This document shows, one piece after another, positions 1-64,000 of a stretch of DNA of 64,000 bases. The notes below the pieces were generated by a model. That model was not told the DNA's origin. It saw only the letters and a program-made list of their open reading frames with translations, and made no database searches. Position 1 is the stretch's first letter. The number at the start of each line of letters is the position of its first letter. Position numbers and translations under genes: made by a program. The DNA comes from Chloroflexota bacterium (GTDB lineage: Bacteria > Chloroflexota > UBA6077 > FW602-bin22), in the NCBI GenBank assembly GCA_004297775.1, contig SCUE01000032.1:1-64000 (forward strand), written 5' to 3'.

Positions 1-170
1 GGTCGGCGTGTCGGTCGGCGTATCCGTCGGTGTTTCGGTCGGCGTATCCGTGGTCGTGCTCTGCGGCGTGTCCGTCGGCGTGTCCGTCGGCGTGAACGTT
101 GGCGTGTCGGTCGGGGTGTCCGTCGGCGTGTCGGTCGGCGTATCCGTCAGTGTGACCGTTGCGACTACCT
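1..170. repeat. tandem 12-bp repeat coding for TPTDTP units
   Basis: Imperfect tandem copies of a 12-bp unit close to ggcgtgtcggtc continue beyond the left edge. A sparser, diverged version extends to about position 330. On the coding (minus) strand they give Thr-Pro-Thr-Asp. The unit length is a multiple of three, so copy-number change would keep the frame of the surface protein. Confidence 0.85.
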
Positions 171-831
171 CTGGTGTCTCCGACGGCGTCGCGGTGTCGC
201 TCGGTGTCGGCGTCGACGACGGCGTGTCGGTCGGCGTAGCAGTCCAGGTCGGCGCGATCGTCGGCGTAAACGTGTCGGTCGGCGTCGGACTGATCGTCGG
301 CGTCGCGCTGATCGTCGGCGTCAAGCTCGGCGTCGTTGAAAGCGTGCCCGTCGCGATGACCGTCTGCGGCGGGATCGCCGTCGTCGTCGCCGTCGGCGTC
401 CCCTGTTGCGCCGTCACCAGCACCTGCGTCCGGAATATATCGCGGGTGTTCGATGCCCTATCCCGGACCTGGACCGATATCGGGTACACACCCGGTAGGA
501 TCCGCGCGGGAGCGGTGATCCGCAGCTTCACAACCGCGGGAGAGAAGGCGTCGATCTTACCGGTCGGCAAGCTCACCGGCGACACCATCACGCCGCGGGA
601 CCAGAAAGTCACCTGGGCATTTCTGATTTCCGCGGTCGGGTGGAACGGCACGTCGAAATCGCGGACGAGACCCAGTCCCACCGTGCCAAGACGAATCTGC
701 AAATCGGGTGGCAGATCGAAGATGACGCGACCTCGGCGATTTGCCTGCGCATCGGCCGCGACCGGCACAAGCAAGTTCAGAAGCATGGCTATCGCCAGCG
801 CTAAGCGCGCCAGTTTCGCCAGCCTAGCCAC
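1..831 (-). CDS. exported Thr-Pro-repeat surface protein, 3' end outside window
   Basis: The gene reads leftwards and runs off the window edge. GTG at 831 is the only start codon after an in-frame TAG at about 861. Residues 1-31 form a signal peptide: basic start ([10 protein letters not shown]), hydrophobic core, cleavage motif AQA. Residues 32 to about 135 form a beta-rich domain (for example [14 protein letters not shown], then [14 protein letters not shown]) that resembles an extracellular immunoglobulin-like or NEW3-like fold. I do not recognise the family. From about residue 138 on the protein is Thr/Pro/Ser/Asp low-complexity sequence built on TPTDTPT units, a common spacer in exported proteins of Chloroflexota and other Gram-positives. 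It is probably cell-wall or surface exposed. Function unknown. The opposite strand is also open here (Val-Gly-Val-Ser repeats) but is only a mirror of the repeat. Confidence 0.8.
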
Positions 832-966
832 CGAACCGCACCACCCCGACGCGAGGACGCACTAATCCCCCAAGCTTCGGAAACTACGGGCGACAACGGG
901 GCAGAACAATGACCCATTGGTCCTAAGCGCCATTTGGCGTCGAATCCGGCCGGTCGCCGACGCGTT

Positions 967-1809
967 TTACCGCAGCAACCAGCCGTTCAAGGTCGGCAAA
1001 TCCGGCGCGATGAGATGGGGCCGAGCGTCGCCGGTCGCGGCCACTCCCGACGCCCGATCGAAGTCACCGGTCGTCACCAGCACCGCCCACATATTCGCCT
1101 GGCGCGCGGCCGGAACATCCGAGTCAATCCGATCGCCGACGTGGATCGACAGGTCGGCCACGCAACCCATCTTGCGGAGCGCCTGAATCATCAACTCCGG
1201 CGCCGGCTTCCCGATGTTGAACGGGTCACGCCCCGTTGCGACGCGTATCGCCGCCGCCAGCGCGCCCGCGCCAGGAATCGCGCCCGTCTCGGTGGGCACG
1301 GTCGCATCCATATTCGCGACGACAAACTGGGCGCCGCGTCGAATCGCGTTGCAGGCGTGAAACAACCGTTGAAACGTCAGTTGGCGGTTCACGCCAACGG
1401 CCACATACTCGGCGCGATCCTCGTCATCGGTCAGACGACACCCGCCGGCGATGAGGCAATCGCGCTGATCGCGATCGCCGACCGGATAGACCAGTGGCTG
1501 GCCGGAACGGCCGTGCGTCCCGGCGTGATCGCGCGCGATGAACGCCGCCATCGCATCGGCCGCGGTGAGGACGTTGGCATCACCAACCGGCAAGCCGATC
1601 GCGCGAAAGTGCGCCGCGGCCCGTTGGGCGGTCTGACGGCTATTGTTCGTCACGATCTGCCAGGGAATGCCCCGCGCATCGAGTCCGCGAAGCAAGTCGG
1701 CCGCGCCTGGCAGCGCGTTTCGCCCGCGGTGCAGAACGCCGTCGGCATCCAGCGTCACCCCGGCTGGCTTCACATCGCGCAATCGTTCGTCCAAGTACTC
1801 GATGGTCAT
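967..1809 (-). CDS. HAD-superfamily hydrolase, NagD/phosphoglycolate phosphatase-like (class IIA)
   Basis: A haloacid-dehalogenase-fold phosphatase of about 280 residues, the usual size for the NagD-like class IIA group. Motif I is LDADGVL (nucleophile Asp followed by DADG), motif II is the TNN in WQIVTNNSRQ, motif III contains the Lys of FNIGKPAPE, and motif IV is VGDRIDSD near residue 230. The cap sits between motifs II and III. These enzymes dephosphorylate small phosphate esters such as 2-phosphoglycolate or nucleoside monophosphates; the substrate cannot be told here. The frame is open to 1881, but ATG at 1809 (or 1812) follows a GGAGA with proper spacing, so I use 1809. It stands alone, divergent from the operon starting at 2048. 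Confidence 0.85.
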   Translation of the reverse strand: MTIEYLDERLRDVKPAGVTLDADGVLHRGRNALPGAADLLRGLDARGIPWQIVTNNSRQTAQRAAAHFRAIGLPVGDANVLTAADAMAAFIARDHAGTHGRSGQPLVYPVGDRDQRDCLIAGGCRLTDDEDRAEYVAVGVNRQLTFQRLFHACNAIRRGAQFVVANMDATVPTETGAIPGAGALAAAIRVATGRDPFNIGKPAPELMIQALRKMGCVADLSIHVGDRIDSDVPAARQANMWAVLVTTGDFDRASGVAATGDARPHLIAPDLPTLNGWLLR

Positions 1810-2032
1810 CATTCTCCGGCCTTCAGGCCTATCCCTTCCCATGTATTCGTTCGCGCCACTGTTGCTCGCGTCCGAGACCATTCACCGTGCGCCGATCTGA
1901 ACTCATCCGCGTGGAGTAGGAGCGTCGAGTCAGTTGCCGCCGCTGTCGAGTGGAGTTGGCGCACGCGTTTCTGGAGTCGAATGGTACGCCGGCCGGAGTG
2001 TGATCGGTCGCGACCGTTCCTCATCGCGTCGC

Positions 2033-2038
2033 TACAAT
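2033..2038 (+). promoter_or_regulatory. -10 box TACAAT, 9 bases before ATG (leaderless)
   Basis: TACAAT lies 9 bases upstream of the ATG at 2048 with no Shine-Dalgarno sequence between. Transcription would start at or next to the start codon. No convincing -35 is visible. Confidence 0.5.
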
Positions 2039-2047
2039 CGGCCGTCG

Positions 2048-3409
2048 ATGCTCACGCCGGTCGCGATCATCCTGGCCGGTGGCGCGAATCGCCGCTTCTG
2101 GCCGCTCACTCAGAAATCGCTCCTCTCATTCGGCAACGACACGCTGCTCGATCGACGCATTGACGAGTTGGCGCGCGCCGGGTTCAGCGATGTCATCCTC
2201 GTGGCGAATCCCGACAACGCCGATCGGATGCGGGAAGCGGCTTCGCGCGCGTCCGGTCGGGCACACGTCGTCATTCAAGCCGAACCCTTTGGCATGGGCG
2301 ATGCCGTTCTCCAGTGCGCCACGCTGCTCGAGGGTCTCTACGCGTCGTCACCCGTCTTCGTGAATCAAGTTCACGACCTCGTCGATCCAGCCATTTTCAG
2401 GACCATCCGTGGGCGACTGGATGCCGATGACGCCGATGCCTTCGTCGTCGGTGTGCGGCTGGACCGTTACTTCCCGGGCGGATATCTCAGCGTCTCAGGT
2501 GACCTCGCCACGTCGGTCGTCGAGAAACCACCGCCGGGCACCGAACCGAGCAATCTCATGAAAATCGTCGCCGACCTCGTCCGCGAGCCGCACGCACTTC
2601 TCACGGCACTTCGGGCGGTCAATCCCAATCCATCCGACCAGTACGAACAGGCATGGGCACAACTGATGGCCAACCGCCGCGTTCGGATCGTTAGCTACGA
2701 CGGGCCGTGGGTTCCGATCAAGTACGCCTGGGATGTGTTGCGCGCGACGGCCCTGATCCTCGATGGCCTGCCAGCCGGCCTCGAACGAGCCGATGATGTC
2801 GTCATTCATCCGCACGCGACCGTGTCCGGCCACGTCCGCCTCGGTCGCGGCGTGAAGATCTTCGCGGGTGGTGCCGTCGTTGGTCCGGCGATCATCGGCG
2901 ACGGCACGATCATCGGAAACGGCGCGCTCGTTCGCGGCTCGATCGTCGGCGCACGCTGCATCGTCGGATTCGGGGCCGAGATTGCCCGTTCCTATGTCGG
3001 GAACGGCTGCGAGTTCCACACGAATTACGTGGGTGATTCCGTGCTCGGCGACGACGTGGCGTTCGGGTCCGGCACGGTCACGGCGAACCTCCGCCTCGAC
3101 GAGCGATCCATCCGCATCGCGGTCGACGGATCGCGCGTCGATACCGGAATGACGAAGATCGGCGCCCTCATCGGCGCGCACGCGCGAACGGGCATCAACG
3201 TCTCGCTGATGCCCGGCGTCCGCATCGGATCCGGCTCGGCGGTTGGCCCGGGCGTTCACCTGCATCGTGACGTACCGAATGGCCGTCTCGTCACCGCCAG
3301 ACAGGACCTCGAGGATCGACCAAACCCATTCACGATTGACGGTGACGGCCGCGGCCGATTCCGTAACGCAATTCGAAACGCCTCGAGCGCGGTCGAGAAG
3401 CACGCCTGA
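2048..3409 (+). CDS. sugar-1-phosphate nucleotidyltransferase with left-handed beta-helix (GlmU/ADP-glucose pyrophosphorylase-like)
   Basis: A 453-residue two-domain protein. Residues 1 to about 235 form a GT-A-type nucleotidyltransferase domain beginning PVAIILAGGANRRFWPLTQK. The usual GxGTR...PK signature is changed to GANRR...QK but keeps the Arg and Lys. NQVHDLVD occupies the place of the metal-binding GD. From about residue 240 there are hexapeptide repeats of left-handed beta-helix type (IIGDGTIIGNGALV). The family transfers NMP from an NTP to a sugar phosphate; the acyltransferase-like helix may be catalytic as in GlmU or only structural. First gene of an operon with a phosphofructokinase (2-base gap) and a PP2C phosphatase, which suggests sugar-phosphate or glycogen metabolism. 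Exact substrate unknown. Confidence 0.82.
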   Translation: MLTPVAIILAGGANRRFWPLTQKSLLSFGNDTLLDRRIDELARAGFSDVILVANPDNADRMREAASRASGRAHVVIQAEPFGMGDAVLQCATLLEGLYASSPVFVNQVHDLVDPAIFRTIRGRLDADDADAFVVGVRLDRYFPGGYLSVSGDLATSVVEKPPPGTEPSNLMKIVADLVREPHALLTALRAVNPNPSDQYEQAWAQLMANRRVRIVSYDGPWVPIKYAWDVLRATALILDGLPAGLERADDVVIHPHATVSGHVRLGRGVKIFAGGAVVGPAIIGDGTIIGNGALVRGSIVGARCIVGFGAEIARSYVGNGCEFHTNYVGDSVLGDDVAFGSGTVTANLRLDERSIRIAVDGSRVDTGMTKIGALIGAHARTGINVSLMPGVRIGSGSAVGPGVHLHRDVPNGRLVTARQDLEDRPNPFTIDGDGRGRFRNAIRNASSAVEKHA

Positions 3410-3411
3410 GC

Positions 3412-4620
3412 GTGGCCGACCTCCTCGTTATTCAATCAGGCGGCTGCACCGCCGCGATGAACGCCAGCCTGGCCGGAGTCATGCGATCCGCCGCGCGTTC
3501 GCGGCGGATCGCCCGCGTGCTTGGCAGCTATCGCGGCGTCCTCGGACTGCTCCGGGGCGAACTCATCGACCTGTCCGAGCAGAGACTCGATCTCGATCGC
3601 GTTCGCCACACCCCGGCCGCGTTGCTCGGCTCGGCTCGGCACAGACTGCTACCCGACGACATTGACCGCGCCCTCGACACGATCCGTCGGCTCGATGTTC
3701 GCTTCGTCCACGTCATCGGCGGCAACGATTCGGCGGACACCGGCCATCGCCTCGCCACGGCCGCCGCCGAGCGCGGCTACGAGCTTTTCGTCGTGACGAT
3801 CCCGAAGACAGTCGACAACGATCTGCCCGAAACCGACCATACGCCCGGTTACGGCTCAGCCGCGCGTTTCGTCGCGCAGGCGGTCATGGATGCTGGCCGC
3901 GACACCGAATCGATCTCGTCCGTCGATCCGGTCAAGATCATCGAAATCGGCGGTCGCGACGCTGGGTGGCTCACGATCGCCGCCGGGGTCGGCCGACGCG
4001 ATGAACAGGACGCGCCGCACCTGATGTATATCCCGGAAACGCCGTTCTCGGTCGAGGGCTTCCTCGATGACGTTCAACGAACATTCGATCGACACGGCCG
4101 AGCGGTGATCGCGCTCTCCGAGGCAGTTCGCGACCGCAATGGCGTGTACATTCATGCCAACGGTTCCGATCTGTACACCGATTCGTTCGGGCATCGTCAG
4201 TTGGGCGGCGTCGCGGCGATGCTCTGCGATCGCGTCGCCCACGACCTCGGAATCAAGGCGAAGTTCGACAAGCCGGGCACGATCCAGCGCATGCTGACCG
4301 CTTGCCACTCCACAGTCGATCTTGATGAAGCGGAGCGGCTCGGCACGGCCGCGGTCGAACGCGTTTTGGCCGGAGTCACGAACCGCATGGTCACGCTGCA
4401 CCGCGTCAGCGACGACCCCTATCACTGCGACATCGACGATGCACATTTACATGCGATCGCCAATCGAGTGCGGACCGTTCCCGCCGAGTTCGTCACCGAC
4501 GACGGTCACGCCATCACGAGCGCGTTTCGCCGCTACGCCGAGCCGCTGATCGGCGCCGCCTTGCCGGACTACCCACGTCTGGCGCGCCGTTTCATCACGA
4601 TCCCCTCATCGATCGTGTGA
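3412..4620 (+). CDS. 6-phosphofructokinase, PPi-type signature
   Basis: A PfkA-family kinase of 402 residues phosphorylating fructose 6-phosphate in glycolysis. The nucleotide/PPi loop is QSGGCTAAMN at residues 8-17. At 103-107 the family motif reads GGNDS, and at 131-137 PKTVDND. Asp at the second position of the first motif and Lys in PKT are the known markers of pyrophosphate-dependent enzymes, where ATP enzymes carry Gly at both places. So PPi use (reversible reaction) is inferred. The Asp that normally precedes is Asn here. IGGRDAGWL matches the usual MGRHAGWL substrate motif. Start is GTG, 2 bases after the previous stop, without its own clear ribosome binding site, so translation is probably coupled. 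Confidence 0.9.
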   Translation: MADLLVIQSGGCTAAMNASLAGVMRSAARSRRIARVLGSYRGVLGLLRGELIDLSEQRLDLDRVRHTPAALLGSARHRLLPDDIDRALDTIRRLDVRFVHVIGGNDSADTGHRLATAAAERGYELFVVTIPKTVDNDLPETDHTPGYGSAARFVAQAVMDAGRDTESISSVDPVKIIEIGGRDAGWLTIAAGVGRRDEQDAPHLMYIPETPFSVEGFLDDVQRTFDRHGRAVIALSEAVRDRNGVYIHANGSDLYTDSFGHRQLGGVAAMLCDRVAHDLGIKAKFDKPGTIQRMLTACHSTVDLDEAERLGTAAVERVLAGVTNRMVTLHRVSDDPYHCDIDDAHLHAIANRVRTVPAEFVTDDGHAITSAFRRYAEPLIGAALPDYPRLARRFITIPSSIV

Positions 4621-5459
4621 GGCCGCCGCGCTACGCCGCGCTGAGCATCGTCGGCGACCGCGATCGCCACCCGAACGAGGATGCCTGGGCGATCGGCGTT
4701 GGCGGTGAAACGTACGCCGTTTGCGATGGCGTCACGACGAGCCACTTGCCCGATGGCCGCTATCCGTCATGGGCGGGCGGCGGAGTCGCGGCCCACGTCG
4801 CCGCCGATGAGCTCGTTTCCCTGGACTCAAGTCCGCCCGGCGCGCGGCACGCATCTCCTCGCCAACACATCATTGCCGCGCTCGCCCGCGCCGACGCTCT
4901 CGTCGCAGGCCTGAATGCCAACCGCGACGATGGCCCGATCGATTTCGACCTCCACGACGCCTATTCGACGACCGCGGTCGTCGCCAATCTCGCCGACGGT
5001 CGTGTTCACGTCGCGTGCCTCGGCGACGCCGCGGCCATCCTCGCGCCGGCCCACGCTCCACCCTATCCACTCACGCGGTTTCAGACCGACGCGGCCGAGG
5101 CGATTCGCGACATCCTCCTCGCCGACGGCCGGGAGCCGCGCGAGCGGGCCAGCCTCTTCCGCCGCGAGCTTCGAAACCGTCCGTCGGCCTGGCGCAACCG
5201 AGCCGGTGTCGGCTACGGCGTTCTCGATGGCACGGGCCGCTATCGGCCAATGATCGAGTGGCGGCAAGCCCCGATCGGTCGAGGTGATCGGCTCTACATC
5301 GCGACCGACGCGGTCGGTCGCTGTCTGGCCGATCGGATCGAGCGCGGCGAGCCGTTGCCAACCGCACCCGAAGAGGTCATCGCCGTCACGCGCGCGTGGG
5401 AGCGTAGGACACGCGCGGCTTATCAGGACGACGCGACAGTTCTGATAGTCAGTCTGTAG
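4617..5459 (+). CDS. PP2C-family protein Ser/Thr phosphatase
   Basis: A metal-dependent (Mn/Mg) phosphatase of 280 residues. The signature metal ligands are visible: NEDAW near residue 20, VCDGVTTS near 37, IATDAVG near 225 and the C-terminal DDATVLIV. The N terminus begins directly at the PP2C fold, with no membrane segment or sensor domain, so it is a soluble enzyme. The GTG start overlaps the phosphofructokinase stop by four bases (GTGA), giving translational coupling. It may reverse phosphorylation of enzymes in the same operon, but no kinase gene lies in the window, so the partner is unknown. Confidence 0.85.
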   Translation: MRPPRYAALSIVGDRDRHPNEDAWAIGVGGETYAVCDGVTTSHLPDGRYPSWAGGGVAAHVAADELVSLDSSPPGARHASPRQHIIAALARADALVAGLNANRDDGPIDFDLHDAYSTTAVVANLADGRVHVACLGDAAAILAPAHAPPYPLTRFQTDAAEAIRDILLADGREPRERASLFRRELRNRPSAWRNRAGVGYGVLDGTGRYRPMIEWRQAPIGRGDRLYIATDAVGRCLADRIERGEPLPTAPEEVIAVTRAWERRTRAAYQDDATVLIVSL

Positions 5460-5483
5460 ACCGAGCGCGCGGTAACGTGCCTG

Positions 5484-6311
5484 TCAGCTATCCGGTACGA
5501 CGACGACTCCGGTCATGAACGTGTGAATCGCGCAGTAGAAGATGTACGTTCCAGGGGTCCACAGTTTCTCCGCGGGCGCTTCCGGTAGCGGCGTCGGCCG
5601 ATTCAGCGGCCGTAACGGAAACGGCTGCGCCAGACGCCCCGGATTCAGTTCGCCGATGATCGGTGAGAACGCTCCGCCGGTGGTCGGTTCCGTTCCAGGC
5701 GAGGTCGAGAACACGATGCTGTGGCGCAGCGTGCTCGAGTTCTGGAATTGAATCTGATTCTCTGCCTGGATGATCCGACGCCGCGGCACGAAACGAAAGT
5801 CCTGGATGATGATCGCCGGCTCGGTCGCCCGCGGCAGCGTCCACGGCGTCCCGTCGCGCACGAAAGCCAGCCTCCGTGTGCCGCGCGCCTCGCGCAACAG
5901 CAACGTCATCCGCACCGTCTTGCGCACGCGGTCGACATTGCCGGAGACGAATGCCGTTCGATTCGGGTCGAACCACCGCCACGAGACGCGCCGCGAGGTC
6001 ACGACCATGTCACGCGCCTCGGCCGCGACGGGGGTATGCAATGGATTCGCCGAGTAGTAGATGAACTTCCGGCTGGGCGGATCCACGTGCAGGCAATCAC
6101 GGTTCGCACTGGGATTCCCGCTGCAGGCCGCGACCGGTGTCGACGCGTTCTTCGGCGTGTTCGGAATCATCCAGACGTACGTTGGCGTCGTTGTGGCGAT
6201 CTGGGCGAGCGCGCTGGCTGCGTCAACCGAATCCGTGGGCCGCGCACCGAGAGCGAGAAACGACAACGTGACGAACGCGAAGAGCGCCGTCCAGAACCGT
6301 CCTCGCGTCAC
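5484..6311 (-). CDS. exported cupredoxin-domain protein
   Basis: A 275-residue secreted protein. Residues 1 to about 30 (RGRFWTALFAFVTLSFLALG) form a signal peptide. The C-terminal 110 residues form a plastocyanin-like cupredoxin: LRHSIVF gives the first His and FYCAIHTFMTG gives Cys, His and Met, a complete type-1 copper ligand set. The middle part (about 35-160) has a VRKTVRMTLLL strand-rich segment I do not recognise. It probably carries electrons or binds copper outside the membrane. The open frame extends to GTG 6338, but GTG at 6311 has a GGAGG about seven bases before it, so that start is used. Convergent with the PP2C gene. Confidence 0.8.
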   Translation of the reverse strand: MTRGRFWTALFAFVTLSFLALGARPTDSVDAASALAQIATTTPTYVWMIPNTPKNASTPVAACSGNPSANRDCLHVDPPSRKFIYYSANPLHTPVAAEARDMVVTSRRVSWRWFDPNRTAFVSGNVDRVRKTVRMTLLLREARGTRRLAFVRDGTPWTLPRATEPAIIIQDFRFVPRRRIIQAENQIQFQNSSTLRHSIVFSTSPGTEPTTGGAFSPIIGELNPGRLAQPFPLRPLNRPTPLPEAPAEKLWTPGTYIFYCAIHTFMTGVVVVPDS

Positions 6312-6400
6312 GCTTACCGCCTCCACCCGATCCAACACAACCGCGCATCAACACGACGGCCAAACCGACCCGCCAGTCTAATACTATTCTCGGCAGACCA

Positions 6401-7711
6401 ATGCGGCGCAATATCGACTTCGCATTTCTCCGCGGACTGCCCGGGCGGCGTGTCATCAACGCGGCATCCGGTACGACGCTCTTCTCATCCGGCGACGCCG
6501 CGCCCGATCTGCTGGTCGTCGCCTCGGGCCGCATCGAGTTGCGCTATGAGGGGCTGCCGATCGCTGAGTGTGGTCCCGGCGATCTGGTCGGCGAAATCGG
6601 CGCCCTCAACGGCGGCGGTCATAGCTACGTCGCAATAGCCACGGCGACCGCGACCTTGCTCGCGCTTCCGGTCGCGGTGATCCCGGAGGCCATCGAACGC
6701 TCGTCACGCTTCGCACTCGGCCTCGCCCAGACGTGCGCCGACCGCGCTCGCCAGATCGCCGATGCGATGTCCGCCACCCCGGGATATGAGACGATCGCGA
6801 CCTCGGAAGACGTGAATGGCGGGACGCCGCCGAATCCGCTGTCATCCGGATCGAGCCTCTTCGGACCTTCGATGCCGATCCCCGACGCCGAGACCACGCA
6901 GAATCTCCCCGCTCCCGACGGTACACCCGTTGCGTCATCTCTGCTCGACGACTCGTTTCTGCCGCCTTGGGAAGCCGACCGCCGTGCCGCCGAGCGCGCG
7001 CAGACCGCCAACGCCGCGATCGACAAATCGATTCCGCGTCCCGAGGCGTTCTGGGCCAAGTCCTTCACCTGTCCGATCTGCTCGGGCCGGTTTCAGGCGC
7101 AGACGCCCCGAGACCAGTTCATCGAGATCGCCAGTCGCGACTCCGACCTCATGGAGGTCCATCGCGGGATCAACTTGCTGCACTATGCCGTCAACGTCTG
7201 CCCGACCTGCTTCTTCGCCGCGTTCCCGGAGGATTTCTCGCGCGTGCCGGAAGCGGAGCGCACCGCGATCGAGCAAAGTCTGTCTCCCCTGCGACCGCGC
7301 GTCGCCGCGAACGACTTCTCGCTCTATCGCGATGCTCGTCTTGCCCAGGTCTCGTTCGAGCTCGCGATCGTCTGCTACGGCCCTCGCCGCGGTTCATACC
7401 GCAAGGTGGCCGGCCTCTACCATCGCCTTGCCTGGCTTGCCCGCCAGAGTGGCGACGCCGGTCGCGAATCCCGGTTCCTTGAGACCGCGATGCGCGGGTA
7501 CATCACGGTGCTTGAGAAGGGGCAGGTGGACGAGCCACGGACCGAGATCACGATGACATACCTGGTCGCGGAACTGGCTCGCCGCAATGGCGACACACCG
7601 ACCGCGTCGCGCTGGATCAGCCAACTACTTCAGGACCCGCGCCTGAGCGGCCACAAGATGATCGCCGACCTGGCGCGCGACTTACGCCAGAACCTCCGCG
7701 CCACCCGCTGA
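6401..7711 (+). CDS. cNMP-binding-fold plus DUF2225 protein
   Basis: A 436-residue soluble protein with two parts. Residues 1-125 have the Crp/CAP beta-roll: TLFSSGDAAPDLLVVASGRIEL, then GDLVGEIGAL at 60-69. In the phosphate-binding cassette the Arg that contacts the cyclic nucleotide phosphate in CAP is not present (GGGHSYVAIA follows), so true cNMP binding is doubtful. Residues 126-215 are a low-complexity linker. Residues 216-436 match DUF2225: zinc-ribbon-like CPIC at 224-227 and CPTC at 267-270, then helical TPR-like repeats. No DNA-binding HTH follows the beta-roll. A TACTAT box lies 13 bases before the ATG. Function unknown. The only cyclase gene in the window is at 24243. Confidence 0.8.
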   Translation: MRRNIDFAFLRGLPGRRVINAASGTTLFSSGDAAPDLLVVASGRIELRYEGLPIAECGPGDLVGEIGALNGGGHSYVAIATATATLLALPVAVIPEAIERSSRFALGLAQTCADRARQIADAMSATPGYETIATSEDVNGGTPPNPLSSGSSLFGPSMPIPDAETTQNLPAPDGTPVASSLLDDSFLPPWEADRRAAERAQTANAAIDKSIPRPEAFWAKSFTCPICSGRFQAQTPRDQFIEIASRDSDLMEVHRGINLLHYAVNVCPTCFFAAFPEDFSRVPEAERTAIEQSLSPLRPRVAANDFSLYRDARLAQVSFELAIVCYGPRRGSYRKVAGLYHRLAWLARQSGDAGRESRFLETAMRGYITVLEKGQVDEPRTEITMTYLVAELARRNGDTPTASRWISQLLQDPRLSGHKMIADLARDLRQNLRATR

Positions 7712-7713
7712 CA

Positions 7714-7803
7714 TCACGCCGTGTACGGGCCATCCGCGCTCTCGCGCAGGTACATGCCCGGGTTCTCTCCGCTCCAATCGACGTGGCCGTTGAATACTGT
7801 CAC
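7714..7803 (-). CDS. 29-residue small protein
   Basis: A GTG-initiated frame of 29 codons in the gap between two larger genes. A perfect GGAGG (7810-7814) lies six bases before the start, and a TAGAAT box (7821-7826) lies upstream on the same strand. The peptide is acidic and polar (VDWSGENPGMYLRES, then DGPYTA), with no membrane helix. It is divergent from the ABM monooxygenase, with 39 bases between the starts. I do not recognise the family. The strong translation signals are the main support. Confidence 0.45.
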   Translation of the reverse strand: MTVFNGHVDWSGENPGMYLRESADGPYTA

Positions 7804-7842
7804 GTGTATCCTCCGCCGGCATTCTACAGGTGAGGTGACGCA

Positions 7843-8154
7843 ATGCTGACTCTGTTCGTAACCGTCAACGTCAAGCCGGAACATCGCGAGGAAGTCCTGA
7901 AGGGTATCCATGTCGACGCCCACGGCGCCCAGCACAACGAGCCGGGCTGCCTTCGCTTCGACGTCATCCAGGACCAGAACGACCAGAACCGCTTCTACTT
8001 CTACGAGGTGTACAAGGATCAGGCCGCGTTCGACGCGCACCTGAAGGCGCCGCACTTCCCGGCCTGGCGCGACATCCCGAAGGAGTACTTCTCGGCCGCA
8101 ACCTCGGTCGTGCGCGGCCACAACATCTCGCCGACCGACGCGGACTACAGATAA
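7843..8154 (+). CDS. antibiotic-biosynthesis-monooxygenase (ABM) domain protein, YgiN-like
   Basis: A 103-residue single-domain protein of the dimeric ferredoxin-like ABM fold. Typical features are the N-terminal strand LTLFVTVNVKPEH, the NEPGCLRFDVIQD segment near residue 40, FYFYEVYKDQAAFDAHL near 60, and the HFPAW helix. The length is usual for YgiN-type quinol monooxygenases or haem-independent oxygenases. A GGTGAGGTG ribosome binding site precedes the ATG. It could act on quinols or phenolic compounds; the substrate is not predictable. A stem-loop directly follows the stop codon. Confidence 0.85.
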   Translation: MLTLFVTVNVKPEHREEVLKGIHVDAHGAQHNEPGCLRFDVIQDQNDQNRFYFYEVYKDQAAFDAHLKAPHFPAWRDIPKEYFSAATSVVRGHNISPTDADYR

Positions 8155-8161
8155 GAATGAG

Positions 8162-8194
8162 GACAGGTGACACGATTTCGTCGTGCCACCTGTC
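8162..8194. terminator. stem-loop after the ABM gene
   Basis: A 14-bp stem with one mismatch (gacaggtgacacga pairs with tcgtgccacctgtc) around the loop tttcg, 7 bases after the stop codon at 8154. No T run follows, so it is a terminator or mRNA-end hairpin of non-canonical type. It may serve both convergent genes. Confidence 0.55.
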
Positions 8195-8331
8195 GGGGGC
8201 TACGCGGACGGAGCGACTCGCGTGGGCACGCCGCGACCACGCGCCACGGCCATCGTAACGATTCGTCGGCGGAGCGAATCGCCCCCCGCGCGAATTCGCC
8301 GGTCGGCGCGCCGGTTACGGCGTTCCGGCCT

Positions 8332-9204
8332 CTACTGCCGGACGAACTTCTGGAGGCCGTCCTCGCCCGTGACTTCGCCAATGTAAATGGCGCCGTGCGA
8401 ATCGACCCAGATCGAGTGCGGCGCGTTCGCCTTGCGCGGCGCGACACTCGCGTAGTCGAAGCTCGCCAGTATCGCGCCGTCCAGTGACAGAATCGAGACT
8501 CGGTTGAGCGATTCGCACATGTAGAGCACGTCCGACCGACCACCCTGCCCGCGCGTCGGGACGAAGATCTGCATCGGGTTCTTGAGACCAGCCCACTCGC
8601 CCGTGAAATCGCCCGATCGATCGAAGATCTGTACGCGCGCGTTCTCGCGGTCGCACACGAGCACCCGATTGCGCTGATCGACGACCACGTCGTGCGGCAA
8701 CGCGAACTGCGACGGTCCGGTCCCCTCCTCGCCCCACGAGCGAATCAGACCGCCGCCCTTGTCGAATCGGTGGGTGCGCCGCTGGCCGTAGCCGTCCGAG
8801 ACATAGATCTCGCCGTCGCTCGTCTCGATCGCCTTGGTCGGCTGGTTGAAAGGCGCGCCCGGCGCGCCGGCCCGGCCCGGCGTCCCGATGGTCCGCAACA
8901 GCGTGCCGTCGGTCGTCCAGCGCGAGACAACGTGATGATCGCGGTCGGTAATCAAGATCTCGTCTCGTTCGTTGATCCAGACGCCGTGCGGATGGAAGAA
9001 TTGGCCCAACCCCCAGGTCGTCAAGAGCCGTCCGCTCGCGTCGAACACAATCATCTCGGCCCGCGGCGAACGGTTGAACACGTATACGCGGTCCTTCGAG
9101 TCGCACGCCACGCCCTGGGCGACGCCGAATGCCGGAACGCCACCATCGCGCCGCCCCCAGCTCGTGTCCCTTTCGTAGAGAAATGCGCCGGATCCGACGA
9201 CCAT
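8332..9204 (-). CDS. NHL-repeat beta-propeller protein
   Basis: A 290-residue protein made of NHL-type repeats: GVAQGVACDSKDRVYVFNR, HPHGVWINERDEILITDR, LPHDVVVDQRNRVLVCDR and NAPHSIWVDSHGAIYIGE, one blade each, closing a six-bladed propeller. Similar proteins are peptidylglycine-lyase-like or lactonase-like enzymes or binding scaffolds. No catalytic set is recognisable. There is no signal peptide at the chosen start. ATG at 9204 has an ideal AAGGAG seven bases upstream; the longer frame to 9345 lacks a comparable signal. Divergent from the NlpC/P60 gene. Confidence 0.8.
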   Translation of the reverse strand: MVVGSGAFLYERDTSWGRRDGGVPAFGVAQGVACDSKDRVYVFNRSPRAEMIVFDASGRLLTTWGLGQFFHPHGVWINERDEILITDRDHHVVSRWTTDGTLLRTIGTPGRAGAPGAPFNQPTKAIETSDGEIYVSDGYGQRRTHRFDKGGGLIRSWGEEGTGPSQFALPHDVVVDQRNRVLVCDRENARVQIFDRSGDFTGEWAGLKNPMQIFVPTRGQGGRSDVLYMCESLNRVSILSLDGAILASFDYASVAPRKANAPHSIWVDSHGAIYIGEVTGEDGLQKFVRQ

Positions 9205-9254
9205 CGTTTCGCTCCTTAGGGGTATTCCGTATGTCGCCCGACCGCGGGCGCGCG

Positions 9255-9260
9255 TAGCAT
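9255..9260 (+). promoter_or_regulatory. -10 box TAGCAT, 8 bases before ATG (leaderless)
   Basis: TAGCAT lies 8 bases before the ATG of the NlpC/P60 gene at 9269, with no ribosome binding site between them, the same arrangement as before several other first genes of this window. Confidence 0.4.
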
Positions 9261-9268
9261 TCAAGCAC

Positions 9269-9889
9269 ATGCGGCAGTCGATAGTGGACGGCGCGATTCG
9301 CGCCGAGCCGGCGCTCCGGGCACGCCGCGCCAGTCCGCCGCGCATCGTCGCCAGCTTTCGTGATCAGTTGGGACAGGCCGTCACGCGAACAAACCCGTCC
9401 GCGAGAAAGCCAGTCACGGCGCCTCGGCCCGCGCCCGCGCCGGCGGCGCCTCCGGCGCTGGGAAGTGTCGCGATCTCGATTGCCGACGTGCCGCCCCCCG
9501 CGCGCGCCGAGATCCTGACACGCGCCGAGGCGCTCCTCGGTGTGCCGTACGTCTGGGGCGGCGACTCAACGCGCGGACTCGATTGCAGCAGCTTCCTGAG
9601 CCGTACCTGGAATGTCCCGCGCCAGACGACCGACACGCTCGCCCGCGTTGCCGATCCCATCACAAAGGATCAGTTGCGCCCGGGGGATGCGCTCAACCTC
9701 CCAACCTGGCGGGATCCCGAACGGTACGGCCACGTCCGACTCTTCGATCGGTGGGCCAATCCGGAGAAGACCCGCGTCTGGGTCTACGAGGAGACCGCCG
9801 ACACCGGCATGGCCGTTCATCGCGTCATCGACTACGACGCTCGCTACCAGCCGATGCGGGCGCGCCACCTCGCCGCCGGCTCAGCGTGA
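9269..9889 (+). CDS. NlpC/P60-type cysteine peptidase or amidase
   Basis: A 206-residue protein with a Pro/Ala-rich N-terminal third (residues 45-70) and a C-terminal NlpC/P60 domain from about residue 80. LLGVPYVWGGDSTRGLDCSSF carries the catalytic Cys, and YGHVRLF near residue 155 carries the His. These enzymes cut peptidoglycan cross-peptides or related amide bonds. I see no clear signal peptide, so location is uncertain; it may be cytoplasmic or act on a small-molecule substrate. Its stop overlaps the start of the following small gene by four bases. Confidence 0.8.
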   Translation: MRQSIVDGAIRAEPALRARRASPPRIVASFRDQLGQAVTRTNPSARKPVTAPRPAPAPAAPPALGSVAISIADVPPPARAEILTRAEALLGVPYVWGGDSTRGLDCSSFLSRTWNVPRQTTDTLARVADPITKDQLRPGDALNLPTWRDPERYGHVRLFDRWANPEKTRVWVYEETADTGMAVHRVIDYDARYQPMRARHLAAGSA

Positions 9890-10158
9890 TCGGGCCGTCC
9901 TTCGATCGGATCGACCAACTTGAAGGCATCGTCGGCGCTCTGGCCGGACAGGTGATCGTCCTCCTTGCCCAGAATCGCGCCCTTCAGGATGCCCTCACGC
10001 GCGCATCGATCGTCACGAGCGGCGAGCTTCGCGAGACGACTCTCGCCATCCTGGAGAGTGACCTCGACCAATTGGCCGACGAGATTCTGCCTGGCGAGCT
10101 GTCGACCTCGGTCAAGGCGAGCCTGCGGCAGGCGATCGAGGCAGCGCGCTCGGCGTAA
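9886..10158 (+). CDS. small helical protein of unknown function
   Basis: A 90-residue protein beginning at GTG 9886, which overlaps the NlpC/P60 stop as GTGA. It is almost wholly helical: a hydrophobic amphipathic stretch ALAGQVIVLLAQNRALQDAL at residues 18-37, then an acidic helix LAILESDLDQLADEIL. It looks like a small coiled-coil or oligomerising protein. I do not recognise a family. It is translationally coupled to the hydrolase before it and is 12 bases from the globin gene after it. Confidence 0.6.
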   Translation: MIGPSFDRIDQLEGIVGALAGQVIVLLAQNRALQDALTRASIVTSGELRETTLAILESDLDQLADEILPGELSTSVKASLRQAIEAARSA

Positions 10159-10170
10159 ACTCACGCGCAA

Positions 10171-10599
10171 GTGCGCGATCCACGGACCGTCTTCGCCGAA
10201 ATCGGTGAAGCTGCCTTTTACCAATTGACGACCGCCTTCTACGAGGGCGTCGCCACGGACCCGATTCTTCGTCCCATGTACCCGGATGATAACCTCGAGC
10301 CGGCGCGATTGCGGCTGACGCTCTTCTTGATCCAGTTCTTCGGCGGGCCAACGACCTACTCGGATGAGCGTGGGCATCCCCGGCTGCGAATGCGCCACCT
10401 GCCGTTCGCGATCGATCGCGCCGCGCGCGACATCTGGGTCAGCCACATGAGCGCGGCGCTCGAAGGCCTTGCGCTCGCCCCGGACGTACGAGAGGTTATG
10501 TCACGCTATTTCGAGGATGCCGCGACGTTTCTCATCAATCGTTTCGACACGCCACCGACCGCCATCATCGCGCGTTTGGAGGAGATTCCCCGTGGCTGA
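10171..10599 (+). CDS. truncated haemoglobin (2/2 globin)
   Basis: A 142-residue globin. FYEGVATDPILRPMYP near residue 25 is the B/CD region, with Phe and Tyr at the distal side. RMRHLPFAI near residue 74 carries the proximal His F8. WVSHMSAAL follows as the G helix. Length and pattern fit group II (GlbO/YjbI-like) truncated haemoglobins, which bind O2 or detoxify NO and peroxides. Start is GTG 10171. The 3' end overlaps the start of the UlaG-like gene by 8 bases. Confidence 0.85.
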   Translation: MRDPRTVFAEIGEAAFYQLTTAFYEGVATDPILRPMYPDDNLEPARLRLTLFLIQFFGGPTTYSDERGHPRLRMRHLPFAIDRAARDIWVSHMSAALEGLALAPDVREVMSRYFEDAATFLINRFDTPPTAIIARLEEIPRG

Positions 10600-11413
10600 T
10601 GTTCAACAACCGCCGGCTGACTTCCTCGCCCAGGTCGACGCCGCGACCATCGTGCCGGGCCAGATCGCGCTCTGGTATATCGGCGGCGCCGGCTTCATCG
10701 TGCGAACGCCAAGTACGACGCTCTACATCGACCCATTCTGCGGACCATCGATCGATGAAAACTGGGTGCGCGGACTGGCGCCGCCGTTCGATCCCGCCCG
10801 AATTCGCGTCTGCGACGGGATTCTCTCGACCCACGAGCATCTCGACCATTGCGATCCGGTCGCGCTCGTGCCAATGCTGACGTCCACGCGCGCCACTCTC
10901 TTCGGCCCAGCGACATCAATCGAGATGGCGGCCGGATTCGGCTGGCCGGCCAACCGACTTCACGCCCTCACCTGGGGCGACTCGACGACCGTCGGCGACA
11001 TCAAGATCACGACGATCAAGTCGGTCGACCCGATGGCGAAGGGTTGCAACGGCTACGTCATGGAGAGCCAGGGAATCATCTTCGTCAACATGGGCGATAG
11101 CCTCTGGTACGACGACATTGGCAAGCAGATGGCGCCCTGGAAGATCGACGCGATCTGTCTCTCAGTCGCGCTCAACCCGCCGGGCGAGACGCTTTACATG
11201 AGCGAGATCGACGCCGTGCGCATCGCCCGCGACGTTGGCGCGAAGGTATTGATTCCACACCACTGGGACCTCTGGCAACGGGTCGCGCTCGACCCGCGCC
11301 GCATCGCCACCGTCGCGCCCTGGTACGCGCCGGACACGATTGTCCGGCCGACGCGATTCTGCCAACGCATCAGCCTCATTCGGGCCGGCGAGGCGATCGC
11401 GATCGGCTTGTAA
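10592..11413 (+). CDS. metallo-beta-lactamase-fold hydrolase, UlaG-like
   Basis: A 273-residue MBL-fold protein of the UlaG/lactonase-like branch. The metal motif is STHEHLDHCD near residue 72 (HxHxDH). Further ligands are the Asp of VNMGDSLW and the terminal HHW near residue 220. UlaG hydrolyses L-ascorbate 6-phosphate lactone, but the branch is broad and the substrate here is open. GTG at 10592 follows GGAGGAG by about 9 bases and overlaps the globin stop, so the two genes are coupled. Confidence 0.82.
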   Translation: MADVQQPPADFLAQVDAATIVPGQIALWYIGGAGFIVRTPSTTLYIDPFCGPSIDENWVRGLAPPFDPARIRVCDGILSTHEHLDHCDPVALVPMLTSTRATLFGPATSIEMAAGFGWPANRLHALTWGDSTTVGDIKITTIKSVDPMAKGCNGYVMESQGIIFVNMGDSLWYDDIGKQMAPWKIDAICLSVALNPPGETLYMSEIDAVRIARDVGAKVLIPHHWDLWQRVALDPRRIATVAPWYAPDTIVRPTRFCQRISLIRAGEAIAIGL

Positions 11414-11532
11414 GCCACCGGTCCCCGACACGTCGCTCGGCCATTCGACACCGCGTTCGCGCCGACGCGCGCGACCGGGTTGACAGGTGCGAGTCGTGCG
11501 CCGTCCGTCAACCTGCTGGGCATTCCCGAGTC

Positions 11533-12624
11533 TCAGTCCGAGAGCGTGACGGCCTTCCCGGTCCGTCCGGACTCGTAGATGCCCTGGATGACCGCGACCA
11601 CCCGGCGACCCTCCAGGCCCGTCACGGCCGGCGCCCGCTTCTCTCGCACCGCGCCGATGATGTCGCGCAACTGGTGAGCGTGGAAGTTTGGTAGATCGCC
11701 CGAGCCGTAGTCGAGCGCATGCTGGCGCGACGCGGCCGCGACATCCTCCTCGCCCTTGATCGACCAGATGTCGTTCGTGCCGATATCGCTGGGCCCGGTC
11801 TTGAGCTTACGCTCCTCGGGCGGCACCTCCCAGCAGTCGAGGCTCACGGTCGGCCCCGACTCGCCCACGATCGTGACGCCGTGGATGCGACGCGGCGGAT
11901 TCATGCTGACGGTACCCTTGATAATCCCGAGTCCACCGGACTTGAACTTCAGGATACAGACCGCGTTGTCTTCGATCTCGACGTACGGGTGGTTCACATT
12001 GGCCCAGTACGCCTTCAGTTCGATCGCGGGGCCCATGTACCAGAGCAGGAAGTCGATGTTGTGCGGCGACTGGTTGGTCATGACGCCGCCACCCTCGGTG
12101 TCCCAGCGTCCGCGCCACGCGTCGCGCCGGTAGTACGCCTCGTCGCGCCACATTTCACAATACGACTCGCCCATCACGATCTTGTCGCCCATCTTGCCAT
12201 CGTCGATCGCCTTCCGAATCCGCTGCGCGGCCGGGAACCAGCGGCGTTGCGACATCGACGAGACGAACGTTCCGGCCTTGGCGGCCGCTTCGAGGAGGCG
12301 ATCGGCGTCGGCCAGAGTGTTCGTCAACGGCTTTTCGACAACGCCGTGGATTCCGCGCTCGGCCGCCATCACCATCGGATCGGCATGATGCGGATGCGGC
12401 GTGCACACGCAAACGACATCGATCCCGCCCGCGTCCAGCATCTCCTTGGTCGACGTGTAATTGCGGCGCGCGCCATACGTCTTCGCGAAATCCTCGGCGC
12501 GGCTCGCCTGCACGTCACAGCACGACACGATCTCAGCATCGTTCGCCATCGCGGCCAGACCGACCGCGTGAGCGCGCGCGATGCCACCGGTGCCGATGAT
12601 GCCAAATCGGACTTTCGAAGCCAT
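11533..12624 (-). CDS. Gfo/Idh/MocA-family NAD(P)-dependent oxidoreductase
   Basis: A 363-residue dehydrogenase. The Rossmann motif is GIIGTGGIARAH at residues 8-19. The EKPL motif with the catalytic Lys is at about residue 97, followed by the C-terminal alpha/beta domain (EGGGVMTNQSPHNIDFLLWYMG, containing the conserved D/H pair around residue 195). It oxidises a hydroxyl of a sugar, cyclitol or similar. It is a single gene with an enolase-superfamily enzyme and an MFS transporter nearby, which fits sugar-acid breakdown. Two further Gfo/Idh genes lie at 53631 and 61300. Confidence 0.9.
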   Translation of the reverse strand: MASKVRFGIIGTGGIARAHAVGLAAMANDAEIVSCCDVQASRAEDFAKTYGARRNYTSTKEMLDAGGIDVVCVCTPHPHHADPMVMAAERGIHGVVEKPLTNTLADADRLLEAAAKAGTFVSSMSQRRWFPAAQRIRKAIDDGKMGDKIVMGESYCEMWRDEAYYRRDAWRGRWDTEGGGVMTNQSPHNIDFLLWYMGPAIELKAYWANVNHPYVEIEDNAVCILKFKSGGLGIIKGTVSMNPPRRIHGVTIVGESGPTVSLDCWEVPPEERKLKTGPSDIGTNDIWSIKGEEDVAAASRQHALDYGSGDLPNFHAHQLRDIIGAVREKRAPAVTGLEGRRVVAVIQGIYESGRTGKAVTLSD

Positions 12625-12737
12625 CGTCTACTCCTGATCCGTACGTGTTCGCGGGCATCCTATCACGCACTCGACCGGATGCCTGCAGTCCGCTGCACTC
12701 GTAGCGGGTCGATTTGGGGCGAACCCAGCGCCTGTCC

Positions 12738-13229
12738 CTAGCTCTGAAGCAACTCCGCCACCCGTGCCGTTCTCTGGGCATCCTCGGCCTGATCGGCCGC
12801 TTCGCCCTCGCCCGGGACTTCCAGAACCGGCTCGGCGATGCGCAGCAGTTGCGTCAGGACACCACTCTTCCACTTGACACGGGCCGGGCTGTCCGGCGGA
12901 GCGAGCAGCGCCTCCTCGACGTAGAACCCGGCCATGTCGATCTCGATCGCAGAGAATTCGCGGTTCGCCGCCGCTGTGAGAAAGCGCTGGCGACGCGGTG
13001 CGGCGTCGGCCGCGTCAGACGAGCGCGCGGTGAAGACGATCTTCGGGCCTTTCCCGATCAGACGCAAAATGATCGGCGCACCGAACCTCTCGGTCGCGCA
13101 AACGAGGCGAATCTCTTTGTCGCCTAGACCGAGTTTCGCCGCCCACGCGGCCGCGAACTCGTGCCAGGATGCCGGAACCGCCGGCTTTTCGTAGTCCATG
13201 TACTCGCTCAGCTCCTTGGCAGCGCGCAT
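12738..13229 (-). CDS. hypothetical protein, about 163 residues
   Basis: I do not recognise a family. The protein is soluble and alternates strands and helices (KEIRLVCATERFG, then APIILRLIGKGPKIVFTA), followed by FSAIEIDMAGFYVEEALLA and an acidic C terminus. ATG at 13229 and ATG at 13199 are both possible starts; neither has a well-placed ribosome binding site. The start faces the MFS gene start only 17 bases away, so the two genes share overlapping divergent promoter elements. Confidence 0.55.
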   Translation of the reverse strand: MRAAKELSEYMDYEKPAVPASWHEFAAAWAAKLGLGDKEIRLVCATERFGAPIILRLIGKGPKIVFTARSSDAADAAPRRQRFLTAAANREFSAIEIDMAGFYVEEALLAPPDSPARVKWKSGVLTQLLRIAEPVLEVPGEGEAADQAEDAQRTARVAELLQS

Positions 13230-13231
13230 TC

Positions 13232-13237
13232 TAGTAT
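13232..13237 (+). promoter_or_regulatory. -10 box TAGTAT, 9 bases before the MFS ATG
   Basis: TAGTAT on the + strand, which reads ATACTA on the minus strand, sits between the two divergent starts at 13229 and 13247. For the MFS gene the spacing fits a leaderless transcript. For the minus gene the box would be only 3-4 bases from its ATG, so that start may be further in. Confidence 0.45.
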
Positions 13238-13246
13238 CTGCCCCAC

Positions 13247-14560
13247 ATGCTGGCGCGAGGCTGGGCGACCGCGCGGGGCTGGCGAAATCCACCCGCGACC
13301 GACGAGGCACGGAACATCCGATACCTCATCGCCCAGACCGCCTGCGCCGGCGTCGTCAACGGCGGCATCACGACGTTCCTGCCCGTCTTGCTCGCCCGCT
13401 TCGGCGCGGGCGCGATGACGGTATCGTGGCTCAGTTCCGGACTCGCTCTCACCAGTATTGTGATGGCCCTGCCAGCCGGGCCGATCGTCGAACGGCAGCG
13501 TCGCCTCGTCCCCTGGAGCGCAAACTACTACTACTCGATCCGCGGCCTGTTTTTCCTGATTGCGCTCGCGGCGTTCCTCCCCACCCCGGTGGCGATACCA
13601 CTCGTGGTCATCTTGTGGTCGCTCCATGGCATCCCGGCCGCGATCGGCAACAACGCCTGGTACAGCGTCCTGGCCGACGCCGTGAGCCCGCGCCGACGGC
13701 CCAGCATCAACGGCCTCCGCTGGGCGCTCCTCGGCCTTGTCTCCGCTGGATGTGTCGCGGGATTCGGCATTCTGGCCGATGCCCTGCCAATACCGCTCGG
13801 CTACCAGGCGATCTTCATCGTCTCGACCGTCATCGGCGCGCTCGGCATCTTCTTTTATTCGCGCATCACGATCCCCGACCACGTTCCTCGTGAGACCGTC
13901 GCGACTCACGGGTGGAGAGAGCGCATCCGGGCGCTTGCCGCGCCCTTGACCGAAGGCGGCGACTTCCTGCATTACACGATCGGCACGTCGCTACTCCGAA
14001 TCGGCCTGCACCTGCCGATCGGGCTCTATAGCGTCTTCTGGGTCAACGACCTGATGGCGTCGGACACGATGATTGGACTTCGCTCCCTGGTCGGGAACCT
14101 CGCGCTCACCTTCGGCTACTACGGTTGGGGTCGCTTGGCCGCTCGTCTGGGCCATCGTCGCGTGCTCGGTTTCTCCGCCGCCGGGCTCGCGTTCTATCCC
14201 GCGCTCACCGCCAGCGCTCCAACCGTCGAGTGGTTGCTCCCGGCCGCGCTCATCTGGGGCCTCTTCGCCTCCGGCATCGATATGAGCCTGTTCGAGGGCT
14301 TACTCGACGTCTGCCCGGCCGATCGACGCGCCGAGTTCGTCGCGGTCAACACTTTCGTCGCCAACGTGATCGCCTTCGCCGCCCCGCTCCTCGGCGCAGC
14401 CTTTGCGATCTGGCTGACGATTCGTCCTGTTTTCTGGATCGCGGCCGCGCTCCATCTCGTCACGGTCGCGGCGGTGGTGTACCTTGCCCAGCGCGCCGCG
14501 CGGAATGATCGAACTGAAAATGGCTTCGTCCCTTCTCCCTCTGGGAGAAGGTCGGGATGA
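13247..14560 (+). CDS. MFS transporter
   Basis: A 437-residue integral membrane protein with about 11-12 hydrophobic helices in two halves: residues 27-215 and 245-425, joined by the charged loop RETVATHGWRERIRAL. The segment after helix 2 (GPIVERQRRLVPW) sits where the MFS loop 2-3 signature is expected. The family couples substrate movement to ion gradients; the substrate is unknown. The last 13 codons are formed by a dispersed palindromic repeat (14531-14563), so the C terminus PSPSGRRSG is probably accidental. The next gene, an enolase-superfamily enzyme, is on the same strand and may act on the transported compound. Confidence 0.85.
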   Translation: MLARGWATARGWRNPPATDEARNIRYLIAQTACAGVVNGGITTFLPVLLARFGAGAMTVSWLSSGLALTSIVMALPAGPIVERQRRLVPWSANYYYSIRGLFFLIALAAFLPTPVAIPLVVILWSLHGIPAAIGNNAWYSVLADAVSPRRRPSINGLRWALLGLVSAGCVAGFGILADALPIPLGYQAIFIVSTVIGALGIFFYSRITIPDHVPRETVATHGWRERIRALAAPLTEGGDFLHYTIGTSLLRIGLHLPIGLYSVFWVNDLMASDTMIGLRSLVGNLALTFGYYGWGRLAARLGHRRVLGFSAAGLAFYPALTASAPTVEWLLPAALIWGLFASGIDMSLFEGLLDVCPADRRAEFVAVNTFVANVIAFAAPLLGAAFAIWLTIRPVFWIAAALHLVTVAAVVYLAQRAARNDRTENGFVPSPSGRRSG

Positions 14561-14563
14561 GGG
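14531..14563. repeat. palindromic element ccttctccc-tct-gggagaagg plus tail
   Basis: A perfect 9-bp inverted repeat with a 3-base loop, followed by tcgggatgaggg. This resembles the dispersed CTCTCCC...GGGAGAGGGTCGGGGTGAGGG type of repeat found between genes in many bacteria. Here it lies across the 3' end of the MFS gene and could act as a terminator. Confidence 0.6.
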
Positions 14564-14609
14564 CGTCCCACGATGGCAGGCAAATCGAGTCGACATTGGA
14601 GATGCAGCT

Positions 14610-15779
14610 ATGAGTGACATTCGCATCACGCGCATCGCGATTCACACCTATGGCCACGAGGTCCGCGATCTCGGCGTTGACTACAACGGATTCAACCACG
14701 TCTACGAACCGGGCGCGCGACGCACGCTGACGGGCAACATCGTCACGATCGAGACCAGCGCCGGCATCCGCGGCGAGTACGCCGGTGGTGACGATGCCGC
14801 GATGACGCAGATCGCCGGATTCGCCCATTACCTGATCGGCCGCGATCCACACCAGCGGGAGCTCATTTTCAACGACGTCAAGCGCGCCAACCGCAAGAAC
14901 GACCGGTTCGGCATGGGTCCAATCGACTGCTGCCTCTGGGACATCGCCGGGAAGCTCTACGGCGCGTCCGTCTGGCAGTTACTTGGCGGCTGGAAGACCC
15001 GCCTGCCCGCCTACGCCTCGACCTACCATGGCGACGAGCAGTCCGACGGCCTGGGCAGCCCGGAGGCGTTCGCCGCCTTCGGTGTCCAATGCCGCGACAT
15101 GGGATACCCGGGAATGAAGATCCATCCGTGGGGCAACCCGGACATCCGTCGCGAAGTCGCGAACGTGTTGGCCGCCCGCCGCGCGGTCGACGATTCGTTC
15201 GATTTGATGCTCGATCCAGCCTGCGAGTACAACACGTTCACCGACACACTGAAGGTCGGGCGCGCGTGCGACGAAGCGCGATTCCTCTGGCTGGAAGACC
15301 CGATGAAAGACGGCGGCATCTCGATCCAGGCCTACCGGAAGCTGCGCCAGTCGATCCGGACCCCGATCATGATCGGCGAGCACACGCGCGGTCTCGAGAC
15401 GCACATCGATCTGATGGCCGAGGAAGCGACCGACCTGATCCACGTCGACCCGAACTACGACATGGGAATCACCGGCTGCCTCAAGATCGCCCACGCGGCC
15501 GAGGGGTTCGGCCTCGACGTCCAGTTGCACGCGCCCGGCCCGGCGCAGAGGGCGCTGATGGCGTCGATCCGCAACACGAACTACTACGAGATGGGCCTGG
15601 TGCACCCCAGGATCGGGTCGGCCGTCCGCGCGCCGATCTATGCCTGCGACTACCGCGACGGCCTCGACGCGGTCGATCGCAACGGCTGCGTCCCGGTTCC
15701 AACCGGGCCAGGCCTGGGCGTCACCTACGACTGGGACTGGATCGACAAGCACCGCGTCGGCGGCAAGACGTTCGTGTAG
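14610..15779 (+). CDS. enolase-superfamily dehydratase/racemase (mandelate racemase-like)
   Basis: A 389-residue protein. The N-terminal cap is at residues 1-135 and the barrel follows. Visible metal ligands are the Asp in LMLDPACEY (about 197), the Glu in LWLEDPM (about 230) and the Glu in MIGEHTRG (about 257). The second-strand motif is MKIHPW, where many members have KxK, so a KxH acid/base variant is likely. LHAPGP near residue 310 gives the C-terminal His. Members dehydrate or racemise sugar acids; the substrate cannot be named. ATG 14610 has GGAG ten bases before it. Start codons further upstream would include the palindromic repeat and are rejected. Confidence 0.85.
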   Translation: MSDIRITRIAIHTYGHEVRDLGVDYNGFNHVYEPGARRTLTGNIVTIETSAGIRGEYAGGDDAAMTQIAGFAHYLIGRDPHQRELIFNDVKRANRKNDRFGMGPIDCCLWDIAGKLYGASVWQLLGGWKTRLPAYASTYHGDEQSDGLGSPEAFAAFGVQCRDMGYPGMKIHPWGNPDIRREVANVLAARRAVDDSFDLMLDPACEYNTFTDTLKVGRACDEARFLWLEDPMKDGGISIQAYRKLRQSIRTPIMIGEHTRGLETHIDLMAEEATDLIHVDPNYDMGITGCLKIAHAAEGFGLDVQLHAPGPAQRALMASIRNTNYYEMGLVHPRIGSAVRAPIYACDYRDGLDAVDRNGCVPVPTGPGLGVTYDWDWIDKHRVGGKTFV

Positions 15780-15818
15780 CCGGCTTTCCTGGGACGGTGG
15801 GCGTCTCGCCCGTCCCCT

Positions 15819-17261
15819 TCAATAGGCCCGGGCGAAGATCGCCCGCTTCTCGGACGCCGCGCCATCGATGACGCAGCGCCCCGGCCCATTCTGGAAGTCG
15901 AACGGAATGCACCGGATCGTCGCGCCGGTCTGCTCTTTCACGGCGCGTTCGCACTCGGCCTTGCCGCACCAGTGCCCGATTACGAAGCCCGGATTCGCCT
16001 TCAGCCCGGTCGTCAGGGCGACCAGGCTATCGGCCTCGGTCACGTGGGCGTCGCGGAATGTGCGGGCGCGCTCGAAGAGATTCTGGTGGATCGCGTCGAG
16101 CAGTCGTCCGACCTCAGTCGCAAGCGCCGACTCGGCCACGATCGCCTTCTCCCGCGTGTCCCGTCGGACGATCACGGCCTGAGTGTTCTTCGCGTCGCGC
16201 GGGCCGATCTCGATGCGCAGCGGCACGCCGCGCATCTCGTGCTCGTTGAATTTCCATCCGGGCGTCCGGTCGCTGCGATCGACCTCGATCCGGAACGCGC
16301 CGCGCAGCGACTCCTCAGCCCGCGCCACGGCCTCGACGACGGTCGCGTCGTCGCCGCGAATCGGTACGATCACCACCTGCGTCGGCGCGACCTTCGGCGG
16401 CATGATCAGCCCCGCATCGTCGCCGTGGACCATGATCAGCGCGCCGACCGCGCGCCAACTCAGGCCCCAACTCGTCGTGTGAACGAACTTCCGCTCACCG
16501 TCCATGTCCTGAAACGTGATGTTGAAGGCGCGGGCGAAGTTGTCGCCGAAGTAGTGCGACGTCGCCGATTGGAGCGCCTGACCGTCGGGCATCAGTGACT
16601 CAATCGTGTAGGTCGACGCCGCCCCGGCGAATTTCTCCGCCTCGGACTTCTGGCCTACGATGACCGGAATCGCCAGATCGTTCTCGACGAAGTCTCGGTA
16701 AATCTCCAGCATGCGCATGGTCTCGGCCTGCGCTTCCTCGGCCGACCGGTGGGCGGTGTGCCCCTCCTGCCAGAGGAACTCGGACGTTCGCAGGAAGAAA
16801 CGGGTCGACTTCTCCCACCGGAGCACGCTGCACCACTGGTTCAGCAGCATCGGCAAGTCCCGCCATGACTCGATCCACTTCGAGTACATCGTCATGATGA
16901 TCGCCTCGGAGGTCGGGCGGATCGCCAGCCGTTCGCTGAGCTCTTCTTTTCCGGCATGCGTGACCCAGGCGACTTCCGGCGCAAACCCCTCGACGTGCTT
17001 TGCCTCCTGATTCAGGAGGCTCTCCGGCATCAGGAGCGGGAACTGCACGTTGCGGTGACCGGTCGCCTTGAATCGCGCGTCCAGTCGAGCCTGCATGTTC
17101 TCCCAGAGCGCGTACCCGTACGGGCGCAGCACCTGGAAGCCGTGAATCTGCCAGTAATCGGCCAACTGGCTCTTGAGAATGACCTCGGTGTACCACCGAG
17201 AGAGATCGACGCTCTTCTTCGTCAAGTCGGCGACGAAATCGGTCTTCGCGATAGTTTCCAA
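15819..17261 (-). CDS. proS: prolyl-tRNA synthetase, archaeal/eukaryote-type (ProS type 3)
   Basis: Class II aminoacyl-tRNA synthetase of 480 residues charging tRNA-Pro. Motif 2 region RWEKSTRFFLRTSEFLWQEGHTAH and motif 3 region SWGLSWRAVGALIMVHGDD are clear. The anticodon-binding domain (VVIVPIRGDD onward) and the extra C-terminal zinc-type domain (HWCGKAECERAVKEQTGATIRCIPF, three Cys) mark the shorter archaeal/eukaryote-like form, not the long E. coli type with an editing insertion. TTG at 17261 is the start: it has AGGAG six bases upstream and gives the family's normal length. The frame open to 17477 has no homologous sequence. A TACTAGAAT box lies about 30 bases upstream. Confidence 0.93.
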   Translation of the reverse strand: METIAKTDFVADLTKKSVDLSRWYTEVILKSQLADYWQIHGFQVLRPYGYALWENMQARLDARFKATGHRNVQFPLLMPESLLNQEAKHVEGFAPEVAWVTHAGKEELSERLAIRPTSEAIIMTMYSKWIESWRDLPMLLNQWCSVLRWEKSTRFFLRTSEFLWQEGHTAHRSAEEAQAETMRMLEIYRDFVENDLAIPVIVGQKSEAEKFAGAASTYTIESLMPDGQALQSATSHYFGDNFARAFNITFQDMDGERKFVHTTSWGLSWRAVGALIMVHGDDAGLIMPPKVAPTQVVIVPIRGDDATVVEAVARAEESLRGAFRIEVDRSDRTPGWKFNEHEMRGVPLRIEIGPRDAKNTQAVIVRRDTREKAIVAESALATEVGRLLDAIHQNLFERARTFRDAHVTEADSLVALTTGLKANPGFVIGHWCGKAECERAVKEQTGATIRCIPFDFQNGPGRCVIDGAASEKRAIFARAY

Positions 17262-17409
17262 GTTGGGCTCCTGACTCTCGGTGGCGTGTGATTCTAGTAA
17301 TCGCCGCCGCGGAGCCATTGCGACGCGCGAACCGCCACGGGACGCCCGATCCAACCTCGGCGGCCCACCTTCAGCCGATTTGCGTGTACCCACAGTTCTT
17401 CTGAAAGCC

Positions 17410-17439
17410 TTGACAGCCCCGGTCGCAAACCGAGATGCT
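17410..17439 (+). promoter_or_regulatory. candidate promoter for the ABC exporter operon
   Basis: A consensus TTGACA at 17410-17415 is followed after 18 bases by GATGCT (or after 20 by TGCTAT). The -10 is weak. It would give a leader of roughly 170 bases that includes the terminator hairpin. Confidence 0.4.
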
Positions 17440-17564
17440 ATCGGCACGATGAGTCGATCGCCCGTTTCCGCCACCATTACGACCTCGATATACCCGTGGG
17501 CGTGTGCGCTCGTCGCGATGCCGAGAAGCCCCGGGCCGTAGTCGCCAGTAGATCAGGCAAGGCG

Positions 17565-17596
17565 AAACGCCCCGGGGAGATTCCCCGGGGCGTTTT
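17565..17596 (+). terminator. intrinsic terminator inside the ABC operon leader
   Basis: A perfect 14-bp stem (aaacgccccgggga / tccccggggcgttt) with loop gat, followed by T. It is symmetrical enough to work in both directions. It ends 8 bases before the AAGGAG of the ABC ATPase gene and no gene ends just upstream on this strand, so it is likely an attenuator or an insulator against read-through. Confidence 0.7.
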
Positions 17597-17615
17597 CCGT
17601 TGGAAGGAGAACGCG

Positions 17616-18608
17616 ATGTCCGCCATCGAGGTACGTGACCTGTCCAAGCGCTTCACGGTGCGCGTCCCTTCCGCTGGTGCGCTCGGTGCCCTCCGCGACC
17701 TCGTTCAACCGCGCGCACGCGATGTGACCGCGGTCGATCGCGTCTCGTTCACGGTTGCGCCGGGCGAAATCGTCGCCTTCCTCGGCCCGAATGGCGCCGG
17801 CAAGAGCACGACGATCAAGATGCTGACCGGCATCCTTCACCCGACGTCCGGCCACGCGACCGTCCTCGGCTACGTCCCCTGGCGCGATCGAAAGCGCCTC
17901 GCCTACCGCATCGCGACCGTCTTCGGGCAGCGCTCGCAGCTCTGGTACCACCTGCCCCCGGCCGATACCTTCGATGTCCTCGCGCGCGTCTACGAGCTCG
18001 ATCGAACCGAGTATCGAAAGCGAGCCGGTCAACTGATCGAGCTTTTCGAGATCGGACCGTACCTACGCACCCCAGTTCGCCGCCTCTCGCTCGGCGAACG
18101 GATGCGTTGTGAGGTCGCCGCGGCGCTGCTTCACCGGCCGGATGTCATCTTCCTGGACGAGCCGACGATCGGTCTCGACGTGGTGATCCGACAGCGGATT
18201 CGCGAACTGATTCGCACGATGAATCGCGACGAGGGCACGACGATCTTCCTCACTTCGCACGATGCCGGCGACGTCGAGCAGGTATGTCGACGCGCCATCG
18301 TCGTGAACCACGGCCAGATCGTCTGCGATGAACCGATCGCGACGCTCCGGCGCGACTATCTGCGCCAGCGCGTGATCCATCTGACGTTTGGCGAGGAAAC
18401 GACCGTCGGCCCGATTGACGGCGTCGGCGTCACACGGCTCGATCCTCTTCGAACCGATCTCACGGTCGACCTCGACGCGGTCCCAATTGATCGCGTCGTC
18501 GCCAGCGTGATGGCACGACATAGCGTCGCCGACATTGCGATCGACGAGCCGCCGATGGAGGAGATCATCGCCCGCATCTACGGACGCCAGAAAGAGGTTG
18601 CCGCGTGA
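17616..18608 (+). CDS. ABC-2-type exporter ATP-binding protein
   Basis: A 330-residue ATPase. Walker A is GPNGAGKST near residue 67, the Q-loop is VFGQRSQLW, the signature is LSLGERMRCE (a variant LSGGQ), Walker B is VIFLDEP, and the switch His is in LTSHD. The N-terminal extra segment with DLVQPRARDVTAVDRVSF and a C-terminal regulatory part (about 245-330) match the group that pairs with DUF990-like permeases (COG4586). ATG 17616 has AAGGAG six bases before it. Its stop overlaps the next start by four bases. It drives export of an unknown substrate. Confidence 0.92.
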   Translation: MSAIEVRDLSKRFTVRVPSAGALGALRDLVQPRARDVTAVDRVSFTVAPGEIVAFLGPNGAGKSTTIKMLTGILHPTSGHATVLGYVPWRDRKRLAYRIATVFGQRSQLWYHLPPADTFDVLARVYELDRTEYRKRAGQLIELFEIGPYLRTPVRRLSLGERMRCEVAAALLHRPDVIFLDEPTIGLDVVIRQRIRELIRTMNRDEGTTIFLTSHDAGDVEQVCRRAIVVNHGQIVCDEPIATLRRDYLRQRVIHLTFGEETTVGPIDGVGVTRLDPLRTDLTVDLDAVPIDRVVASVMARHSVADIAIDEPPMEEIIARIYGRQKEVAA

Positions 18609-19423
18609 GCGCCAATCGCGCCATCTTCCGCCACGCCGCGAAGTACGGCGCGATCGCGCGCGTGACGATCACGACTCAGACCGTCTATGCCGGCGAAGTC
18701 GCCGTGCGCGCGGTCTTCCTCGCGATTGTGCTCTACATATTCCTACAGCTCTGGAACGCCACCTACTCCGCGCTCGGCGCGACGACGATCGCCGGTTTCA
18801 CGATCGAGCAGATGATCTGGTATCTCACGATTACCGAAGTGATCGTGATCTCGCGCTCGCGCTTCATCCGCGAGATCGACACCGAGGTGCGCTCGGGCGA
18901 CATCGCCTATCACCTGACGCGCCCATACGATTACGTGCTGTACCGTCTCGCCTACTACATCGGCGATCGCGCGCTGCGCCTGACGATCGGTTTCGGTCTG
19001 GGAATCCCGATCGCCTACGCGTTCGTTGGCCCACTCGACGTCAGGCCTGAGGCCGTCGGTTTGGCGGTCGCGATCATCATGCTGGGAACGCTGGCCGATT
19101 TCGCGGCATCGATCGCGATCGGCCTCTGCGCTTTCTGGGTCGAAGACACGGCGCCATTCGCGCTCCTCTACGAGCGCGCGATCATGCTGCTCGGCGGAAT
19201 GCTCCTGCCGCTCGAACTGTTTCCCGACGCGATCAAAGCGGTCGTCGGCGTCCTGCCGTTCCAGTTGCTGCTCTACGCGCCGGCTCGATTGGTCGTAACC
19301 GGCGATAGCGGTCTCGCGCCGTCCTGGATCGCCCAACTCCTGGTCGCAATCGTCGTCGGAATGGCGATCGCGTGGCGCGTGTACGCGTTCGCCGTCAGCC
19401 GCCTGCACGCGAACGGGGGTTGA
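18605..19423 (+). CDS. ABC-2 exporter permease, COG4587-like
   Basis: A 272-residue membrane protein with six hydrophobic segments (around residues 32-50, 60-78, 120-140, 150-175, 195-215 and 240-265). ISRSRFIREIDTEVRSGDIAYHLTRPYDYVLYR is the conserved cytoplasmic segment with its SGDIAY motif typical of this permease family. The GTG start overlaps the ATPase stop (GTGA). It forms a heteromeric pore with the next gene product. Confidence 0.88.
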   Translation: MSANRAIFRHAAKYGAIARVTITTQTVYAGEVAVRAVFLAIVLYIFLQLWNATYSALGATTIAGFTIEQMIWYLTITEVIVISRSRFIREIDTEVRSGDIAYHLTRPYDYVLYRLAYYIGDRALRLTIGFGLGIPIAYAFVGPLDVRPEAVGLAVAIIMLGTLADFAASIAIGLCAFWVEDTAPFALLYERAIMLLGGMLLPLELFPDAIKAVVGVLPFQLLLYAPARLVVTGDSGLAPSWIAQLLVAIVVGMAIAWRVYAFAVSRLHANGG

Positions 19424-19425
19424 TC

Positions 19426-20220
19426 GTGCGCCAAGTTCGGATTGAATTGTCGTTCGTGGCGGCCTATGTGCGCGCAAATCTGCGCGCCGCGCTCGAGTAC
19501 CGGGTCGCGTTCTGGGGCAACGTGATTGCGATGTTCATCAACGACGCCATGTGGGTGACGTTCTGGATCTTCTTCTTCGACCGCTTTCCGGCCGTGGCTG
19601 GTTACGACGTCCGCGACATCTTGACGATCTGGGCCGTCGCCGCGTTCGGTTTCGGGATCGCGGTCGGGATCTTCGGCAACTGCATGCGCTTCGCGCCGAT
19701 CGTGGCCGAGGGACGGCTCGACTTCTACCTCACCCTGCCACGACCGCCCTTGCTTCACCTGCTCGTCAGTTACATGTCCCCCAGCGCGTGGGGAGATGCG
19801 ATCTTCGGCATCGGCTTGTACGCGTTGATCGCGCAACCGTCGTTCGTCGAACTCCTTGGATTCCTAGCCGTGTCGCTCAGCGTCGGCGCGATCATCGTGG
19901 CGCACGCCACGCTGGCCAGTTCGCTCGCGTTCTGGCTCGGTCAGGCCGAGTCGATCGCCAGCCAGATCCAGAACGCACTCATCATGTTCTCGACCTATCC
20001 CACCTCGCTCTTCAGCGGACTGGTGCGGGTCCTGCTCTTCACGGCGATCCCGGCTGGCTTCATCGCCTACATCCCGGTGCGCTACTTGCGGGAGTGGGAG
20101 TGGTGGCAGTTGCCCGCGACGCTCGGCGCGGCCCTCGTCTACGTCGCGCTCGCAATCGTCGTCTTCCACCTCGGCCTGCGGCGGTATGAGTCAGGCAACG
20201 CGGTCGCCATGCGGACGTGA
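19426..20220 (+). CDS. ABC-2 exporter permease, COG3694-like
   Basis: A 264-residue membrane protein with six hydrophobic segments. VAEGRLDFYLTLPRPPLLHLL is the conserved loop equivalent to that of its partner permease. GTG 19426 lies 2 bases after the partner's stop and is preceded by GGGGG. The three genes therefore form one exporter unit of ATPase and two different permeases. Proteins of this kind export unidentified compounds; the neighbours give no clue. Confidence 0.88.
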   Translation: MRQVRIELSFVAAYVRANLRAALEYRVAFWGNVIAMFINDAMWVTFWIFFFDRFPAVAGYDVRDILTIWAVAAFGFGIAVGIFGNCMRFAPIVAEGRLDFYLTLPRPPLLHLLVSYMSPSAWGDAIFGIGLYALIAQPSFVELLGFLAVSLSVGAIIVAHATLASSLAFWLGQAESIASQIQNALIMFSTYPTSLFSGLVRVLLFTAIPAGFIAYIPVRYLREWEWWQLPATLGAALVYVALAIVVFHLGLRRYESGNAVAMRT

Positions 20221-20232
20221 GTGGTTCTGCAT

Positions 20233-20238
20233 TAGTCT
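20233..20238 (+). promoter_or_regulatory. -10 box TAGTCT, 7 bases before the larE GTG
   Basis: TAGTCT lies in the 25-base gap after the ABC operon, 7 bases before the GTG at 20246. There is no ribosome binding site, so larE may have its own leaderless transcript. Confidence 0.4.
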
Positions 20239-20245
20239 TACGCCC

Positions 20246-21118
20246 GTGATTGAGACGAAGACGCTCACCAACCCGCCCAGCCTGAGCGACAAGGAACAGA
20301 ATCTCCGAAGCTTGCTGCGCGAACTTGGCAGCGTCATCGTCGCCTATTCGGGCGGAGTCGACTCGGCCTTCCTTATGGCAGTTGCCCACGAGACCCTCGG
20401 CGAACGCGCCCTCGCGGTTACGGCGATCTCACCCAGCATCAGCCCGACCGAGGTCGACGACGCCGCCGCGATCGCGAAGAAAGTCGGCGCGCGCCACCAG
20501 TTCATCGAGACACAAGAAATCGAGCGCGAAGAGTACGCCGCCAACAACCCGGATCGCTGCTTCTTCTGCAAAGACACGCTGTTCGCGACGCTCGGACCGC
20601 TTGCCGCGACCGAGGGCTACGCCGTCGTCGCGGACGGATTCAACGTCGACGATCGCGGCGACTATCGGCCCGGTCGCGAGGCGGCGCGCCGTCACGGTGT
20701 CCGATCGCCGCTCGATGAAGTCGGCCTGACCAAGGTCGAGATTCGCGAGCTATCCCGTCAGCGCGATCTCCCGACCTGGGACAAGCCGGCCGCCGCCTGC
20801 CTCTCCTCGCGCATTCCGTACGGAGAGCGCGTCACGATCGAGAAGCTTCGCCAGATCGACGCCGCCGAGCAGTTTATTCGTGGCCTCGGGTTTCGCCAGT
20901 GCCGTGTCCGCCATCACGACAAGATCGCCCGTGTCGAACTGCCACGCGGGGACCTTGCCCGCGTCTTCGCCGACGGCCTGAACGACGTCATCGCGGGCCG
21001 CCTCAAGGAACTCGGCTACACCTACGTCACGATCGACCTGCAGGGCTTCCGCAGCGGCAGCATGAACGAGACGCTCACCGCCGCCCAGCGTCAGCCGATC
21101 GCGCTTCATCTGGGGTAG
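20246..21118 (+). CDS. larE: ATP-dependent sacrificial sulfur transferase LarE
   Basis: A 290-residue PP-loop protein. SGGVDSAF near residue 35 is the ATP pyrophosphatase loop. CFFCKDTLF near residue 105 gives the CxxC seen in the sulfur-donating, cluster-carrying subgroup. WDKPAAACLSSRIPYG near residue 175 carries the Cys equivalent to the sacrificial Cys176 of Lactobacillus LarE. So three Cys residues are present; some LarE proteins with three Cys use a [4Fe-4S] cluster as sulfur carrier. It acts in synthesis of the nickel-pincer nucleotide cofactor of lactate racemase-type enzymes. larB, larC and larA are not in the window. Confidence 0.88.
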   Translation: MIETKTLTNPPSLSDKEQNLRSLLRELGSVIVAYSGGVDSAFLMAVAHETLGERALAVTAISPSISPTEVDDAAAIAKKVGARHQFIETQEIEREEYAANNPDRCFFCKDTLFATLGPLAATEGYAVVADGFNVDDRGDYRPGREAARRHGVRSPLDEVGLTKVEIRELSRQRDLPTWDKPAAACLSSRIPYGERVTIEKLRQIDAAEQFIRGLGFRQCRVRHHDKIARVELPRGDLARVFADGLNDVIAGRLKELGYTYVTIDLQGFRSGSMNETLTAAQRQPIALHLG

Positions 21119-21565
21119 TCAGGCCGTTCGCACCTCGGTGGGGCCGATGATCTCGACCAGTCGCGACGCCGGTGAACGACGAAGTCGAGCGTCAAGGGTC
21201 ACGAGCGGGACACCGTTCACTTGCGCGAGCGCGACGTACGCGGCATCGTACAGGCGTGCGAAACCGCACTTGGTGGCGATGCTCCAGGCTTCAACCACTA
21301 ACTCCTCAGTCGCCGGGACGATTCGCACGGGAGCACGTCGCAGCCGTCCAAACGCTTCGCCGACATCACTTGCCGTTAGCGCACCCATCCCCTGGGTCGG
21401 ATGACCGGCAGCCAGTCGCCAGGCACACTCGTGCAGAACCGATGCAACTTCCCAGACAAGCAATTCGGGGGCGAGCAGTTCATGTTGCTCAAATCGGCCA
21501 AAGCCGCGGTCTCCGGCAACCAGGCACTCATGAACGACAACATTCGCGTCAACTACCAGAATCAC
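21119..21565 (-). CDS. vapC: PIN-domain toxin (VapC-like)
   Basis: A 148-residue PIN-domain ribonuclease. Acidic active-site residues are seen in VVDANVVVHE (N terminus), VWEVASVLHE (about 38), LYDAAYVALA (about 105) and VTLDAR (about 124). VapC toxins cut tRNA or rRNA and are held inactive by the partner antitoxin. The GTG start directly follows the stop of the HTH antitoxin gene with no gap, so the two are co-translated. Confidence 0.85.
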   Translation of the reverse strand: MILVVDANVVVHECLVAGDRGFGRFEQHELLAPELLVWEVASVLHECAWRLAAGHPTQGMGALTASDVGEAFGRLRRAPVRIVPATEELVVEAWSIATKCGFARLYDAAYVALAQVNGVPLVTLDARLRRSPASRLVEIIGPTEVRTA

Positions 21566-21820
21566 TCAGTGCTCGGCACGCTGCCGACGCAGCATTGCGA
21601 TGAGATTCGGCACCTCCGCTCCGGAATCGGTTAAGCGCCAATCGTCCGGTATCGGCAGCCTTTCAGCCTCGGCATCGACAAGAGGCCCGAGGTCGCTCTC
21701 CTGGATCAGGTGCTGCGTACCGACCCGCCGCGATGCCAGCTTCCCGGCACGAATCCAGCGACGTACGGTTTCCGGGTTCCGACCGACTCGACGCGCCGCG
21801 ACAGGAACAGTGATTTCCAT
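21566..21820 (-). CDS. HTH (excisionase/MerR-like) antitoxin
   Basis: An 84-residue protein beginning with a winged-helix DNA-binding fold of excisionase type: TVPVAARRVGRNPETVRRWIRAGKLASRRVGTQHLIQESDL. The C-terminal 35 residues probably bind the PIN toxin. ATG 21820 directly abuts a 19-bp palindrome holding a TATACT box, so the mRNA is leaderless and autorepression is likely. The frame extends upstream to 21874 but would read through the operator. Confidence 0.82.
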   Translation of the reverse strand: MEITVPVAARRVGRNPETVRRWIRAGKLASRRVGTQHLIQESDLGPLVDAEAERLPIPDDWRLTDSGAEVPNLIAMLRRQRAEH

Positions 21821-21839
21821 GTGTTGTAGTATACAACAC
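21821..21839 (-). promoter_or_regulatory. palindromic operator with -10 box of the PIN/HTH toxin-antitoxin operon
   Basis: Perfect 8-bp arms gtgttgta and tacaacac around gta. The minus-strand -10 TATACT (21828-21833) lies inside it, 7 bases before the ATG at 21820. A protein bound here would block RNA polymerase. Confidence 0.7.
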
Positions 21840-21931
21840 CCACCGACACTCGCGCACGAAGGTCCTGGAACCATGTCCGGCCGAGCACGCGGGCGCTATC
21901 TGCTCCATCCCGATCCGAGTGAACTTGGCCA

Positions 21932-22652
21932 TCAATCCAGGCTCGCCAATGGCAGTGATCCCACATCGAGCCGCTCCGCATCCTCGTACGGCGGCCGCGT
22001 GAGGGCAGCCTGGACCTGTTCGGCGAAAGCCGGATCGCGGCGCGATCGCGCGACCGTAGCGGCGCGATCGCCGTCGCCGGGGACGAGCGCCTCGTGGGAC
22101 CACGCCACTCCCGCAATCCCGGACGCGGCGTCCGCGACCATGCGCCGCTGCCACCACAGCAGGCTATCCGGCAGATTGTCCAGATTGAAGGAGCGTGCCT
22201 CGATGGTTTCATTGGGATCGAAGTCGCCCGGGTCGCCATCAACAACCGTTGCCGCGAACAGAACCGAGTGACTACCGGCGCGCCAACGCGGCCGCGAGTA
22301 CGTCCCCACCACGCGTATCAGCGCCACGCGAAAACCCGTTTCCTCACGCACTTCACGGATCGCCGCCTCGGCCAGCGACTCACCAGCTTCGATGGTGCCG
22401 CCCGGTAGGTTCCACGCGCGCGTCCTCGCACAACTGGAGCAGCACCCGGCCGCGGTCGATCACAGCCACCACGACCCCGAAGCTGGGCATCAACACCTCC
22501 CGCGTGAGCGCTGGCAGAAGCCGTCGCAAGACCAACAACTCGTCGGAATTCGGGAATCTCAGGGGATTTTCTGATGCGCTTCGCGCCGCTATGCCCCAAG
22601 AAGTGGCGCCATAGGGGTCGTCAAAGACCTCTGGAACTGTTGCTTCGGCCAT
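21932..22652 (-). pseudogene. Nudix hydrolase, frameshifted
   Basis: The gene is in two frames. From ATG 22652 it reads SFGVVVAVIDRGRVLLQLCEDAR and then leaves frame. In another frame it continues WNLPGGTIEAGESLAEAAIREVREETG and on to the stop at 21932. Joined, the pieces give about 240 residues with a perfect Nudix box (GX5EX7REVXEEXG). The break falls in a (CG)4 run at 22415-22422; adding one CG dinucleotide restores the frame. Nudix enzymes hydrolyse nucleoside-diphosphate-linked substrates. This is either real slippage in a dinucleotide run or an assembly error. Confidence 0.8.
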
Positions 22653-22700
22653 CTGGGCATTCCTCTCGGTGCACTCGCGTCATTCATAAGGAGTCGGAGA

Positions 22701-23288
22701 ATGGTGGCTCTTGCTGGACAGATGTGGCGCGCCTCAATCCTCGACATCAATCTCTACGAGGAGGTCGAACGCGATACGACCCAGACGCGAGCAGCGCTGA
22801 CGGTGGCCGCGATCGCCAGTTCGGTCGTGGGTCTTAGCGTGCTGGCCGCGATGACGCTCAACCGATCTGGGTCGATGGCTCCACCCGTCCTGCTCGTGGC
22901 GTTCGCCGGCGGTGTCGCGGCCGCAATGGTCGGACTCGCGGTCTGGACGGCATGCATCTACTGGGTGGGCGTGCTCTTGTTCCACGCCACCGCCACATGG
23001 GGTGAGGTCGTTCGCACGGTTGGCTTCGCCTTCGCGCCCGGCGTGCTCAATGTGTTCGGATTCGTGCCGGTCTTCGGGGACATCGTTTCGGTCGTCGTCC
23101 CGGCGTGGATGGTCGTCGCCTCAGTCATCGCGGTCCGCCAGTCACTCGACGTCAACACGATTCAGGCGATCGTCACGTCGCTGATCGGCGGCGTCCTTGC
23201 TGGCGTGCTCGTTGTGCTGATGTCGGTAAGCCTCGCGCTGCCGCTCACAATCGCGGTCGCCACGCTGGTTAACGCGCTGACTCGATAG
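22701..23288 (+). CDS. YIP1-family-like membrane protein
   Basis: A 195-residue protein with a short soluble N terminus (FxANxY-like region DINLYEEVERDTTQTRA) and five hydrophobic helices (about 33-50, 62-92, 105-125, 130-145 and 158-190). ATWGEVVRTVGFAFAPGVLNVFGFVPVFG is the typical YIP1 core. Function in bacteria is unknown. ATG 22701 is preceded by AAGGAGTCGGAGA. It is divergent from the Nudix gene. Confidence 0.7.
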   Translation: MVALAGQMWRASILDINLYEEVERDTTQTRAALTVAAIASSVVGLSVLAAMTLNRSGSMAPPVLLVAFAGGVAAAMVGLAVWTACIYWVGVLLFHATATWGEVVRTVGFAFAPGVLNVFGFVPVFGDIVSVVVPAWMVVASVIAVRQSLDVNTIQAIVTSLIGGVLAGVLVVLMSVSLALPLTIAVATLVNALTR

Positions 23289-23296
23289 CGCGGCGC

Positions 23297-23312
23297 CCAG
23301 CCGTGCGGCTGG
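23297..23312. terminator. small stem-loop after the YIP1-like gene
   Basis: A 6-bp perfect stem ccagcc / ggctgg with loop gtgc, 8 bases after the stop. No T run, so only a weak terminator candidate between convergent genes. Confidence 0.35.
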
Positions 23313-23455
23313 CGGAAACTGTACCGATCGCCGATTGACGGCCGACGCATCCTCGCCGGTCCGATCTGCCGACCGCGACGCATCGAGAATGGAGACATCG
23401 CCGCCGCCAGGTCAGCATCTGGCGCGGGCTCGACCGATCCTTCCACCGCGTCAAA

Positions 23456-23764
23456 TCACGGCTGCGCGTAGACGTCGTACCGTCCGACGCGCCGCCACCT
23501 GATTCCCGGCTGGCCATCGAAATCGGCGATCTCGAACGTGGCCCGTCCGTCGGATCCCGCGAAGGACCACGTGAGTTCCCAGATGCCCGGCCGGCCCGTC
23601 ATCGGTCTGACACGCAACTTCGGCGGCCATTCTGGCACCGCGCGCAAACCGCGCTCAGCAAGTGCATCATTCAACGCGCGCACGGCATCCTTGAAGAGCT
23701 CACGCTCACTCGAGTTGAGCCGCGACCAATCTGCCCAGAACGAATCGGTCTCCGCGTGCTTCAC
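23456..23764 (-). CDS. RelE/ParE-like toxin
   Basis: A 102-residue protein. The helical N terminus is SFWADWSRLNSSERELFKDAVRALND. The beta-sheet part is GIWELTWSF, then DGRATFEIADFDGQPGIRWRRVGRYDVYAQ, which has the order and ending of RelE-family mRNA interferases. GTG 23764 overlaps the AbrB-like antitoxin stop (GTGA). Antitoxin-first order and coupling support a type II toxin-antitoxin pair. Catalytic residues are not obvious. Confidence 0.7.
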   Translation of the reverse strand: MKHAETDSFWADWSRLNSSERELFKDAVRALNDALAERGLRAVPEWPPKLRVRPMTGRPGIWELTWSFAGSDGRATFEIADFDGQPGIRWRRVGRYDVYAQP

Positions 23765-24075
23765 GCTCGGGGCGGTTCGCCGTCCTTCTCGCCACCTCGC
23801 CCTCCGCCACGATCGAGAGCGCCGAGGAAGTCGTCGGTGCTGTCGTGGACACGAAACCGTCCGGCCGCGTACTCCGCCTCGACCTCCCGCTCCTTTCGCT
23901 GCCACTCGGGAGTCCAGAACCAGGCTTGACTCTTGTCCACCAGCATCAACGGACGAATCTCGATGACCCCGTCTTCCCGCCGCGAGACCTCGATCGGATC
24001 GTTCACGTCCAGGCCCGCGCGAATGTCCTTGGGCAGCACGATCGTGAATCGTTGGCCGATCTTCGCGCGCGCCAT
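23761..24075 (-). CDS. AbrB/MazE-like antitoxin
   Basis: A 104-residue protein. Residues 1-48 form a swapped-hairpin AbrB DNA-binding domain: AKIGQRFTIVLPKDIRAGLDVNDPIEV, then EIRPLMLVDKSQAWF. The C terminus is acidic, then Gly-rich, and should bind the toxin. ATG 24075 has GGAGG about eight bases upstream. Upstream, tcagataaactga at about 24105-24117 is a small inverted repeat next to TAGACT-like sequence and may be the operator. Confidence 0.75.
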   Translation of the reverse strand: MARAKIGQRFTIVLPKDIRAGLDVNDPIEVSRREDGVIEIRPLMLVDKSQAWFWTPEWQRKEREVEAEYAAGRFRVHDSTDDFLGALDRGGGRGGEKDGEPPRA

Positions 24076-24242
24076 CGAAACACCTCCACGACTCTCATTA
24101 GTCTATCAGTTTATCTGACGATCGGTACATCAGTTCTTCAGATTCGCCGCGCCAATCGGATCCTTCGTCCGTGTTCTCCTCCTGACTCATCGCGCCGGGC
24201 GTGCACGGCCGCGTCCCGGCTTGCCACCGGACGCACAACCCG

Positions 24243-25514
24243 ATGCCGCGCGCATGGAAACGTGCGAAGATCACGCGCGTGCAGCGGCAAATCGCCAGGC
24301 TCCTCGACCGCCTGACCGACGCTGGCGCGCTGCCGACCGACTCCGATGAAGAGCGGCTCCGTAAGGGAACGTTGACGCTAGTCGCCACGCTCGTTGCGGT
24401 GGCCGCCGTCTTCTGGGTCGGGATCTACGCCGCCATGGGTCTATTTGTTTCGGCAGCGATCCCCTTCGGCTACCAGATTGTCTCGGCGATCAGCATCGCG
24501 TACTTCATCCGCACAAGACGTTTCGCCGTCTTTCGATTCAGCCAACTCTGCCTGATGCTGATTCTTCCCGGACTTCTGCAGTGGAGCCTTGGTGGATTCG
24601 TGGCCAGCAGTGGCGTCATCGCCTGGGCAAGCCTTGGTCCACTTGGCGCACTAATGTTCCACGGGCCGCGGCAATCCGTGGCCTGGTTGGCAGCCTACCT
24701 CATCGAGGTCGCCGTGCTCGGGATCGCCGATGGCGCATTGGCCGCGAACGCCCCACCCATTCCGTCCGGCATCGTGCCGCTCTTTTTCGTCATGAACATC
24801 AGCACGATCTCAGCGATCACATATCTCATCGTCCGCTACTTCGCGGGACGAATGGAGGAAGCCCAGGCGCGCTCGGAACGGCTGTTGCTGAATGTGCTAC
24901 CACGGTCGATCGCCGAACGACTCAAGCGGCAGGATGGCGCGATCGCCGACGGCTTCGCGGACGTGACGGTGCTATTCGCCGACATCGTCGACTTCACGGG
25001 CCTGTCAGCCGATATCACACCCGCGCGCGTCGTCGCGATCCTGAATGACGTCTTCTCGGCCTTCGATCGCCTGGCCGATCAGCACGGACTGGAGAAGATC
25101 AAGACGATCGGCGACGCCTACATGGCCGTCGCCGGCCTGCCATCGCCGCGACCGGATCACGCCGAGGCAGTGGCCGACATGGCACTGGACATGCAGCGGG
25201 AACTGTTCGATCGCGCCACAGAAGGCATTCCTCGAATCCGGCTCCGCATCGGAATCAACAGCGGCCCGGTCGTCGCCGGAGTCATCGGCACCAGGAAGTT
25301 CATCTACGACCTCTGGGGCGACGCCGTCAACACCGCGTCACGCATGGAGTCCCACGGTGTTCCGGACGGCATTCAAGTCACCCAAGCAACCTACGATCTT
25401 CTGAAGGGCAAGTTCACGTTTGCCGAGCGGGGATCGGTCGACATCAAGGGCAAGGGCGCGATGACGACGTACCTGCTGCGCGGACGTGTCGGCTCACGGT
25501 CGACTGGTTCATGA
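24243..25514 (+). CDS. class III adenylate cyclase with membrane domain
   Basis: A 423-residue protein. About six hydrophobic helices fill residues 42-205. A short helical linker (ARSERLLLNVLPRSIAERL, the usual cyclase-transducer segment) follows, then the catalytic domain at 235-410. LFADIVDFTGLS carries the first metal Asp, KIKTIGDAYMA carries the substrate Lys and second Asp region, and LWGDAVNTASRME carries the Asp, Asn and Arg. The Lys/Asp pair predicts ATP as substrate, so cAMP is the expected product. ATG 24243 is chosen; an earlier codon at 24201 and a GTG at 24279 are alternatives. A putative cNMP-fold protein lies at 6401. Confidence 0.88.
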   Translation: MPRAWKRAKITRVQRQIARLLDRLTDAGALPTDSDEERLRKGTLTLVATLVAVAAVFWVGIYAAMGLFVSAAIPFGYQIVSAISIAYFIRTRRFAVFRFSQLCLMLILPGLLQWSLGGFVASSGVIAWASLGPLGALMFHGPRQSVAWLAAYLIEVAVLGIADGALAANAPPIPSGIVPLFFVMNISTISAITYLIVRYFAGRMEEAQARSERLLLNVLPRSIAERLKRQDGAIADGFADVTVLFADIVDFTGLSADITPARVVAILNDVFSAFDRLADQHGLEKIKTIGDAYMAVAGLPSPRPDHAEAVADMALDMQRELFDRATEGIPRIRLRIGINSGPVVAGVIGTRKFIYDLWGDAVNTASRMESHGVPDGIQVTQATYDLLKGKFTFAERGSVDIKGKGAMTTYLLRGRVGSRSTGS

Positions 25515-25585
25515 TCTTCGAGGGTCAGCGTATACGCGCCCGCGCCCCTGTCTACGGTGCCCAGTAGCCGACCGTCGCCGAGAAG

Positions 25586-26422
25586 TCACCCGCGCGGCCG
25601 GATCCCCAGGAGAAACGTATTGGCCACGAAGCGCGCCAGTTCGCCGTCATCAAGGTGCGCGAGGTCGTCCCTCCGCAAGACATCGCGCATCACGACGTAG
25701 CCGAACATCGTGTTGAAAAACGTTTGCGCGACCAGGCACGGGTCCTCGGACACCAATCGGCCAGCGCGCACCTCGCGGTCGAGATACTTCGCCAGCAATC
25801 CAACCAATTCGTGCGACACGTAGCGATTCATGAACGCGCGGAATCGCGGGAAGCGTTCGATCCCGCCGAGAACGACCTGAAAATGGCGCAGCAGGCGCCG
25901 GAATCCGATCAGGTACTCCTCGGCGATTCGCCGAAGGACGACCTCGGGCGGCAATCCGGTCAAATCGTGCAAAGCTACGTCGATCCGCGCCGCCGGAACG
26001 GCGCTCACGAACGCCGCTTCGAGCAGCGCTTCCTTGTCGCGAAAATGCCAGTAGATCGCGGCTTTCGAGACGCCGGCGCGCTTCGCGATGTCGGCGATCG
26101 TGGTCGCGACGAAGCCGCGCTCGGCGAACAATTCCAGCGCCGCCTCCGGTATCGTGTCACGAGCGCGATCGACTTCATCGGCCGGGACGGCCATTCCCGC
26201 CTGCCCGAGCGCTTCGCGCAGCGCCGCCCGCGACGGGAAGTAGTTGAAGAGCGTCGGCCGCGACACGCCCGACGCCATCGCGACCGCGGTCATCGTGGTG
26301 CGCGCCCAGCCTGATTCTTCGACCAATGTCCGCGCGGCCGTCACGATTTGCTCTCGGCGAGCGGTCCGCTCGCGGAGGCCGCGTGCACGCCGTCCATCAG
26401 TCGGACGATCAGCCGTCGTCAT
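25586..26422 (-). CDS. TetR-family regulator with two tandem HTH domains
   Basis: A 278-residue protein with two complete TetR N-terminal domains. The first is at residues 22-70 (QIVTAARTLVEESGW, then GVSRPTLFNYFPSRAALREAL). The second is at about 86-135 (EAALELFAERGFVATTIADIAKRAGVSKAAIYWHFRDKEALL). One ligand-binding domain of about 140 residues follows. Normal TetR proteins have about 200 residues and one HTH. It is the last gene after etfB on the same strand, with a 50-base gap, and a TACACT box 6 bases before its ATG may give it its own leaderless transcript. It is the best candidate to control the OFOR-Hdr-ETF operon. Confidence 0.88.
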   Translation of the reverse strand: MTTADRPTDGRRARGLRERTARREQIVTAARTLVEESGWARTTMTAVAMASGVSRPTLFNYFPSRAALREALGQAGMAVPADEVDRARDTIPEAALELFAERGFVATTIADIAKRAGVSKAAIYWHFRDKEALLEAAFVSAVPAARIDVALHDLTGLPPEVVLRRIAEEYLIGFRRLLRHFQVVLGGIERFPRFRAFMNRYVSHELVGLLAKYLDREVRAGRLVSEDPCLVAQTFFNTMFGYVVMRDVLRRDDLAHLDDGELARFVANTFLLGIRPRG

Positions 26423-26428
26423 GGCGCC

Positions 26429-26434
26429 AGTGTA
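26429..26434 (-). promoter_or_regulatory. -10 box TACACT, 6 bases before the tetR-like ATG
   Basis: TACACT on the minus strand with spacer ggcgcc to the ATG at 26422 and no ribosome binding site. It fits a leaderless internal promoter in the etfB-tetR gap. Confidence 0.4.
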
Positions 26435-26472
26435 CGGCTACCGGCATCGGCCTCGCCGCGCTGCGAACCGGG

Positions 26473-27318
26473 TTAAGCCGCTCCCGTTGGGCCGATCGCG
26501 CTGCCAGCCGTTTCACGCGGGAGATACGACCCGATCCGGTCGAGCAGAGCCCGAGCCTTCTCGTCAGGATCACCCTCGATGAACTCGCGACGCCGCTCGG
26601 TCGAGCCGGCCCGGTCCACCGACGAAACAACCGTTGCCGATCCGCGCGCTCCGATCATCTCGGGATCGACGCCCAGGTCCGCCGCGTTCCACACGGTCAC
26701 GGGAAGCGGGGTCGACCGCAATCGAATCCAGTCGGCGAACCGGGGCTCGTTTGCGCCGACGCGGACCGAAACAACCGCTGGCAGCGGTACGGTCAGGATC
26801 TCGTGGCCGCCGGTCAGCTCGCGGCGCGCCCGCGCGCGGCCTCGCTCGGGCAGATACGCCAGTTCGGTGGCATATGTGATCTGCGAAAACCCGAGCCATT
26901 CGGCGATGCCCGGTGGCACCTGCGCGGTCGCGCCGTCGGATGATTCCTCGCCACACAGAACCAGATCGACCGGGAAATCGTCGCCGATCCGAGACACTCC
27001 TTTCGCCAACGTGTACGACGTGGGCAGCGTGTCGGCGCCGCCAAAGGCGCGATCGCTCAAAAGATACGCCGCGTCCGCGCCCATCGCCATCGTCAGCCGA
27101 AGGTATTCCTCGAAGAACGGCGGCCCCATCGAAAGGACACTCACTCGACCCCCGTGCCGATCCCGAAGCGCCAGTGCAGCTTCGATCGCGTTCAAGTCGG
27201 GCGGATTGAACTGCTGGCGCGCCCGGGCGCGATCGAGTGTCTTCGTCTCGAGATTGACCGTCACCTCCTCCGGGCGAGGAACGACCTTGGCGCAGACGAC
27301 GATGTGCAGCTGCCTCAT
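26473..27318 (-). CDS. etfB: electron transfer flavoprotein beta subunit
   Basis: A 281-residue EtfB/FixA homologue. The start HIVVCAKVVPRPEEV, NPPDLNAIEAALALRD (about 38), VSVLSMGPP, AYLLSDRAFGGADTLPTSYTLAKG (about 85-108) and LVLCGEESSDGATAQVPPGIAEWLG are all standard family motifs for the AMP/FAD-binding subunit. With EtfA it forms a heterodimeric FAD protein that passes electrons between dehydrogenases and an acceptor, here probably the HdrD-like protein encoded next door. Its ATG overlaps the etfA stop (ATGA). It is somewhat longer than non-bifurcating EtfB. Confidence 0.93.
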   Translation of the reverse strand: MRQLHIVVCAKVVPRPEEVTVNLETKTLDRARARQQFNPPDLNAIEAALALRDRHGGRVSVLSMGPPFFEEYLRLTMAMGADAAYLLSDRAFGGADTLPTSYTLAKGVSRIGDDFPVDLVLCGEESSDGATAQVPPGIAEWLGFSQITYATELAYLPERGRARARRELTGGHEILTVPLPAVVSVRVGANEPRFADWIRLRSTPLPVTVWNAADLGVDPEMIGARGSATVVSSVDRAGSTERRREFIEGDPDEKARALLDRIGSYLPRETAGSAIGPTGAA

Positions 27319-28334
27319 TTGACGTGGACTCCTCTCCCGGCGCGAATGTGCTCGATCAGAGGAGGAAGGACGCTCCCGATTTCGTCGACGATGCAGTAGT
27401 CGGCATGCTCGAAGATCGGCGCGTCGCGATCGGCGTTGATCGCGACGACGCAGTCGGCCGCGTCGATGCCGACCGTGAACTGCATCGCACCCGATGCGCC
27501 GAGGACAAACGCCAGCTTCGGATGGGTCACGACTCCGGTCTGTCCGATCTGTCGCTCTCGCTCGACCCAGCCCTGGTCGACCGCCACGCGCGTCGCGCCG
27601 ACCTCCGCGCCGATGAGTTCGGCCAACTCACGCAGCGGTGCGAAGTCGCCTCGCGTCCCGCCACCACCGACGACGAGCCGTTCCGCGGTCGTGAGGCCGG
27701 GCTGTTCGTGCCGAATGTGCTCCTCCACCACAACCCGCTGGTCGCGACGGGCGAGATGAACCGGGATCGTTCCAATCAGGCCCCAGGGCTGATCGACCGG
27801 CGCCGGCGGCCGAAAAATCCCTGGACGCACGGTCGCCATCTGCGGCCGGTGTTTCGGGCATGTGATCGTGGCGTAGACACCTCCGCCGAAACCGGTCGTC
27901 CGGCCGAGGAGAAGGCCGGTATCGGCCTCGAGATCGAGCCAGGTGCAATCGGCCGTCAATCCGGTCCGCAAGCGCACGGCCAGCCGCCCAGCCAGATCGC
28001 GGCCGTTCGGAGTCGCGCCGAGCAGGAATATGTCGGGCTTGCGCTCCAGAACGAGATCCGCCACGACGCGCGCATACGCGTCGGTCGTGTAGGTCGCCAG
28101 TGCCGGGTGCTCGGCTACGAGCACGAAATCCGCGCCGACCGCGCGCGCTGTCTCCGCCGCGGCCAAGACGCCGTCACCGAGAATGATGGCCGTCAGAATC
28201 GTCCCGGCTTGATTCGCCAACTCGCGGCCACGCCCAAGCAGTTCCAGCGACACGCCTTCGAGGACGCCGCCGTCCTGTTCGACGAAGACCCAGATTCCGT
28301 TCGCCTCGGCGACCGTGTAGCCGGACGCGCTCAT
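27315..28334 (-). CDS. etfA: electron transfer flavoprotein alpha subunit
   Basis: A 339-residue EtfA/FixB homologue. The N-terminal part starts GIWVFVEQDGGVLEGVSLELLGRGREL. The C-terminal FAD-binding domain has VVGGGGTRGDFAPLRELA (about 220), DQGWVERERQIGQTG, ASGAMQFTVGIDAADCVVAIN and DYCIVDEIGSVLPPL. No extra ferredoxin domain is present. ATG 28334 overlaps the stop of the HdrD-like gene (ATGA), so expression is coupled. The longer frame to 28472 is only overlap with that gene. Confidence 0.93.
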   Translation of the reverse strand: MSASGYTVAEANGIWVFVEQDGGVLEGVSLELLGRGRELANQAGTILTAIILGDGVLAAAETARAVGADFVLVAEHPALATYTTDAYARVVADLVLERKPDIFLLGATPNGRDLAGRLAVRLRTGLTADCTWLDLEADTGLLLGRTTGFGGGVYATITCPKHRPQMATVRPGIFRPPAPVDQPWGLIGTIPVHLARRDQRVVVEEHIRHEQPGLTTAERLVVGGGGTRGDFAPLRELAELIGAEVGATRVAVDQGWVERERQIGQTGVVTHPKLAFVLGASGAMQFTVGIDAADCVVAINADRDAPIFEHADYCIVDEIGSVLPPLIEHIRAGRGVHVK

Positions 28335-29536
28335 GGCCGCGCTCCCGTCAGGTTTGATCTGGTCTGGACGCCGAGCGCTTCGGCGACGAGTTCGGCGATA
28401 TCGACGACACGCAGCCCCGGACGATCGCCGATCTTGGCCGCGTCCTCGAGGCACGCAACACAGTGCGGGCATGCCGTCGCGAGAGTGTCGGCGCCGACCG
28501 TCCGCGCTTGCTCAATGCGTAGGTCGCCAAATCGCTCACCCGCCGGCGTCTCCTGCCACATCCGTCCGCCGCCACCGCCGCAACAGAGGGCGTCCGCCCG
28601 ACTCTCAGCCATCTCGACGATCTCCACGCCGGGGATAGCCGCCAGGATCTGCCGAGGCGCGTCGTAGATGCCGTTTCGCCGACCGAGGTAGCACGGATCG
28701 TGATACGTGACGCGTGTCTCGACAGTCCGGACGAATCGAAGGCGTCCCTCGGCGATAAGCTCGGCCAGGTACTCCGTGTAGTGGAGCGGACGCCATCGAT
28801 CGTTCGCCTCATCCTGGAAATAGCGATGCTTGAACATGTCGGCGCAGTGCGGCGATGTCGCGACGATCGTCGAGACGCCGGCCGCGGCGAACCGCTTCTC
28901 GTTCGCCGCCACGATCTCACGCGCGTACGGCCGCTGCCCGAGCGCGTGAGCGCCTTCGCCACAACAGGGCTCCGCGTCCCCGAGGATTCCGAAATCCACA
29001 CCGGCGGCGCGGAATATCCCGACCAGCGCGCGCGCAATTCGTTGCATCCGAGGGTCGTACGATGACGTGCACCCGACGTAGTACAGTACCGCTTGCCCGG
29101 CCGCGAACGTCGGAACATCCAACCCCGCGGCCCAGACGGACCGGCGTGATGGCGGGCGCCCCCAGGGATTCCCATCCGCGTACATCCCCCAGAGCAGGGC
29201 ATTGAACCCATCCGGAACCGACCGGCGTCGCCACGCCACGTCGCGCAGCCCGACGATGACGTCGGCAATCGGCACCCCGCGCGGACAACTCGCTTCGCAG
29301 GCCGCGCAGGTCGTGCAGAGCCAGAGCCCATCCGCCGCACCGTCCATACCGAGTTGCGCCTGTCGCATCAATCGTCGCGTGCTGATGCCGGTTTCGCGGA
29401 CGAGTCCCCACGGACAGACCGCCGTGCAGACGCCGCACTGATAGCACGCCGCCGCCGCGCCGCGCGTCACGCGCATGACCTCGTCGCCGAGCGCGTCGTC
29501 CAACATCAGGGTGTCGAGCGCCAAGGCCTGATTCAT
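28331..29536 (-). CDS. HdrD-like iron-sulfur oxidoreductase (two CCG domains)
   Basis: A 401-residue soluble protein. The N-terminal ferredoxin part has CYQCGVCTAVCP at 31-42 and CTTCAACEASCP near 74-85, ligands for two [4Fe-4S] clusters. Two CCG domains follow: YYVGCTSSYDP...AEPCCGEG (about 152-195) and VTYHDPCYLGRRNG...LCCGGGGGRMW (about 285-338). These match HdrB/HdrD and GlpC/LutA-type proteins, where CCG domains hold a non-cubane cluster for disulfide or quinone chemistry. No membrane segment. Between an HdrA-like protein and ETF it is the likely electron relay. Start ATG 29536 is one base after the HdrA stop. Confidence 0.9.
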   Translation of the reverse strand: MNQALALDTLMLDDALGDEVMRVTRGAAAACYQCGVCTAVCPWGLVRETGISTRRLMRQAQLGMDGAADGLWLCTTCAACEASCPRGVPIADVIVGLRDVAWRRRSVPDGFNALLWGMYADGNPWGRPPSRRSVWAAGLDVPTFAAGQAVLYYVGCTSSYDPRMQRIARALVGIFRAAGVDFGILGDAEPCCGEGAHALGQRPYAREIVAANEKRFAAAGVSTIVATSPHCADMFKHRYFQDEANDRWRPLHYTEYLAELIAEGRLRFVRTVETRVTYHDPCYLGRRNGIYDAPRQILAAIPGVEIVEMAESRADALCCGGGGGRMWQETPAGERFGDLRIEQARTVGADTLATACPHCVACLEDAAKIGDRPGLRVVDIAELVAEALGVQTRSNLTGARP

Positions 29537-29537
29537 T

Positions 29538-32500
29538 TCACACTCCGACCAACTGACGTTCCGCGCCGTTCACCACGTCGGCCATCTCGCGAACCTTGGC
29601 CGCGAACTGCTTGCCCTCCGCCGCCGAAACCCAGTGGAGTTGCAGCCTCTCGGGCGCGATGCCGCGGCGGGCAAACTTCTCGCGCCAGAGGCCGAAGCGC
29701 TCGACCGTTCGATTGTTAGCGTTGATGTAGTGGCAGTCGCCGGGATGGCAGCCCGTCACCAGCACCGCGCCGGCGCCTCGTTTGAAGGCTCGATCGATGA
29801 AGTTCTCCTCGATACGCCCGGAGCACATCCCCCGGATGATGCGCGCGACCGGCGGATACTGAATCTTCTCGATCCCGGCCTGATCGGCACCGGCGTAGGA
29901 GCACCAGTTGCAGGCGAAAACGATCACCTTGTCGGCCGGATCATCCGCCAGAGCGGCGTCGATCTGTGCCGTGATCTGGTCGCCCGTGAAGTACGGCATC
30001 GTGATCGCGTCGAACTCGCAGGCCGCCGCGCACGTGCCACACCCCTCGCACGCCGCTTCGATGACCCGCGCGACGGCGTGCCGGCCGCCGTTGGGCACGA
30101 GCTCGATCGCGTCGAACGGGCAGGTCGCCTGACACACCGCGCATCCGGTGCACACGCTCGGGTCGACCTTGGCAGTAATCGGCTCCTTCGTGATCGTGTC
30201 GCGCGCCAGGAGCACGCCGCACTTCGCGGCGGCCGCGAGCGCCTGCGCGACCGCTTCGCGCGTGTCTTTCGGCGCCTGGCAGGCGCCGGCGAGGTAGATT
30301 CCCGGCGATCCAGCCTCGGCTGGCCCCAGCTTTGGGTGCTTTTCGAGCAGGAATCCGTCTTCGCTGCGCGAGATCTTCAATTGACGTGACACGGTTTCGC
30401 TCGTCGGCGTCAATCCCACGACCAGCACCAGCAGGTCCGTCGCTAGACCGATCCTCCGGCCGGATAGCGTGTCGTCGAACGTCACCACTCCGTCGCGGTA
30501 GGCGACGGTCTCCTCGGTCGGCGTGTCCGGATCGACCCGGAAGAACTGGACGCCGGCGCGCATCGCCTCTTCGTACATCTCCTCGGCGTGCCGGCTGAAC
30601 GTGCGAATGTCCCGGTACACGATGCGCACGTGCTTGCCCTGCCCGCGCAGTGCCAGCGCCTGGTGAATCATTGAGGTGCAGCAGTAGCGCGAGCAGCCGA
30701 AGCACTCGTTGCGCGACCCAACGCACGCGAGGAAAGTCACCCGTTCGGCCGCAACGGTCGGGAGCCGCGCCTCGAGATCGAGGTTCGTGATGACGCGACG
30801 ATCCTGACCGTACCCAAACGCGGTTGGCACGCTCGGCGTCGCACCGGTCGCCATCACCACCGCGCCGGCTTCGATCTCCTCGCCATTCTTCAGGCGTGCC
30901 GTGTAGTGCCCGATGTGACCGCCGATCGTTTCGATCTCGGTCCCGAGGTGCATACGCACGCCGGCATCGATCGCATCGCGGGTCTTCGTGGCGATCAACG
31001 TGCGCGCGTCGATTCCCGACGGCGCTAGGTGGCGCAACTGCCGTAGTAGGCCACCGACCTCGGTGGCGCGCTCGACGAGATGGGTCTCGTATCCTTGTTG
31101 GGCGAGATTCGCCGCCGCCGCCAGGCCGGCGATTCCGCCGCCGACCACGATCGCGGCCTGAATGACCGGCTGCTCGCGGCCCTCGAGTGGCCCGAGAAGC
31201 CGCGCCTTGTCGATGGCCATGCTGGCCATTTCCCGTGCCTTCCGCGACGCGGCTTCCCGATCGCCGCGGTGGACCCAGGAGTCCTGGTTCCGCAGGTTTG
31301 CCATTTCGATGAGGTAGGGATTCAGGCCGGCACGGATCGCCGTGCGCCGAAACGTTCCTTCGTGCGTCTTCGGCGAGCAGGCCGCCACGACCAGCCGATT
31401 GATCTGCTTCTCCACCAGCGTCGCGGCGATCGCCTGCTGCGTGTTTCCGGCGCACGCAAACATCGTTTGCTCGGCATGGACGACGTTCGGCTGCGTCAGC
31501 GCGTACTCGACGACGCTCGCCGTGTCGATCGCGCCAGCGATGTTGGATCCGCAACGACAGACGAAGACGCCGATCCGCGGCTCGCCATCCGTCGGAATTA
31601 GCGTCGCCGGCGGTTCCTCCGGCCACTCACGGAGCCGGATATGTGTGAGCGCGGAGGCCGCCGCGGCCCCGGCTTCGGCGACGCTATCCGGAATGTCCTT
31701 CGGGCCGGAGGCGCACCCGGCGACGTAGATGCCTTGCCGAGTCGTGTGCAGTAATCCGCCGTATTCCTCGACCGACTGGACGAAGCCATCGCCGTCGAGT
31801 TCGATGTCGAGTCGGGCCGCCAGATCGGCCAGACCATCCGGTGGGCGCGCCGCGGTCGCCAGAACAACCAGATCGAACTCGTCGGTCACGATCTGTCCGG
31901 CGTCGGTGTCCTCGTAGCGAACCGCGACGCGATCGCCGGCTGGATCCGAGATTGGCAACACGGCGGCCGGCCGGCCGCGCACGTACGACACACCGTCAAC
32001 CTGGGTGCGCTTATAGAAGGCGTCGAACCCCTTCCCGTACGCCCGAATATCCATGTACATGACGGTCACGTCGGGAACGCCGTGATCCTTGGCCTGAAAC
32101 GCGTGCTTCGCCGAATACATGCAGCAGAATCGCGAGCAGTACGAATAGTGGCGCCGATCGCGCGAGCCGACGCACAACACGAACAGCACCTTCTTCGGAT
32201 GCTGCCCGTTCGACGGCTTGACGATCTCGCCGCCGGTCGGACCAGCCGACGAGAGCAATCGCTCGAGCTCGAACGACGTCAGGACGTCCGGGTGCGCACC
32301 GTAGCCGAACTCGGCCAGTTGACCGGGATCGATCAACGTGAAACCGGTCGCGACGATGACAGCCGCGACCTGACGCGTGTGCACCCGCTCGCGGAAGTCG
32401 CCGAAATCGATGCACTTCGGCCCGCACGCCGCGACACAGCGGCCGCAGGGCAAGTAATTCGGTGGATCGTTCAGGCAGTTCTCGATGTCAATCGCGTACG

Positions 32501-32957
32501 CACCCGGAACCGCTTGTGGAAACGGCGTAAAGATGGCTCGTCGCGGCGCGAGCGCGGCGTTGAATTCGCTCGGCACGACGACCGGGCAGACGCGGACGCA
32601 ATCGTCGCAGCGCGTGCAATCCTTCGTCACGAATCGCGGCTTCTCACGGATCGTCGCTGTGAAATCACCGGCTTCGCCGACGACCGATTCGACCTCCGCG
32701 TTCGCGATGATCTCGATGTTGGGGTGCTCGGACACTTCCGAGAGCTTCGGCGCCTCGATGCAGATCGAGCAGTCGAGAGTCGGGAAGTTCTTGTCGAGCG
32801 CCGCCATCGTGCCGCCGATCGACGTCGACCGTTCGACCAGCGTGACGCGCACACCCGCATCGGCCAGGTCGAGCGCAGCCTGTACACCGGCGATTCCGCC
32901 GCCGATGATGAGGACGGATCCGCCTGCGTGTCGGCCGTTCGGCGTCGGACCGCTCAT
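29538..32957 (-). CDS. double HdrA-like flavoprotein with ferredoxin and MvhD domains
   Basis: A 1139-residue fusion. Module 1 (1 to about 450): FAD motif GGGIAG at 19-24, CxxCxxCxxxCP at 114-125, further Cys at 161, 171, 174, 178 and 182, CVGSRD at 262 and YCSRFCC at 273-279. Module 2 repeats a whole HdrA: N-terminal domain VFVCRCGSNIAGAID at 465-479, second FAD motif GGGIAG at 607-611, CVGSRN at 745 and CSRYCC at 755-760, then two [4Fe-4S] ferredoxin motifs at 936-946 and 970-980. The tail (about 1010-1139) is MvhD-like: CNWCSYAGAD, GMCSGR and GCHPGDCHY. HdrA is the flavin site of electron bifurcation in methanogens; QmoA/QmoB are related. Overlaps the OFOR gamma stop by four bases. Confidence 0.92.
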   Translation of the reverse strand: MSGPTPNGRHAGGSVLIIGGGIAGVQAALDLADAGVRVTLVERSTSIGGTMAALDKNFPTLDCSICIEAPKLSEVSEHPNIEIIANAEVESVVGEAGDFTATIREKPRFVTKDCTRCDDCVRVCPVVVPSEFNAALAPRRAIFTPFPQAVPGAYAIDIENCLNDPPNYLPCGRCVAACGPKCIDFGDFRERVHTRQVAAVIVATGFTLIDPGQLAEFGYGAHPDVLTSFELERLLSSAGPTGGEIVKPSNGQHPKKVLFVLCVGSRDRRHYSYCSRFCCMYSAKHAFQAKDHGVPDVTVMYMDIRAYGKGFDAFYKRTQVDGVSYVRGRPAAVLPISDPAGDRVAVRYEDTDAGQIVTDEFDLVVLATAARPPDGLADLAARLDIELDGDGFVQSVEEYGGLLHTTRQGIYVAGCASGPKDIPDSVAEAGAAAASALTHIRLREWPEEPPATLIPTDGEPRIGVFVCRCGSNIAGAIDTASVVEYALTQPNVVHAEQTMFACAGNTQQAIAATLVEKQINRLVVAACSPKTHEGTFRRTAIRAGLNPYLIEMANLRNQDSWVHRGDREAASRKAREMASMAIDKARLLGPLEGREQPVIQAAIVVGGGIAGLAAAANLAQQGYETHLVERATEVGGLLRQLRHLAPSGIDARTLIATKTRDAIDAGVRMHLGTEIETIGGHIGHYTARLKNGEEIEAGAVVMATGATPSVPTAFGYGQDRRVITNLDLEARLPTVAAERVTFLACVGSRNECFGCSRYCCTSMIHQALALRGQGKHVRIVYRDIRTFSRHAEEMYEEAMRAGVQFFRVDPDTPTEETVAYRDGVVTFDDTLSGRRIGLATDLLVLVVGLTPTSETVSRQLKISRSEDGFLLEKHPKLGPAEAGSPGIYLAGACQAPKDTREAVAQALAAAAKCGVLLARDTITKEPITAKVDPSVCTGCAVCQATCPFDAIELVPNGGRHAVARVIEAACEGCGTCAAACEFDAITMPYFTGDQITAQIDAALADDPADKVIVFACNWCSYAGADQAGIEKIQYPPVARIIRGMCSGRIEENFIDRAFKRGAGAVLVTGCHPGDCHYINANNRTVERFGLWREKFARRGIAPERLQLHWVSAAEGKQFAAKVREMADVVNGAERQLVGV

Positions 32958-33496
32958 CGAACCGCCTCCGCGATCCGGTCAAACGCGCCGCAACCGGCCG
33001 CGAGCGCGCGGAGATTCAGGTCGAGCGTGCGCGCGCGAACCGTCGACCTGAGCGCCTGCTCGGCCGCGTCGCGGCTGATCGCGCCGGTCACGGCGATGAG
33101 GAACCCCACCATCACGACGTTGGCGGCGATCTTGTTTCCGAGCTTCTCCGCCAACCGCGTCGCTGGTATGCCGTGGGCCGTGACGCCGGCGTCGAGATGA
33201 ACAAGACCATCGTCGATCAGGATGAATCGGCTCGCTGACGCGTCTTCGCCGTACTTGTTGGCCGCCTCGCGCGACATCAGCACCAGGATGTCCGGCTTCT
33301 CGACCAGCGGGTAGTCGATCGGGTCGTCGGAGATGACGACCTCGGCCGCGCAGGCTCCGCCACGCGCTTCGGGGCCGTACGACTGCGACATCGACGCGAA
33401 TCGGCCGTCGTACAGCGCCGCCGCTTTGCCGATCAGATGCCCGGCCAGGATGATCCCCTGGCCGCCGAATCCCGCGAGTCTGATCTCGGTGCGCAT
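32954..33496 (-). CDS. korC: 2-oxoacid:ferredoxin oxidoreductase gamma subunit
   Basis: A 180-residue subunit of the OFOR family. Signature parts are EIRLAGFGGQGIILAGHLIGKAA at the N terminus, SQSYGPEARGGACAAEVVIS near residue 37, and the VVMVGFLIAVTG helix near 125. It contributes to CoA binding and subunit contacts. ATG 33496 has GGAGG ten bases before it, and its stop overlaps the HdrA start (ATGA). That overlap ties the oxidoreductase to the Hdr part of the operon. Confidence 0.92.
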   Translation of the reverse strand: MRTEIRLAGFGGQGIILAGHLIGKAAALYDGRFASMSQSYGPEARGGACAAEVVISDDPIDYPLVEKPDILVLMSREAANKYGEDASASRFILIDDGLVHLDAGVTAHGIPATRLAEKLGNKIAANVVMVGFLIAVTGAISRDAAEQALRSTVRARTLDLNLRALAAGCGAFDRIAEAVR

Positions 33497-33500
33497 CGAT

Positions 33501-34346
33501 TCACCCTCCGGTGGAAGCCCGTACTGGCTGGAAGACCGGCCGCTCGACGTCGACGAAGTTTCCGAGGTAGATCGGCGCGTCGGCCGTCAGATCGACCTGG
33601 GCACGCGCGAGATCGACGCCGTCATCGACGACGCAGTGCCTTCGGTACAACTCCATCTCGTCGATGCCAGCCCCAAGGTCGTTCGACTTGCCGTAGCTAA
33701 TCGGACAGGGCGCCAACACCTCGATGAAACGAAAACCGCGTTTGGCGAGCGCCCGCTCGAAGGCCGCTTGCAGTTGACGGACGTGCAGGACTGTCCACCG
33801 CGCGACGAACACCGCGCCGGTCGCGGCCGCGAAGTACGGGAGATTCAACGGTGCCTCGCGATTGCCAAGCTGCGTCGTCGTCGTCCGCGAGCCGACCGGC
33901 GTCGTCGGACCGCCCTGACCGCCGGTCATCCCGTAGTTGAAGTTGTTGACACAGATGACGTTGAGATCGATGTTCCGCCGCGCCGCGTGGAGGAAGTGAT
34001 TGCCGCCGATGGCGAAAAGGTCGCCGTCGCCGCTGAACACTGTCACGGCCAGATCGGCGCGGGCCATTTTCAGTCCGGTCGCGAACGGTATCGCGCGACC
34101 GTGCGTCGTGTGGAACGAGTCGAGGTTCAGGTAACCGGCGACGCGGCCAGTGCAGCCGATGCCAGATACGCAGACGTGCCGATCGATCGGGATCGACGAC
34201 CCGCTCAGCGCTCGAACGAAGGCATCAGTCGCGGTGCCAATTCCGCACCCCGGACACCAGATGTGCGGGAGGCGGTCGGCGCGGAGCAGTCCGTCAGCGG
34301 GATGCGATTCAACGGCGATAGCGGCGCCGGAAGTCTGGACGACCAT
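33501..34346 (-). CDS. korB: 2-oxoacid:ferredoxin oxidoreductase beta subunit (TPP-binding)
   Basis: A subunit of about 281 residues. HIWCPGCGIGTA near residue 30 gives cluster-ligand Cys residues. The thiamine pyrophosphate motif is SGDGDLFAIGGNHFLHAARRNIDLNVICVNN. GMTGGQGGPTTP follows with its conserved Gln. LAPCPISYG near 210 is the usual C-terminal Cys motif. It cleaves the 2-oxoacid. The frame is open to 34373, but ATG 34346 (AAGGAGG 12 bases upstream) is preferred. It overlaps the alpha gene by 38 bases, an unusually long but clear overlap. Confidence 0.92.
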   Translation of the reverse strand: MVVQTSGAAIAVESHPADGLLRADRLPHIWCPGCGIGTATDAFVRALSGSSIPIDRHVCVSGIGCTGRVAGYLNLDSFHTTHGRAIPFATGLKMARADLAVTVFSGDGDLFAIGGNHFLHAARRNIDLNVICVNNFNYGMTGGQGGPTTPVGSRTTTTQLGNREAPLNLPYFAAATGAVFVARWTVLHVRQLQAAFERALAKRGFRFIEVLAPCPISYGKSNDLGAGIDEMELYRRHCVVDDGVDLARAQVDLTADAPIYLGNFVDVERPVFQPVRASTGG

Positions 34347-35490
34347 CCGATTCCAATCCCTCCTTGATGCCATGCCAGATTGCCTCTGGCCGGATCAGCG
34401 CGCCGCCGGCGTGATTCACGCGAATGACCGGGCGGGCGGTGTATCGGTCGACCTCGCGAGCCATCTGGCCGAGGTTCATCTCGGGGAATACGAACGCCTT
34501 GACGCGTTCGCCGATATCGGCGATGAACTCCCCGGGAAACGGCCAGAGCGTGATGAGACGCAGCAGACCGACCCGATGGCCGGCATCGCGCGCCTCGTTG
34601 ACGACTCGCTTCGCCACCCGTGCCGAGCTACCGAAAGCGACCACGACGATCTCAGCGTCGTCCAGGCGATCCGCCTCGTATCTGATCAGCTCGGGCGCTG
34701 AATCGGTGATCTTCCGGCACAGCCGGCGTACCAGACGATCGTGCACGTCGGCCGTTGTGGCGGGATAGCCGCGCTCGTCATGCGTCAGGCCGGTGACGTG
34801 CACGCGGTAGCCGGCGCCGATCGGCGGCATCGGCGGCACCAGATCGCTGCCCGGTTCGAACGCCTTGAAACCGTTACCGGCGGGAGCGGTTGGCAGCCGA
34901 CGACCGACGATCTCCACACGGCCAGATGCCGGAATCTCGACGGGCTCAGTGAGATGTCCGACGATCTCATCACTCATCACGAAGACCGGGGTTCGGAACC
35001 GTTCGGCCGTGTTGAACGCCTGAATCGTGAGGTCGAACATCTCCTGGCACGAAGCTGGGGCATACGCGACCGGCTCCCAGTCGCCGTGCGAGCCCCATTT
35101 CGCCTGCATCACGTCCGCCTGGGCCACGAGCGTCGGCAACCCGGTCGAGGGCCCGCCACGCTGGACGTCGACGATGACGCACGGCGTCTCGGTCATCGCC
35201 GCCAGGCCGATGTTCTCCATCATCAGCGAGAAGCCCGGACCAGACGTGGCCGTCATCGCTCGGGCGCCACCCCAGGAAGCGCCGAGGACGGCCGCGATCG
35301 ACGCGAGCTCGTCCTCCATCTGAATGTACGTGCCGCCGGTCTCGGGCAGCCGTCGCGACAGGTGCTCGGCGATTTCGGTCGAGGGGGTGATCGGATACCC
35401 CGCGAAGAAGCCGCACCCGGCCGCGAGCGCGCCCTCGGCGCACGCCATGTCGCCGTTGATGAAGAGTCGTCGCGACCGCTCGACCGCCAT
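34309..35490 (-). CDS. korA: 2-oxoacid:ferredoxin oxidoreductase alpha subunit
   Basis: A 393-residue subunit of KorA type, without a fused gamma domain. GYPITPSTEIAEHLSRRLP near residue 32, QMEDELASIAAVLGASWGGARAMTATSGPGFSLMMENIG (about 57-95), and VDVQRGGPSTGLPT (about 107-120) are the family's conserved pyrimidine-domain motifs. The 2-oxoacid substrate (2-oxoglutarate, pyruvate or another) cannot be fixed from sequence alone; kor names are used because of the subunit layout. Start shares one base with the ferredoxin subunit stop (TGATG). Confidence 0.92.
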   Translation of the reverse strand: MAVERSRRLFINGDMACAEGALAAGCGFFAGYPITPSTEIAEHLSRRLPETGGTYIQMEDELASIAAVLGASWGGARAMTATSGPGFSLMMENIGLAAMTETPCVIVDVQRGGPSTGLPTLVAQADVMQAKWGSHGDWEPVAYAPASCQEMFDLTIQAFNTAERFRTPVFVMSDEIVGHLTEPVEIPASGRVEIVGRRLPTAPAGNGFKAFEPGSDLVPPMPPIGAGYRVHVTGLTHDERGYPATTADVHDRLVRRLCRKITDSAPELIRYEADRLDDAEIVVVAFGSSARVAKRVVNEARDAGHRVGLLRLITLWPFPGEFIADIGERVKAFVFPEMNLGQMAREVDRYTARPVIRVNHAGGALIRPEAIWHGIKEGLESDGRPDFRRRYRR

Positions 35491-35762
35491 CAGTTCACCT
35501 CGACCGTGTAGATGGCAAACTCAGGACAGACGATCTCGCAAAACCCACAGTTGACGCAGCCGAATTCCTTGCCAGCGGCGACAATCGGATAGCGATAGCC
35601 CTTCGCATTCGTCTCGCTCGACTCGGCCAGCACGTCCTCGGGGCAGAACTCGATACAGAAGCGGCACTCCTTGCACCGCGCGGTCAGGACGTACACCTGG
35701 CCGCGCGGCCGGGTGACGGACCCGAGATCGAGATACTGCCGAATCGGCGCACTCCGTGCCAC
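35490..35762 (-). CDS. korD: 2-oxoacid:ferredoxin oxidoreductase delta subunit (2[4Fe-4S] ferredoxin)
   Basis: A ferredoxin subunit of about 90 residues. The two cluster motifs are CKECRFCIEFCPEDVL and CVNCGFCEIVCPEFAI. It takes electrons from the oxidoreductase core. GTG 35762 is preferred because AGGAG lies nine bases upstream; the ATG at 35771 touches the same AGGAG directly. First gene of the nine-gene operon that runs to 25586. Confidence 0.9.
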   Translation of the reverse strand: MARSAPIRQYLDLGSVTRPRGQVYVLTARCKECRFCIEFCPEDVLAESSETNAKGYRYPIVAAGKEFGCVNCGFCEIVCPEFAIYTVEVN

Positions 35763-35831
35763 GGCGCTCATCTCCTGATTGCCCGGCCACCACGGTCAAA
35801 CTACTGATAGACAGGTACGTTGCGTGCCGAT

Positions 35832-35860
35832 AGACTATCCACTACTGATCGATCAGTCAA
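35832..35860 (-). promoter_or_regulatory. near-consensus promoter of the OFOR-Hdr-ETF operon
   Basis: On the minus strand TTGACT (35855-35860), 17 bases, then TAGTCT (35832-35837). Transcription would begin near 35825, giving a leader of about 60 bases before korD. It is the best-matching promoter I found in the window. Confidence 0.7.
35844..35857. promoter_or_regulatory. 14-bp palindromic operator ACTGATCGATCAGT
   Basis: A perfect palindrome overlapping the -35 and spacer of the operon promoter. A second, weaker copy matching 10 of 14 bases (actgatagacaggt) lies at 35803-35816, just downstream of the start of transcription. Size and position fit a TetR-type repressor site; the tandem-HTH TetR at 25586 is the candidate binder. 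Confidence 0.65.
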
Positions 35861-35942
35861 TATCAGTAAATACTACTTAGTCGCGCGCATGCGGTCATTC
35901 GGTCGGCGCGCCGATGGCGCGTCGGCCGTCGAGGAGGTTGGC

Positions 35943-37571
35943 GTGGAGAGCCGAACAACGTCGCTCACGCTCGATCGTAAGGGGCGTCTCGAAATCGAGC
36001 CGAGCCACCCGCCCCGTCAGAGGGCCACCGAGCGGGTCGCGAACTGGCGCGAGGTGTTTCTCGGGTTCGATCCCGAGAGTGCGATAAATGAAGCGAGTCG
36101 CTGTATCCAGTGTCCCGGCGCGCCGTGCATGGTTGCGTGTCCGCTACACAACGACATTCCGGGCGCGCTCTGGCTGATCGAGCACGGCGATCCCGGCGCG
36201 GCCGGAGATGTCTTCCGGCGAACGTCGAATATGCCCGAGATTTGCAGCCGCGTCTGCCCGCAGGAGAAGCTCTGCGAGGGCGCTTGCGCGGTCGGGCGAA
36301 ACGGCGCCGGACGACCGGTCCAGATCGGCAAACTCGAACAGTTCTGCGCTGACTATCTCCTCCGGAACGACAGTCGGCCGGCGCGCCAGGTCGACGCGAC
36401 GCAGCCAACAATTGCCGTCGTCGGCGCCGGACCAGCCGGGCTCGCCGCGGCCGAGGAACTCGCCTTAGTCGGACATCCCGTCACGGTCTACGACGCGTGG
36501 CCGGTCGCGGGCGGAAATCTGCGCTACGGCATCCCCAGCTTCAAGCTCGACAAATCGCTGATCGATGCGCGAATCGCGCGTCTCGAAGCCCTGGGCGTGT
36601 CGTTCCGACCGAACGCGCGCCTTGGCGTCGACATCACGGTCGACGATCTTCTGAAAGTGAACGCGGCGGTCTTCCTGGCCTACGGCGCCAGCGGCGCGAA
36701 CCGCCTTGGCGTGCCCGGCGAGGAATTGCCCGGTGTGTACAGCGCGACCGAATTCCTGGTTCGCGCGAATCTCGATCCGGCCGATCGACCGGCTGCTCTT
36801 CAGGCGCCATTGAGCGTCGGATCGCGCGTCACCGTCATTGGCGGCGGCGACACCGCGATGGACTGCGTTCGGAGCGCTTTGCGGCTCGGCGTGCCAGACG
36901 TCGCCTGCGTCTATCGCCGGAGCGAAGCCGAAATGCCAGGGCGCATCGAGGAACGTCGCTACGCCCGCGACGAAGGCGCCGAGATCCACTTCCTGGCCGC
37001 GCCGATCCGCATCCTCGGCGACGGGCAGGTTTCCGCCGTCGAGTTCATACGGATGGGGCTCGCTGAGCCGGATCAGTCCGGTCGAAGAAGCGTCCGCCCA
37101 ATCGAGGGATCCGAGTTCACGATCCCAGCCGACATGGTCGTCGTCGCGGCCGGCTACCGCGTCGAAGACGGCGTCCTGGAGGTCGGCACTGGCATCGATA
37201 CCGGGCGCGGCGCGATCGTCGTCGTTGACGCGGAATCGGGCCGTACCAGCCGGCCGGGCGTCTTCGCCGGCGGCGATCTGACGACCGGCGCAAGCCTCGT
37301 CGTCACCGCTGTCGCGGCTGGCCGCCGGGCTGCCCGCGCCATCCACGAATCGGCGCGGTCCGAGTCGTTCGAGCCACGGCCGAGCACCGTCCCACCGCGA
37401 CACCTGAACCTCACGACTCTTCGGCTCTGGCGCGATGCCCTCACTGCCGAGGCAGAACGCCTCGCTGCCTCGCTCACCGACGTCGGAGTTGAAGGCCGAC
37501 GGATGGAGATCGAATTCGAGCTCGAACTGATCGACGACCGGCTGAGGGAAATCGCCCACGCGTCGGACTGA
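35943..37571 (+). CDS. GltD/NfnB-like NAD(P)H-dependent flavin oxidoreductase
   Basis: A 542-residue protein. The N-terminal cluster domain has CIQCPGAPCMVACP, then ICSRVCPQEKLCEGAC (ligands for two [4Fe-4S]). Next is the FAD Rossmann motif VVGAGPAGLAAAEELAL and the NAD(P)H motif VIGGGDTAMDCVRSALR. The architecture equals the glutamate synthase small subunit and NfnB, and no GltB gene is nearby. Divergent from the OFOR-Hdr-ETF operon and sharing its control region, it could pass electrons between NAD(P)H and ferredoxin or the Hdr complex. GTG 35943 has AGGAGG five bases before it; the earlier codon at 35820 would place the start inside the operator region. Confidence 0.88.
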   Translation: MESRTTSLTLDRKGRLEIEPSHPPRQRATERVANWREVFLGFDPESAINEASRCIQCPGAPCMVACPLHNDIPGALWLIEHGDPGAAGDVFRRTSNMPEICSRVCPQEKLCEGACAVGRNGAGRPVQIGKLEQFCADYLLRNDSRPARQVDATQPTIAVVGAGPAGLAAAEELALVGHPVTVYDAWPVAGGNLRYGIPSFKLDKSLIDARIARLEALGVSFRPNARLGVDITVDDLLKVNAAVFLAYGASGANRLGVPGEELPGVYSATEFLVRANLDPADRPAALQAPLSVGSRVTVIGGGDTAMDCVRSALRLGVPDVACVYRRSEAEMPGRIEERRYARDEGAEIHFLAAPIRILGDGQVSAVEFIRMGLAEPDQSGRRSVRPIEGSEFTIPADMVVVAAGYRVEDGVLEVGTGIDTGRGAIVVVDAESGRTSRPGVFAGGDLTTGASLVVTAVAAGRRAARAIHESARSESFEPRPSTVPPRHLNLTTLRLWRDALTAEAERLAASLTDVGVEGRRMEIEFELELIDDRLREIAHASD

Positions 37572-37701
37572 CCACCGCCGTCAGACTGCACGATGGACGA
37601 AACCCGCCTGTCGCTGACCGAGAAACACTCGCGGCGTCGGGCCGAACGCCACACGATCCTCACCCTGCCGCCCGGCTATTGGTTGTCGCGTCGCGTCAAT
37701 A

Positions 37702-37731
37702 TTGATAAAGTTGATCTGGTAACTCTACTAT
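37702..37731 (+). promoter_or_regulatory. promoter TTGATA-18-TACTAT, leaderless
   Basis: TTGATA (37702-37707), 18-base spacer, TACTAT (37726-37731), then 7 bases to the ATG at 37739. Transcription should start at or next to the codon. It drives the LLM-M20-ABC gene group. Confidence 0.65.
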
Positions 37732-37738
37732 CCCGGAG

Positions 37739-38731
37739 ATGGCGGGTGTGACACGGCTCAAGTTCGGATTCACTCTGCCGAATCGCGGGGTCATGTTCGG
37801 TCTGACGACGCCGGCGGAACTGGTCGAGGCCGGCGTCCGGGCCGAAGAAACTGGCCTCTTCGATTCGGTCTGGGTTGGTGACAGCCTCTTCGCCAAACCA
37901 CGCCTCGACTCGCTTGCGCTGCTCAACGGGCTGGCGACCCGAACGCGGCGCGTCAAGCTGGCGGTCGGATGCATGGCCAGCTTCCCAGTTCGCAATCCAA
38001 TCGTCTTCGCCTACGAGTGGGCCAGCTTCGACCAGATGTCGGAGGGCCGTTCGCTCCTGACCGTCTGCACCGGCATCGTACGTGGCGGCGCCAGTGCGAA
38101 GGAGGGTCAGCCGTTCGGGGTCGCCGACAATCGTCGGGCCCGGCTGATGACCGAGAACGTCCAGGTGGTGCGCAAGCTCTGGAATGACGACAACGCCTCC
38201 TTCCAGGGCGAGTTCACGAGCTTCGAGGGACTGACGCTTGGGCCGAAGCCCGTTCAGAAACCGTGCCCGATCTGGATCGCCTCCAACCCGGGCGGGTTCG
38301 ACCAGGATCAGAGCGCGATGGACCGGCCGCTCCGCCGCGTCGCCGAGATGGCCGATGGGTGGATGACGGTGAGCCTGCGGCCGAACGACTTCGCGGTCCG
38401 CCGGGGCAAGATCGAAGGTTTCTGCCGTGAGATCGGCCGCGATCCGACCACGCTTCCATCGATCGAGTACCACAACGTCAACATCAATCCGGACCGGGAA
38501 GCCGGCCTCGCCGAGTCGAAGCGCTTCCTGGACGCCTACTACGGACCGGTCTTCCCGATTCCGGCAATCGAGTCCTGGACTGCCCTCGGCACGCCCGAAC
38601 AGTGCATCGAGCACATCCGCGCCTTCGGCGCCCAGGGCGCCGATCAGATCTCGTTCCGGATTACCGCGTTCGACCAGAAGGGACAGTTCGAACGGCTGGT
38701 GCGCGACGTCCTGCCATATGTGAACGACTGA
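37739..38731 (+). CDS. LLM-class flavin-dependent oxidoreductase
   Basis: A 330-residue luciferase-like TIM-barrel protein. LKFGFTLPNRGVMFG at the N terminus, EETGLFDSVWVGDSLFAKPRLD (about 40), RTRRVKLAVGC, the long NVQVVRKLWNDDNASFQGEFTSFEG insert (about 140) and KPCPIWIASNPGG are family features. Members use FMN or F420 and many oxidise or open heterocyclic or sulfur compounds. The cofactor cannot be assigned here. First gene of a same-strand group with an M20 hydrolase and a family-5 ABC importer, so the substrate is probably an imported amide or heterocycle. Confidence 0.87.
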   Translation: MAGVTRLKFGFTLPNRGVMFGLTTPAELVEAGVRAEETGLFDSVWVGDSLFAKPRLDSLALLNGLATRTRRVKLAVGCMASFPVRNPIVFAYEWASFDQMSEGRSLLTVCTGIVRGGASAKEGQPFGVADNRRARLMTENVQVVRKLWNDDNASFQGEFTSFEGLTLGPKPVQKPCPIWIASNPGGFDQDQSAMDRPLRRVAEMADGWMTVSLRPNDFAVRRGKIEGFCREIGRDPTTLPSIEYHNVNINPDREAGLAESKRFLDAYYGPVFPIPAIESWTALGTPEQCIEHIRAFGAQGADQISFRITAFDQKGQFERLVRDVLPYVND

Positions 38732-38749
38732 GCTGAGGGAACGAGAGCG

Positions 38750-39922
38750 ATGATGGCCGTCACCGTGCGTGAGGATGTCGCGGCGCGGATCGACGCCGCC
38801 CGCGACGAACTGTTCGAATTGAGCCGTCGGCTGCACGCCCACCCGGAAATCTCCGGCGAGGAGCGGCAAGCGTCTGCCTGGCTTGCCGAAGCGCTCGAAC
38901 GGCATGGTTTTCGCGTCGAGCGCGGTGTTGCCGGACTCGAGACCGCGTTCGTCGCGACCGCCGGCGAGGGTAGTCCGATCCTCGGCATCGTGGCCGAATA
39001 CGACGCGCTGCCCGGAATCGGCCATGCCTGCGGCCACAACCTGATCGCGACCTCGGCGCTCGGTGCCGCGATCGGCGCACGTGACGCCGTGCTGGCCGCT
39101 GGCGGCACGCTCAAGGTCTTCGGCACGCCGGCCGAGGAGATCGGCCGCGGCAAGCAGCCGATGATCGACGCCGGCGTCTTCGCCGGCACCGAGGCCGCTC
39201 TGATGTTCCACCCGTTCCCCGGGCCGGAGGGCAAGGCTAGCTTGAGCACCGGGTCGCTGGCGATCTCGCTCTTCGACATCACCTACCACGGAAAAACCGC
39301 CCACGCGGCGGTCGCGCCCTGGAACGGCGTCAATGCCCTTGACGCCGTGGTCCAACTCTTCGTCGGAATCGGGCTCTTGCGCCAGCAGCTCCAGCCTGAC
39401 ACACGCTTGCACGGCATCATCACCAATGGCGGCCAGGCTTTCAACGTCATCCCGCATCTGACCGCCGCGCGCGTCGGCGTCCGCTCGCCGGACGGCACGT
39501 ACTTGCGTGAAGTCGTCACTCGGCTGCGCGACATCGCCGAAGCCGCGGCCAGGGCGTCCGGCACGAGGGTCGAGATCGAGCCGGTGATGTTTATGGACAG
39601 CATCCGCCCGAACGCGACCCTGACTGACGTCGTCTCGCGCAACCTCGGCGCGCTCGGACTGGCGGTCCAGCCGCCAAGGCCGACGCCGGCGTCGACCGAC
39701 TTCGGCAACCTAAGCCAGATCCTGCCGGCAGTGTCCTTCGGCATTCCGACGCATCCGCCCGAGGCCGGTCTACACACTCCGCTCGCCCACGCGGTCGGGA
39801 CCACCGATCGCGCCCACGAGGGCATGATCGTCGCCGCCAAGGCGATCGCTCTGAGCATCGCCGACCTCGCGCGCGACGCGACGCTGCGCGCGCGCGCCCG
39901 ACAGGAGATTGACAATGGTTAG
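38750..39922 (+). CDS. M20D-family amidohydrolase
   Basis: A 390-residue metallopeptidase-type hydrolase of the AbgB/indole-acetyl-amino-acid hydrolase group. RRLHAHPEISGEE near residue 27, GIVAEYDALPGIGHACGHN at about 80-98 (metal ligands Asp, Cys and His) and FGTPAEEIGRGK near 123 with the catalytic Glu pair are visible. The YHGKTAHAA segment near 180 belongs to the lid domain. It cuts N-acyl or aryl amides of amino acids. GAGGGAACGAGAGCG precedes the ATG. Its end overlaps the start of the binding-protein gene by 8 bases. Confidence 0.9.
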   Translation: MMAVTVREDVAARIDAARDELFELSRRLHAHPEISGEERQASAWLAEALERHGFRVERGVAGLETAFVATAGEGSPILGIVAEYDALPGIGHACGHNLIATSALGAAIGARDAVLAAGGTLKVFGTPAEEIGRGKQPMIDAGVFAGTEAALMFHPFPGPEGKASLSTGSLAISLFDITYHGKTAHAAVAPWNGVNALDAVVQLFVGIGLLRQQLQPDTRLHGIITNGGQAFNVIPHLTAARVGVRSPDGTYLREVVTRLRDIAEAAARASGTRVEIEPVMFMDSIRPNATLTDVVSRNLGALGLAVQPPRPTPASTDFGNLSQILPAVSFGIPTHPPEAGLHTPLAHAVGTTDRAHEGMIVAAKAIALSIADLARDATLRARARQEIDNG

Positions 39923-41621
39923 GTATCTCTCGCGCCGCCTATTGCTGACATCGGCTGTCGCGTCGGCGCTACTGGCGGCCTGCGGACCGGCCGCCGATTC
40001 GACGCCGCCGGTCGCGCCGGCGCAACCGGCCGCGGCCAGGCCCGCCGAGAGCAAGCCGGCCGCCACCAAGCCGGCCGAAAAGCCGCGCGGCGGCGACCAG
40101 ATCGTGTTCTCCGTCACCGGCACGCCGCTGACACTCAACCCCGCCTTCAGCGCCGTGTCCGACACGATCTACTTCTCGCAGTTCTTCTTCGACGGCCTGA
40201 CTCGCCCGGACGACAGTCTCCAGCCCGCTCCGAGTCTGGCCGAATCCTGGACCGTCTCCCCCGACGGCCTCAACTACACGTTCAATCTCCGTGGCGGCGT
40301 CAAGTTCCACGACGGCAAGGAGCTCACGTCGGCCGACGTGAAGTTCACGTGGGAGCTGATCTCGCACCCAGCCAACAAGACCGGTGCCCAACTCTACGGC
40401 TTCTTCTCGCGGATCAAGGGCGCCGCCGACTACCGGGCCGAGAAAGCGCCGGAGATCGTCGGTATTCAGACACCGGACCCGCGCACCGTCAAAGTCGAGC
40501 TGACCTCGGTCTACGCGCCATTCCTCTCGATCTCGGCCTTCCAGTCGATCCTGCCGAAGCACATTTACGGCGCGGTCCCGGTCGAACAACTCGACAAGCA
40601 CGAGCTCGCCCGAAAGCCGGTCGGGACCGGCCCATTCAAGCTGGTCGAGTTGAAGGACAACCAGCACGTGCTTCTCGACGCCAACACGGGATACTGGGGT
40701 GGACGGCCGAAGGTCGATCGTCTGGTCCTGAAGGTCGTTGCCGACGCGACCGTACTGCCGTCGCTGCTGCGCTCGGGCGAGGTCGACGTGATCGGCCTCT
40801 ACCGTGGCCTGCCGGTCCTGGATTACGCCGCGTTCGCGAAGGACCCGGCTTTCAAGATCGTCGATCTGGCTGCCCAGACCAATTGGTACGTCGAGTTCAA
40901 CCTGACCAATCCGCTCTTCCAGGACGCGCGCGTCCGTCAGGCGATCATCCGCGCGACCGATCGACGCGGCATCGTCGAGCACCTGTTGCTCGGCCACGGC
41001 CGGGTTGTGGATACGGTGATCCACCCGATCTCCTGGGGCTACAGCGAACGACCGGTCAAGTATGAATACGACCTCGAGGCGGCGAAGCGCCTCTTTGCCG
41101 AAGCCGGCTGGAAACCCGGTTCAGACGGCGTCCTGACCAAGGATGGCAAGCGCTTCGGCTTCGAGCTCATCACGTTCATGCCGGAGTACCCAGAGATCCT
41201 CCAAGAGCAATGGAAGAAGCTCGGCCTCGACGTTCAGCTCAAACGAGCCGACTTCTCGGCCGTCTGGGCGCCGGTATACCTCGCCAAGAAGCACGACGTC
41301 ATTGCGCTCCACCAGCCGATGGGAATCTACGCCGACCCGGACTATCCCCTGACCGGCTACTACTCGAGCCGACTGAACCGCAATACGTACAACAATCCTC
41401 GCGTCGACGAGATCATCGTCAAGGCGACCGGCACGACCGACCAGGCAGAGCGCAAGAAGGCTTACGCCGAGTTGAACGAGATCCTCGCCACCGATGCGCC
41501 ACACATGTGGATCGCGATGCCAGACGAGATCTGGACCCACAACACCAAAGTCCGCTTACCGGACAAGAAGCTCGGCTTCCTGATGCTCACGAACGTGAAG
41601 GACTGGGAGCGAATTGGCTAA
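39915..41621 (+). CDS. ABC importer substrate-binding lipoprotein, family 5
   Basis: A 568-residue extracytoplasmic protein of the DppA/OppA type. A Tat/Sec-like RRLLL start, a hydrophobic segment and the lipobox LLAAC (Cys near residue 23) indicate a lipoprotein. A Pro/Ala/Lys linker follows, then PSLAESWTVSPDGLNYTFNLRGGVKFHDG (about 97-125), the family signature. Members bind peptides, nickel, opines or oligosaccharides. ATG 39915 has AGGAG seven bases upstream and overlaps the M20 gene. Together with the M20 hydrolase it suggests import of a peptide-like or amide compound. Confidence 0.92.
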   Translation: MVRYLSRRLLLTSAVASALLAACGPAADSTPPVAPAQPAAARPAESKPAATKPAEKPRGGDQIVFSVTGTPLTLNPAFSAVSDTIYFSQFFFDGLTRPDDSLQPAPSLAESWTVSPDGLNYTFNLRGGVKFHDGKELTSADVKFTWELISHPANKTGAQLYGFFSRIKGAADYRAEKAPEIVGIQTPDPRTVKVELTSVYAPFLSISAFQSILPKHIYGAVPVEQLDKHELARKPVGTGPFKLVELKDNQHVLLDANTGYWGGRPKVDRLVLKVVADATVLPSLLRSGEVDVIGLYRGLPVLDYAAFAKDPAFKIVDLAAQTNWYVEFNLTNPLFQDARVRQAIIRATDRRGIVEHLLLGHGRVVDTVIHPISWGYSERPVKYEYDLEAAKRLFAEAGWKPGSDGVLTKDGKRFGFELITFMPEYPEILQEQWKKLGLDVQLKRADFSAVWAPVYLAKKHDVIALHQPMGIYADPDYPLTGYYSSRLNRNTYNNPRVDEIIVKATGTTDQAERKKAYAELNEILATDAPHMWIAMPDEIWTHNTKVRLPDKKLGFLMLTNVKDWERIG

Positions 41622-41705
41622 GGTGTCAGATACCAGCGGAAGGCTAATGTGCCGGTCCCGCGACGGTGGCGGATGATGCGCGTCACTCGCGCCGCCGCCT
41701 GACCA

Positions 41706-42659
41706 GTGCCGCGGTACATCCTCTACCGCCTCCCGCTGACGATCCTCGTCCTCTTCGGCGTGTCCATCCTCACGTTCGCCATCGTCCGTCTGGCGCCGGG
41801 CGACCCGTCCGCGCTGCTGGTGGATCCGACCCAGTTGACACGCGAGGAACAGGTCGCGGTGCGGCGCGAGCTGGGGCTCGAGGACCCGCTCCCCGTCCAG
41901 TACGTCCGGACGGTCACCGCGCTCGCGGCTGGGGAGCTGCGTTCGTTCCGGACCCGACGGCCGACCGTGGAGATGGTTCTCGAGGCGGCGCCTTCGACGC
42001 TACTGCTGGTTGGCTCCGCGGTCACGATTGGCGTGACGATCGGAGTCGCGATGGGCGCCGTCGCGGCGCTCAGGCCATACAGCCGACTCGACGACGCCGT
42101 CAGCGTCCTGGCGCTCTTCGGCTTGTCCGTGCCGAGTTTCTGGCTCGGCCTGATGCTGATCTACGTCTTCGCCGAGAACCTGCACTGGCTGCCGGCGTCC
42201 GGCCTGCGTCCATCGGGCTCGGACACATGGAACCCACTCGTCGTCGGTCCGCACCTGTTGATGCCGACGCTGGTGCTGGCTTCGGGAATGGTCGCGGCGG
42301 TTGCTCGCTACACGCGATCGAGCATGCTCGAGGCGTTGCGGAGCGACTACGTCCGAACCGCCCGAGCCAAAGGGCTGCGTGAGTCACAGGTCGTCGTTCG
42401 ACACGCGCTCCGCAACTCGCTGATCACGGTCGTAACGCTGGTGGGCGTGCTCGTCCCGATCCTGTTGAGCGGCTCGGTCGTCGTCGAATCGGTCTTCGGC
42501 ATCCCGGGCATGGGTCGGCTCGCCGTTAGCGCCGCGCTCGCCCGCGACTACCCGGTCGTGATGACGACGACGATGGTCGCGGCGGCGCTGGTCGTCCTCT
42601 CCAGCTTGGTCACCGACCTGGGCTATACCCTGGTTGACCCCCGGATCAGGCTGGGATAA
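41706..42659 (+). CDS. ABC importer permease, DppB-like
   Basis: A 317-residue membrane protein with six helices, first at residues 9-28 (LPLTILVLFGVSILTFAIV). LAPGDPSALL, LFGLSVPSFWLGLMLIYVFAENLHWLPASG and the EAA loop RSDYVRTARAKGLRESQVVVRHALRNSL near residue 220 are characteristic. GIPGMGRL follows. GTG start at 41706. It pairs with the next permease. Confidence 0.92.
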   Translation: MPRYILYRLPLTILVLFGVSILTFAIVRLAPGDPSALLVDPTQLTREEQVAVRRELGLEDPLPVQYVRTVTALAAGELRSFRTRRPTVEMVLEAAPSTLLLVGSAVTIGVTIGVAMGAVAALRPYSRLDDAVSVLALFGLSVPSFWLGLMLIYVFAENLHWLPASGLRPSGSDTWNPLVVGPHLLMPTLVLASGMVAAVARYTRSSMLEALRSDYVRTARAKGLRESQVVVRHALRNSLITVVTLVGVLVPILLSGSVVVESVFGIPGMGRLAVSAALARDYPVVMTTTMVAAALVVLSSLVTDLGYTLVDPRIRLG

Positions 42660-42743
42660 ACCGATGACCGTCCTCCCGAGTCGCGCCGCGCCGGAATGTC
42701 CGCTGGTCGGCGGCCGGCCTCGGGCTGTCGTCGGTGGCCGGCA

Positions 42744-43655
42744 ATGACGGCTGTGCGCGCCACGATCTCCTTGGTCCGTGACGCGGCCGTCGCACCCGAG
42801 CCGCTCGACGCTGATCTCGCCCGCCCGGTTGCGATTGCCACCCAGTTCCGCCGCAACCGCCGCGCCGTGGTCGGCGGTATCCTGGTTCTGCTCTTCTGCG
42901 CTCTATCACTCCTGGCGTCCGTCTTGGCTCCCTACGCGCCAGAGGCGCAGCAACTGGCCGAGCGGCTCCGACCACCCAGTCTGGCCCATCCGATGGGGAC
43001 CGACCAGTTCGGACGCGACGTCCTCAGCCGCGCTCTCTGGGCCGGCCGAGTCTCGCTGGCGATCGGCGTCGTTTCGGTCGTCATCAGCGTCGCGATCAGC
43101 ATGCTGGTCGGCACGGTGTCCGGCTTCTACGGCGGCTGGATCGACAACGGCCTGATGCGGCTGACCGACTCGATGCTCGCCTTTCCGACCCTCTTCCTGC
43201 TCATCGCGATCGTGGCCGCCTTCGGCAATCAGATTCCGATCCTGATCGCCGTCCTCGGCCTGACCTCCTGGCAGGTCGGCGCCCGGATCGTCCGCGGCGA
43301 GGTGCTCGGACTCAAAGAGCGCGAGTTCGTCCTGGCCGCGCGTGCGCTGGGCGTCGGCGACCGACGCATGATCCTGCGCCACCTGGTCCCGAACGTGATC
43401 GGCGTGATCGTCGTCTCCGCGACGATTCGCGTCCCGCTGAACATCTTGCTGGAGGCCGGCCTGAGCTACCTCGGGCTTGGCGTCCAACCACCGCTGGCGA
43501 GCTGGGGGAACATGGTCGCCGACGCCAAGGCTGTGCTGCGTGTCGCCTGGTGGGTGGCCGCTTTCCCAGGTATGTTCATCTTTCTGACCGTCATGGCGTT
43601 CAATCTCTTGGGTGACGGCTTACGCGACGCCTTCGATCCGCGCATGAACACATAA
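42744..43655 (+). CDS. ABC importer permease, DppC-like
   Basis: A 303-residue membrane protein with six helices. HPMGTDQFGRDVLSRALWAGRVSL near residue 93 is the DppC signature. The EAA loop is EREFVLAARALGVGDRRMILRHLVPNV near residue 208. GLSYLGLGVQPPLASWGNM and the end LGDGLRDAFDPR are typical. ATG 42744 is chosen; the frame extends to 42696. No DppD/DppF ATPase gene follows, so the ATPases must come from elsewhere. Confidence 0.92.
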   Translation: MTAVRATISLVRDAAVAPEPLDADLARPVAIATQFRRNRRAVVGGILVLLFCALSLLASVLAPYAPEAQQLAERLRPPSLAHPMGTDQFGRDVLSRALWAGRVSLAIGVVSVVISVAISMLVGTVSGFYGGWIDNGLMRLTDSMLAFPTLFLLIAIVAAFGNQIPILIAVLGLTSWQVGARIVRGEVLGLKEREFVLAARALGVGDRRMILRHLVPNVIGVIVVSATIRVPLNILLEAGLSYLGLGVQPPLASWGNMVADAKAVLRVAWWVAAFPGMFIFLTVMAFNLLGDGLRDAFDPRMNT

Positions 43656-43666
43656 GGAGTGCTGCC

Positions 43667-44551
43667 GTGATCTACCGATTCGATCATGCGGTCGTGCCCG
43701 TCCGCGATCTCGATCAAGCGCTCGCGCTCTGGCGCGACAGGCTCGGCTTCGACGCGTGCTACGGCGGCAAGCACTCCGGCGCCGGCACACACAACGGGAT
43801 CGTCCGCTTCGGCACGGATTACATCGAGTTAATCTCGGTCCTCGATCGCGACGCCGTCCTGACCCGACGCAACCCGAACACGGACGCGCTGGTCACACTG
43901 CTCGACCGCGCCGAGGGCGGGATGCTCGGCTTTGTTCTGGCGACGGACGATATCGACGCCGAAGCCGAGCGTTTCCGCCAACTTGGCTTGAAGGATGCCT
44001 TCGGCCCATTCCCGCTCGAACGCCTCCGGCCGGACGGCAAGTTGCTGAAGTGGCGGCTGCTCTCGCCGCGACGCGGCTCCTGGGGCACCCCCTGGACGAC
44101 GCTCATTCACTGGGAGGTACCGGACGCCGAGCGGCTCACCTGGGAGGAGCCAGGCTTCCATCCGAACGGCGCCGAGCGGATCACGAACCTGGCGATCGCG
44201 ATCGGCGACCTCGAACAGGGCGTTCACTTCTACGAGCGCGAACTGGGGCTCGCGCCAATCGGACTGGGCAAGGTGCCGGAACTGGGCGCCCGCCGAGCCA
44301 GCTATCTGGTTGGCCACACCCAGATCGACCTGCTCGCACCGGTGACGGCTGGCCCGATCGCCTCGGCGATCGCCGCCGGCGACGAGAAGCCGTGGCAGGT
44401 CACGATCGCGGTCCGTGACCTCGAGGCCGCACGCCGCCACCTCGCCGAGCGTGAGGTACCGCATGGTCCCTCCCCGGGAACGCCCGGCGGCATCCTCATC
44501 GACCCGGCCGCGGCGCTGGGCGCTCGCCTCGTGCTCGTCCAGTCGAGCTAG
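43667..44551 (+). CDS. VOC (glyoxalase-fold) protein with two modules
   Basis: A 294-residue protein. Module 1 begins FDHAVVPVRDLDQALALWRDRLGFDACYGGKH with the HAV His. Module 2 begins ITNLAIAIGDLEQGVHFYERELGLAPI near residue 170. It fits the glyoxalase-like family 13468. The second module lacks the first metal His (NLAIAI). Such enzymes can be dioxygenases, isomerases or hydrolases. GTG 43667 has AAGGAG seven bases before it, and it directly follows the DppC-like gene (11-base gap), so it belongs to the import and breakdown operon. Confidence 0.82.
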   Translation: MIYRFDHAVVPVRDLDQALALWRDRLGFDACYGGKHSGAGTHNGIVRFGTDYIELISVLDRDAVLTRRNPNTDALVTLLDRAEGGMLGFVLATDDIDAEAERFRQLGLKDAFGPFPLERLRPDGKLLKWRLLSPRRGSWGTPWTTLIHWEVPDAERLTWEEPGFHPNGAERITNLAIAIGDLEQGVHFYERELGLAPIGLGKVPELGARRASYLVGHTQIDLLAPVTAGPIASAIAAGDEKPWQVTIAVRDLEAARRHLAEREVPHGPSPGTPGGILIDPAAALGARLVLVQSS

Positions 44552-44605
44552 CGGTCGGCGGCACGGGCACGACCTCGCGGTCCGGATCAACCGCGCCGTC
44601 GCACT

Positions 44606-44628
44606 GCGCCGCGAGGCATTCGCGGCGC
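44606..44628. terminator. stem-loop between convergent genes
   Basis: A perfect 9-bp stem gcgccgcga / tcgcggcgc around ggcat, midway between the VOC stop and the sigma-BFN stop. No T run. It may end transcription from both sides. Confidence 0.45.
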
Positions 44629-44679
44629 GGCGCGCTATCGGGCCACTATCCGCGTCCAGTCGGGTGGTCGCGAACCCGG

Positions 44680-45804
44680 TCAACTGATGCGAGCTCTGAT
44701 TTCAGCCGCCAGATCGGACGCGCCAATCGTGCCTTCGCGGTTCGGTTCCGGCAATGTCGCGCGCTCGTCTGACGCACTCGCGGCATCCGAGGCATCGAGC
44801 ACAGCCACGTCCACTCGGATCGGCGCGCCGGTGAGCGCGGCGAGGTTCAGCGCGTCGCTCGGACGCGCGTCTATCGCCCGCGTACCTTCCGATGTATCGA
44901 CGACTACTTCCGCGTAGAAAACGCTGTCGGCGAGCCGGCTGATACGTACTTCCCGCATGCGCCCACCGCCGACCGTCAAGAGGCGCGCCGCGAACTCAAA
45001 CGTTCCGGGCCGCGGGCTCTGAGCACCGGTGACCCGCAGTGCGAGCGCTTCGGCCTCGTAGCGGCCAATCCAGATCGGCAGCCGGCGGCTTCCCCCGACT
45101 TGCTCCAGGATCACGATGTGCCGCGCCGGTTCGCCTTCCCTCGGTGAACGCCGGACGTCGGCGATCCGCATCTCCAGGAATGTGTTCTGAGTCTCAACTG
45201 ACATAGCGTTCTCCTTCCAAAGCATCCATAGCCTCTGCCGTAGATGGCGTCGCCCGTTGTGCAACCGCGCCTTGATCGCGCCGACTTCGACCTCAAGCAA
45301 GTCCGCCGTCTCGGCATGGCTGAGCCCGCCGAAGTAGAAGAGCAGCACGGCCGCGCGCTGCCCCCGTGGCAGGTCATCGACGGCACGGCGTACGCGAGAA
45401 GCCAGTTCGGTGGCTGTCGCGATGTCCTCCGGCGTGTTTCCATCGTCGACCGGTTCGGGCGCAAGGCGACCACCGTGAAGGGTTTCCCACGACCAGTCGG
45501 CACGCGAGGGTGCGCGAAGCCAGCCGCGGCACACGTTGAGCCCGATGCCGGCGAGCCAGGATCCGAAGCGGTCCGGACGCCGGAGTCGATCCAGGCCAAG
45601 AAACGCCTGCAACGCGGCCTCCTGCGCCGCGTCTTCGGCCAGGACCGAATCACCGAGCATCCGTCGACAGAGCGCCAGCACGAGCCCGCGATGCCGGCCG
45701 TACAGTTCGGCGAATGCGTCGTTGTCGCCTGCCCGAGCGGCATCGATGAGTGCCGCGTCGCTGTCCAGCGCGCGATCGCCTGACCGGTCGGCATATCTGG
45801 CCAT
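44680..45804 (-). CDS. ECF sigma factor fused to bifunctional nuclease (BFN/DUF151) domain
   Basis: A 374-residue fusion. Residues 18-105 form sigma region 2 (ALIDAARAGDNDAFAELYGRHRGLVLALCRRML, then DAAQEAALQAFLGLDRLRRPDRFGSWL). Region 4 is at about 140-190 (DDLPRGQRAAVLLFYFGGLSHAETADLLEVEVGAIKARLHNGR). Residues 201-374 form a BFN domain: HIVILEQVGGSRRLPIWIGRYEAEALAL, RPGTFEFAARLL, FYAEVVV and IDARPSDALNLAALTGAPI. Transcription may be leaderless (CACTAT, 7 bases before ATG 45804). An internal ATG at 45204 with AAGGAG could also produce the BFN part alone. No anti-sigma gene is adjacent, so the BFN domain may modulate the sigma part. Confidence 0.88.
   Translation of the reverse strand: MARYADRSGDRALDSDAALIDAARAGDNDAFAELYGRHRGLVLALCRRMLGDSVLAEDAAQEAALQAFLGLDRLRRPDRFGSWLAGIGLNVCRGWLRAPSRADWSWETLHGGRLAPEPVDDGNTPEDIATATELASRVRRAVDDLPRGQRAAVLLFYFGGLSHAETADLLEVEVGAIKARLHNGRRHLRQRLWMLWKENAMSVETQNTFLEMRIADVRRSPREGEPARHIVILEQVGGSRRLPIWIGRYEAEALALRVTGAQSPRPGTFEFAARLLTVGGGRMREVRISRLADSVFYAEVVVDTSEGTRAIDARPSDALNLAALTGAPIRVDVAVLDASDAASASDERATLPEPNREGTIGASDLAAEIRARIS
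45202..45217 (-). promoter_or_regulatory. internal ribosome binding site and ATG at the sigma/BFN junction
   Basis: On the minus strand ggaaggagaacgctATG: AAGGAG about seven bases before ATG 45204, exactly at the domain border (residue 201 of the fusion). It resembles the ribosome binding site of the ABC ATPase gene at 17616 (ggaaggagaacgcgATG). It predicts a separate 174-residue BFN protein. Confidence 0.6.
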
Positions 45805-45811
45805 CTGCGTG

Positions 45812-45817
45812 ATAGTG
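45812..45817 (-). promoter_or_regulatory. -10 box CACTAT, 7 bases before the sigma-BFN ATG
   Basis: Minus-strand CACTAT with 7 bases to ATG 45804 and no ribosome binding site, lying in the 32-base gap after the GNAT gene. Consistent with a leaderless start. Confidence 0.35.
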
Positions 45818-45836
45818 AAGGGAATTGTGTTCCGGG

Positions 45837-46436
45837 TTACGCGGTGACCGTTGCCTGTGACGCGACCTCTCGCCGCACGATCGCCCGACTCTGCGACGCC
45901 AGCCGCGCGACCGTGAACCCGGCCCGCTCGTAAGCCGACAGCAGCCCCCACCAGGCGAAGACGGGCGGAATCGACTCGGTGCGCGGGATCACCGGATACG
46001 CCTCGACCGTCGTCGCGCCCTGTTCGGCCGCCCAGGAGCAGGCGACGTCGATCATCTCGACCGTCAGCCCGCGTCGCCGCCAGGCGCGATCGACGAACAG
46101 GCAGACGATCGACCAGACGGGACGATCGTCAAGCGGCTTCAGCAGCCGCGAGTTTGCCAGACGCGCGTACTCGGCGCGCGGCCGCGTCGCCACCCACGCC
46201 ACCGGCTGCTCGTCAACGTACCCCAGCAGGCCCGGCGGCGGCCCTGCCTCGACGATTTCGCGCATCGCGGCCCGATTCCCGGCGCCGTTCTCCCGCGTCC
46301 CGGCGTGGAAGGCCTTTCCGACCAGTCGCGGATACATGCACCAGCAGCCGGCGCAGGCGCCCTTCGGACCGAACAGCCGCTCGAAATCGTCCCAACACTC
46401 GAGCGTCAGCGGCCGAACGCTGATCTCGCTTGGCAT
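45837..46436 (-). CDS. GNAT-family N-acetyltransferase
   Basis: A 199-residue protein. WSIVCLFVDRAWRRRGLTVEMIDVACSWAAEQGATTVEAYPV is the acetyl-CoA-binding motif A with the R/Q-x-x-G/A turn RRRGL. The N-terminal segment has an unusual Cys cluster, GACAGCWCMYPRL (about residue 27-40), typical of one uncharacterised GNAT subgroup. FAWWGLLSAYERAGF is motif B. Substrate unknown. The frame starts GTG-ATG at 46439/46436; ATG is used. Same strand as, and 32 bases before, the sigma-BFN gene. Confidence 0.82.
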   Translation of the reverse strand: MPSEISVRPLTLECWDDFERLFGPKGACAGCWCMYPRLVGKAFHAGTRENGAGNRAAMREIVEAGPPPGLLGYVDEQPVAWVATRPRAEYARLANSRLLKPLDDRPVWSIVCLFVDRAWRRRGLTVEMIDVACSWAAEQGATTVEAYPVIPRTESIPPVFAWWGLLSAYERAGFTVARLASQSRAIVRREVASQATVTA

Positions 46437-46613
46437 CACGGGAACTCTATACGGCGGTATCGTTCATTTCACGGCCACTGCTGGCGCATGCGGGAAAAAC
46501 CCTGATCCGCGCCGCTCCGGGGCGCCTTTAGCATCCCACGCGGCGGATTCCAGAACCCGCCGAGGCGAGTGGCCGCGCAGCCAGACGCCATCACGGACGC
46601 GAGGTGCCGAAGC

Positions 46614-47849
46614 GTGGCTCGAGCCGACGACGCCGCAAGTCGAGGCGGCGCACACATTGGGGATTCGCCTGGTCCGTACCGGCCGGCCCGCGGTGGGACG
46701 TTCTTCGACGTCGATTTCGATCGGAGTCCATTCACCGTCGCCTGGGAAATCACGCGCGCCTGTGCCCTGGCCTGCATCCACTGCCGCGCCTCGGCGATCC
46801 CGCGGCGGAGCGCCAGCGAACTGACGACCGAGGAAGGCATCGACCTGATCGACCAGATCGTCGCGCTGGGCACACCGATCCTGGTCGTAACCGGCGGCGA
46901 TCCGCTCATGCGCGACGACGTCTACGACCTGCTCGAGCACGCATCCGGCCGCGGGCTCCGCGTTGCGCTCTCTCCGAGCGCAACCGGCCGCCTGACGCGC
47001 CCAGCGCTGGAGCGTATCAAGGCGACCGGGGCTCAGATGTTGCATTTGAGCCTCGACGGCTCCTCGGCTGACGTGCACGACCGCTTCCGGGGTGTCCACG
47101 GGTCGTTCGATCGCACGCTCGCGCGGGCGCGCGACGCGGTCGAGCTCGGCTTCGTACTCCAGGTCGGCACGACCGTCAGCCGCCACAATGTGCACGACCT
47201 CGAGGCGATCGCCGAGCGCGTGGCCGCCGCCAGAGTCAACGTCTGGACGCTGTTTTTCCTGGTCCCGACCGGTCGCGCGCAGGCAGAGGACATGCTCGAT
47301 CCCCTCGAGCACGAGCGGGTTTTCCACTGGCTGCGCGAGTACGGGCGCGGTGCGCCATTCCACGTCCGAACGATCGCGGCACAGCATTACCGACGGGTCG
47401 TCATCGAGGCAGAGCGGCCGGACCGCGCCCACCAGGGCGACGCGCCGCCGCGCTGGGAGTACACCGGCACGGGCTTCAGCGCCAGCGTTCGGGCGGGCGG
47501 TTCGGCGATGCGCGGGGTCAATGACGGCAATGGATTCTGCTTCGTCGGCCACACCGGTGAGGTCTGCCCATCCGGATTTCTCCCAATCGTGGCAGGCAAT
47601 GTCCGCGGGCAGCCGCTGGCTGAGATCTACCGCGACTCTTCGTTGTTCCGCGCACTGCGGGATCCAACTCGTCTGAAGGGGAAGTGCGGCGCGTGCGAGT
47701 ACCGGGCGGTCTGTGGCGGCAGCCGCGCCCGCGCCCACGCCGTGACGGGCGATTTCCTCGCATCGGATCCGTCCTGTGCCTACGTCCCGACGGGCCACCC
47801 GAAACCGGCCGGCGTCGGCGAACTCCACTCTGACACGAGGCGCGCGTGA
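46614..47849 (+). CDS. radical SAM/SPASM protein next to haem genes (AhbD/NirJ-related group)
   Basis: A protein of about 411 residues. VAWEITRACALACIHCRAS (about 44-62) has the CxxxCxxC cluster motif. LVVTGGDPLMRDDVYDLL is the GGE-like SAM motif. HLSLDGSSADVHDRFRGV follows. The C-terminal SPASM-type Cys set is GEVCPSGFLP, KGKCGACEYRAVCGGSRARAHA and DPSCAYVP, for one or two extra clusters. From memory the pattern fits the TIGR04053 group, related to NirJ and AhbC/AhbD, which modify haem precursors. GTG 46614 follows GAGGTG; a GTG at 46569 is possible. Its end overlaps the ferrochelatase start (GTGA). Confidence 0.85.
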   Translation: MARADDAASRGGAHIGDSPGPYRPARGGTFFDVDFDRSPFTVAWEITRACALACIHCRASAIPRRSASELTTEEGIDLIDQIVALGTPILVVTGGDPLMRDDVYDLLEHASGRGLRVALSPSATGRLTRPALERIKATGAQMLHLSLDGSSADVHDRFRGVHGSFDRTLARARDAVELGFVLQVGTTVSRHNVHDLEAIAERVAAARVNVWTLFFLVPTGRAQAEDMLDPLEHERVFHWLREYGRGAPFHVRTIAAQHYRRVVIEAERPDRAHQGDAPPRWEYTGTGFSASVRAGGSAMRGVNDGNGFCFVGHTGEVCPSGFLPIVAGNVRGQPLAEIYRDSSLFRALRDPTRLKGKCGACEYRAVCGGSRARAHAVTGDFLASDPSCAYVPTGHPKPAGVGELHSDTRRA

Positions 47850-48778
47850 ACGACGGCCCAATCGGTGTCCTCCTCCTGGCCTACGGTTCGCCGCAATCGC
47901 CCGACGATATCGAGACCTACTACACCGACATCCGTCGCGGGCGCCCGCCCACGCCCGAGCAGGTCGCCGAGCTGCGCGATCGTTACCGGCGTATCGGCGG
48001 AGTCTCGCCCCTCAGCCGGATCACGGCCGATCAGGCCACGGCGCTCCGGGACAAACTCGGACCCGGCTTTCGTGTCTACGTCGGCATGAAACATTGGAAT
48101 CCGCGCATCCCCGACACCGTCGCGCGGATGGCCGACGACGGTATCCGGCGCGCCGTCTGTCTGGCGCTGGCGCCGCACTACTCGCGACTATCGATCGGCG
48201 ACTATCACGCCAGGGTCCGCGACGCGGCCGCGCGGCTCGACGTTCCAATCGAGTTGCACGAGGTCGAAAGCTGGCACCTCTCGCCGCTGTTCATCGAGGC
48301 GGTCGTCCGGCGGGTCGACGATGCGTTAGCCCGCTTTCCAACCGGCGCGCGTGACACCGTTTCGGTGCTCTTCACTGCCCATAGCTTGCCATCGCGGATC
48401 GTCGACGAAGGGGATCCGTACCCGGCGCAGCTCACCGCGACCGGCGCGACCGTCGCCGCTCGGCTCGGTCTTGGCACCTGGTCGATCGCCTGGCAGAGCG
48501 CCGGCCGAACACCCGAGCCATGGCTGGGTCCGGACGTGAAGGCGGCGATGGCCGATCAGGCCGCCCGCGGCGCGCGGGCGTTCCTCGTCTGTCCGATCGG
48601 ATTCGTGACCGACCACCTCGAGGTGCTCTATGACCTCGATATCGAGTGCCGGGCGCACGCTCGCGCACTCGGCGTTCTCTTCGAACGGACCGCCTCGCCG
48701 AACGCCGACGCGGACTTCATTGCCGCGCTGGCTGAAGTCGTGCGCGCGCGTCTAGCGTCGGCGGTGACTCGGACGTGA
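47846..48778 (+). CDS. cpfC: coproporphyrin ferrochelatase
   Basis: A 310-residue ferrochelatase inserting Fe(II) into a porphyrin. It is strikingly like the Bacillus monofunctional enzyme: LLLAYGSPQSPDDIETYYTDIRRGR at the N terminus (the Tyr of AYG is the iron-side ligand in Bacillus), IGGVSPLSRIT, LAPHYS, TAHSLPSRI with the catalytic His, GDPYPAQL, WQSAGRTPEPWLGPDV and GFVTDHLEVLYDLD with the catalytic Glu. This is the form of the coproporphyrin-dependent route, so Fe-coproporphyrin III is the expected product. GTG start overlaps the radical SAM gene and the stop overlaps the oxidase gene, one tight operon. Confidence 0.92.
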   Translation: MNDGPIGVLLLAYGSPQSPDDIETYYTDIRRGRPPTPEQVAELRDRYRRIGGVSPLSRITADQATALRDKLGPGFRVYVGMKHWNPRIPDTVARMADDGIRRAVCLALAPHYSRLSIGDYHARVRDAAARLDVPIELHEVESWHLSPLFIEAVVRRVDDALARFPTGARDTVSVLFTAHSLPSRIVDEGDPYPAQLTATGATVAARLGLGTWSIAWQSAGRTPEPWLGPDVKAAMADQAARGARAFLVCPIGFVTDHLEVLYDLDIECRAHARALGVLFERTASPNADADFIAALAEVVRARLASAVTRT

Positions 48779-50247
48779 GCGGCTCTTCGTTGCGCGTCGT
48801 CGTGGTGGGCGGCGGCGTCACTGGACTTGCGGCGGCCCACGAGCTGGCGCGGTTAGCGGCCGAGCGCCCCGCGGACGGTCTACGCGTCACGTTGATCGAA
48901 GCCGCCGATCGTCTCGGCGGAAAAGTGCAGACCGACCACGTGGATGAGCTTCTGCTCGAACGCGGACCGGACGCGGTTTTCCTGCGCAGCCCGTTCTGGC
49001 TCGAGTTGTGTCAGCGCCTCGGCCTGGCAGATCAGGTGGTCCGCGCCAATCCGGAGCATCGGCAGAGCTATATCCTGCGGCGAGGACGGCTCCACGGCAT
49101 CCCGGGCGGGATGGAAGGGGGCGTGCCGCGGTCGATCTGGCCCATGGCCGCGTCTGGCCTACTATCGCCCTGGGGCAAGGTGCGGGCCGCGCTCGAGGCA
49201 ATCGTGCCGGCGGCGCATCCGGACGGCGACGAGTCGGTCGACGGATTCATACGCCGCCGATTTGGCGCCGAGGTCGCCGAACGAATCGCCCTGCCGCTGC
49301 TCGGCGGCATCTACAGCAACGACACGCGACGGCTCAGCCTGCTCGCGACCACGCCACACCTGCGCGCAGCCGAACGCGAACACCGTAGCCTGCTCCTCGG
49401 CGCGCGCCGGGCCGCCCATCGGCCGGCCGCGAACAAGGGCCCAGGTAGCGGCGGTCGGTCCCAGAGTCCGTTCGTCTCGCTGCGCGGCGGTCTCGAGTGC
49501 CTGACGACAGCGCTGGCGGCGAGGCTGTCGGGCGTCGATGTTCGCCCAAGGACGCGAGTCATGGCACTCATGCCAACACCCACTGGCGAGTCGGCCTTCA
49601 CGCTCGCGCTCGGCGACGGCCAGCGGTTGGTGGCCGATCGCGTGATCCTGACAGTGCCAGCGTTCGCCGCCGCCGAACTGCTGCGGCCGCTCAGCGTCGT
49701 CGCCGCGATGCAACTCGACCGCGTGAACTACGCGTCGGCGGCGATCGTGACGCTCGCGTTCCCGGCCGGATCAATCACGCTCCCGCATGGGAGCGGCTTC
49801 ATCGTGTCCCCGGATGAAGGTCGGCTGCTGTCGGCCTGTAGCTGGACATCGCAGAAGTGGCCGCATACCGCGCCGGACGGTGTCATCCTCCTTCGGTGCC
49901 ACCTTCACGCCACCGAGCACGCCACGATCCTCGATCTCGACGACATCGGACTGGAACGGACGGTGCGTGCCGAGCTTGGCGAACTCCTCGGTATCACCGC
50001 CACGCCACGGCTCACGCGCGTGTACCGCTGGCCTCGAGCGCTCGCCTCGTACGAGGTCGGGCACCTGGACCGTCTCGCGACGCTCGATCGGGCGCTGGCC
50101 GATCTGCCAGGCGTATTCCTGGCCGGCGCCGGTTATCGCGGCGTCGGCGTGGCTGAGTGCGCGCGTCAGGGCATCGAGGCCGCCGCGCGCACGGTCGCTG
50201 TTCCCAGCCCGAATGGCGTGCCAGCGTCCGTCGCCGGGACTCGGTAG
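48775..50247 (+). CDS. cgoX: coproporphyrinogen/protoporphyrinogen oxidase, HemY type
   Basis: A 490-residue FAD oxidase. VVVVGGGVTGLAAAHELARL is the dinucleotide-binding motif. LIEAADRLGGKVQTDHVDELLLERGPDAVF is the usual second segment. PLLGGIYSNDTRRLSLLATTP (about 175-195) and SLRGGLECLTTALAARL (about 232) are HemY hallmarks. LAGAGYRGVGVAECARQGIEAA ends the FAD site. With a Bacillus-type ferrochelatase it probably oxidises coproporphyrinogen III. Start GTGA overlap at 48775. Confidence 0.92.
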   Translation: MSGSSLRVVVVGGGVTGLAAAHELARLAAERPADGLRVTLIEAADRLGGKVQTDHVDELLLERGPDAVFLRSPFWLELCQRLGLADQVVRANPEHRQSYILRRGRLHGIPGGMEGGVPRSIWPMAASGLLSPWGKVRAALEAIVPAAHPDGDESVDGFIRRRFGAEVAERIALPLLGGIYSNDTRRLSLLATTPHLRAAEREHRSLLLGARRAAHRPAANKGPGSGGRSQSPFVSLRGGLECLTTALAARLSGVDVRPRTRVMALMPTPTGESAFTLALGDGQRLVADRVILTVPAFAAAELLRPLSVVAAMQLDRVNYASAAIVTLAFPAGSITLPHGSGFIVSPDEGRLLSACSWTSQKWPHTAPDGVILLRCHLHATEHATILDLDDIGLERTVRAELGELLGITATPRLTRVYRWPRALASYEVGHLDRLATLDRALADLPGVFLAGAGYRGVGVAECARQGIEAAARTVAVPSPNGVPASVAGTR

Positions 50248-50297
50248 GTCCGTCCCGAACACCCACGCCGCGAGCTGCCCCGCCGAGACGATCGGCC

Positions 50298-51152
50298 TCA
50301 GTCGATCCGGTAGAACCGCGCCGCGTTCTCCGCCCAGAGCTTTCGCTTGGCGGCCGGGGTCAAACCAGCCGTCAGCGCATCGACCGTCTCCACCCAACGC
50401 CGATAAGTCGAGGCCTGGAACGCGACCGGCCAGTCTCCCCCGAACGCAACGCGATCCTCGCCGAAGCAGGCGAAAACGTGATCGAAGTACGGTCGCAGAT
50501 CGTCGACCGTCCACCGCGCCATATCCGCCTCGGTGACCATGCCGCTCACCTTGCAGATCACGTTCGGAAACGCGGCCAATTGCCGTAGCTCGTCCCGCCA
50601 CGGGTCCATCAGTCCGGCCGCGATGTCCGGCTTGCCGATGTGATCGAGGATGAATCGCGCGTTCGGACACTGGCGGACCAACTCGAACGTCGCTCGCAAT
50701 TGCGGGTGTTTGATGCAGATGTCGAACGAGAGCCCGTACTCGCTCAGGATCTGGACGCCGCGCACGAACCGCGGCTCGGCCGCGAAATCAACCGACTCAC
50801 CCTGGATCAGCCGGCGCACGCCCTTCACCAACGGGCTGACCGCGACCAGCGCCTCCAGGTACGCGCGCGACTGTTCGCCGAACTCGCACGGCGCCCAGGC
50901 GACAATCGCCTTGATGCGCGGTTCCGCCAGGACCAGATCAGCCACCCAGCGCGCCTCGAGCAAGCCGTAGGCCGGCTCGACCTCGACCTGCAAGTACACC
51001 ATCGCGGCGATGTCGATTCCCGCGGTGTGGGCGCGGTAGTCGGCCAGGTCGTGCTTCTTGTCGAGCACGGCGTTCCCGTCCAGCCACGACATCCGAAAGT
51101 GGCCGGGATCCCAGAGATGAAGGTGAGCGTCGACAATCGGGAAATCAGGCAT
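50298..51152 (-). CDS. amidohydrolase-family lactonase (COG3618-like)
   Basis: A 284-residue TIM-barrel hydrolase. VDAHLHLWDP at the N terminus gives the HxH metal pair. VYLQVEVEP near residue 53 and SFDICIKHPQL near 145, FILDHIGKPD near 165 and VAFGGDWPV near 232 with the catalytic Asp follow the L-fucono- or L-rhamnono-lactonase pattern. It probably opens a sugar lactone, which fits the Gfo/Idh dehydrogenases of the window that would make lactones. Single gene, convergent with cgoX. Confidence 0.85.
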   Translation of the reverse strand: MPDFPIVDAHLHLWDPGHFRMSWLDGNAVLDKKHDLADYRAHTAGIDIAAMVYLQVEVEPAYGLLEARWVADLVLAEPRIKAIVAWAPCEFGEQSRAYLEALVAVSPLVKGVRRLIQGESVDFAAEPRFVRGVQILSEYGLSFDICIKHPQLRATFELVRQCPNARFILDHIGKPDIAAGLMDPWRDELRQLAAFPNVICKVSGMVTEADMARWTVDDLRPYFDHVFACFGEDRVAFGGDWPVAFQASTYRRWVETVDALTAGLTPAAKRKLWAENAARFYRID

Positions 51153-51222
51153 GGCGGCAGGATATCACCCTCGGCATCACTATCGAGCACCGACCTCCGA
51201 CCGAAGAATCCAATGACGCCCG

Positions 51223-51564
51223 CTACGAATCGAAGCCCGACCGGCTCCCGTCCGCGCCACCGGCAAACCCCGGCAGCACTGTCACCTCGTCGCCATCACG
51301 CAGCGGCGCCGCCAGGCCGCCGATCCCTTCGTGGGCACGGCCGTTGACAAGCAGCGTGCAGTGTTCGTGGATGCGCCGCTCCGGCCGGTCGTAGACCCAC
51401 TCCTCGAAGCCGGCAATGCGATCGGTTAGGCGCGACAGCAACGACTCGATCGTCTCATCCTCGCCGATCGCCTCGCGCAGCAGGGCCTTGCCCGGACCGA
51501 GGCCGAGCTTGCCGGAAGTCCACGGCAGGATCGTCAGGGTCACGAACGATCCCGCCGCGGACAT
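51223..51564 (-). CDS. MoaD/ThiS-like protein with C-terminal extension
   Basis: A 113-residue ubiquitin-fold protein. VTLTILPWTSGKLG, ESLLSRLTDRIAGFEEWVYD, HEHCTLLVNGRA and LRDGDEVTVLPGFAGG follow MoaD. In true sulfur carriers the chain ends at Gly-Gly. Here FAGG is followed by 12 more residues (ADGSRS, then GFDS), so it either needs cleavage before thiocarboxylation or is not a sulfur carrier. Start ATG lies 4 bases after the stop of the aldehyde ferredoxin oxidoreductase gene; MoaD-like genes beside such oxidoreductases are common and serve the tungstopterin cofactor. Confidence 0.75.
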   Translation of the reverse strand: MSAAGSFVTLTILPWTSGKLGLGPGKALLREAIGEDETIESLLSRLTDRIAGFEEWVYDRPERRIHEHCTLLVNGRAHEGIGGLAAPLRDGDEVTVLPGFAGGADGSRSGFDS

Positions 51565-51568
51565 CGCG

Positions 51569-53419
51569 CTAGAAGGTGCCCGCGAGGTGGCCGAGCCCAA
51601 CCTTCTCGAGCGTCTGCGGACTCGGCCGCCCATCGGCGCCACTCCAGCCCATCCCTTCGCGATACAGCTTGACCATGCCGTCCCAGTGCTCGCCGATGCC
51701 GATGCCGGCGTTCGGACCATCGGTTGGCGTCGAGCCGTAGCGGATCGATGGCCGCTCGAGCGATGAGTCCAGACCGTGCTGAAAATTGAAAACCCGCAAC
51801 TGATTGACGATGCGCTTCCCGACTGTCATGGCCTCGTCGAGCGCCATGTCCCACCCGGTCACCGCGTTCAGCATATCGAGGGCAAACCCGGCGTGCGTGT
51901 TGCAGAAGCGGCAGACTCCCAGACAATCGTCGAACTGGTGCCAACCGTTGAATTCGGCCGCCATCGTCGCGACCTCGACCGGGTCGAACCGGTTCCGTTG
52001 CGGCGGAAGCCCGATCCGCTGCGTCTGGATACCGCCGAACGTCGCCTCGATCGTGCTCGTGTTCGAAAGGCAGGTGTCGAACATCTCGGCCCAGCGCCCG
52101 CGGTGATCGTGGCTGCGCGGCGTATTTCCCTTCAGCGTGTACACGCCCATCGCCTGCGCCTCGCCGCCAAGATGCTCGGCCGCGCGCTTCGTGCCCTCGG
52201 CCAACACCGCGCCAAAGTCCTCCCGCCGCGCGATCTTGCCAATGAGAGCCTTGATCGATTCCGCGTCGCCCCAGCGCGGCTCGAGTCCGCCGAGCATCTC
52301 GCGCGTGATCAGCCCGCGATCGAACGCCTCCAGCGCGAAGCCGACGATCCAACCGCCTTCATTGATGTCGAAGCCGAGCGCGTCCACTTCGTTCCCGAGC
52401 ATGACGACCGCGCCGGCCTCGGTCACGCCCACCTGCGGACCGAATGACGCGATCCCCTCGTACTCCGGCTCCTCGCCCTTGACACCCTTGTACGGACCCT
52501 CGGTCACCTCGACGAGCTTGCAGCAGCCCATCCGACAGGCCCAGCACGGATTGTTCTTGATCTTGAACTTCGTCCGCATGAACTGCCCGTTGATCTGCTC
52601 GTGCTCGGCGAACACCCCGGTCTGGTAGTTGCGGATCGGCAGCCAGCCGCCGATCGCCGCGCCGGAGACACCGCCGCCGGTGCCCCATTGATAGAGCGAA
52701 CTGGTCCGGTTCTCGCTCGCCGCGCCGAACATCGGCTCGATCAGGCTGTTGACACGCGCGGAATCGTGGATCGGGATCGCCGTCTTGCCACGGGCGGTCG
52801 CGATCGCCTTGAGGTTCTTCGCGCCGAGAACCGCGCCGACGCCGTTGTGCGCCGCGACGTGACCGCGATCGCCAACCAGCGCCGCGAAACGGACGAGGTT
52901 CTCGCCGGCCGGGCCGATCGAGAAGACCGACATGCCTTTGTCGTTCGTTCGGAAGTCGGCGCGAATCGCGTCCTCGACCGCCCACGTGTCCATACCCCAG
53001 TACTTCGTCGCGTCGCGCAGTTCGGCGGTTCCATCGTGGATGTAGAGAAAGGTCGGTCGCACCGCCTTGCCGACGAGCACGATCGCGTCGTAGCCGTTCT
53101 GGCGGAGAAAGGCGCCCAGGAATCCGTTCGCCTGCGTCGCGCCGGCCTGGTTCGTCATCGGACCCTTGAACACGGCCGAGAACAGACCCGTGCCCGACAC
53201 CTTCGTGCCGGCCAGCGGGCCGCTCGCCAGGATCACGGGATTGGCCGGGTCATCCCAGTTCGTGCCCGGGGGACACAACTCGACGAGGTACTTGGTTCCG
53301 AGACCGGTGCCACCGACCCAACGGCGATAGGTCGCCTCGTCGAGCTGATCCTGTCCGATCGCTCCGGTCGTCAAATCCACGCGCAAGACCCGCCCGGTGT
53401 AGCCGCCTGGCACCGCCAT
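51569..53419 (-). CDS. aldehyde:ferredoxin oxidoreductase (tungsten/molybdenum)
   Basis: A 616-residue enzyme oxidising aldehydes to acids with ferredoxin as acceptor. The N-terminal pterin domain begins GYTGRVLRVDLTTGAI, with ILASGPLAGTKVSGTGLFSAVFKGPMTN at 63-90. NGVGAVLGAKNLKAIA (192-207) is the usual cofactor motif. The [4Fe-4S] ligands are C292, C295 and C299 (CWACRMGC), with a later Cys in DDCLGVCRFC. DHRGRWAEMFDTCLSNTSTIEA continues the C-terminal domains. Length is typical. ATG 53419 follows GAGGGGACGACG. Followed by the MoaD-like gene. Its ferredoxin could feed the Hdr/OFOR system. Confidence 0.92.
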   Translation of the reverse strand: MAVPGGYTGRVLRVDLTTGAIGQDQLDEATYRRWVGGTGLGTKYLVELCPPGTNWDDPANPVILASGPLAGTKVSGTGLFSAVFKGPMTNQAGATQANGFLGAFLRQNGYDAIVLVGKAVRPTFLYIHDGTAELRDATKYWGMDTWAVEDAIRADFRTNDKGMSVFSIGPAGENLVRFAALVGDRGHVAAHNGVGAVLGAKNLKAIATARGKTAIPIHDSARVNSLIEPMFGAASENRTSSLYQWGTGGGVSGAAIGGWLPIRNYQTGVFAEHEQINGQFMRTKFKIKNNPCWACRMGCCKLVEVTEGPYKGVKGEEPEYEGIASFGPQVGVTEAGAVVMLGNEVDALGFDINEGGWIVGFALEAFDRGLITREMLGGLEPRWGDAESIKALIGKIARREDFGAVLAEGTKRAAEHLGGEAQAMGVYTLKGNTPRSHDHRGRWAEMFDTCLSNTSTIEATFGGIQTQRIGLPPQRNRFDPVEVATMAAEFNGWHQFDDCLGVCRFCNTHAGFALDMLNAVTGWDMALDEAMTVGKRIVNQLRVFNFQHGLDSSLERPSIRYGSTPTDGPNAGIGIGEHWDGMVKLYREGMGWSGADGRPSPQTLEKVGLGHLAGTF

Positions 53420-53630
53420 CGTCGTCCCCTCATTCGTCGTGTCGTTTCGATGCGTCGCCCGTCGGCGGGATCGCGCCCGACCGCATGGCGATTGACCATG
53501 TTCTAGCGAATCCGTCGAGCCATTCCAGCAAGCCGCCCATCCCGACGTGCCACTGGCTGAGACGCCGGCTGGCAGGTAGTAGACTACGCGACCGCGGCGG
53601 GTCGAATCGTCGCGCGAAGGGAGAGGTACG

Positions 53631-54734
53631 ATGGGTCGTCACCTTGGCGTCGCCGTCGTCGGCTGTGGCGGCATCAGCAATTGCCACACCGCCGCGCTGG
53701 CGCGCATTCCCGACGTCCGCCTCATCGCGGCCGTCGACATCGACGAAGCGCGCGCGCGTGATTTTGTCTCGCGCTACGGGTTCGAGACGCACGCGACCGA
53801 CTTGCGCGCGGTCCTGTCCCGGCCGGACATCGAGGCGGTCGTCGTCACGACCGCGAACGACACGCACGCGCCGCTCAGCATCCAGGCACTCGATGCCGGC
53901 AAACACGTCCTGGTCCAGAAGCCGATGGCGCTGACGCTGGATGAGGCCGATCAGATGATCGCGGCCGCGAACCGCGCCGGCAAGAAGCTGATGGTCTCGT
54001 TCTTCGAATTCTTCCATCCGGCCTTCAAGCGCGCCAAGGAGATCGTCGATCAGGGCCTGATCGGCGACGTCTTCCTCTTCAAGGCGATCATGGCCTGGTA
54101 CATGCCGCGCATGACCGCCTGGCGGTTCGACCCGAAGATCTCCGGCGGCGGCATTCTCATGGACGGCCACGTCCACCACGTCGCTTTCTTCCAGTGGCTG
54201 CTCGGCGATCCGCCGGTCGAGTCGGTCTACTCCGAGTTCGGCGCGATGAACTCCGATGCCAGAGTGGAAGACACCGGCGTCACGATCATCCGCACCGCCC
54301 GCGCGATAGCCGATATCTCCGGCTCGAACCGATTGCTTGAGCCGAACGCGCAGAGCGGACGCTACTTCAAAGAAGCGCTCGAAATCTTCGGCTCGAAGGG
54401 TACGATCCGCATCAACCCGACCGAGCGACCGTCGCTCAAGGTCTTTTCCGAGGCCGGCGAGATGGTCGAGAGCCTTGGCGGTGGCTGGATCGCCCCGCGA
54501 CTGGAGCCGTCGCCGCCGCTCGAACGCGCCTACAGCAATCACTTCAACCCGGACGAGAACCCCTGGGTCGACGAGCATCGCCATTTCGCCGATTGCTGCC
54601 TGAACGACAAGCCCGTCGTCAGCGATGGCTACTTCGGTCGCAAGGTGCTCGAGATTCTGATGGCCGGCTATCAGTCCGGTCGCGAAAAGCGCGCGATCCG
54701 GCTTCCCTTGGTCGCGGCAGGAGCAACCCGATGA
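53631..54734 (+). CDS. Gfo/Idh/MocA-family oxidoreductase
   Basis: A 367-residue NAD(P) enzyme. VAVVGCGGISNCHTAALA is the Rossmann motif. VQKPMALTLDEAD near residue 100 carries the catalytic Lys (usually EKP, here QKP). GGGILMDGHVHHVAFFQWLLG near residue 175 carries the D/H pair. AGAGGTACG precedes the ATG. The stop overlaps the start of an isomerase-type gene (ATGA), so the two probably act in one sugar pathway. Confidence 0.9.
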   Translation: MGRHLGVAVVGCGGISNCHTAALARIPDVRLIAAVDIDEARARDFVSRYGFETHATDLRAVLSRPDIEAVVVTTANDTHAPLSIQALDAGKHVLVQKPMALTLDEADQMIAAANRAGKKLMVSFFEFFHPAFKRAKEIVDQGLIGDVFLFKAIMAWYMPRMTAWRFDPKISGGGILMDGHVHHVAFFQWLLGDPPVESVYSEFGAMNSDARVEDTGVTIIRTARAIADISGSNRLLEPNAQSGRYFKEALEIFGSKGTIRINPTERPSLKVFSEAGEMVESLGGGWIAPRLEPSPPLERAYSNHFNPDENPWVDEHRHFADCCLNDKPVVSDGYFGRKVLEILMAGYQSGREKRAIRLPLVAAGATR

Positions 54735-55597
54735 AACTTGGCGTACTCGGCGCACTTCCACGCGCGTTTGCCGATCTGACCCTCGATGCCATTCGCGGCG
54801 TCCGCGCGATGGGCTTCTCGGGGACTGGCCTACCGGGCGGCGACGACCCGGCCGGCGTCTCGAACGAGACCGCCCGCGAAGCCGGCAAGAAGTTCCAGGA
54901 TGCCGGCGTCGAGTTGATCGAGTACGGCCGCTACGGCTCGAACCTCGTCACGCGGAACGACGCCCAGCGGAAGGCGGACATCGCCAGCCTGGCGCAAGCC
55001 TGCCGTGTCGCTCGCGGCGCGGGGTGTCCGGCGGTCATCACCGGCGCCGGGAGCATGAATCCGCGTGGCGGCTGGTTCCCCGATCGCGAGAATCGCTCGA
55101 CCGAGACCCGCGATCGTCTGATCGCGTCGCTGCGCGAGGCCGTCCGCGCCGCCGAGGGCGAAGGCGTGATCCTCGGTCTCGAATGCCACACCGTCACGCC
55201 GCTCTACGATGCCGCCTCGACGCGCGACATCCTCGACGCGGTCGGTTCGAAATCGTTGCGCGTCCACCTCGACCCGATCAACTGGCTCACCTTCGAGACC
55301 GTCTACGACAGCGGCGCCGCGACGAGGAAGATGTTCGAGGTCCTCGGCGCGGACCGTCTGCTCGGCTCGCACGACAAGGGCGCCTCGGTCGAGGACAAGC
55401 TGATCATTCACATGAGCGAGGCCGTCACCGGCAGTCCGGAGGACATCTTCGATCACGGCGCGCTCATACGCGAGGCCGCCAGGATGCCGGCCGGCTTCTA
55501 CCTCGCGATCGAGCACCTCAAGCCCGATCAGATGCCGGCCGCGCGCGATCATCTGCTGTCGATCGCGAAGACGATCGGCGTCACGTTCGAGACGTAG
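54731..55597 (+). CDS. sugar phosphate isomerase/epimerase-type TIM-barrel protein
   Basis: A 288-residue protein of the xylose-isomerase-like family. KLGVLGALPRAFADLTLDAIRG at the N terminus; AVITGAGSMNPRGGW near 98; VILGLECHTVTPLYDA near 143 (metal Glu); LRVHLDPINWLTF near 180 (metal Asp); GSHDKGASVEDK near 215; FYLAIEHLKPDQ near 258 with the last Glu. It isomerises, epimerises or dehydrates a sugar or cyclitol derivative, probably the product of the coupled Gfo/Idh enzyme. A strong terminator follows. Confidence 0.85.
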   Translation: MKLGVLGALPRAFADLTLDAIRGVRAMGFSGTGLPGGDDPAGVSNETAREAGKKFQDAGVELIEYGRYGSNLVTRNDAQRKADIASLAQACRVARGAGCPAVITGAGSMNPRGGWFPDRENRSTETRDRLIASLREAVRAAEGEGVILGLECHTVTPLYDAASTRDILDAVGSKSLRVHLDPINWLTFETVYDSGAATRKMFEVLGADRLLGSHDKGASVEDKLIIHMSEAVTGSPEDIFDHGALIREAARMPAGFYLAIEHLKPDQMPAARDHLLSIAKTIGVTFET

Positions 55598-55612
55598 TGG
55601 GTGTTCACAGGG

Positions 55613-55640
55613 AGAGCGAGGGCTGCCGCCCTCGCTCTTC
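55613..55640 (+). terminator. intrinsic terminator-like hairpin
   Basis: An 11-bp perfect stem agagcgagggc / gccctcgctct with loop tgcc, followed by the pyrimidine-rich tcttcagtcttctgtttctt, 16 bases after the isomerase stop. Confidence 0.65.
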
Positions 55641-55732
55641 TTCAGTCTTCTGTTTCTTGGGGGGCGCGGGGGTGTCCCCCGAGTACCTTTCGGAAATATG
55701 CGCGAAACATTCGTAATGAGGGAGGAAGTACC

Positions 55733-56170
55733 TTGAGTCCAATGCCACGACCGCGCGGCGGCCAGCTCGGCCACACCTGCATTCGCGTCAAGGACATCGA
55801 CCAGACGGTCGTGTTCTACAACGGCCTGCTCGGTATGCCGATCGTCGAGCGGCGCGATCCGCCGCCACCCGGCACGCGCATGGCCGCGCTCGGCTCCCAG
55901 GAGAACTACCTGGAAGTGTTCCAGATCAAGCCCGACGCGCAGATGGAGAACGTCGACCCGACGACCCTGCGCTTGAATCACATCTGCCTGTGGGTCGAGG
56001 GCATAGAAGACCTCGAAACGCGCGCCGCCGCGGCCGGCTCGCCCTTCACCGGCCCGATCCGCTCGAATCCGGGCTGGGTCGGCGCCGCGATCAAAGTCGG
56101 CTGGGTCGTCGATCCCGACGGCAACCGCGTCGAGCTGCTGGAGTGGACGGGTCCGGGCGCGTCGCCGTGA
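55733..56170 (+). CDS. VOC-family protein (glyoxalase/dioxygenase superfamily)
   Basis: A 145-residue single-module VOC protein. GHTCIRVKDIDQTVVFYNGLLGMPIVERR gives the first metal His; NYLEVFQIK gives a Glu; LNHICLWVEGIEDLETRAAA gives the second His; VVDPDGNRVELLEW gives the final Glu. The metal site is complete, as in glyoxalase I or methylmalonyl-CoA epimerase-like enzymes. TTG 55733 has GGAGG seven bases upstream; ATG 55742 is too far from it. The substrate is unknown; sugar-type genes lie on both sides. Confidence 0.82.
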   Translation: MSPMPRPRGGQLGHTCIRVKDIDQTVVFYNGLLGMPIVERRDPPPPGTRMAALGSQENYLEVFQIKPDAQMENVDPTTLRLNHICLWVEGIEDLETRAAAAGSPFTGPIRSNPGWVGAAIKVGWVVDPDGNRVELLEWTGPGASP

Positions 56171-56248
56171 GAGAGGGCCGTGCCTCGGCCAGATCGGCTG
56201 GCAGCGTCCCAATGACCGGAGTCTCTACAAAAGCCGGGGCGGTTCATT

Positions 56249-57229
56249 GTGTACTTTGAGGCCTACTTCTCGACCTTCATCGAGGGCACGGAGTTCGATG
56301 TCGACGAGGCGGCGGACATCGTGTTCGGGAACGTCATCCCGGTCAAGCGCCCCGAGGACGCGCACGATGTCGTCGGTGCTTGGCAGATCGTCTTGAACAC
56401 GATGGAAATGGCGCGAACCCCACGCACGTCAGAGGAGTTCATCGCGCTCCTGCAGAGCCGCCACGCGGTGATGATGGGTGCCCGTCCGGAGAAGGCTCCC
56501 GGCGCGTTCAAGCGAGAAGGGAACCGGGCAGGAAACACAATCTTCGTGGCTTCCGATCAGGTGATCGGTATGCTTACCCGAGGTGTCGACTTCTACCGTG
56601 GTCTGGAGCCGGGCTTCGCCCGCGCCGTGTTCATGATGTTCCTGGTTTCCGAGGTGCACCCGTTCGCCGACGGCAACGGTCGCGTCGCGCGGATCATGAT
56701 GAACGCCGAGCTTGTCGCCAACGGTGAGGAACGCATCATCATCCCAACGCTCTTCCGGAGCGATTACCTCACTGTGCTGAAAGCGCTGTCTCAGATCCAG
56801 GACCCAACGCCGATCGTCCGCACGCTCGATTTCGCGCAGCGGTGGGTCCGGTCGGTCCCCTGGGGAAAGCTGGACGACACGCACGCCGACCTGGAACGCG
56901 GCAACGCGTTCATGGATTCGGTCGCGGCCGATCGCTCACTGACGAGAGCGTCGCGAGCCCACGCTCCGTGTTCTCTCTTTCATCGCTCGGGCCTGTGTGT
57001 CAGATTCCTTTGTACATGTCCTTCCGATTACCGATGTCAAGGACCACGATATCGGGGTTGCGAACCACGTACAGCACGCGGTAGTCACCGGATCGAATGC
57101 GATGCACCGGAACGCCGTGGTCGTCAATATCTGCCAGGCGCCTACATCCCGCGGGATATGGATCTGTGGCAAGAGCCTCAATTCGGCTCACGATCTGCGC
57201 CCCGATGCTTCGCGGGATCCAGACGCTAG
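56249..57229 (+). pseudogene. Fic-domain AMP-transferase, truncated remnant
   Basis: Residues 1 to about 230 of the frame are Fic-like. STFIEG near residue 8 matches the inhibitory helix motif (S/T)xxxE(G/N). HPFADGNGR at about 136-144 is the complete active site. LRSDYLTVLKAL- and DLERGNAFM-like parts (read IIIPTLFRSDYLTVL here) follow. In full-length relatives some 50 or more residues precede the inhibitory motif; here an in-frame TGA near 56213 and the VOC gene leave no room. From about 56940 the frame has no Fic similarity and runs antisense through the RelE-like gene. So both ends look lost, though the catalytic core is intact. Confidence 0.65.
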
Positions 57230-57276
57230 GAGTCGAGAGCCGCCTTCGTATAGGCAAACCCGTATGGCGGCGACAC
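57000..57276 (-). pseudogene. RelE-like toxin, frameshifted
   Basis: From GTG 57276 the frame reads SPPYGFAYTKAALDS and then meets TAG at 57226-57228. In the next frame it continues VWIPRSIGAQIVSRIEALATDPYPAGCRRLAD, then VHRIRSGDYRVLYVV, then DIVVLDIGNRKDMYK to the stop at 57000. Removing one base near 57226-57230 restores a normal RelE of about 91 residues with its HRIRxGDYRVLY and GxRxxxY motifs. It follows the RHH antitoxin gene by 3 bases. Real decay or a sequencing error. Confidence 0.75.
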
Positions 57277-57279
57277 GCT

Positions 57280-57693
57280 TCAGGCCAACAATCGATCGAG
57301 TTCGTTCCGCAGCTCCTTCCCTCTCACTAGAGCATCAGACCCATCACCCAGTGCCGCGAGCCGCTCCTTAGCTATCTGGGAATCTCGTCGGTCGTACTTG
57401 GTTGTTCTACGGCGCTGCAACGAACCATCCGGCCCGGAGCTCACACGGCGTCGCCTACGATCGATCCTCGCCGATCCCACGCTCCGGTTCGCCCGGTCGA
57501 GCGCTGCATCGCGGATGAACTCCGAAGTGCTCTTGCCAAGCTGTTCGGCGCACGCGGCGATCAGCTCGAGGTACTCCCTGGAGAATGCGACCGAAACGAT
57601 CACGCGCGCGCCCTTCACGGCCGGGCGCCGCTCCGCTCCCCCGGGATCCCAGCCCTCGGCACTCTGTGCCTCGGCCACCCGCTTGTCAGTCAT
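57280..57693 (-). CDS. ribbon-helix-helix-type antitoxin
   Basis: A 137-residue protein. Residues 30-70 (RVIVSVAFSREYLELIAACAEQLGKSTSEFIRDAALDRANR) form a ribbon-helix-helix DNA-binding fold. The C-terminal half is Arg-rich, then helical (SQIAKERLAALGDGSDALVRGKELRNELDRLL). The order before a RelE-like gene supports the antitoxin role. ATG 57693 has GGAGG seven bases upstream. Confidence 0.7.
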   Translation of the reverse strand: MTDKRVAEAQSAEGWDPGGAERRPAVKGARVIVSVAFSREYLELIAACAEQLGKSTSEFIRDAALDRANRSVGSARIDRRRRRVSSGPDGSLQRRRTTKYDRRDSQIAKERLAALGDGSDALVRGKELRNELDRLLA

Positions 57694-57886
57694 CGCCCGC
57701 CTCCTCTCCCGCGTACCATCCGGCGCGACACCGATCTTCGAGGCACCGGCGATATTCTCGGATCGCCGGCCACGTTCCCCGCTTCTTCTCCACAGCGGGA
57801 TCGATGCGACACTTTAGCCCCCCAGTTGTCCGATCGACACACTCCCCGAGGTGCGTCCCGATCTTCGCATTGAGCGGCAGACGCAC
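57686..57886 (-). CDS. possible small protein, 66 residues
   Basis: A GTG-started frame that overlaps the antitoxin start by 8 bases and the end of the HicA-like frame by 73 bases. The peptide is charged, with five Cys (GECVDR, LKCRIDP, RRCLEDRCRAG) and no membrane helix. Codon third positions are GC-rich as in real genes here. I do not recognise it, and it may be only part of the decayed island. Confidence 0.3.
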   Translation of the reverse strand: MRLPLNAKIGTHLGECVDRTTGGLKCRIDPAVEKKRGTWPAIREYRRCLEDRCRAGWYAGEEAGDD

Positions 57887-58128
57887 ACGCTGATCTGATT
57901 CCGCAAAAGCGCGCGCAGATCGTCGGCACTCAACCCGGCTTGCCGAAGGATCGATCGCATCGTCCCGGTCGGCAAGTCGCGATTACCGTGCACCGGTACG
58001 ACGACGAGGCGATCCGAACCAGCGCTACGAAGATAGTGATGCCTACCGCGCGTGTGCGACAACCGGAAACCGCCGCGTAACAGAGCCGCGACCGGATCCT
58101 GGCCGCTGGCTGAAGGCAGCGGGGTCAC
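57814..58128 (-). CDS. hicA: HicA-type mRNA interferase toxin
   Basis: A 104-residue protein. PVAALLRGGFRLSHTRGRHHYLRSAG carries the catalytic His of the double-stranded RNA-binding-like fold. VVVPVHGNRDLPTGTMRSILRQAGLSADDLRALL completes the domain by about residue 75. The last 29 residues (RNQISVCVCRSMRRSG and beyond) have no HicA counterpart and suggest loss of the original stop. GTG 58128 overlaps the HicB stop (GTGA). Confidence 0.85.
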   Translation of the reverse strand: MTPLPSASGQDPVAALLRGGFRLSHTRGRHHYLRSAGSDRLVVVPVHGNRDLPTGTMRSILRQAGLSADDLRALLRNQISVCVCRSMRRSGRTSGSVSIGQLGG

Positions 58129-58355
58129 GCGCGGGCAACTTCGATGTCCACCAACTCGCTGCGCTGTGGCATGCTCGGAAGGGGGAGTCCCTCCTTGTCG
58201 GTCGCCTCGATGTACCCAAGAATCGCCTCGCGGGTCGCGTCAATGGCCCGTTCGCGCGTTTCGCCGTACGTCGAAATGTCGAGCGCTGGTACGTGTGTAA
58301 CCCAGAGATCGGCCTCGGAATCCCAACTGACCAGGATCTGGTAGTGAACACTCAT
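58125..58355 (-). CDS. hicB: HicB-type antitoxin
   Basis: A 76-residue protein with the partial RNase-H-like HicB fold: YQILVSWDSEADLWVTHVPALDISTYGETRERAIDATREAILGYIEA. No DNA-binding domain follows, as in short HicB forms. Antitoxin precedes toxin with a four-base overlap. Confidence 0.85.
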   Translation of the reverse strand: MSVHYQILVSWDSEADLWVTHVPALDISTYGETRERAIDATREAILGYIEATDKEGLPLPSMPQRSELVDIEVARA

Positions 58356-58460
58356 CGTTCGTCGATTCTACCGGTCCGCGGCGGAAAATCCTGGGCGCCC
58401 ACTTCGATCACTTCGCGTGCGACTTCCCCATGGCCTCCCGCGCCCGACTTCCTGGCGGAT

Positions 58461-59405
58461 TCAGTGCAGAAACTCCGCAAACGCCGCCTTCGCGTACGTG
58501 ATGCTCTCCTCCACCCAGAGGTCCTCGTCCTCGTTCGGCGGCAGCGGCATCAGTTCCAGCGAGAGGCAGAGGTCGTTCGCGTTCGGCGTCCGCTCGCGCA
58601 GGATCTCCAGGATCTTGGTGTTGTCCACGTGCCCGCGGCCGAGCGGTGCGGCGTACATCACCGAGACGAACTCCCGGCCCGGCGTCCACGGATGCACCTT
58701 GAGGTCCTTCAGGTGCACCAGCGCGGTGTACTTGGCGCCGTCGTAGGCGGCGTCGATCGGGTCCTCGCAGACCGTCAAGGTGTTGCCGGTGTCGAACAGC
58801 AGGCGCAGGCTGGGCGAGTCGATCGCGTCCAGCACCCGGACGATCTCCTTGACCCGGTAGTCGAGGTGGTTCTCGAAGGCAAGCACCAGCTTGGCGGACT
58901 CGGCCGCCTGCACGATCGGGCGAATGTGCTCGGTGATGCGCGCGAGTTGCTCGTCGAGCGGCGGCTCGGTCGTGAAGCGCGTGTGGATCATCGGCGTCGT
59001 GCAGAATTTGCTGACCCGCACGTCGCCAAACGTCCGATATCGCTCGATGTTCTGGATCGCCGTCTCGACGGTCGCCTTCGTCTTGTCGCCACCGGCGATG
59101 AGGTCGGCGCTGACCGACGGCATCAGTTCGATCTTCTTGCTGGTCAGCATCGCCTTGACGCGATCGACCCGCGCCTGGTCGTCCCAGAAGCGAATCGGGC
59201 TGTGGCAGACCGGCAAGCCGAGCTGCTCGCAGCGGTTGATCAGCCACTCGACCATCTCATTCGCGTCGATATTTACCGGCGTCCGCGTGTAGTATGGCGA
59301 AGGATTCCCCTTGGCCATCCACGAAAGGTCGGTCCGATCGCCGAACATCGTTCCGGCGCCGGCGAAGAGGTACTGGTAGGCGCTGCTCGTCAGGCCCAGT
59401 CGCAT
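58461..59405 (-). CDS. sugar phosphate isomerase/epimerase-type TIM-barrel protein
   Basis: A 314-residue xylose-isomerase-like protein. RLGLTSSAYQYLFAG at the N terminus; VLAFENHLDYRVKEIVRVLD near 178 (metal Glu); LRLLFDTGNTLTVCEDP near 203 (metal Asp); ALVHLKDLKVHPWTPG near 232; LCLSLELMPLPPNEDED near 282 (last Glu). It is less alike to the two following paralogues than they are to each other. ATG 59405 has GGAGG nine bases upstream. It is the last gene of a minus-strand run that begins beyond 64000. Confidence 0.85.
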   Translation of the reverse strand: MRLGLTSSAYQYLFAGAGTMFGDRTDLSWMAKGNPSPYYTRTPVNIDANEMVEWLINRCEQLGLPVCHSPIRFWDDQARVDRVKAMLTSKKIELMPSVSADLIAGGDKTKATVETAIQNIERYRTFGDVRVSKFCTTPMIHTRFTTEPPLDEQLARITEHIRPIVQAAESAKLVLAFENHLDYRVKEIVRVLDAIDSPSLRLLFDTGNTLTVCEDPIDAAYDGAKYTALVHLKDLKVHPWTPGREFVSVMYAAPLGRGHVDNTKILEILRERTPNANDLCLSLELMPLPPNEDEDLWVEESITYAKAAFAEFLH

Positions 59406-59435
59406 TGGTGAAATCCTCCAGGGTGCCTGTAGACA

Positions 59436-59465
59436 TCGGGGCGCCGCGAAGAATCGTCGCCCCGA
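59436..59465 (-). terminator. intercistronic stem-loop
   Basis: An 8-bp stem tcggggcg / cgccccga with a 14-base loop, between two isomerase-type genes on the minus strand. It could be a weak terminator or an mRNA-processing hairpin. Confidence 0.4.
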
Positions 59466-59477
59466 GTCGCGCAATTG

Positions 59478-60332
59478 CTAGCGCAGGTATGGGCCGATCT
59501 CGGCGCGCGCCCATGCCACCGACGTATCGACGTAGGCCGGGATGTCCGTCCCCGGATCGAGGTAGAACGGCTCGATCAAGAGCGGGATGTCGAGTCCGCC
59601 GGGCGTCCGCTCGGCAATGAGACTGATGATCGCGCGGTTGTCGGTGTGGCCGGCGCCGAGCGGTACCCCGACCGCCCGCGCTCCGCGCGCCTCGCCGGTC
59701 GCGAACGGCGTGACCGCCACGTCCTTGAGGTGGCTGCTGACGATGTACGGCAGCAGCGCCCGCGCGCATTCGACCGGATCCTCGAAGACCGAGTACGCGT
59801 TGCCGGTGTCGATCTGGACGCCCAGATTCGGCCGATCGGCCTTGGCGATGATCCGGGCGATCTCGTGCCCGCGCCAGTCGCAGTGGTTCTCGAGGGCAAT
59901 CGTCACCCCGGCCGAGGCGACGTTGTCGGCCAGCCGACGCAGGTTTCCGGCCAGGATCTCCTGTCGCTCGGGCAGCGGCAACCCGGCCGTCCAGCGGTGC
60001 GTCGTCAGCATCGGGCCGGATGGCGTGCCGACAATGCGCGTGCCGAGGTGCTTGCGCGCCGTCAGGATGATGCCGGTGATCCGCTCGATCTCCCGATCGG
60101 CCTCGGAGCCAGTCAGGTAGAAGTTCGCGCCGGTGCCAAACCCAACGAGATCGACACCGCGCCGCGCGGCGACATTCGCCGCCTTCTCGAGGTAGGCCGG
60201 ATCGAGATTGAGCGTCCGCAGCGACACGTTGAAGCAATCGAGGCCCAGTTCGGCCGATCGTTCGATGCGTCCAATGATCGGATCGACATCATCCGGGACC
60301 GGGATCAGGCCGGGTACCGCGCCCAGTTTCAT
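59478..60332 (-). CDS. sugar phosphate isomerase/epimerase-type protein (paralogue A)
   Basis: A 284-residue TIM-barrel protein. GTGANFYLTGS near 68; TIALENHCDWRGHEIARII near 147 (metal Glu, His); VQIDTGNAYSVFEDPVECARALLP near 172 (metal Asp); VSSHLKDVAVTPFATGEARG near 200; GAGHTDN near 226; LLIEPFYLDPGTD near 255. It shares every one of these segments with the next gene, so the two are duplicates. ATG 60332 has AGGAGATAG upstream. Confidence 0.85.
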   Translation of the reverse strand: MKLGAVPGLIPVPDDVDPIIGRIERSAELGLDCFNVSLRTLNLDPAYLEKAANVAARRGVDLVGFGTGANFYLTGSEADREIERITGIILTARKHLGTRIVGTPSGPMLTTHRWTAGLPLPERQEILAGNLRRLADNVASAGVTIALENHCDWRGHEIARIIAKADRPNLGVQIDTGNAYSVFEDPVECARALLPYIVSSHLKDVAVTPFATGEARGARAVGVPLGAGHTDNRAIISLIAERTPGGLDIPLLIEPFYLDPGTDIPAYVDTSVAWARAEIGPYLR

Positions 60333-60405
60333 GATCTATCTCCTGTGGCTTTCACGGATGGCGGACCGGCGGCGGACGCGATGGCCGCCGCCGATCTCGC
60401 TGTTG

Positions 60406-61257
60406 TTACGTCAAGTACGGCGCGAGCGCCTTGCGCGCCCAATCGATACTCGTCTGCAGGAACGCGATGCCGTCGACCCCTTCCGGCATGTAGAACGGCT
60501 CGACCATCAACGCGATCGACTGCGAATCGGGCGAGTGCGCGCTCAGGATCCGGCAGATCTCGGCGTTATCGACGTGGCCCTCGCCGAGCGGAACGCTCAC
60601 GCCGCGCGTGCCCTTGGCGTCGCCAGTCGCGAACGGCGTGACGTGGATGTCCTTGAGGTGGACGCTGACGACCCACGGCGCCATCGCCCGCGCGCAGTCG
60701 ATCGGCTCCTCGAACACCGAGAAGGCGTTGCCGGTGTCGAGCTGCATCATGAGATTCTGGCGATTCGCGCCGCGCACGATGTCGACGACCTCGTGGCCGC
60801 GCCAGTCACAGTGGTTCTCCAGGCCGAGCGTCACGCCGGCGCCGGCGACCGCGTCGGCCAGCGCGCCCAGGTTGATTGAGAGCGTCGCCTTGCGTTCGTC
60901 CAGCGGCGGACCGGGGGCGAAGCGATGGTGCGTCAGCATCGGCCCTGGCGCCAGGCTGCTGAACGTCGTGCCGAGGTGCTTGCGGGCGAAGATGATCTGC
61001 TCCGCAACACGCGCCACCTCGGCCTTCGCCTCGTCGCCGTGGAGGTAGAAGTTGCCGCCAGTGCCGAGTCGCAGCTCGATTCCCTTGCTCGCCGCCAGGT
61101 CGGCGACTTCTTTCAGATAGTCCGGCTTCTGCCACTCGGGACGAACGAATACGCCGAGCACGTTCAGGCCCATTGAGGCGGCCTTCTCGACCCGCCACTT
61201 CAGCGGGTCGGCGCCCTCCGGCGGCGGTAGAAGCGTAATGACTGATCCCAGCTTCAT
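60406..61257 (-). CDS. sugar phosphate isomerase/epimerase-type protein (paralogue B)
   Basis: A 283-residue paralogue of the gene at 59478: GTGGNFYLHGD, LGLENHCDWRGHEVVDIV, MQLDTGNAFSVFEEPIDCARAMAP, VSVHLKDIHVTPFATGDAKG, GEGHVDN and LMVEPFYMPEGVD. The full metal ligand set is kept, so both copies should be active, perhaps on different epimers. AAGGAGGAAG precedes the ATG at 61257. Duplication in tandem within a catabolic operon. Confidence 0.85.
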   Translation of the reverse strand: MKLGSVITLLPPPEGADPLKWRVEKAASMGLNVLGVFVRPEWQKPDYLKEVADLAASKGIELRLGTGGNFYLHGDEAKAEVARVAEQIIFARKHLGTTFSSLAPGPMLTHHRFAPGPPLDERKATLSINLGALADAVAGAGVTLGLENHCDWRGHEVVDIVRGANRQNLMMQLDTGNAFSVFEEPIDCARAMAPWVVSVHLKDIHVTPFATGDAKGTRGVSVPLGEGHVDNAEICRILSAHSPDSQSIALMVEPFYMPEGVDGIAFLQTSIDWARKALAPYLT

Positions 61258-61299
61258 TGACTTCCTCCTTTGCTTGTTCTTGCTTCCCTGACAACGCGA

Positions 61300-62352
61300 T
61301 CAGATCCCGGGCAAATGCCCATCGAGCGGGAACGAGACTTCCTGGCCGGTCGCGATCGACTCGGCCGCCGCTTCGAGAATCTCCTGGGCATCGCGGCTGA
61401 CGCGCGCGCTGACGAGCCCCTCGATCGGCTTGCCCTCGCGAATGCGCGAGATGAAGTATTCGGGCGCGTTCCGTTCGCCTTCCAGCAATGGCGGAGCCTC
61501 GACGATGGTCGGCTCCTTCTCGCCGCGTTTGATCATCGTGACGCCGGCGGCGTCGCGCGCGCCGTGCGCGACCAGCGTTCCCTCGACGCCGTAGACGACC
61601 GGTCCGGCGGTCGGCAGTCCACCGACCCACGACCAGCTCGTCTCGGCGACCGCGATCGCGTTCGGGTAGCGCAGCAGAATGACCGCGTTGTCGAGATCGG
61701 AGTCGGCTTCCTTGGTCAGTCGTCCGCCCATCGCCATCACGCGGCTCGGTCGGCCGAGGAACCAGCGGCAGACCGTCGCGCTGTAGCCGCCCTGGTCGAC
61801 CAGCGCGCCGACACCATTCCGATCGGCGTCGTACAACCAGTCGCAGAAGATCGGCGAGCAGCCGATCTCGCGGGGACCGGCGTGACCGCCCGAGTACCGC
61901 AGCTTGAACACGTCGCCGATCGCGCCATCGCTGGTCAGCCGGTAGGCGTGGCGTAACTTCGCGTTCCAGTTGTGCGGCCAGTTCACCATCACGTGCGTGC
62001 CGTGGCGCGCGCCAGCCGCGGACAGTTCGTCCGCGCCGGCCAGATCGGCCGCCATCGGCTTCTCGATCATCGCGTGGAGGCCGAGCGTGCAAGCGCGGGC
62101 CGCCCACGCCGCCGACTCGCGGTTGTCGCCGAAAACGAACACGGCCTGGAGATCATGCTTCTTGTCGAGGATCGCGTCGTAGTCGTCGAAGGTCGGCTTC
62201 CCGTAGCGGGCCGCGAACCGCTCGCGCAGCGCGGCGTCCGGTTCCGCCGCGGCAACGATCTCGGCGCCATCAATCTTGCCGAGGTTTTCGAGATTGCTCC
62301 AGATGTGATCGTGCGTCAGCCCGATGACGCCGACGCGGATACGCGCGGCCAT
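61300..62352 (-). CDS. Gfo/Idh/MocA-family oxidoreductase
   Basis: A 350-residue enzyme. RVGVIGLTHDHIWSNLENL replaces the usual GxGxxG loop with GLTHDH, so the dinucleotide-binding turn is atypical. IEKPMAADLAGADEL near 95 has the catalytic Lys. GVGALVDQGGYSATVCRWFLG near 187 holds the D/Y region. LDKKHDLQAVFVFGDNRES forms the second strand region. The frame starts at GTG 62358; ATG 62352 is used. The altered loop may mean another cofactor mode or loss of NAD binding. Confidence 0.85.
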   Translation of the reverse strand: MAARIRVGVIGLTHDHIWSNLENLGKIDGAEIVAAAEPDAALRERFAARYGKPTFDDYDAILDKKHDLQAVFVFGDNRESAAWAARACTLGLHAMIEKPMAADLAGADELSAAGARHGTHVMVNWPHNWNAKLRHAYRLTSDGAIGDVFKLRYSGGHAGPREIGCSPIFCDWLYDADRNGVGALVDQGGYSATVCRWFLGRPSRVMAMGGRLTKEADSDLDNAVILLRYPNAIAVAETSWSWVGGLPTAGPVVYGVEGTLVAHGARDAAGVTMIKRGEKEPTIVEAPPLLEGERNAPEYFISRIREGKPIEGLVSARVSRDAQEILEAAAESIATGQEVSFPLDGHLPGI

Positions 62353-62447
62353 TCGCACACTCCCGCGGGAGCGGCGTCAGGAGCCGCCCCCGTTCTGCCT
62401 CGATGCCACGCCATCGTATCGTTTCCGACGGCGCGCCGGAGCCGGCG

Positions 62448-63206
62448 CTACTTGATCGTGTGACCGCCATCGACGACCAGGGCCGTGCCGGTCGTGAAGT
62501 GCGCCTCGTCCGAGGCCAGGTACAGCACCGCGTAGGCGACATCGTTTGGCTGGCCGAGCTCCGGAATCAGGTAGTCGAGCCGCATCTGGTCCATGAACGC
62601 GCGATCGTTCTGCAGCGCCACGTTCATCCCCGAGAACGTGAACCCCGGACAGACCGCATTGACGCGAATCTTGTGCGGCGCCAGTTCGACCGCCAGCGTC
62701 CGTGTGACGCCGACGACCGCGGATTTCGACGCGGTGTAGGCAGTGAGATTCTGGAGGCCGATGTAGGCGAGATCGGAACCGGTGTTCACGATCGCGCCGC
62801 CGCCCTGCGCGATCATCTGGCGCGCGGCGTACTTCACCGTGAACAACATTCCCTTGCAGTTGATCGCGAACGTCTCGTCGATCGCCTCGGCGGTCAACTC
62901 CGTGATCGGTCCGTCCTTCGGGTGAAGGATGCCGGCGTGGTTGTGGAGAATGTCGAGCCGCCCGTAGGTTTGCACCGCGACGCGGACCATGTTCTCGCAG
63001 TCGGCCTCGCGCGAGATGTCCGATTGCACGAACGTCGCCGTGCCGCCGGCGGAGCGAATCTCCTCGATCGTCACCGTGCCACCGACGGCGTTCCGATCCG
63101 CGCCGACCACGCGCGCGCCCTCGCGGGCAAAGAGCAACGCGGTTGCCTTGCCGATCCCCGAGGCCACCCCGGTGATGAGCGCGACCTTGCCTTCGACTCG
63201 CCCCAT
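62448..63206 (-). CDS. short-chain dehydrogenase/reductase (SDR)
   Basis: A 252-residue classical SDR. LITGVASGIGKATALLFAREG is the cofactor motif TGxxxGxG; LHNHAGIL matches the NNAG motif as HNHAG; YTASKSAVVGVTR has the catalytic Tyr and Lys; NTGSDLAYIGL gives the Ser region; VNAVCPGF is the usual PG motif. An Asp at the end of strand 2 (VGADRNA) suggests NAD rather than NADP. ATG 63206 with GGAG seven bases upstream. It probably oxidises a sugar or hydroxy acid in the same pathway. Confidence 0.92.
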   Translation of the reverse strand: MGRVEGKVALITGVASGIGKATALLFAREGARVVGADRNAVGGTVTIEEIRSAGGTATFVQSDISREADCENMVRVAVQTYGRLDILHNHAGILHPKDGPITELTAEAIDETFAINCKGMLFTVKYAARQMIAQGGGAIVNTGSDLAYIGLQNLTAYTASKSAVVGVTRTLAVELAPHKIRVNAVCPGFTFSGMNVALQNDRAFMDQMRLDYLIPELGQPNDVAYAVLYLASDEAHFTTGTALVVDGGHTIK

Positions 63207-63310
63207 GCGTCGCTCCTCTCCGGATCGCCGACCGGCCAGATCTGCCTGATCGGCGCGCGCGATCCTTGCCTCCCTCGGGAAGCGGCGTTGCCGCCGTCCC
63301 CGAGCCCGAA

Positions 63311-64000
63311 TCAGTCCTCGACGATCGCGACCGCGCGGACCGGCGCTGCGGTCGTCCCATTCCACTTGATCGGGAAACAGGAGATCTTGAAGCCGTGCGA
63401 GCGGCCAATCTTGTCGAGGTTGGTCAGGTTTTCGAGATGCCAGTAATCGTGATCGACCATGACGCGATGGGCTTCCCAGAACTGCTTCCGCTCGAACATC
63501 GCCCAGACCGGCGGATCGAACGTGATCGCGTCGATGCCCATCACCTGGACGCCCTGCTCGATCAGCCAGATCGTCGCCTCGGCGGTCATGCCGCACTGGT
63601 CAGTCAGATACTTCTCGCTGTCCTGGTAGGCGCCCGCGCCAGTGTGGAGAAGGACGATGTCGCGCGGCTTGAGCGTATACTTGATCTTGGCGAGTTGTTC
63701 CTGGAGCTCTACCGAGGTGATCCCGGCGCCATTCTCCTTCCAGGTGAAGTCGAGGACGACGCCGTCGCCGTAGCAGAGATCGATCGGGATTCCCTCCGGC
63801 CCCGGCGCGCCCTTGCGGATGTGCTTCAACGAGTCGATGTGCGTGCCAAGGTGGTCGCTGAGAACGGCGATGTAGCTGGCCGTGAGTTCGGTTGCCCCGA
63901 ACTTCGCGGCACCGATTCGCTCGGCGAACTCTTCCCAGGACTCGTACATCACCATCGCCGGCCGCACGATCCGCGGAAAGGCGATCATCTCCTGGTGCAC
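63311..64000 (-). CDS. cyclase-family (kynurenine formamidase-like) hydrolase, 5' end outside window
   Basis: At least 229 residues, running off the right edge. LSDHLGTHIDSLKHIRKG (about 48-65) is the metal motif HxGTHxDxxxH of the cyclase family (PF04199). IVLLHTGAGAYQDSEKYL follows. MGIDAITFDPP and FWEAHRVMVDHDYWHLENLTNLDKI carry the later His and Glu residues. Members hydrolyse N-formylkynurenine, isatin or lactones. With the SDR and isomerases a lactone or cyclic amide substrate is plausible. Confidence 0.87.
   Translation of the reverse strand: MHQEMIAFPRIVRPAMVMYESWEEFAERIGAAKFGATELTASYIAVLSDHLGTHIDSLKHIRKGAPGPEGIPIDLCYGDGVVLDFTWKENGAGITSVELQEQLAKIKYTLKPRDIVLLHTGAGAYQDSEKYLTDQCGMTAEATIWLIEQGVQVMGIDAITFDPPVWAMFERKQFWEAHRVMVDHDYWHLENLTNLDKIGRSHGFKISCFPIKWNGTTAAPVRAVAIVED

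Follow-up and report, generated by a model that had tools for sequence, protein, structure and literature searches.

A conserved gene cluster in Chloroflexota that may join a 2-oxoglutarate oxidoreductase to a non-bifurcating ETF through HdrA and an EtfD-like protein

INTRODUCTION

The HdrD-HdrA-MvhD module is known as BamDEF from class II benzoyl-CoA reductase, a parallel drawn here from module composition. OorDABC, the Helicobacter/Campylobacter type of 2-oxoglutarate oxidoreductase, is not known to have Hdr or ETF partners. Gene clusters of Thioflavicoccus mobilis and of tubeworm symbionts unite KorABCD with FlxABCD-HdrABC, TfrAB and AclAB, and a direct electron transfer was proposed for them (PMC6315080, PMC11636981). 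Bifurcating group 2 ETFs are marked by the beta-FAD motif DGDTAQVGP (PMC9232219), and in EtfD, the mycobacterial ETF:menaquinone reductase, a histidine at the noncubane cluster D2 is said to render D2 non-catalytic (PMC13083937).

Here, we analysed a locus on a 64,000-nucleotide stretch of Chloroflexota DNA (the window) with OFOR, Hdr and ETF genes in a single row. We found no description of the eight-gene set korDABC-hdrA-hdrD-etfAB in the literature searched, in line with an earlier sequence-only reading that knew of no characterised complex of an OFOR, a double HdrA, HdrD and ETF.

RESULTS

Gene organisation and conservation

Domain and ORF analysis of positions 25586-37571 resolved nine minus-strand genes, korD-A-B-C, hdrA(double)-mvhD, hdrD, etfA, etfB and tetR, and one divergent plus-strand gene. 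The junctions, read directly, bear out the tight packing described before: korD and korA meet in TGATG, korA and korB overlap by 38 nt, korB and korC are 4 nt apart, korC and hdrA share ATGA, a gap of 1 nt separates hdrA from hdrD, and ATGA recurs at both hdrD/etfA and etfA/etfB, with only tetR set off from etfB by 50 nt. The domain search also agreed with the identities first assigned, placing POR_N, TPP, POR and Fer4 domains across the four subunits of the OFOR, two HdrA units and FlpD (MvhD) in a 1139-aa protein, Fer4 and two CCG domains in a 401-aa protein, ETF and ETF_alpha in the etf genes, and TetR_N in the regulator.

How much of this array belongs together? A gene order not conserved in relatives had been named beforehand as a refuting result, and this refutation did not come about. 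Within the limits set by contig ends, korDABC-hdrA-hdrD-etfAB was found in identical arrangement and orientation in 26/26 Chloroflexota genomes whose HdrA shares 58% identity or more. The carriers, at least 26 in total, span at least two classes, and since the same order recurs in 26 genomes, it lies far beyond chance. The HdrAs next in similarity are at most about 44% identical and stand in other gene contexts. The conserved unit is smaller than first proposed: eight genes stand, and tetR and the divergent gene fall away. The tetR-like gene (25586..26422, minus strand; two TetR_N domains) recurs among the flanks examined only in the nearest relative, L038 (70%), and the divergent GltD/NfnB-like flavoprotein gene (35889..37571, plus strand; Fer4_20 and Pyr_redox_2) was found in none of the relatives' flanks examined. 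The divergent intergenic region holds a perfect 14-bp palindrome, ACTGATCGATCAGT (35844..35857), a candidate operator and the sole exact copy within the 64 kb. No neighbour gene outside the eight recurred in the flanks listed, for which family assignment is partial. A pattern scan of named genomes, which recovers few known members, met cluster-type HdrAs only in Chloroflexota. What looked like an HdrA-HdrD fusion in two genomes, G169 and G304, proved to be an out-of-frame high-GC artefact.

Across orthologues, the distance correlation between HdrA and the Kor subunits is high (0.79-0.83), that between HdrD and ETF intermediate in value (0.54-0.74), and that between HdrD and the Kor subunits weak (0.34-0.36). 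The closer tie of HdrD to ETF than to Kor would fit an operon of linked yet physically separate enzymes, with the oxidoreductase and a soluble Hdr/ETF shuttle exchanging a diffusible ferredoxin. We consider such an arrangement distinctly unlikely, given the stop/start overlaps, the invariant gene order and the HdrA-Kor correlation.

The double HdrA and its MvhD tail

The HdrA-MvhD protein (29538..32957, minus strand) comprises a first unit at about 1-440 with FAD, an inserted ferredoxin and Lys284, a second unit at about 459-1005 with an N-terminal domain, the FAD fold and a C-terminal ferredoxin, and an MvhD portion at 1010-1130. With HdrD it forms the same module as BamDEF; here, however, the catalytic module is OFOR plus ETF, and the cluster has neither AOR/BamBC nor BamGHI. 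A HdrD-HdrA-MvhD module beside an AOR-family gene, with HdrD 42% identical, does occur in another genome (L046 of G121).

In HdrABC-type HdrA, Lys409 sits near the FAD N5 (PMC9232219). Its equivalent in unit 1, Lys284, is kept in 22/22 orthologues, and the Fe-S cysteines are nearly all invariant; the corresponding position of unit 2 is not conserved. Any flavin bifurcation would sit at HdrA, and not at the ETF, as the residues described below indicate. Of the two bifurcation sites considered in the sequence-only reading, HdrA is still a candidate and ETF is not.

An EtfD-like HdrD

By sequence and by fold, HdrD (28331..29536, minus strand) is closest to mycobacterial EtfD and not to the disulfide-reducing HdrB: EtfD (9ojn) is matched with 178 bits and is also the best fold match. 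The two share a soluble part with two cubanes, the noncubane D2 with its histidine ligand, and an ETF partner. Indeed, the EtfD D2 ligands C282, C318, C319, C356 and C359 together with H230 are present in 23/23 orthologues. At the D1 site, Ser228 replaces EtfD Cys581 in 23/23 orthologues and the CC pair is retained; in 3/23 the D1 ligand set is lost, a loss also seen in FadF/DgcB (PMC13083937). HdrD further differs from EtfD in lacking the membrane/heme b domain and in being attached, gene-wise, to HdrA. A hydropathy scan that gives 3-5 TM-like segments in EtfD-like paralogues gave none in HdrD, which upholds the view of a soluble assembly encoded without a membrane subunit.

Could the locus instead be a thiol/disulfide system, of heterodisulfide type or for sHdr sulfur oxidation, recruited beside an OFOR? 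HdrA and the CCG domains have such homologues, and Hdr and ETF genes are reported to share sulfur-oxidation clusters in Thermomicrobium and Sulfobacillus (PMC6776052, PMC4378227). Catalytic HdrB/HdrD proteins, however, carry two five-cysteine CCG noncubane clusters; here the first CCG site has the serine in every orthologue and further D1 ligands are gone in three, the invariant histidine corresponds to the one in EtfD that is said to leave D2 non-catalytic, and no neighbour recurs beside the eight genes in the flanks listed. An sHdr system would be recognised by TusA, DsrE or lipoate-binding protein genes close by; among the flanking genes, of which a part were assigned to families, none recurred. 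We give this explanation almost no credence.

A probably non-bifurcating ETF

For EtfA (339 aa; 27315..28334, minus strand), the start at the beginning of a longer ORF was replaced by ATG 28334, which overlaps the hdrD stop; EtfB (281 aa) is encoded at 26473..27318 on the same strand. The motif RPXFGG carries the arginine essential for bifurcation, next to N5 of the FAD concerned; V/N/T take its place in 23/23 EtfA orthologues, and DGDTAQVGP is changed to DGAT[AG]QVP[PA] in 21/21. As a positive control, the FixABCX-type ETF of a cluster-bearing genome (G400) retains both the arginine and the FAD motif. The NAD-binding motif RXFXG keeps R and F in 21/21 orthologues and the last Gly in 19/21 (motif references: PMC10734219, PMC9232219). 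In a small tree, EtfA groups with the bifurcating 7koe and with the FixABCX ETF of G400 (node support 1.0). The cluster ETF shares its clade and NAD motif with the group 2 enzymes (EtfABCX/FixABCX, CarDE, Bcd-EtfAB, LctBC), but has lost the arginine and the intact FAD motif and has no FixC/X, Bcd, CarC or Ldh partner. To judge from tree and motifs, EtfAB descends from bifurcating ETFs and probably no longer bifurcates itself; on the motifs, we rejected the ETF as bifurcation site. NAD(H) would be the far end of the chain, a placement that follows one retained motif next to an altered FAD motif.

In the window's genome (G000) and in G258, the cluster ETF is the only ETF detected, and neither EtfD nor a FixC/ETF-QO flavoprotein was found. 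The PF05187 ferredoxin domain was found in 2/12 genomes; in G400 it adjoins FixC, and in G258 it is an orphan. Electron transfer from ETF to quinone through ETF-QO was rejected on this count. The sequence-only reading had seen in the locus a candidate bifurcating hub that connects ferredoxin with a donor at the acyl-CoA dehydrogenase level, acting via ETF, and with NAD(P)H, reached via the GltD-like protein; such a hub might also work by confurcation. Every part of it is present in the window and the HdrA bifurcation residues are intact. Yet no acyl-CoA dehydrogenase was detected in G258 or G400 and only one in G000, and genomes rich in these enzymes have other ETFs, most of which adjoin a membrane EtfD; a role as beta-oxidation carrier is disfavoured by these counts. 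The GltD-like gene, moreover, is not conserved and the ETF arginine is gone, and we regard the hub as very improbable.

The probable 2-oxoglutarate oxidoreductase and its genomic context

Alpha, beta (TPP), gamma and 2x[4Fe-4S] delta subunits are encoded together, as in a four-subunit OFOR, and in the order D-A-B-C of OorDABC (PDB 8ys5). The first gene of the conserved cluster, korD/oorD (35490..35771; 93 aa, Fer4_7), has OGOR_delta as its best match, below cut-off. KorA (34309..35490; 393 aa, POR_N and PFOR_II) reaches 559.8 bits with PRK08659, exceeding the cut-off of 411, and matches PDB 1yd7, with 8ys5 (2-oxoglutarate synthase) second best. KorB (33501..34346, starting at ATG 34346 within korA) is best matched by the OorB model, below cut-off, and by 8ys5_C, the beta subunit of a 2-oxoglutarate ferredoxin oxidoreductase; KorC (32954..33496; 180 aa) carries the POR domain. 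All four lie on the minus strand. The model and PDB matches, mostly to 2-oxoglutarate enzymes and mostly below equivalog cut-offs, point to a four-subunit 2-oxoglutarate type with 2-oxoglutarate, before pyruvate or branched-chain 2-oxoacids, as the candidate substrate.

Other alpha subunits of OFORs, the majority belonging to fused two-subunit enzymes, were present in 12/12 cluster-bearing genomes tested, so that KorDABC is not the sole candidate 2-oxoglutarate oxidoreductase. OGDH E1 is absent in 8/9 carriers, compared with 62% in a phylum sample (about p=0.09); this link is only suggestive and, with the other OFORs present, the idea of a strict OGDH replacement is weakened.

Full-length citrate synthase was found in 10/12 and the terminal oxidase COX1 in 11/12 cluster-bearing genomes. 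A full-length citrate synthase is missing in both bearers of an ATP-citrate-lyase-like operon: in L048, an IDH-aconitase-citryl-CoA lyase-SucD-SucC(citrate-binding) operon lies divergent to korD, and in G400, SucC-SucD-CCL-aconitase genes lie away from the cluster. These two raise the possibility of a reductive, bifurcating version, in which HdrA unit 1 would split mid-potential electrons, the low-potential branch driving KorDABC to carboxylate succinyl-CoA (rTCA or reversed oxidative TCA) and HdrD-ETF taking the other. The invariant Lys284 and Fe-S ligands suit it, as do the fused OFORs of the same genomes, which could carry the oxidative step. So do the published KorABCD-Hdr-Flx-ACL clusters (PMC6315080, PMC11636981), which likewise interleave genes of a four-subunit 2-oxoglutarate oxidoreductase with HdrA/Hdr genes and have aconitase/IDH/ACL neighbours, as in L048. 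The eight-gene unit, in contrast, is without FlxABCD (the NADH module) or another mid-potential donor and without TfrAB, has the EtfD-like HdrD instead of HdrBC, and adds an ETF that lost its bifurcation arginine; in most Chloroflexota carriers citrate synthase is present and an ACL-like operon absent, and nearly all tested have a terminal oxidase. As a general account we find the reductive version possible but rather unlikely.

DISCUSSION

We propose that the eight products form a single soluble complex that wires the 2-oxoglutarate oxidoreductase via HdrA-MvhD and HdrD to a dedicated EtfAB, a reading to which we assign a probability of roughly one half. Electrons would move between 2-oxoglutarate/succinyl-CoA and KorAB (TPP, Fe-S), then by way of KorD to and from the FAD and Fe-S chain of HdrA unit 1, between this chain, the HdrD cubane clusters and the noncubane D2, and finally between D2, the ETF FAD and NAD(H). 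As for direction, in the mostly oxidase-bearing genomes the complex likely serves the TCA cycle by oxidising 2-oxoglutarate; in the two Anaerolineae with an ATP-citrate-lyase-like operon the complex may run reductively. More tentatively still, we speculate on an HdrA-based supercomplex in mostly respiring Chloroflexota, in which a soluble EtfD-like relay and an ETF that gave up bifurcation secondarily would hard-wire NAD(H) to the oxidation of 2-oxoglutarate, or to reductive carboxylation, possibly with a three-way flavin confurcation at HdrA.

If true, 2-oxoglutarate oxidoreductase and ETF would together be a pair of partners new to the modular HdrA family, and HdrA machinery would be placed in genomes mostly carrying terminal oxidases. 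The cluster would also provide an example of an ETF leaving the bifurcating clade through the loss of one arginine, and a further kind of 2-oxoglutarate dehydrogenase. For Chloroflexota without OGDH, it is a candidate route from 2-oxoglutarate to NAD(H), and in the two Anaerolineae a candidate driver of reductive 2-oxoglutarate synthesis.

Results

All genes, strands and overlaps described in the sequence-only reading were present in the window, which is contig C7 in a draft assembly of 4.03 Mb (completeness 96%, contamination 7%). The minus-strand transcript begins with korD (35771-35490) and runs through korA, korB, korC, hdrA-mvhD, hdrD, etfA (start 28334), etfB and, after a 50-nt gap, tetR, with the GltD/NfnB-like gene divergent from this block. 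The TetR-like protein (25586-26422) is a single chain with two TetR_N helix-turn-helix domains, and the region between korD and the GltD-like gene holds a perfect 14-bp palindrome, ACTGATCGATCAGT (35844-35857), a candidate operator for the local TetR that has no second exact copy in the window. About 14 kb past the GltD-like gene lies a gene for a tungsten-family aldehyde ferredoxin oxidoreductase (AOR; 51572-53419).

Is this arrangement conserved? We searched for HdrA in 400 genomes from the phylum and in 393 from another of its classes, plus one named-genome scan; search sensitivity was low outside Chloroflexota, and, the genomes being drafts, every absence call is limited by how complete they are and by the family models applied. 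The HdrAs split into two groups, at identities of at least 58% and at most about 44% (shorter fragments excepted). In the flanks of the first group, korD-A-B-C-hdrA-hdrD-etfA-etfB lay on one strand in the same order in 26 of 26 genomes including the window, as far as contigs extend, and comparison of the fetched flanks found no recurring flanking gene; the natural unit is therefore these eight genes. Of the other two genes first proposed, tetR reappeared in a single close relative; the GltD-like gene did not recur. Judged by eye from sequence, a 4-hydroxybutyryl-CoA dehydratase-type gene seems to lie near the cluster in two relatives (loci L177 and L179).

HdrAs of about 40% identity occupy other settings, for example the following. 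By sequence inspection, two (L041, L043) stand beside hydrogenase-like genes; an HdrA-MvhD (L042, genome G352) shares a stretch with HdrC-like and KorDAB genes and a TfrA/SdhA-like flavoprotein, resembling published rTCA clusters. In G121, from the window's own order, the HdrA lies in a Bam-like AOR-Fd-HdrD-HdrA-MvhD cluster (L046:1412-13054), its AOR gene being a member of that family, which resembles a class II benzoyl-CoA reductase.

Discussion

The OFOR subunits match 2-oxoglutarate-type models; KorA exceeds the cut-off of a general 2-oxoacid model, the others stay under equivalog cut-offs, and the best solved relative of KorB is a 2-oxoglutarate ferredoxin oxidoreductase (8ys5). Divergent to the cluster in one carrier (L048:1-6448) is an operon with isocitrate dehydrogenase, aconitase, citryl-CoA lyase, SucD-like and SucC-like genes, the last with a citrate-binding domain, and G400 encodes SucC-SucD-citryl-CoA lyase-aconitase away from the cluster (L074, contig C277). 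Both operons, from Anaerolineae, look like a split ATP-citrate lyase. Full-length citrate synthase was not found in these two genomes and was present in the other 10 of 12 tested. Based on these matches, operons and the citrate synthase pattern, 2-oxoglutarate is the likely substrate. The OGDH E1 subunit is absent from 8/9 sampled carriers vs 247/400 genomes overall, a difference not significant alone; each of the 12 carriers also encodes other OFOR alpha subunits, most of them belonging to the fused two-subunit type.

HdrA unit 1 aligns to HdrA residues 146-497 and unit 2 to the N-terminal domain and C-terminal ferredoxin part, with MvhD as a tail; the predicted model (pLDDT 79, pTM 0.82) best matches HdrA of HdrABC. 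Nearly all Fe-S cysteines are invariant among orthologues, as is Lys284 of unit 1 (22/22), by alignment position the equivalent of M. thermolithotrophicus HdrA Lys409; its unit 2 counterpart is not conserved. Bifurcation, if present, would sit at unit 1. In three orthologues (L177, L178, L179) codon 66 (Cys66) reads TGA (CSI*IE), possibly selenocysteine.

The nearest solved protein to HdrD by sequence is EtfD (178 bits), also nearest in fold (TM 0.70 vs 0.48 for HdrB) in a predicted model with pLDDT of only 70 and a weak N-terminal third. The D2 ligands of EtfD are invariant across orthologues, including the histidine said to render the cluster non-catalytic (PMC13083937). At D1, Cys is replaced by Ser in 23/23, and three orthologues lose additional ligands, as likewise reported for FadF/DgcB. 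Together, these features argue that HdrD relays electrons to ETF rather than reducing disulfides.

EtfA groups in the tree among bifurcating ETFs. At the position of an arginine that cannot be replaced without loss of bifurcation (PMC10734219), all 23 orthologues have V, N or T, and the ETF motif DGDTAQVGP (PMC9232219) has become DGAT[AG]QVP[PA] in all 21 cluster ETFs compared; in the NAD motif RXFXG, the same 21 keep R and F. As a positive control, the FixABCX ETF of one cluster-bearing genome retains all three motifs.

The cluster ETF is the sole one detected with the ETF_alpha model in the window's genome and G258; neither yielded EtfD or ETF-QO/FixC (PF05187: nothing in the former, an orphan FixX-like protein in G258). 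Acyl-CoA dehydrogenases number one in the window's genome and none in G258 and G400, and genomes rich in them mostly have extra ETFs, several adjoining membrane EtfD. COX1 occurs in 11 of 12 carriers.

The main rival is a reductive role, because published KorABCD-Flx-Hdr clusters couple 2-oxoglutarate oxidoreductase with Hdr genes elsewhere (PMC6315080, PMC11636981). Best supported is a soluble wire, for which we infer substrate, acceptor, direction and complex formation: HdrA and HdrD would link a 2-oxoglutarate oxidoreductase to a non-bifurcating ETF of its own, and the wire would most likely end at NAD(H).

Follow-up and report, generated by a model that had tools for sequence, protein, structure and literature searches.

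The gene located at positions 44680–45804 of the minus strand of the analyzed window (the entire 64,000-nt stretch of contig SCUE01000032.1 from a Chloroflexota bacterium) encodes an ECF sigma factor fused to a BFN/DUF151 domain, and it appears likely, with a probability of roughly 60%, that this sigma factor co-produces its own BFN partner or regulator from a single reading frame and is autoregulated. The frame extends from an ATG (45804–45802) to a TGA (44682–44680, included in the above coordinates) without a single internal stop and encodes 374 amino acids, so that the in-frame succession of sigma regions 2 and 4 and a complete BFN domain, originally predicted from the DNA sequence, is borne out by the profile searches. 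The sigma part (aa 1–190, positions 45235–45804, minus strand) contains region 2 (Sigma70_r2, aa 34–98, 48 bits against the Pfam cut-off of 24) and region 4 (Sigma70_r4_2, aa 137–188, 53 bits against 26), lacks sigma-3 and sigma-1.1, and scores 77.8 with the NCBIfam profile TIGR02937, sigma70-ECF (cut-off 42.9); this combination is the hallmark of the ECF (group 4) sigma factors. The BFN_dom profile (PF02577) matches aa 231–340 nearly completely with 99 bits, well above the curated cut-off of 27, and together with a TM0160-like fold this places the domain in the BFN/DUF151 family. The putative catalytic Thr/His/Asp triad of TM0160 is a functional proposal and does not define membership in the family. 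No SnoaL match is detected by Pfam in the protein from the window, which accordingly does not belong to the ECF41 type with its SnoaL_2 extension.

The same architecture is found in 23 of the 23 aligned relatives. An AlphaFold2 model of the window protein, built on 23 relatives, is of high confidence for the sigma and BFN parts alike, and the pLDDT values of sigma regions 2 and 4 mostly exceed 90; the low-confidence segments are the N-terminus, the linker between regions 2 and 4, and the disordered junction (aa 201–204). The best match of the BFN part in the PDB is TM0160 (1vjl/1sj5), with a TM-score to the target of about 0.8, and the sigma part matches SigW, AlgU and E. coli sigmaE. The RPSD motif of BFN/DUF151 proteins is present in the fusions as well. 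One further BFN protein, an ordinary standalone one, is encoded in the host genome, which comprises 4.03 Mb on 38 contigs.

BFN/DUF151 proteins are widespread in bacteria, archaea and plants. The search for the fused architecture that had been proposed along with the original prediction identifies 38 sigma-BFN genes in at least three phyla, namely Chloroflexota/Thermomicrobiota, Actinomycetota and Armatimonadota. The distribution is wide yet patchy, with fusions in 5 of the 29 genomes of the host's class. Scanning a single genome for each species detects more of them in Thermomicrobiales, other Chloroflexi, Actinomycetota (records labelled Nocardioidaceae, Streptosporangiaceae, Gaiellaceae and Planotetraspora) and Armatimonadetes, and a 400-genome sample of the phylum yields additional ones, including three in one single-contig genome of 11.3 Mb; of the remaining additions to the set, one was found in the class to which an actinobacterial carrier belongs and one at the locus L081. 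Among the carriers is a cultured species, Planotetraspora phitsanulokensis (L079), in which the match to BFN is degenerate. A plasmid search returned no record that covers 80% of the query; among the matches listed, the best are sigma-only.

Because the same architecture recurs in 38 genes, an assembly error or a lost stop codon can be ruled out as the origin of the fusion. The sigma and BFN parts share one frame in every fusion with the single exception of L062, whose sigma part is disrupted and spans two frames; none of the approximately 90 BFN loci contains a split sigma/BFN gene pair, and no standalone BFN gene at the loci examined is preceded by a sigma gene. Hence the alternative considered at the outset, that relatives possess two separate genes and that the fusion is an accident, did not hold up. 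The sole separate genes are additional, sigma-less BFN paralogs, each of which is the next gene to a fusion in two large-genome Chloroflexota species. In the phylogenetic tree of the sigma part, the fusions cluster together with a few unfused or truncated members, and the ECF41 sigma factors form a separate clade. In the BFN tree, most of the fusions fall outside the clade of standalone proteins but five (L070, L072, L199, L203 and L249) are found inside it, so that fusion may have occurred more than once, an inference that the long branches of this tree make unsure.

The junction between the two domains contains a candidate second translation start. An in-frame ATG (codon 201, positions 45202–45204, minus strand) is preceded, with a gap of 6 nt, by the Shine-Dalgarno (SD) sequence AAGGAG (45211–45216, minus strand), for which the energy of the duplex with the anti-SD is −11.0 kcal/mol. 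This well-spaced pair had been recognized in the original prediction, and the predicted product starting at Met201, here denoted BFN-S (positions 44683–45204, minus strand; 174 aa), encompasses the BFN part. Met201 is invariant in the first five fusions. In the larger set, scored with a profile after a strict motif regular expression had missed most loci, 35 of the 38 fusions have at the junction an SD core 5–11 nt upstream of an in-frame start codon, which is GTG in L056, L064 and L068 and ATG in the others; the median spacing is 6.5 nt. When ATG alone is considered, and a segment of fixed length (the 50 codons that follow region 4) is scored without choosing the start by its SD, the SD and start are present in 32 of the 38 fusions (31 of 37 in the main set, plus L081), compared with 2 of the 30 SnoaL-fused ECF41 sigma factors drawn from the same phylum (P = 4e-11, for relatives that are not statistically independent). 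An SD precedes 16% of the other in-frame ATGs of the fusion genes and 10% of the out-of-frame ATGs in the scored segment. The amino acid sequences of the linkers are unalignable across the larger set and the SD and start are nevertheless retained; the SD core occurs in all three codon phases and encodes, depending on the gene, KEE, RR, GG, EG, REV, VEE or WED.

The synonymous sites provide a further line of evidence. In a test that keeps the protein constant and redraws the codons according to the usage of the respective gene, 34 of 36 genes have an SD stronger than the mean of the simulations; the combined P is 2e-9, or 6e-8 if each divergent lineage is represented by a single row. The signal is carried mainly by rare AGG-AGG codons for Arg-Arg in divergent lineages. 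In the window's own clade the shuffle is not significant by itself (P = 0.34 for the window), nor is it in the first, close set (Fisher 0.16), because the conserved W-K-E (Lys-Glu) codons create an SD in any case. These W-K-E codons are compatible with the notion that only the full-length protein is made, with the BFN domain at its C-terminus acting as a regulatory extension of the ECF41 kind and the SD-like sequence representing a by-product of the Lys/Glu-rich linker or an interdomain site of ribosome pausing; the regulation in cis by the extensions of ECF41, ECF42 and CorE (PMC8999054) is also in line with this explanation. However, a single product seems unlikely considering that the SD is accompanied by a start codon in nearly all fusions and in every codon phase, that rare AGG codons supply the SD in lineages without W-K-E, and that the ECF41 fusions generally lack such a pair.

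Several deep branches have their internal Met exactly where the free BFN proteins begin (M-I-x-V-x-V), a coincidence that also argues against a single product. This position of the Met implies that the ancestral arrangement probably comprised two genes, sigma first and BFN second, and is therefore what would be expected if an overlapping two-gene operon had lost the sigma stop codon and the internal SD and ATG were a functionless leftover. Such a vestige appears very improbable: retention of the start in at least three phyla, despite the divergence of the linkers beyond alignment, is unexpected of a leftover, the SD signal is seen at synonymous sites, and no split pair was found among the approximately 90 loci. 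Thus, an SD and a start codon are conserved at the domain boundary, which is the distinctive feature of a gene within a gene, and the additional production of a free 174-aa BFN-S by internal initiation, proposed from the single sequence in the original prediction, is strongly supported by the comparison of the fusion genes.

The few exceptions appear to be informative in this respect. The fusion L075 (from G022) has no SD at the junction, and its chain contains a second, degenerate BFN unit before the well-conserved one (hhalign probability of 95%, 154 columns). In L250, L252 and L254, the internal SDs are weak or displaced, and a sigma-less paralog is the next gene on the same strand, about 10–42 nt away; the alignments of these paralogs begin at or near the internal Met. 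The third copy in G351, L251, lacks a sigma-less neighbor and has kept a strong SD. For L249 (the same as L200; fusion at 4986–6134 of L249), neither an internal start nor a recognizable partner was identified. These cases, few as they are, suggest that a second BFN unit may be required. The sigma-less BFN encoded by the next gene strengthens the case for two products, and it directly exemplifies a sigma-less form in two species only. At L250 (2898–6080), L252 (2484–6101) and L254 (2475–6068), all on the minus strand, the fusions additionally possess long C-terminal extensions; these proteins comprise about 700 aa in all, and nothing beyond BFN has a Pfam name.

Upstream of the fusion gene, a predicted autoregulatory promoter, TAACC-N17-CACTAT, is located at positions 45812–45839 of the minus strand (−35 element at 45839–45835, −10 element at 45817–45812), and the TAA of its TAACC also terminates the acetyltransferase gene located upstream. 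The strict form of this promoter, in which the spacer is always 17 nt, is present upstream of 20 of 34 fusions compared with 0.01 expected in shuffles, and a loose form upstream of 23 of 34 loci compared with 0.17; most members thus have an upstream predicted promoter of their own with an AAC-containing −35 element, as is typical of ECF sigma factors. Within the 4.03 Mb of the host genome, no exact match exists other than the fusion's own site, and several other carriers have one or a few matches each, one of them at the fusion. A search of the host genome with one mismatch allowed reveals no clear regulon: the matches are fewer than those of a reversed-pattern control and lie mostly inside genes, and one intergenic site (L292) has no recognizable target. 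The main start codon (45802–45804, minus strand) follows the predicted −10 element by 7 nt, has no SD and is probably leaderless. At many loci, the start codon is similarly found 4–15 nt after the −10 element with the SD absent, as expected of a leaderless or nearly leaderless mRNA. As the match is unique in the host genome and stops 7 nt short of the ATG, autoregulation and leaderless translation are probable for the fusion, with SD-driven translation of the free BFN.

With regard to the role of the BFN part, the original prediction proposed a coupling of promoter recognition to nucleic acid cleavage or, alternatively, an anti-sigma-like function. Under the former possibility, the fused or free BFN would cut DNA or RNA at promoters or transcripts. 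The plant BBD proteins, which contain DUF151, display DNase and RNase activity in vitro, and the putative active site of TM0160 consists of Thr57, His58 and Asp115, a proposal based on structure (PMC7249048). The Asp of the RPSD motif is retained in 34 of 37 fusions, which would be compatible with such an activity, but the putative triad His is found in 8 of 37 compared with 51 of 56 standalone BFN proteins (a set from which the fusion L174 was left out). In the window protein, the putative Thr and Asp are preserved and the His is replaced by Phe. The literature examined contained no report of a bacterial BFN acting as a nuclease. A sigma factor coupled to a working nuclease is therefore quite improbable and, in particular, catalysis by the fused domain via the putative triad is unlikely; the degeneration of the His makes a role in regulation or dimerization the more likely one. 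Hence, the conserved fusion and the conserved internal start of the original interpretation stand, and cleavage coupled to promoter recognition is less supported. Dimerization through DUF151 has been reported for TM0160 and Rv1829 (PMC7249048).

The genomic neighborhoods provide no candidate for a separate regulator: clustering of the neighbor proteins in 37 loci reveals neither a recurrent neighbor nor an anti-sigma gene. A cognate anti-sigma gene next door is common, yet not defining for all ECF groups. In the absence of a conserved neighbor or anti-sigma gene, the simplest role for the BFN domain is regulation of the attached sigma factor.

Taken together, these observations are best compatible with the following scheme, in which the sigma factor encodes its own regulator. 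The sigma factor would drive its own promoter, TAACC-N17-CACTAT, as its conservation suggests, and full-length sigma-BFN would be translated from the leaderless or nearly leaderless start. Ribosomes would also initiate at the internal SD and ATG of the same mRNA, yielding the predicted free BFN-S. Because BFN domains are dimeric, BFN-S could pair with the BFN domain of sigma-BFN, and the pair would then regulate the sigma factor, most likely as an anti-sigma-like brake or a ligand-sensing partner and not as a nuclease. Such an intragenic brake or partner would limit the positive feedback of the sigma factor, and the amount of sigma factor relative to its partner would be determined by the balance between leaderless and SD-led initiation. 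At about even odds, the fusions can be generalized as a conserved ECF class that encodes its regulator within the sigma gene, with a leaderless sigma-BFN, an SD-led BFN partner and an autoregulating promoter that is possibly the only strict target of the sigma factor; in members with a lost or weak internal start, duplication in cis (L075) or the next gene (L250, L252 and L254) would supply the partner. This scheme bears on the control of sigma factors without an anti-sigma partner and offers BFN/DUF151 a role as a dimerizing regulatory domain. The predictions are concrete (the 174-aa product, the promoter sequence and the interaction) and can be tested cheaply in E. coli, and one-gene switches with orthogonal promoters would be of use in synthetic biology.

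Several related architectures were detected in the course of this analysis. In L199 (1489–3219, plus strand), the sigma-BFN chain includes an extra C-terminal Clp_N domain of the Clp adaptor type. In L095 from Thermomicrobiales (4875–6467, plus strand), an ECF sigma factor is fused to an ATP-synthase alpha/beta-type nucleotide-binding domain (PF00006), with a Met at the junction as well. The L077 protein (1133–1957, plus strand), whose sigma part is close to the fused group, differs in its C-terminal part, for which Pfam yields no match, and also contains a Met at the boundary. Five BFN proteins from the host's class (L041, L044, L037, L035 and L039), which form one clade in the BFN tree, possess an N-terminal hydrophobic segment resembling a membrane anchor. 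Adjoining the fusion in the window is an apparent run of heme biosynthesis genes (46569–50247, plus strand), named by eye from the sequence and consisting of a radical-SAM protein, a ferrochelatase-like protein and a protoporphyrinogen-oxidase-like protein; this run is not conserved beside other fusions.

No description of the sigma-BFN fusion and no case of a sigma factor that makes its own regulator by internal translation were found in the open-access literature covered, a body of work that, for the fusion, does not include the 2021 ECF classification. The closest analogs on the sigma side are ECF41/SigJ-type (SnoaL_2), ECF42, ECF56 and CorE/ECF238, which likewise consist of ECF regions 2 and 4 and have no adjacent anti-sigma gene; in these groups, as in sigma-BFN, the C-terminal extension is likely to regulate the sigma factor (PMC8999054, PMC3426412). 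In those groups, however, the extension is SnoaL, TPR or Cys-rich instead of BFN/DUF151, and ECF41 differs from the fusions in its position in the sigma tree and in the absence of the conserved internal SD and ATG. On the BFN side, TM0160, Rv1829 and plant BBD share the fold and the RPSD motif with the fused domain, which is distinguished by the attached sigma factor, the loss of the putative His in most members and a C-terminal tail with a conserved helix. In-frame internal starts that yield the C-terminal part as a separate protein are known in RpnL/RpnS (PMC10327210), SctQ/SpaO (PMC13059759), Cas11 produced from Cas8 or Cas10d (Cas11b; PMC11899642) and two-polypeptide endolysins (PMC9430671), and several of these short products bind the full-length protein and thereby complete or block it (PMC10327210, PMC13059759, PMC11899642, PMC9430671). 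Unlike in these systems, the long protein here is a sigma factor, its main start looks leaderless and is preceded by its own predicted promoter, and the two products are predicted ones. Thus, both halves of the arrangement, fused ECF sigma factors and genes within genes, are known, and it is their combination that is new within the literature covered.
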